A stretch of DNA of 12,790 nt from Rubrivivax sp. (GTDB taxonomy: Bacteria; Pseudomonadota; Gammaproteobacteria; Burkholderiales; Burkholderiaceae): positions 1 through 12,790 of the forward strand of contig SEEY01000042.1 of assembly GCA_004211235.1 (NCBI GenBank). The letters run 5' to 3'. Shown here piece by piece: positions 1 through 12,790 of this stretch. The notes beneath the pieces are model-generated. The model had not been told where the DNA came from and did no database searches. It saw nothing but the letters and a program-made list of their open reading frames with translations. Every line of letters starts with the position of its first letter. Positions within the stretch are counted from its first letter, which is position 1. A program made the translations under genes and the position numbers.

Positions 1-134
1 GTCGAATGACCTTGTCGGCCCGTCACCACCAGCACCGGGGTGACGACTTGCGGGGCCGCCAGGCGGCATCCGAAATCCCGCAATAGACGGCTCGCCGCCG
101 CCCGCCGGGCCCGCGACTCTCAGTGCTAACCCCG

Positions 135-153
135 CTGTCGGGGGAATTGACAG
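135..153 (+). promoter_or_regulatory. Candidate upstream activator site (CTGTC-N9-GACAG)
   Basis: A 5-bp inverted repeat, CTGTC at 135-139 and GACAG at 149-153, is centred about 85 bp upstream of the -24 element. That is a usual distance for the enhancer-like site of a sigma-54 activator. PEP-CTERM genes are often controlled by RpoN with an NtrC-type regulator (PrsR in the exosortase literature). Assigning this repeat to such a regulator is inference from position and symmetry only. Confidence 0.3.
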
Positions 154-210
154 TCGGGTGAGCAGGGCTTTCAACGGTTTCGCAGAGAGCGTTGATCGGC
201 CACACCATTT

Positions 211-227
211 CATGATTCGAAATCATG
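211..227. promoter_or_regulatory. Perfect inverted repeat abutting the -24 element
   Basis: CATGATT at 211-217 and AATCATG at 221-227 form a perfect 7-bp inverted repeat around a CGA centre. Its last base is also the first base of the -24 hexamer region. A protein bound here would touch or block sigma-54 polymerase. The repeat is AT-richer than its surroundings, which fits an operator. The cognate protein is unknown. Confidence 0.4.
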
Positions 228-242
228 GGCACGGAACTGGCT
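227..242 (+). promoter_or_regulatory. Sigma-54 (-24/-12) promoter of the PEP-CTERM gene
   Basis: The 16 bases GGGCACGGAACTGGCT match the RpoN consensus TGGCACG-N4-TTGCW at ten of twelve informative positions. They include the invariant GG (228-229) and GC (240-241) with the required 10-bp spacing. Transcription would start near 253, giving a leader of roughly 50 nt before the ATG at 302. Such promoters are known to precede PEP-CTERM genes in exosortase-carrying betaproteobacteria. This is the best promoter match seen in the window. Confidence 0.7.
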
Positions 243-301
243 AAGTCCAGTGCGGAGAGGGCACGACCGCTTCTTCTACCCCAAGCAAATCCAAGGATTT
301 C

Positions 302-976
302 ATGAAGCGCCTGTCCTTCCTCCTCGCCTCGATGGCGATCGCCGCGTCCGCGCATGCCGGATTCGTCAGCTACAGCTTCGGCGTCTTGCCGCAAGAAGAC
401 ACGCCCATCTCGCAGACCGGTTCGCTGAGCCTGTTCGACAGCTCGCTCGGGACGCTCACCGACGTCCAGCTGCTGATGCGCGGCGAAGGCACGGTCAGGT
501 TCCAGCTGCGCCATTCCGGCGGCGGCGTCGGAATCTCCCTGGACTCGATCACAGACATCTTTGCCACCAGTTCGCTGGCGGCATTGAACGGCCTCTTCAG
601 TGCCACGGACCCCGTGCTCACGATGGGTCAGAACCTGATCGTCAACCTTGACCCGGGCGAGGAGTTTGACCAGTCGTACAGCGTCGGTGACCTGCACGGC
701 GTGGCTGGGCTGTCTGCAATCCTGAGCAGCTTCTCGGTGGCCGGTGGCGGCGCGTTCGACCTGACCTGCACTTCGAAGACGCAGCTCATCGTTCGCGAGT
801 ACGGCGGCGACAGGGACAAGACCCGCATCGACGACGCGACCACTGCCGCCTGCGGCGCGGAAATCACCTACAGCTACGACCGTCCGGCCGTGGGGAACTC
901 GGTGCCCGAACCGGCGACGCTGGCACTGACCGCGCTTGCGCTGCTGGGCATTTCGGGCGTCCGCCGCCGGCGCTGA
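302..976 (+). CDS. PEP-CTERM sorting-domain protein, probably choice-of-anchor E type
   Basis: This 224-residue exported protein is probably anchored or released at the cell surface by an exosortase. It has a signal peptide ending in the AHA-G region (residues 1-19). A beta-rich middle includes a phrase like LFDSSLGTLTDVQL (residues 44-57), which resembles the choice-of-anchor E domain. The classic C-terminal signal is VPEP at 201-204, a hydrophobic segment at 205-220 and four arginines at 221-224. Two cysteines (156 and 184) could pair after export. The ATG at 302 follows AAGGA at 293-297 and gives the signal peptide directly. The gene stands alone behind the sigma-54 promoter and converges on the chemotaxis gene. 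The PEP-CTERM call is firm; the biological role is unknown, and links to exopolysaccharide or floc formation come from the family only. Confidence 0.88.
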   Translation: MKRLSFLLASMAIAASAHAGFVSYSFGVLPQEDTPISQTGSLSLFDSSLGTLTDVQLLMRGEGTVRFQLRHSGGGVGISLDSITDIFATSSLAALNGLFSATDPVLTMGQNLIVNLDPGEEFDQSYSVGDLHGVAGLSAILSSFSVAGGGAFDLTCTSKTQLIVREYGGDRDKTRIDDATTAACGAEITYSYDRPAVGNSVPEPATLALTALALLGISGVRRRR

Positions 977-989
977 CCGGCAAGCCGGC

Positions 990-1037
990 GCCAGTGCGCT
1001 CATGGCCGCTGGCACGGCCTGCGCGTAAAGCGCGGTG
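990..1037. terminator. Weak hairpins in the convergent gap, possible terminator
   Basis: Between the two convergent stop codons lie GCCAGTG (990-996) pairing with CGCTGGC (1007-1013, one G-U), and GCGC (1021-1024) pairing with GCGC (1030-1033) around GTAAA. Neither is followed by a T-run on either strand, so intrinsic termination would be weak. They are the only candidate structures for ending either transcript. Confidence 0.25.
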
Positions 1038-1073
1038 GGCCGACGGACCTGTACGGAACGCTGCCCGCGCCCT

Positions 1074-2615
1074 TCAGGTCTTGAACGTCGACACGAGCTT
1101 CACCAGCTCGCTGGCCTGATGCTTCAGGCTTTCCGCCGCGGCGGCGCTTTCTTCCACCAGCGCGGCGTTCTGCTGGGTCGCCTCGTCCATCTGGGCGATG
1201 GCCAGGCCCACCTGGCTGACGCCGGTGCTCTGCTCGCGGCTGGCCGAGCTGATCTCGCGCACGATCATCGCCACGCGGCCGATGGCGGTGACGACCTGGC
1301 CCATCGTCTCGCCGGCCCGGTTGACCAGCGTGGCGCCCTGTTCGACACGTTCGACGCTGTCGCCGATCAATGACTTGATCTCCTTCGCCGCATCGGCGCT
1401 GCGCTGGGCGAGCATGCGCACCTCGCTGGCGACGACGGCGAAGCCGCGCCCCTGCTCGCCGGCCCGCGCCGCTTCGACGGCGGCGTTCAGCGCCAGGATG
1501 TTCGTCTGGAAGGCGATGGCGTCGATGGTGCCGATGATGTCGCTGATCTTGCGCGAGCTTTCCTCGATGCCGCGCATGCGCTGCACCGCCTCGCTGACGA
1601 CCTCGCCGCCCTTGCGCGCCACCTCGCTGGCGTCATGCGCAAGCTGGTCGGCTTCGCCGGCGTTGTCGGCGTTGAGCTTGACGGTGGCGGACACCTGCTC
1701 CATCGCCGCCGCGGTCTGCTGGATGGCGCTGGCCTGCTGCTCGGTGCGGGCCGACAGATCGTTGCTGCCCAGCGAGATTTCCGAGCTGGCCGTGGCCACG
1801 CCGTCGGCGTTGTTGCGCACGGAGCCCACCAGGTGCCGCAGCGACATCTGCATGTTGGCGAGCGCCTGCGTGAGCTGGGCGGTCTCGTCGCTGCCCACGC
1901 TGTGGATCTCGCGAGACAGGTCGCCCTGGCCGACTTCCTCGGCCTCATGAATGGCGATCCGCAGCGGCTTGACGACGGAGCGGGTGATCAGCAGTGCCGC
2001 TGCAATGCCGATGCTCAGGCAGATGGCGGACAGCACCAGCATCACCAGCTGCGTGCGGCGCGCGGCCTCGAGCACCAGCCTCGTCTCGTCGCGCACGCGC
2101 TCGCCTTCGTAGTCGGCCATGCGGCTGATCGTCCCGACGTAGGCGTCCGCCGCCGGGCGCATCTTGCCCTCGAGCGTCTGCAGTGCGGCCTCCGCCTCGC
2201 CGGCCTTGAGCTGGGCGAAGACCTGGTCGCGGATGTCGACATAGGTTTTGCGGGCCGCGGCGATGTCGGCCAGGTTGGCCTTGCCCTTGTCTGTATCGAC
2301 GACGTCGGCCAGGGACTTCTGCAGCTCGCTGATCTTGGCGCTGGTGGTCTTGATGATGGGCGCGAAGAACTCCGCCACCGGCCCGGTGCCGCCGGCCCGC
2401 GACACGGCGTCGGTGCGGGTCACGTTGAGCTGGGTCTGGGTGCGCCAGTCCTGGGCCAGGTCCTGCTGCCGCTGCAGTTCGATGAGCAGGTCGATGTGCG
2501 GGCCGACCGTGGCCATCTGCCGGTAGCTCAGGCCCACCGCGACGACGAGCAGCAGCAGCACCAGGCCAAACCCCAGACCGAGCCGGGTACCGATGCGCAA
2601 GGATTGCATCTTCAT
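1074..2615 (-). CDS. Methyl-accepting chemotaxis protein
   Basis: This transmembrane chemoreceptor would signal through CheA/CheW. With the start chosen here it has 513 residues. A first membrane segment lies at about 13-31, a periplasmic, mostly helical sensor region (four-helix-bundle-like) at about 33-188, and a second membrane segment at about 190-211. A HAMP linker runs to about 263. A long cytoplasmic coiled coil follows, with the highly conserved hairpin tip ([20 protein letters not shown], about 368-387). The C-terminus ends STFKT and lacks a CheR-docking pentapeptide. An ATG 12 bp further upstream is in frame, but the GGAGG there sits 5 bp before the ATG at 2615, so 2615 is the better start. 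No other chemotaxis genes are in the window and the ligand cannot be predicted. It is preceded on its own strand by the metK terminator, so it probably has its own promoter. Confidence 0.93.
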
Positions 2616-2702
2616 CTCTGCCTCCATTTGTTGTGTCCGGGCAGGGCGACAAGCCGCTTACCGTGCCGGCGCGTTGACTCTACTCGTCGCGCGCACGCTG
2701 CG

Positions 2703-2737
2703 GCACAAGGAAGAACACCGCCTTGCTGGCGGTGTTC
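2703..2737 (-). terminator. Intrinsic terminator of metK
   Basis: Read on the minus strand, GAACACCGCC (2737-2728) and GGCGGTGTTC (2722-2713) form a perfect 10-bp stem with a 5-nt AGCAA loop, followed by TTCCTTGT. It lies 3' of the last metK-tail repeat and before the chemotaxis gene. It is the only hairpin in the window that combines a long perfect stem with a T-rich run. Confidence 0.8.
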
Positions 2738-2776
2738 GGTGGTTCGTGCGTCGAAGCGCGCTTTGGCTCGGCGGCC

Positions 2777-2815
2777 TTACAGGCCCGCTGCTGCACGCAG
2801 CGCAGCCGCCTTGTC
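2777..2815 (-). repeat. metK 3'-end repeat, distal copy ([12 protein letters not shown] plus stop)
   Basis: On the minus strand these 39 bases encode the same 12 residues and TAA stop as the real metK end, preceded by the codons for Arg-Thr. Against metK there are seven base differences, all at third positions and all synonymous. The open frame runs back to a GTG at 2836 (19 codons), without a clear ribosome binding site. The downstream stem seen in the other units is missing; the terminator follows instead. Confidence 0.9.
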
Positions 2816-2830
2816 GGTGCGTTGCTCTCC

Positions 2831-2855
2831 GTTCACATCGCTTCGCGATATGAAC
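2831..2855 (-). repeat. Hairpin in spacer 2 of the metK-tail repeats
   Basis: GTTCACATCGC (2831-2841) pairs with GCGATATGAAC (2845-2855). On the minus-strand RNA this is an 11-bp stem with one G-U pair and a GAA loop. It occupies the same place as the hairpin at 2949-2974, with compensating base changes in both the lower and upper stem. Confidence 0.75.
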
Positions 2856-2892
2856 TGCGCCCAGGCACCGAATCGCGCTTCGCGCGGCGGGC

Positions 2893-2931
2893 TTACAGCC
2901 CGGCCGCCGCCCGCAGGGCAGCGGCTTTATC
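2893..2931 (-). repeat. metK 3'-end repeat, proximal copy ([12 protein letters not shown] plus stop)
   Basis: This is a second 39-bp copy of the metK end, again preceded by Arg-Thr codons. It differs from metK at eight bases and from the distal copy at nine; every difference is a synonymous third-position change. Its frame is open back to an ATG at 2955, giving a possible 20-residue peptide, but that ATG lies inside the hairpin stem at 2949-2974 and has no clear ribosome binding site. GCACCGA (2865-2871) and TCGGTGC (2930-2936) flank the copy as an inverted repeat. Confidence 0.9.
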
Positions 2932-2948
2932 GGTGCGTCTGGTCTTCA

Positions 2949-2974
2949 CCCACATCCGCTCACGCGGATATGAG
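2949..2974 (-). repeat. Hairpin in spacer 1 of the metK-tail repeats
   Basis: CCCACATCCGC (2949-2959) pairs with GCGGATATGAG (2964-2974). On the minus-strand RNA this is 11 bp including two G-U pairs, closed by a GUGA tetraloop of the GNRA type. It is homologous in position and flanks to the hairpin at 2831-2855. Confidence 0.75.
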
Positions 2975-2982
2975 TTCCGCCC

Positions 2983-3059
2983 ACGTGTTGACCCGCGCCT
3001 CGCGCGGCGGCCTTTACAGGCCGGCTGCAGCCCGGAGGGCCGCAGCCTTGTCAACACGT
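2983..3059 (-). repeat. 10-bp inverted repeat enclosing the metK stop
   Basis: ACGTGTTGAC at 2983-2992 is the exact reverse complement of GTCAACACGT at 3050-3059, which codes for the Arg-Val-Asp before the last metK residues. The arms enclose the metK tail hairpin, a small GGCC-GGCC stem around the stop codon, and a CGCGC/GCGCG stem. The proximal extra copy has an equivalent enclosing stem of different sequence (2865-2871 with 2930-2936), which points to conserved folding. Confidence 0.7.
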
Positions 3060-4195
3060 TCCCACGTGAACTCGGGTTCTTCGCGGCCGAAGTGGCCGTA
3101 GGCCGCGGTCTTGGAGTAGATCGGGCGCAGCAGGTCGAGCATCTGGATGATGCCCTTGGGGCGCAGGTCGAAGTGCTCGTTGACGAGGCTGGCGATCTGC
3201 TCGTCGGGGATGACGCCGGTGCCTTCGGTGTAGACCGTCACGTTCATCGGCCGGGCCACGCCGATGGCGTAGGCGACCTGGATCTGGCACTGGCGCGCCA
3301 GGCCGGCGGCGACGACGTTCTTGGCCACGTAGCGCGCTGCATAGGCGGCCGAGCGGTCGACCTTGGACGGGTCCTTGCCGCTGAAGGCGCCACCGCCATG
3401 CGGGCAGGCGCCGCCGTAGGTGTCGACGATGATCTTGCGGCCGGTCAGGCCGCAGTCGCCCTGCGGGCCGCCGATGACGAAACGACCCGTCGGGTTGATC
3501 AGGTACTTCGTGTCGGCGGTCAGCCAGGCCTTGGGCAGCACGGGCTTGATGAGCTCTTCGCGGATGGCCTCGTAGAACTCGTCCGTCATGCGGTCGCCCA
3601 GGCTGTACTCGGGCGCATGCTGTGTGGACAGCACGACGGTGTCGATGCTGTGGGGCTTGCCGTCCACGTAGCGCATCGTCACCTGGCTCTTGGCGTCGGG
3701 GCGCAGGAAGGGAAGCCGGCCGTCCTTGCGCAGCTGGGCCTGGCGCTCCACCAGCCGGTGGGCGTAGTAGATGGGCGCGGGCATCAGCTCGGGCGTCTCG
3801 TCGCAGGCGTAGCCGAACATCAGGCCCTGGTCGCCGGCACCGGTGTTGAGGTGGTCGTCGGACGCATGGTCCACGCCCTGCGCGATGTCGTTGCTCTGCT
3901 TGTCGTAGGCCACGAGCACCGCGCAGCCCTTGTAGTCGATGCCGTACTCGGTGTTGTCGTAGCCGATGCGCTTGATGGTGTCGCGGGCGACCTGGATGTA
4001 GTCGACGTGGGCGTTCGTCGTGATCTCACCGGCCAGCACGACGAGGCCGGTGTTGCACAGCGTCTCGGCGGCCACGCGGCTGCGCGGGTCCTGCTCGAAG
4101 ATGGCGTCCAGGATGGCGTCCGAGATCTGGTCGGCCACCTTGTCGGGGTGTCCCTCGGAGACGGATTCGGACGTAAAGAGGAAATCGTTGGCCAC
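3014..4195 (-). CDS. metK: S-adenosylmethionine synthetase
   Basis: This cytoplasmic enzyme makes S-adenosylmethionine from methionine and ATP, and the methyl supply of the cell depends on it. The 393-residue product matches the usual betaproteobacterial length. Visible signatures are the N-terminal SEGHPDK ATP-site motif (13-19, with His16), GAGDQG (119-124) and the glycine-rich [19 protein letters not shown] segment. The GTG at 4195 is chosen because it gives the conserved start [11 protein letters not shown] and sits 7 bp after GGAG (4203-4206). A longer frame back to an ATG at 4294 would add 33 residues unlike the family. The gene diverges from the acyltransferase gene. Its 3' end is unusual: the last 12 codons are repeated twice more downstream with synonymous changes only, before the terminator at 2703-2737. 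Confidence 0.97.
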
Positions 4196-4324
4196 TTTTA
4201 AACTCCGGTTGCTTGGATGGCGGCGTCGCCGTTGCTCCAGGAGGTGCGGCGAACGCTTTAGCAGGATTTGTGAATCGCCCCGCAAGTTGTTCAATAACTC
4301 GGCGATGCGCGAAGTATAGGAAAC
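4196..4324. promoter_or_regulatory. Divergent promoter region between metK and the acyltransferase gene
   Basis: These 129 bp must hold the start signals of both genes. For the plus-strand gene a weak pair is visible (TTGTGA near 4269 and TTCAAT near 4291, spacing 16), with the ribosome binding site AGGA at 4318-4321. For metK I see the ribosome binding site at 4203-4206 but no convincing -10. A small CGGCGACGCCG palindrome lies in the metK leader (4219-4229). I do not recognise any SAM-binding riboswitch. Confidence 0.35.
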
Positions 4325-5200
4325 ATGGGTCTGCTCTTTCGCTGGTTATCCCGCCTCCCGCTGGCGCTATTGCACGCATTGGGCGCCATGCTGGGCTGGG
4401 TCGTGTATTTCGCGTCGGGCGTCTACCGGCGGCGTTTCAAGGCCAATGTGGCGCAGGCCGGCGTGGCCTGGCGCGACGCGCGCCCGGCCATCGCCGCGGC
4501 TGGGCGCATGGCCGCGGAATTGCCGTGGCTGTGGGTCGCCACCAAGGGACGGCCGCTCGGCGACAAGCTGCGCTGGGACGGCGGCGAATTGATCGCGGCG
4601 GCACTTGCGCAGAAGCGCGGCCTCGTCATGCTGACGCCGCACATGGGCTGCTTCGAGATCTGCGCGCAGGCGATTGCCGAGCGCTTCACATCGCCCGAGT
4701 CGCCCATCACCGTGCTCTACCGGCCGGCGCGTCAGGCGTCGCTGCGTGAGGCCATGGCCGGCTCGCGGGAGCGCCCGGGCCTGGCGACGGCGCCGGCGTC
4801 ACTGGCCGGTGTGCGTCAGATGATCCGCGCGCTGCGCAAGGGCGAGGTCATTGGCCTGCTGCCGGACCAGGTGCCGCCGGACGGCCTGGGCGTGTGGGCG
4901 CCGTTCTTCGGCCGGCCGGCCTACACCATGACGCTGGCGGCCCGCCTCGTGCAGCAGACGGGCGCGGCGCTGCTGCTGATCTGGGGCGAGCGTCTGCCGG
5001 GCGGCGAGGGCTTCGTCGTGCATGTGCTGCCGGCGCCGGACATTCCTCAAGCCGCCTCGAACGAGGAAGCGGCCGCGACCATCAATGCGGCCATGGAAAG
5101 TGTGATCCGCCGCGCGCCGGGCCAATACCTGTGGGGCTACCACCGCTATAAGGAACCGCGCGGGCTGGACATCGGCGCCGCGCCGCCGCCTCCCGGCTAA
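4325..5200 (+). CDS. lpxL: Lipid A biosynthesis (late) acyltransferase, LpxL/HtrB family
   Basis: This inner-membrane enzyme transfers an acyl chain from acyl-ACP to the lipid A precursor. The 291-residue protein has an N-terminal hydrophobic anchor (about 8-31) and the catalytic H-x4-E motif in TPHMGCFE (His106, Glu111). It also has YRPAR (132-136) and a substrate-site block [19 protein letters not shown] (178-196). The start at 4325 follows AGGA closely. In Burkholderiales an acyltransferase of this family commonly sits beside metK and dapF, which supports the call. Whether it is the LpxL-type or another late acyltransferase (LpxM/LpxP) cannot be told from sequence reading alone. Its TAA overlaps the stop of the convergent PEP-CTERM gene by 4 bp. 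A GCCTGC-GCC-GCAGGC hairpin (5205-5219) just beyond lacks a T-tract. Confidence 0.9.
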
Positions 5201-6072
5201 GGCTGCCTGCGCCGCAGGCCCACCAGGCCCACCAGGCCGAGCGTGAACAACAGCGCCGCACCGGGCTCGGGCACGGCCGTCGTCAGCAGGGCCGGGTCGC
5301 CGCCGCTGATGCCCGTCAGGCGCATCGTGTGGAAGGCATCGGCCACGACGTCGGTGGTGTTGTAGGTCATCTGCACGCCGGCGCTCAGCCGGCTGATGAG
5401 CAAGAAGCTCGCGCCGGTGTCGACCGAGACGCTGACCGAGAAGTCGCCGCTGAAGGGCCGCGGGTCGTTGAACAGGCCGGTGCCGCTGTGCTCGCTGTAG
5501 CCGAAGTCGATCAGGCCGGTTTCGAAGGACGGGTCCTTTCCGCTGTACAGGGCTGCGGAGCCGAACGCGGTGGCACGGGCGCTGCTGAGCAGGCCGTCGA
5601 CGTGGAAGTCGAAGCGGTAGGTGGCGCTGCCCGGGCCGAAATAGGTGTAGGTCTGGCGCGTGCTGGCTTCGGCCGTGGCAGCGTAGAGGTCGATGCCGAC
5701 CATCGGCTGGCGCGGGTCGGCGATCACGTAGGCCGGCTCGTTGTCGGCCCGGGCATAGGCGCCGAGCACCGGCCGGGCCAGCGCGCCCTCGAACGCGGCG
5801 CTGGCGTGGTATTCCACCTCGCCGCCCAGGGTGTAGGGCGCGTTGTCGGCATCGCGCAGCGGCTGGCCGAGGTAGTCGACCTGCGCGGCCATGGCGCTGG
5901 TCACGCTCTGCACCGGTGTGCCGTTGAGCGTCAGCGGAAAGTGCGGGCAGGTGCTGCAGCCGATCTGCGAGTCGCCGCGCGCATAGCCGTTGGCGCTGGC
6001 GGAACTCACGGCCTGGGCGGTGTTGCCCAGCAGGCCGAGGGCAAGGATGAGGAATGGAAAGCGCAATTGCAT
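5197..6072 (-). CDS. PEP-CTERM sorting-domain protein with a CSTC motif
   Basis: This 291-residue exported protein has a signal peptide (1-21, ending TAQA-V), a long middle region I do not recognise, and a C-terminal sorting signal: VPEP at 267-270, a hydrophobic segment at 271-286 and three arginines at 287-289. Just inside the mature N-terminus is Cys39-Ser-Thr-Cys42, a CxxC arrangement and the only cysteines in the protein. An in-frame ATG at 6114 exists, but the one at 6072 gives the signal peptide at once and is preceded by AGGGAGA. The gene lies 106 bp downstream of the LAL-type regulator on the same strand, so it may be the last gene of the regulator operon or have its own promoter. 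I found no sigma-54 match before it, unlike the other PEP-CTERM gene. Its function is unknown. Confidence 0.87.
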   Translation of the reverse strand: MQLRFPFLILALGLLGNTAQAVSSASANGYARGDSQIGCSTCPHFPLTLNGTPVQSVTSAMAAQVDYLGQPLRDADNAPYTLGGEVEYHASAAFEGALARPVLGAYARADNEPAYVIADPRQPMVGIDLYAATAEASTRQTYTYFGPGSATYRFDFHVDGLLSSARATAFGSAALYSGKDPSFETGLIDFGYSEHSGTGLFNDPRPFSGDFSVSVSVDTGASFLLISRLSAGVQMTYNTTDVVADAFHTMRLTGISGGDPALLTTAVPEPGAALLFTLGLVGLVGLRRRQP

Positions 6073-6130
6073 GAGGAGTCTCCCTGGCAGGGCGGGCCCG
6101 GTGCGGGCTGCCACGTTCCAACGCTAAGCG

Positions 6131-6151
6131 CCGGGCCCGGGCGACGTCGCC
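6131..6151. promoter_or_regulatory. Two adjoining GC palindromes upstream of the second PEP-CTERM gene
   Basis: CCGGGCCCGG (6131-6140) is directly followed by GGCGACGTCGCC (6140-6151); both are perfect palindromes, sharing one G. They sit in the 106-bp gap between the LAL regulator stop and the PEP-CTERM start, a natural place for an operator or an attenuating hairpin. In sequence this rich in G+C, short palindromes also arise by chance. Confidence 0.25.
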
Positions 6152-6178
6152 GCGCCGCTACGCGGATTTCGCCGCCGA

Positions 6179-8779
6179 CTACCCAGATTTCGCCCGCCGG
6201 ATGGCGTCCTGCCGCGTCTTCACCCCCAGCTTGAGGAAGAGGGCGGCGACATGGTGCTCCACCGTGCGTTCGGAGCGGTGCAGCGCGGCCGCGATGGCGC
6301 GGTTGCTGTGGCCCTGGACGAGCAGGTCCAGCACGGCGCGCTCGCGGGCAGTCAGGCCGAGCGGATCCTGCCGGGCATGACCGTAGCGGCCGCGCCCCAC
6401 GGCCCCAGCGCCGAGCGCTCGCAGGCGGCCCCGCGCGAACTTCGCGGCCAGCTCGGCGCCCAGGCCCTGCAGCATCTTGAGCGCCTCCGTCACGGCCTGT
6501 GCATCGCCGCCGAGCAGTGCCAGTGCCTGTTGATAGGGGCAGCCCAGATCGCACCAGGCGCGGGCGGCGGCGCGGTGGTCGCCCGCCAGCTCCCGCGCAC
6601 AGGCCGCGGGCGCGTCGGCCGGCGCGGGCCGGGGCTGGCCCAGCCGCGCCAGCCACACCAGCAGCTGCGCGCGTCGCCATGGCCCCAGGCGCGCGGCCTT
6701 CCCATCCAGCGCGACCTCGGCCAGCCTTCGCGCCTGCGCCGTGTCGCCCGACAGCGCCGCCACCTCCACCTGCTGCACCTCCACCGACATGAACCAGGGC
6801 CGCAGCGCCAGCCGGCGCCGACCGTCGGCCAGCTGCTGCCAGTAAGCGAGCGCCTGCGGCTGCTGCCGGCGGGCCGCCTGCAGCGCGAGCAGGTGCTCGA
6901 CCTGCTCGCGCTGCAGCGCATTCAGGTCGGAGCGCACCTGCAGCTGCCGCAGCCGCGCCTCGCCCGCCGGCCAGTCGCCGCGGGCGATCTCGCCGCAGGC
7001 CTGCCGCACGCGCAACGGAACGGCGAACAGGTCCAGGTCGCGCGCCTCGCAGAAGGCCAGGCCGGCCGCGCACAGGCGGTCCAGCGCCTCGTACTGCGCG
7101 GCGACCAGCGCCGCCGAGGCGAGATTCGTCCAGGCGCGCGCGGCCTGCTCCTCCTGGCCGGTGGCGCAGGCCTGGGCGAGCGCGGCGTGCAGCTCGGCCA
7201 CACCCGGTGCCTCGTCGGAGCCGCCGATGCGGGCCGACGCCAGCGTGATGCGCGCGGCCAGCTCGCCTGTGCGGTCGTCGAGCCGCGAGAACAGCGCCAG
7301 CGCCTTTGCCGCGCCGGCCAGCGCCAGGCCGCTGTCGTCATCCAGCAGATGCAGTTGCGCGCGGCTGGCCAGCGCGCGGGCGAGGGCCGGGCTGTCCGGG
7401 GCGTGCTCGCCGAGCAGCGCCACCGCGGCCTCGGCATGCACGAGGCCGGCGGCAGCCCGCCCGCGTGTCCACTCGACACGCGCCAGCAGACTCAGGTGCT
7501 CGGCTCGCGCCAGCGGCCTCGCGCCGGTTTCGGCTTCGGCGAGCGCCAGCGCCCCGGCCTGTGCGGCCTCGTCGATCTGGCCGGTCAGCAGGCATTCCAG
7601 CGCGCGGGCGCGGGCCAGGCGTTCGACCTGCGCCGGCGGCAGCTGCGCCCGGTGGCTCAAGGCCAGTCCGAGCAGGGCGGCGGCCTGCCGGTGCGCGCCG
7701 CCAGCCGCCGCCTGCTCGGCCGCACGCGGTGCCAGCCGGGCCACGGCGTGGGCCAGGCCGGCATGCTCGGCGTGATGCACCAGCCGCGCCGGCGCCGCAC
7801 CGCGGTCGCCGAGCGCGTCGAACACGGCGGCATGCAGCGCTGGGGCGCGCGGCCCCAGCGCCTCCAGCACCGTCAGCCGGGTCAGCTCATGGGCAAAGCG
7901 CAGGCCGTCGCCACCCGGCTGCAGCAGGTCGGACGTGACGACCTCGGCCAATGCCGCGGGGTCCAGGCCGCAGACATGGGCCAGCACCGCGGTTTCCAGC
8001 GGCCCGGGCGACACGCTCGCAACGTTGAGCAGCTCGCGGGCCGGTGCCGACAGCCGCGCCACGCGCGCCAGCATTGCGTCGCGCACGCTGGCCGGCAGCC
8101 CGTCGGCGGGCGGTGCGTCCAGCAGCTCGGTGACGAAGAACGGGTTGCCGCCGCTGGCCTCGAACACGCCCGCCGACGGCCGCCCGGCGCGCGCCGCCAG
8201 CGTCGCCACGGCGGCCTGGCTCAGCGGGGCGAGCTTGATCGACCGGGCGCGCTGGCCGGCCAGCCCGGCCAGCACGGCGCGCAGCGGGTGCGCGGGCCCA
8301 AGCTCGCCGCCGCGCCAGGTGAGGCACAGCAGCACCCGGGTGCCGGCGATGCGGCGGGACAGGAAACGCAACAGGTCCAGCGTGGCGCCGTCGGCCCAGT
8401 GCAGGTCTTCAAACACCCAGACGCACGGCCGGCGGCTGCGGCGCGCCAGTGCCAACAGGGCGGCGAACAGCTCGGCCGCCGGGGCGGCGCGCCGCAGCAG
8501 CGAGGCGATGTCGGCGGGCAGCCGGGGCAGCATGTCGAGCAAGGGCCCCAGCGGCAGCGGCGCGATCAGCGGCTCGCAGGCGCCCCACGCCCAGTCGATG
8601 CCCGTGCCGATCCCGGCGCTTTCCCGCTCGGCCGTGCGCAGCAGACGCGTCTTGCCCAGGCCGGCATCGCCTCCGAGCAGCACGCACCGCCCTTCGCCCT
8701 GCGCCAGCGCGGCCAGGTCGGCGCGCAGGCCGGCGAGGGCCGTGTCGCGTTCCAGCAGGGGGAGCTCCGGCCGGGCCAT
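6179..8779 (-). CDS. LuxR-family transcriptional regulator, large ATP-binding (LAL/MalT-like) type
   Basis: This is probably an ATP-dependent DNA-binding regulator of the STAND class. The 866-residue protein starts with a Walker A motif GGDAGLGKT (36-44) and has a Walker B-like WVFEDLHWAD (121-130). A long alanine/leucine-rich helical middle has the look of TPR-like repeats. It ends in a LuxR helix-turn-helix (about 807-866: LTARERAVLDLLVQG, then SNRAIAAALHRSERTVEHHV). The ATG at 8779 is chosen because the protein then opens directly into the AAA-type domain; the frame stays open upstream but only across the kinase gene in another frame. A weak AGGGGA lies about 10 bp before it. It follows the kinase stop by 14 bp, so the three regulatory genes are likely cotranscribed. 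The inducer is unknown; the nearest likely target is the PEP-CTERM gene downstream. Confidence 0.9.
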   Translation of the reverse strand: MARPELPLLERDTALAGLRADLAALAQGEGRCVLLGGDAGLGKTRLLRTAERESAGIGTGIDWAWGACEPLIAPLPLGPLLDMLPRLPADIASLLRRAAPAAELFAALLALARRSRRPCVWVFEDLHWADGATLDLLRFLSRRIAGTRVLLCLTWRGGELGPAHPLRAVLAGLAGQRARSIKLAPLSQAAVATLAARAGRPSAGVFEASGGNPFFVTELLDAPPADGLPASVRDAMLARVARLSAPARELLNVASVSPGPLETAVLAHVCGLDPAALAEVVTSDLLQPGGDGLRFAHELTRLTVLEALGPRAPALHAAVFDALGDRGAAPARLVHHAEHAGLAHAVARLAPRAAEQAAAGGAHRQAAALLGLALSHRAQLPPAQVERLARARALECLLTGQIDEAAQAGALALAEAETGARPLARAEHLSLLARVEWTRGRAAAGLVHAEAAVALLGEHAPDSPALARALASRAQLHLLDDDSGLALAGAAKALALFSRLDDRTGELAARITLASARIGGSDEAPGVAELHAALAQACATGQEEQAARAWTNLASAALVAAQYEALDRLCAAGLAFCEARDLDLFAVPLRVRQACGEIARGDWPAGEARLRQLQVRSDLNALQREQVEHLLALQAARRQQPQALAYWQQLADGRRRLALRPWFMSVEVQQVEVAALSGDTAQARRLAEVALDGKAARLGPWRRAQLLVWLARLGQPRPAPADAPAACARELAGDHRAAARAWCDLGCPYQQALALLGGDAQAVTEALKMLQGLGAELAAKFARGRLRALGAGAVGRGRYGHARQDPLGLTARERAVLDLLVQGHSNRAIAAALHRSERTVEHHVAALFLKLGVKTRQDAIRRAKSG

Positions 8780-8793
8780 GACCTGCGCATCCC

Positions 8794-10071
8794 CTAGACC
8801 GGCAGGCGCAGACCGGCTTCCAGGCCACCGCCCGGGCGCGGCCTGAGGTCCAGCGTCGCACCCAGCGCCTGGGCCAGCCGCTGGGCGATGGCCAGGCCCA
8901 GGCCGGTGCCGCCGCTGTCGCGGTTGCGCGAGGCCTCCAGCCGCACGAAGGGCTGCAGCGCGGCCTGCAACTGGTCTGCCGGAATGCCCGGCCCGCGGTC
9001 CCGCACGGTCACGTGCAGCCAGCCGTCGCCCGTCGAGACGACCACCTCCGCCGCACCGGCGAACTTGACGGCGTTGTCGACCAGGTTGCCGACGATGCGG
9101 CGCAGCGCCCTTGGCCGCGTCGTCAGCGGCGCCAGCACGGCGGGTGCGTCCAGGCTCACCGACTGGCCGGCGTCCTGCGCGTCGCAGACGAGGCCGTCCA
9201 GCAACGCGACGACGTCCACCGGCTGCGGCGCCTCCTCGGCCGCACGGGCACTGGCGGCGTAGTGCAGGCCTTCGGCGACGAGGCCGCGCATGTCGTCGAT
9301 GTCGCCCAGCAGCTTGGCGCGTGCGTCGGCGTCCGCCAGCAGTTCGCTGCGCAGGCGCAGGCGGGTCAGCGGCGTCTGCAGGTCGTGCGTGATCGCGGCC
9401 AGGATCTCGGAGCGTTCGCGCAGATGTCCGGCGATGCGCGCCTGCATGGCGTTGAAGGCGCGCGCGGCGGCGGCCACCTCGCGGGGGCCGGTCTCGGGCA
9501 GCGGCGCGGCGGCGAGAACGTTGTCGCCCAGGCGCTCGGCCGCCTCGGCCATGCGGCGCAGCGGCCGGGTGGCCAGCCGTACGGCTGCGGCGCCGCACAG
9601 CGCCAGCACGGCCATCTGCGCGGCCAGCAGGGCGAGCGTCGTCGCCGACGGCTTCACCTGCGGCGGCTCCGCGCGCAGCGTCAGCGGTGAACCGTCGGCG
9701 AGCTTCAGTGCGAACACCAGCTCGCCGTCCGCCCGCGTGCCCGCGCCGGCAACGCGTGCCGCACCGACCTCCGCCCGTAGCGTGCCGGCGAGCGCCTCGG
9801 CGGTTGCCGACGGCACGTAGTCCGCCGGCGCGGCGCCGAGTTCGTAGCGATAGCTGGGCCGCGCCAGCCGCGGCAGCCAGGCGGCGCGTTCGGCGTCCGG
9901 CAGGTGTTCCAGCACGGCGATGGCCGTGGCCACGTCGCGGCCGAGGTAGGCGCTCATCATGCGGCCCATCGCCTCGCGCCGGTCGGCCATCCAGGCCAGG
10001 CTGGCCAGGCCCGAGGCCAGCAGCAGGCCGGCGAGCAGCAGCCCGGCGATGCGGCCGGCCAGGCTGGTCAT
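8794..10071 (-). CDS. Sensor histidine kinase (EnvZ-like architecture)
   Basis: This is the membrane sensor of a two-component system, phosphorylating the response regulator encoded just upstream. The 425-residue protein has membrane segments at about 5-28 and 143-166, a periplasmic sensor region of about 115 residues between them (no cysteines), and a HAMP linker. The H-box is THDLQTPLTRLRLR with phospho-acceptor His229. The ATP domain shows the N-box NLVDNAVKFA (Asn333), DRGPGIP (358-364) and GGTGLGLAIAQ (387-397). The start overlaps the regulator stop as ATGA (10068-10071), implying translational coupling. The stimulus is not apparent from the sensor region. Confidence 0.93.
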   Translation of the reverse strand: MTSLAGRIAGLLLAGLLLASGLASLAWMADRREAMGRMMSAYLGRDVATAIAVLEHLPDAERAAWLPRLARPSYRYELGAAPADYVPSATAEALAGTLRAEVGAARVAGAGTRADGELVFALKLADGSPLTLRAEPPQVKPSATTLALLAAQMAVLALCGAAAVRLATRPLRRMAEAAERLGDNVLAAAPLPETGPREVAAAARAFNAMQARIAGHLRERSEILAAITHDLQTPLTRLRLRSELLADADARAKLLGDIDDMRGLVAEGLHYAASARAAEEAPQPVDVVALLDGLVCDAQDAGQSVSLDAPAVLAPLTTRPRALRRIVGNLVDNAVKFAGAAEVVVSTGDGWLHVTVRDRGPGIPADQLQAALQPFVRLEASRNRDSGGTGLGLAIAQRLAQALGATLDLRPRPGGGLEAGLRLPV

Positions 10072-10805
10072 GAAGCGACGCCCTCCACGTTGGCGCAGAA
10101 GATGTAGCCCTCGTTGCGCACGGTCTTCAACAGCCGCGGCTCCTTCGCGTCCTCGCGCAGGCGGCGGCGCAGGCGGCTGACGAGCAGGTCGATGGAGCGG
10201 TCGAAGGGGTCCGCCTCGCGCCCCTGCGTGAGGTTGAGCAACTGGTCGCGGCTGAGGATGCGCTGCGGGTGATCGAGCAGCGTGCGCAGCAGCCGGTATT
10301 CGCCGCCGGTCAGCGGCACCAGCGTGCCGGCCGGGTCAAGCAGGTGGCGGGCCGTGGTGTCCAGCTGCCAGTCGTCGAAAGCCAGCTTGCGGGCTTGCTT
10401 CAGTGGCGACCGGTGCGGCGGCAACTGGCGGGTGCGCCGCAGCACGGCGCGGATGCGCGCCAGCAGCTCGCGCGTCGCGAACGGCTTCGCGAGGTAGTCG
10501 TCGGCGCCCATCTCGAGGCCGAGCACGCGGTCCGCTTCGTCGCCGCGGGCGGTCAGCATCAGCACGGGCAGCGGCTCCACTTCACGGGCGCGCAGGTCAC
10601 GACACAGGCTCAGGCCGTCCTCGCCGGGCAGCATCAGGTCCAGCACGACCAGGTCGATTTGCTCGGCGGCCAGCACGGCGCGCATCTCGCGGCCCTGCGT
10701 GGCCGTGCTGATGCGGTAGCCGGCGGCGCGCAGGTAGTCGGCCAGCAGGGCGAGCAGCTGGCGGTCGTCGTCGACGAGCAGCAGGTGGTCGGGGCGGGCG
10801 TCCAT
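10068..10805 (-). CDS. OmpR-family response regulator
   Basis: This 245-residue DNA-binding regulator is paired with the kinase that overlaps it by 4 bp. The receiver domain (about 6-120) has the acidic pocket Asp12-Asp13, phospho-acceptor Asp56 (VVLDLMLPGEDG), Thr85 and Lys107 (YLAKPF). A winged-helix output domain follows at about 140-240 (GEYRLLRTLLDHPQ, then DRSIDLLVSRLRRRL). The ATG at 10805 fits the family N-terminus, though no good ribosome binding site precedes it. It is first in the minus-strand unit and diverges from the DUF2147-DipZ genes across 147 bp, so it may control both directions. This is inference. Confidence 0.93.
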   Translation of the reverse strand: MDARPDHLLLVDDDRQLLALLADYLRAAGYRISTATQGREMRAVLAAEQIDLVVLDLMLPGEDGLSLCRDLRAREVEPLPVLMLTARGDEADRVLGLEMGADDYLAKPFATRELLARIRAVLRRTRQLPPHRSPLKQARKLAFDDWQLDTTARHLLDPAGTLVPLTGGEYRLLRTLLDHPQRILSRDQLLNLTQGREADPFDRSIDLLVSRLRRRLREDAKEPRLLKTVRNEGYIFCANVEGVAS

Positions 10806-10952
10806 GGCGGGCACGATAGCCCAGGCAGACGGCCGGTTTGTATCGCTCTTTGTCTGCGCGGCCGGCGTGTGTCGCGCGACGACACATCGACATCGCCGCG
10901 ATACGGCCGTCGCCTGCAATGGCGCCTCCTTCCACTCGAACGAGGTGCCGCG
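10806..10952. promoter_or_regulatory. Divergent regulatory region with repeats, candidate response-regulator sites
   Basis: The 147-bp gap separates the two-component operon from the DUF2147-DipZ-dapF genes. It holds TTTGT at 10837-10841 and again at 10849-10853 (12-bp offset). There is an inverted repeat GCAGAC/GTCTGC (10825-10830, 10852-10857) and GGCCGG twice (10831-10836, 10860-10865). A compound palindrome has TGTGTC (10868-10873) and GACACA (10881-10886) around GTCGCGCGAC (10871-10880). OmpR-type regulators usually bind tandem half-sites, so the TTTGT pair is a plausible target. No clear -10/-35 pair is visible. Confidence 0.4.
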
Positions 10953-11405
10953 ATGCGATCCGTCCTTCCTCTTCTTCCTCTTCTTGCCATCCTTGTCGCC
11001 GGCACGGCGCACGCCGACCCGCGCGGCCTGTGGCTGACCGCCAGCGGCAACCTGGAGGTGCGCGTGCAGCCCTGCGGCACGGCGCTGTGCGGCACGGTGG
11101 CGCGGGTCATTGCCAACCAGTCCATGAGCCGGCCTGGCGAGGCGATGTCGAGCGATGCCCAGCCGGCGAAGCAGGGCATGGTCATCCTCAGCGACTTCAC
11201 GCCCTCGGCCAGCGAGACGGGGCCGGACGGCCAGCGCCTCACGACCGAATGGCGCGGCCGCATCTTCAACCGCGAGAACGGCAAGACCTACGACTGCCTC
11301 ATGTCCGTCGGACCCGGCGGCGAGCTGAAGTTGCACGGTTATGTCGGGCTGCCGGTGTTCGGCAGGACGCAGGCCTGGCAGCGCGTTGCGGAGGCCTCGC
11401 AATGA
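10953..11405 (+). CDS. DUF2147 family secreted protein
   Basis: This 150-residue exported protein of unknown function has a signal peptide at 1-21 (cleavage after AHA). The mature part matches the DUF2147 pattern: GLWLTASGNLEVRVQPCG with a second cysteine in ALCG (Cys41, Cys46), then NGKTYDCLMS (Cys115), and the ending LHGYVGLPVFGRTQAWQRV. Members are small beta-rich periplasmic proteins. The ATG at 10953 follows GAGG at 10942-10945. The stop overlaps the next start (ATGA), so it is translationally coupled to the CcdA-TlpA protein. With three cysteines it could be a client of that redox partner, but this is inference. Confidence 0.87.
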   Translation: MRSVLPLLPLLAILVAGTAHADPRGLWLTASGNLEVRVQPCGTALCGTVARVIANQSMSRPGEAMSSDAQPAKQGMVILSDFTPSASETGPDGQRLTTEWRGRIFNRENGKTYDCLMSVGPGGELKLHGYVGLPVFGRTQAWQRVAEASQ

Positions 11406-12556
11406 GCGCGCTGCTGCCGCTGACTGCCGCGTTCGGCGCCGGCCTGGCCACGGTCGCCAGCCCCTGCGTGCTGCCGCTGCTGCCGGCGGTGCTGGGCAGC
11501 AGCTGGGGCCGGCCCGACCGGTGGCGTCCGCCGCTGATCGTGCTCGGCTTCATCGGCACCTTCAGCGCGCTGTCGCTGGCCTTCGGTGCGTCGGCCACGG
11601 CGCTGGGCCTGTCGGCCGGGGCCGTGCGCGACGCGGCTGCGTTGCTGCTGCTGACCATGGGCGTGCTGCTCTTGTGGCCTGCGCTGTGGGAGCGGCTGTC
11701 CCTGCCGCTGGGCCGCCTGGCCGACGTGGCGCAGCGCTTCGGGCAGGGCGGCGGGCGGCTTGGCGCGCTGGCCCTCGGCGCCAGTCTCGGCGCGCTGTGG
11801 ACGCCCTGCGCCGGGCCGGCGCTGGCGAGCATCCTGGCACTCGTGGCCGGCGCCACGGAGCGCGGCGAGGCGGCGGCGCTGCTCGTGGCCTATGCCGCCG
11901 GCGCGGGCGGGCCGATGCTGGCAGTCGCCTATGGCGGCCAGCGCCTCGCGCTGCGGCTGCGGTCCTGGGCCGGCGCGGCGGCGCGGCTGCGCCAGGGGCT
12001 GGGCGTGCTCATCCTGGTGATGGCGGGGGCCAGCCTGGCCGACGTGAGCGCCGCCTGGGTGGCGGCGCTGGCCGGGCCGGCCGAGTCGGCCCAGGGCAAC
12101 ACCGTCGGCACGCCGGCACCAGAGCTGGCCGGCACCGGTGCGTGGATCAACAGCCCGCCGTTGACGCTGGGTGCGCTGCGCGGCAGGCCCGTGCTCGTCG
12201 ACTTCTGGACCTGGGACTGCGTCAACTGCCTGCGCAGCGTGCCCGTCATCGAGCGCCTGCACCGGCGCTACGCGGCGCGTGGCCTGGTCGTCATCGGCGT
12301 GCACACGCCGGAGTTCGCGCACGAGCGGCCGCTGGACGGCGTGCAGGCCGCCGTGAAGCGCCTGGGCCTGAGCTATCCGGTCGTGCAGGACAATGGCTAC
12401 CGCACCTGGCAGGCCTTCGGCAACCGCTACTGGCCGGCCGCCTGGCTCATCGACAGCCAGGGCCGCGTCGTCTACCGCCACGAGGGCGAAGGCGGCGAGG
12501 CGGAACTCGCTGCGGCCATAGAGCAGGCACTCGGGGGATCGGCAGCCCCTCCCTGA
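11402..12556 (+). CDS. DipZ-like CcdA-TlpA fusion (periplasmic thiol-disulfide protein)
   Basis: The protein probably moves reducing power across the inner membrane to a periplasmic thioredoxin-like domain. It has 384 residues. The N-terminal CcdA/DsbD-like membrane part (about 1-225, around six segments) carries the two key cysteines in ASPCVLPLLP (Cys22) and WTPCAGPAL (Cys136). A linker leads into a TlpA-like domain (about 236-384) with the active site W-D-C-V-N-C (Cys273, Cys276), then GVHTPEF and NRYWPAAWLID. The WxCxNC motif and GVHTPEF are typical of DipZ proteins. Mycobacterial DipZ carries an extra C-terminal domain that is absent here, so this is the compact form. It overlaps the DUF2147 gene by 4 bp and ends 12 bp before dapF. 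A role in cytochrome c maturation or in protecting periplasmic thiols is possible; the client is unknown. Confidence 0.92.
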   Translation: MSALLPLTAAFGAGLATVASPCVLPLLPAVLGSSWGRPDRWRPPLIVLGFIGTFSALSLAFGASATALGLSAGAVRDAAALLLLTMGVLLLWPALWERLSLPLGRLADVAQRFGQGGGRLGALALGASLGALWTPCAGPALASILALVAGATERGEAAALLVAYAAGAGGPMLAVAYGGQRLALRLRSWAGAAARLRQGLGVLILVMAGASLADVSAAWVAALAGPAESAQGNTVGTPAPELAGTGAWINSPPLTLGALRGRPVLVDFWTWDCVNCLRSVPVIERLHRRYAARGLVVIGVHTPEFAHERPLDGVQAAVKRLGLSYPVVQDNGYRTWQAFGNRYWPAAWLIDSQGRVVYRHEGEGGEAELAAAIEQALGGSAAPP

Positions 12557-12568
12557 TAATCGGTGCCC

Positions 12569-12790
12569 ATGAGATTGCGCTTCACCAAGATGCACGGCGC
12601 GGGCAACGACTTCGTCGTCATCGACGCAACCCGCGAGCCGTTTTCGCTGACGCCGGAGCAGATGCGCCGGCTCGGCGACCGCCGCTTCGGTGTCGGCTGC
12701 GACCAGATCCTCGTCATCGAGCCCAGCCAGGACGCCGGCGCGGACTTCCGCTATCGCATCTTCAACAGCACCGGCAACGAGGTGGAGCAC
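12569..12790 (+). CDS. dapF: Diaminopimelate epimerase, N-terminal part (runs off the window)
   Basis: This cytoplasmic enzyme converts LL- to meso-diaminopimelate for lysine and peptidoglycan synthesis. The first 74 residues are present. [19 protein letters not shown] is the family's N-terminus (Asn13 in the substrate pocket), followed by RRFGVGCDQ (39-46) and [13 protein letters not shown] at the edge. The first catalytic cysteine (in the CGNG motif) is expected just beyond the last base. The segment NSTGNE replaces the common NADGSE, a variation I would not over-read. The ATG at 12569 lies 12 bp after the DipZ stop, with GATAAT (12555-12560) and a poor ribosome binding site between, so dapF may be read with the upstream genes or from a short leader of its own. 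Confidence 0.95.

What the first reader, a model, noticed from the sequence alone, without database searches (positions are those of the whole stretch)
2777..3052. Two extra copies of the metK C-terminal coding end, diverged only at synonymous sites
The last 12 codons plus stop of metK occur three times in tandem on the minus strand (3014-3052, 2893-2931, 2777-2815). All encode [12 protein letters not shown] and TAA. Pairwise there are 8, 7 and 9 base differences, and every one is a synonymous third-position change. DNA downstream of a stop codon should not keep protein-level conservation by drift. Either each copy was a real metK end in some genome and was displaced by tail replacement (repeated recombination with related metK genes, or insertion of a mobile unit that re-caps the gene end, as integrative elements do at other gene 3' ends), or the copies are translated. 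The two extra copies share Arg-Thr before the Asp, where this metK has Arg-Val, which fits an origin from other metK alleles. This could be a scar of an undescribed element targeting the metK 3' end.
Basis: partly seen in the sequence, partly recalled or inferred. Interest (0 to 1): 0.8.

Follow-up and report, generated by a model that had tools for sequence, protein, structure and literature searches.

The report
Swappable gene ends in hairpin cassettes
Behind a vital bacterial gene lie what look like its discarded former endings, each in a small DNA hairpin cassette; related bacteria show that such a cassette can come in, give the gene a new ending and leave the old one downstream, and similar ones sit at other genes.

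Summary
It is one case of a wider phenomenon. Each full copy belongs to a ~110-140 bp cassette: the last ~13 codons and stop of metK fold with downstream DNA into a cloverleaf (strong covariation), followed by a conserved hairpin core. 11 of 80 metK loci picked by MetK similarity alone have extra ends; so do 74 of 187 when loci chosen for the structure are added. Copies differ from their own native end mostly synonymously (234 v 64 codons). Sister genomes show the event: in G007 and G446 a new cap of ~118-120 bp sits between gene body and old cap, and the displaced cap matches the relatives' native end, 36 of 36 bases at best. On a tree of 46 metK bodies, cap type changes at least 18 times (35 classified). 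The core also lies at ends of acs, argF, ftsW, glmS, proB, aceE and beside tRNAs, often with copies of that gene's own end. Tail replacement is supported; a metK-only element is not. The mover is unknown.

The parts
3014..4195 (-). metK (S-adenosylmethionine synthetase), 393 codons + stop, GTG start
   Evidence: ORF (listed there with an earlier TTG start); query for 80 metK relatives at 85-94% identity
3014..3061 (-). current metK cap, [15 protein letters not shown] (copy 1)
2949..3061 (-). unit 1: cap + cloverleaf + core hairpin. Outer stem 3050-3059 with 2983-2992; cap hairpin 3023-3047; stop-codon hairpin 3009-3022; third hairpin about 2993-3006; core hairpin 2949-2975
   Evidence: fold; model R1 match 94.8 bits (the unit is in the model, so it matches by construction)
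2893..2940 (-). extra metK end, copy 2 ([14 protein letters not shown])
2832..2940 (-). unit 2: outer stem about 2930-2937 with 2865-2871, core hairpin 2832-2854
   Evidence: model R1 match 109.9 bits (also in the model); pairs in alignment A1
2777..2824 (-). extra metK end, copy 3 ([15 protein letters not shown]); I recognise no core hairpin after it
   Evidence: R1 match 63.5 bits at 2714-2824 (not in the model)
2713..2737 (-). intrinsic-terminator-like hairpin; the cassettes lie between the metK stop and this site, so probably in the metK 3' untranslated region
   Evidence: consensus scan (1 found, 0.7 expected by shuffles, so weak)

Best explanation
A cassette is about 110-140 bp: the last ~13 codons + stop of the gene, a cloverleaf whose outer stem begins where the gene homology begins, and a conserved hairpin core (...GGCGnAGG-CTCATATCGCnnnGCGATGTGA...). 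Shown: the conserved structure; protein-level constraint in the history of the copies; presence of one extra cassette with displacement of the old cap between sister genomes; the same core at other genes with those genes' ends. Inferred: that the cassette moves as a discrete unit (perhaps as folded single-stranded DNA) rather than only by homologous recombination between arrays; that it often comes from another lineage; that the inverted arm arises and is kept matched by fold-back copying (template switching) and/or selection. The mobilising enzyme is unknown. Any benefit to the host (for example mRNA 3'-end stability) is untested.
For: 1) Structure: 12 units, 35 pairs, 18 pairs with changes on both sides, 55 such cells against a shuffled mean of 17.5, 0 of 500 shuffles. 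2) Constraint: 54 of 56 extra metK copies compared with their own native end (2 of L088 dropped): differences by codon position 55/43/266, 234 synonymous v 64 non-synonymous codons; a random change is synonymous 33% of the time. glmS, ftsW and argF copies together: 60 synonymous v 6 non-synonymous codons; glmS includes a Ser TCA/AGC exchange (sequence); argF has 6 first-position differences but only 2 non-synonymous codons. 3) Sister genomes: G235, G411 and G423 end EKTDKAATLRAAAGL*; G007 ends [15 protein letters not shown] and carries the relatives' end one cassette downstream (G411 0 and G423 1 of 36 differences, following 90 nt 0.96 and 0.99; G235 1 of 33; the new cap 10-11 differences). 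On the metK-body tree G007 is sister to G411 (99/97) with G423 outside (100/92), so gain of the new cap is the shorter history. L333 (G446) v L332 (G468), 97.3% in the metK body: displaced end 36 of 36 identical, new cap 5 differences. Beside the cap mismatches are not denser than elsewhere in these two cases (L333/L332 1,1,2,1,0 and L124/L315 1,1,1,5,5 per 50 nt going upstream). 4) 11 distinct extra units match another genome's native unit at the cut-offs used; 10 of the 11 are closer to it than to their own cap in the coding end. 5) Cap type changes at least 18 times among 35 classified of 46 rows. 6) 44 of 54 copies are closer to some other native end than to their own.
Against: In L338 v L234 (5 mismatches in the 50 nt next to the cap, then 1,2,1,1) and L330 v L339 (5, then 1,1,2) differences are denser beside the cap, as a co-imported tract would give. 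Copies are nearer to their own native end (mean 6.7 differences) than random native ends are to each other (9.7), so part of them stem from, or were converted by, the same lineage. The 44 of 54 count sets one own end against 131 others and is biased upward. 8 of 74 arrays have a cap within 1 difference of an own extra unit, including L333 and L338, so intra-array copying or conversion happens too; L343 unit 1 has its own cap's coding end unchanged. acs copies are much less constrained (28 v 33 codons). Homologous recombination with a donor whose array already has the new order would give the same product. The cap classes rest on regular expressions, and 11 of 46 rows stayed unclassified. No mobile form and no enzyme is shown.
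Confidence: 0.7

Rival explanations
1. Homologous recombination only: arrays of related species exchange units by RecA-dependent recombination or gene conversion in the shared gene ends; there is no dedicated mobile unit. Cap switching is then allele exchange in a repeat-rich 3' region.
For: Arrays with the order new cap - old cap exist as possible donors (L338); mismatches are denser beside the cap in L338 v L234 and L330 v L339; cap and distal unit identical in L333 and L338; copies partly closer to own lineage.
Against: No denser tract beside the cap in L333 v L332 or L124 v L315; it does not explain the first formation of such arrays, nor the same core at unrelated genes with gene-specific inverted arms.
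Confidence: 0.35
2. Local tandem duplication by slippage, with the secondary structure (not the protein) holding the sequence of the copies.
For: Near-identical tandem units exist (L046 with three extra units; proB array with 89-bp steps in L153). In the cap hairpin third positions pair with third positions.
Against: In G007 and G446 the new cap differs from the old one by 10-11 and 5 bases while the displaced copy differs by 0-1 from the sister's native end. In the cap hairpin the three third-position pairs change on both sides while first/second-position pairs hardly vary (only 3 of those 12 units are extra copies). glmS, ftsW and argF copies keep the protein by synonymous changes.
Confidence: 0.15
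3. The downstream copies are translated (small ORFs), and that keeps their amino acids.
For: 71 of 98 extra metK copies have an in-frame ATG/GTG/TTG after the last in-frame stop, against 77 of 196 in the other two frames; in some units it is a GTG of the core hairpin (sequences).
Against: Phases relative to metK are mixed (36/39/23); some copies are decaying (stop inside in L242, frame content lost in L273); sister comparisons already explain the constraint. Ribosome-binding sites were not tested.
Confidence: 0.05
4. Scars of a conventional integrative element (ICE, phage) using metK as attachment site.
For: Re-capping of a gene 3' end with a synonymous copy is what such elements do (established knowledge).
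Against: No match to the array in plasmids and phages, no exact match of the core in viral contigs, one weak plasmid match (E 6e-3, half the query, on lpdA) for an aceE stretch; 88 of 98 spacings are 109-148 bp; the same core occurs at several genes.
Confidence: 0.05

Closest known systems
REP/BIME/REPIN elements with RAYT transposases
   Same: Short palindromic hairpins, some just after stop codons, sometimes in arrays; PMC12306157 (passages read) discusses REPs within 15 nt of a stop codon
   Different: Low copy (usually 0-10 strand matches per genome, G209 31+33), against >100 copies per genome in the abstract of PMC2817692 (listing); carries the end of the host gene; 6 of 14 core-bearing genomes tested have no Y1 transposase match
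Integrative elements that re-cap gene 3' ends (established knowledge)
   Same: Native end replaced by a largely synonymous copy, old end displaced downstream
   Different: ~120 bp, too short for an integrase; serial displacement; several different genes with one shared core
Integron cassette arrays (attC)
   Same: Array of hairpin cassettes, the first of which is the one in use; new ones enter next to the fixed part (analogy)
   Different: Core pattern absent (up to 3 mismatches) from 9 stretches around integron integrases; IntI not associated with the core: 20 of 30 v 12 of 22, p=0.40
Bacterial MITEs / Rickettsia palindromic elements
   Same: <200 bp, structured, can lie inside coding sequence in frame (PMC2229807, passages read)
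   Different: As described there, one element sequence is inserted into different genes; here the arms and the coding part are those of the host gene
Quasipalindrome-associated template switching
   Same: Known way to make inverted-repeat arms match (search listing with abstract starts only, e.g. PMC7202029)
   Different: A mutation process; it would explain arm matching, not cassette gain

Membership tests
REP/RAYT system | High copy number of a fixed palindrome | tested here: not met
   130 of 399 family genomes have the core at up to 2 mismatches, usually with 1-10 strand matches; G209 31+33
REP/RAYT system | Companion Y1 transposase | tested here: not met
   PF01797 has no match at E<=1e-3 in G209, G300, G283, G108, G288, G117, which carry the core; 8 of the 14 core-bearing genomes of that call do have one
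Integron cassette | attC site with integron integrase in the host | tested here: not met
   IntI over cut-off in only 12 of 23 array genomes, no association (20 of 30 v 12 of 22), core not found in 9 integrase stretches
Integrative element re-capping a gene | Native gene end replaced, old end displaced | tested here: met
   G007 v G235/G411/G423 and L333 v L332
Integrative element re-capping a gene | Integrase gene in the element | tested here: not met
   88 of 98 spacings are 109-148 bp, the longest 238; too short for such a gene
MITE | Fixed terminal inverted repeats and target-site duplication | tested here: inconclusive
   Inverted arms are gene-specific: stems >=8 ending 9-11 nt before the core in 44 of 103 sites v 18.4 in the control, arm starting [CGA]AA in 34 of 44; direct copies flank the core but their length varies
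Known RNA family (Rfam 15) | Gathering score reached | tested here: not met
   6 sub-threshold matches in 2400-4500, the highest 22.6 bits against a threshold of 60
Retroelement | Reverse transcriptase in hosts | tested here: not met
   PF00078 without a match in 12 of 23 array genomes incl. G007, G446, G209; an enzyme of another genome or an unknown type is not excluded

The most novel reading that the evidence does not exclude
A new kind of mobile unit: a gene-end cassette. It has no protein, is addressed to its target by carrying the target gene's own last codons, replaces the working end of a housekeeping gene on arrival, and stores earlier ends downstream in an ordered array from which they may be reused, at metK, acs, argF, ftsW, glmS and others, moved as folded DNA by an unknown host or mobile factor.
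Probability: 0.35. Interest if true: 0.92.

Novelty: new variant of a known kind. Interest (0 to 1): 0.78.

Why it matters
If right, the C-terminal ends of essential genes in a large bacterial family are exchanged by ~120 bp cassettes, and the discarded ends form a readable, ordered record of past events. That makes the origin of palindromic intergenic repeats directly testable and warns that short downstream homology, terminator annotation and gene-end phylogenies can be misread. It would also point to an unknown way of moving small hairpin DNA.

Tried and rejected
Known structured RNA: no Rfam family reached threshold. Plasmid or phage origin: no match to the array; the core has 0 exact matches in viral contigs; an aceE-core stretch gave one weak plasmid match on an lpdA gene, covering half the query. 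RAYT mobiliser: rejected as a general requirement. Integron integrase: looked promising (12 of 23 array genomes over cut-off) but is about as common without the core (20 of 30 v 12 of 22, p=0.40; 18 further genomes were left out of this test). Reverse transcriptase: no match in 12 of 23. A wider range for the core: 5 of 274 genomes of the class match, one of them G007 itself, reversed-pattern control in 2 genomes, so it is mainly a trait of one family. A first event search returned 0 pairs because of my offset error and was repeated correctly. One script stopped on a missing key (its mismatch profiles had printed) and the rest was run. Papers: 9 searches were answered (the last with 0 hits); nothing in their listings described gene-end cassettes. 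PMC3733652 and PMC12306157 were searched for Acidovorax, Comamonad, Burkholderi and Variovorax with 0 occurrences; PMC2817692 names Variovorax once, about resistance transfer, not repeats. No paper was read whole, and the library lacks most subscription papers, so absence of a description is not proven.

Full report
Observation. The minus strand of the window carries metK (3014-4195) followed by two more copies of its last 12 codons and stop. The three copies differ pairwise at 8, 7 and 9 bases, all third positions, no amino-acid change. The array spans 2769-3049 with spacings of 121 and 116 and lies between the metK stop and a terminator-like hairpin at 2713-2737.

Anatomy. The single strand folds far better than shuffles (z -7.8). 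Each full unit is a cloverleaf: an outer stem whose 5' arm is the codons before and at Asp (ACGTGTTGAC/GTCAACACGT in unit 1, GCACCGA/TCGGTGC in unit 2), a hairpin made by the Ala-rich codons, a hairpin with the stop codon in its loop, a third hairpin, and then a conserved hairpin (core). The outer stem differs on both sides between units, in step with Val in the gene against Thr in the copies. In 12 units (two from the window, ten from nine other loci), 18 of 35 pairs show changes on both sides, 55 cells against 17.5 in shuffles, 0 of 500.

Relatives. Among 80 metK loci found only by MetK similarity, 11 have at least one extra end (a stricter first pass found 4). A covariance model hits 107 of 399 family genomes at E<=1e-5, 12 of 26 in the genus of G007 and 42 of 47 in that of G010 at E<=1e-3. 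In 187 distinct metK loci, most of the added ones picked because of such hits, 113 have no extra end and 58, 11, 3, 1, 1 have one to five. A shuffle control gives 0.45 false copies per pass over 147 loci, where 56 copies in 47 loci were seen.

Protein-level history of the copies. Over 11 codons, 54 copies differ from their own native end at 55 first, 43 second and 266 third positions, 234 synonymous against 64 non-synonymous codons, random expectation 33% synonymous. Several copies carry variants that are native elsewhere: KAQALR, KAALLK, ending GLK. 44 of 54 are closer to some other genome's native end than to their own, a count that favours the larger pool; own distances (mean 6.7) are below those of random native pairs (9.7), so not every copy is foreign.

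The event itself. G235 (L247), G411 (L315) and G423 (L316) end in EKTDKAATLRAAAGL*. G007 (L081/L124) ends in [15 protein letters not shown], followed about 118 bp later by the relatives' end and then by units matching their next ones. The displaced end differs from the relatives' native end at 0-1 bases, the new cap at 10-11. The metK-body tree puts G007 with G411 (99/97) inside a clade with G423 (100/92), so gain of the new cap is the shorter history. L333 against L332 (97.3% in the body) repeats this...CTGGGA, then a new cap and its cassette (~120 bp), then the old end unchanged in 36 of 36 bases. In these two cases mismatches beside the cap are no denser than elsewhere; in L338 v L234 and L330 v L339 they are, which fits import of a short tract. 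11 distinct extra units match another genome's native unit at the cut-offs used, and 10 of them are closer to it in the coding end than to their own cap (L338 only 5 against 6; L343 the reverse, 4 against 0). Cap class changes at least 18 times over 35 classified of 46 rows, 13 if only the linker class is scored.

Not only metK. The core pattern occurs in 130 of 399 family genomes (reversed-pattern control in 1) and in 5 of 274 genomes of the class including G007 itself (control in 2). Off-metK model matches sit at ends of acs, aceE, glmS and pstB and of a gene that I read as cysH-like; proB, ftsW, argF, acs, glmS, aceE and pstB were named by NCBIfam in these or sister loci. In the fetched loci extra ends occur at acs 18 of 28, ftsW 7 of 8, argF 5 of 6, glmS 2 of 3, pstB 1 of 2, proB 0 of 4, aceE 0 of 4. 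glmS, ftsW and argF copies: 60 synonymous against 6 non-synonymous codons; acs: 28 against 33. At L163 the 3' half of a tRNA is copied after the core, at L144 a 5' part before it (tRNAs read by eye, ARAGORN not run), and at L099 a gene start is copied. At aceE, several relatives without the core have a plain short spacer, while L372-L375 have an arm complementary to their own codons, changing with them from species to species; in L383, L384 and L386 arm and codons do not match well, as if the coding end had changed after the arm was made. Over 103 distinct core sites, 44 have a perfect stem of 8 or more ending 9-11 nt before the core (control 18.4), and 34 of these 44 arms start with C, G or A followed by AA.

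How it most likely works. Shown: structure, constraint, displacement. Inferred: a cassette with its own gene end is gained next to the gene body. The recurring border (AA before the arm; CCA-AA after the core) suggests a recognised or microhomology-guided join, and the inverted arms suggest fold-back copying, a known mutational route (listing). Y1 transposase, integron integrase and reverse transcriptase are each without a match in several carriers (integrase judged at its cut-off). Recombination or conversion within and between arrays also occurs and may be the whole story of spread.

Verdict. Real and widespread. The copies are best read as discarded gene ends. I rate it a new variant of known kinds (palindromic mini-elements plus gene-end re-capping), with a fair chance that it is a class of its own.

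Noticed in passing
L163 (G209), minus strand near 693: tRNA (read by eye as Phe) followed by the core and then a second copy of its 3' half; suggests the same re-capping at tRNA genes
   Followed up: partly
L144 and L203: A 5' part of a Ser-like tRNA stands before the core and the whole tRNA after it (L144 clear; in L203 a Ser-like tRNA follows the core); read by eye
   Followed up: no
L099 around 1501-1601: Core next to two copies of a gene start reading MTAKLIDGVAL on the opposite strand (folD-like from memory), so the unit can sit at gene starts
   Followed up: no
L108 around 1501-1610: cysH-like gene (from memory) whose ECGLHVK end is repeated in frame with the core-like stretch translated between the copies
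   Followed up: no
G209: Genome with 31+33 strand matches of the core, several with a fixed short hairpin CAACCGAAGGTTG instead of a gene end; a possible free form of the element
   Followed up: partly
L153 (G362), 1500-1767: proB end followed by four core matches at 89-bp steps, three of them with identical core
   Followed up: partly
70 + 23 family genomes: Integron integrase genes are common in this family (over the cut-off in 38 of 70, and 12 of 23), with or without the core
   Followed up: yes
L006, L080: metK contigs of burkholderial type in records titled Akkermansia muciniphila and Mycobacteriaceae, probably mis-binned
   Followed up: no
window 302-976 (+) and 5197-6114 (-): Two proteins without Pfam match at 1e-5 ending in a VPEP...RRR motif that looks like a PEP-CTERM sorting signal (recalled motif)
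   Followed up: no
window 6147-6199: 21-bp tandem repeat, 2.5 copies
   Followed up: no
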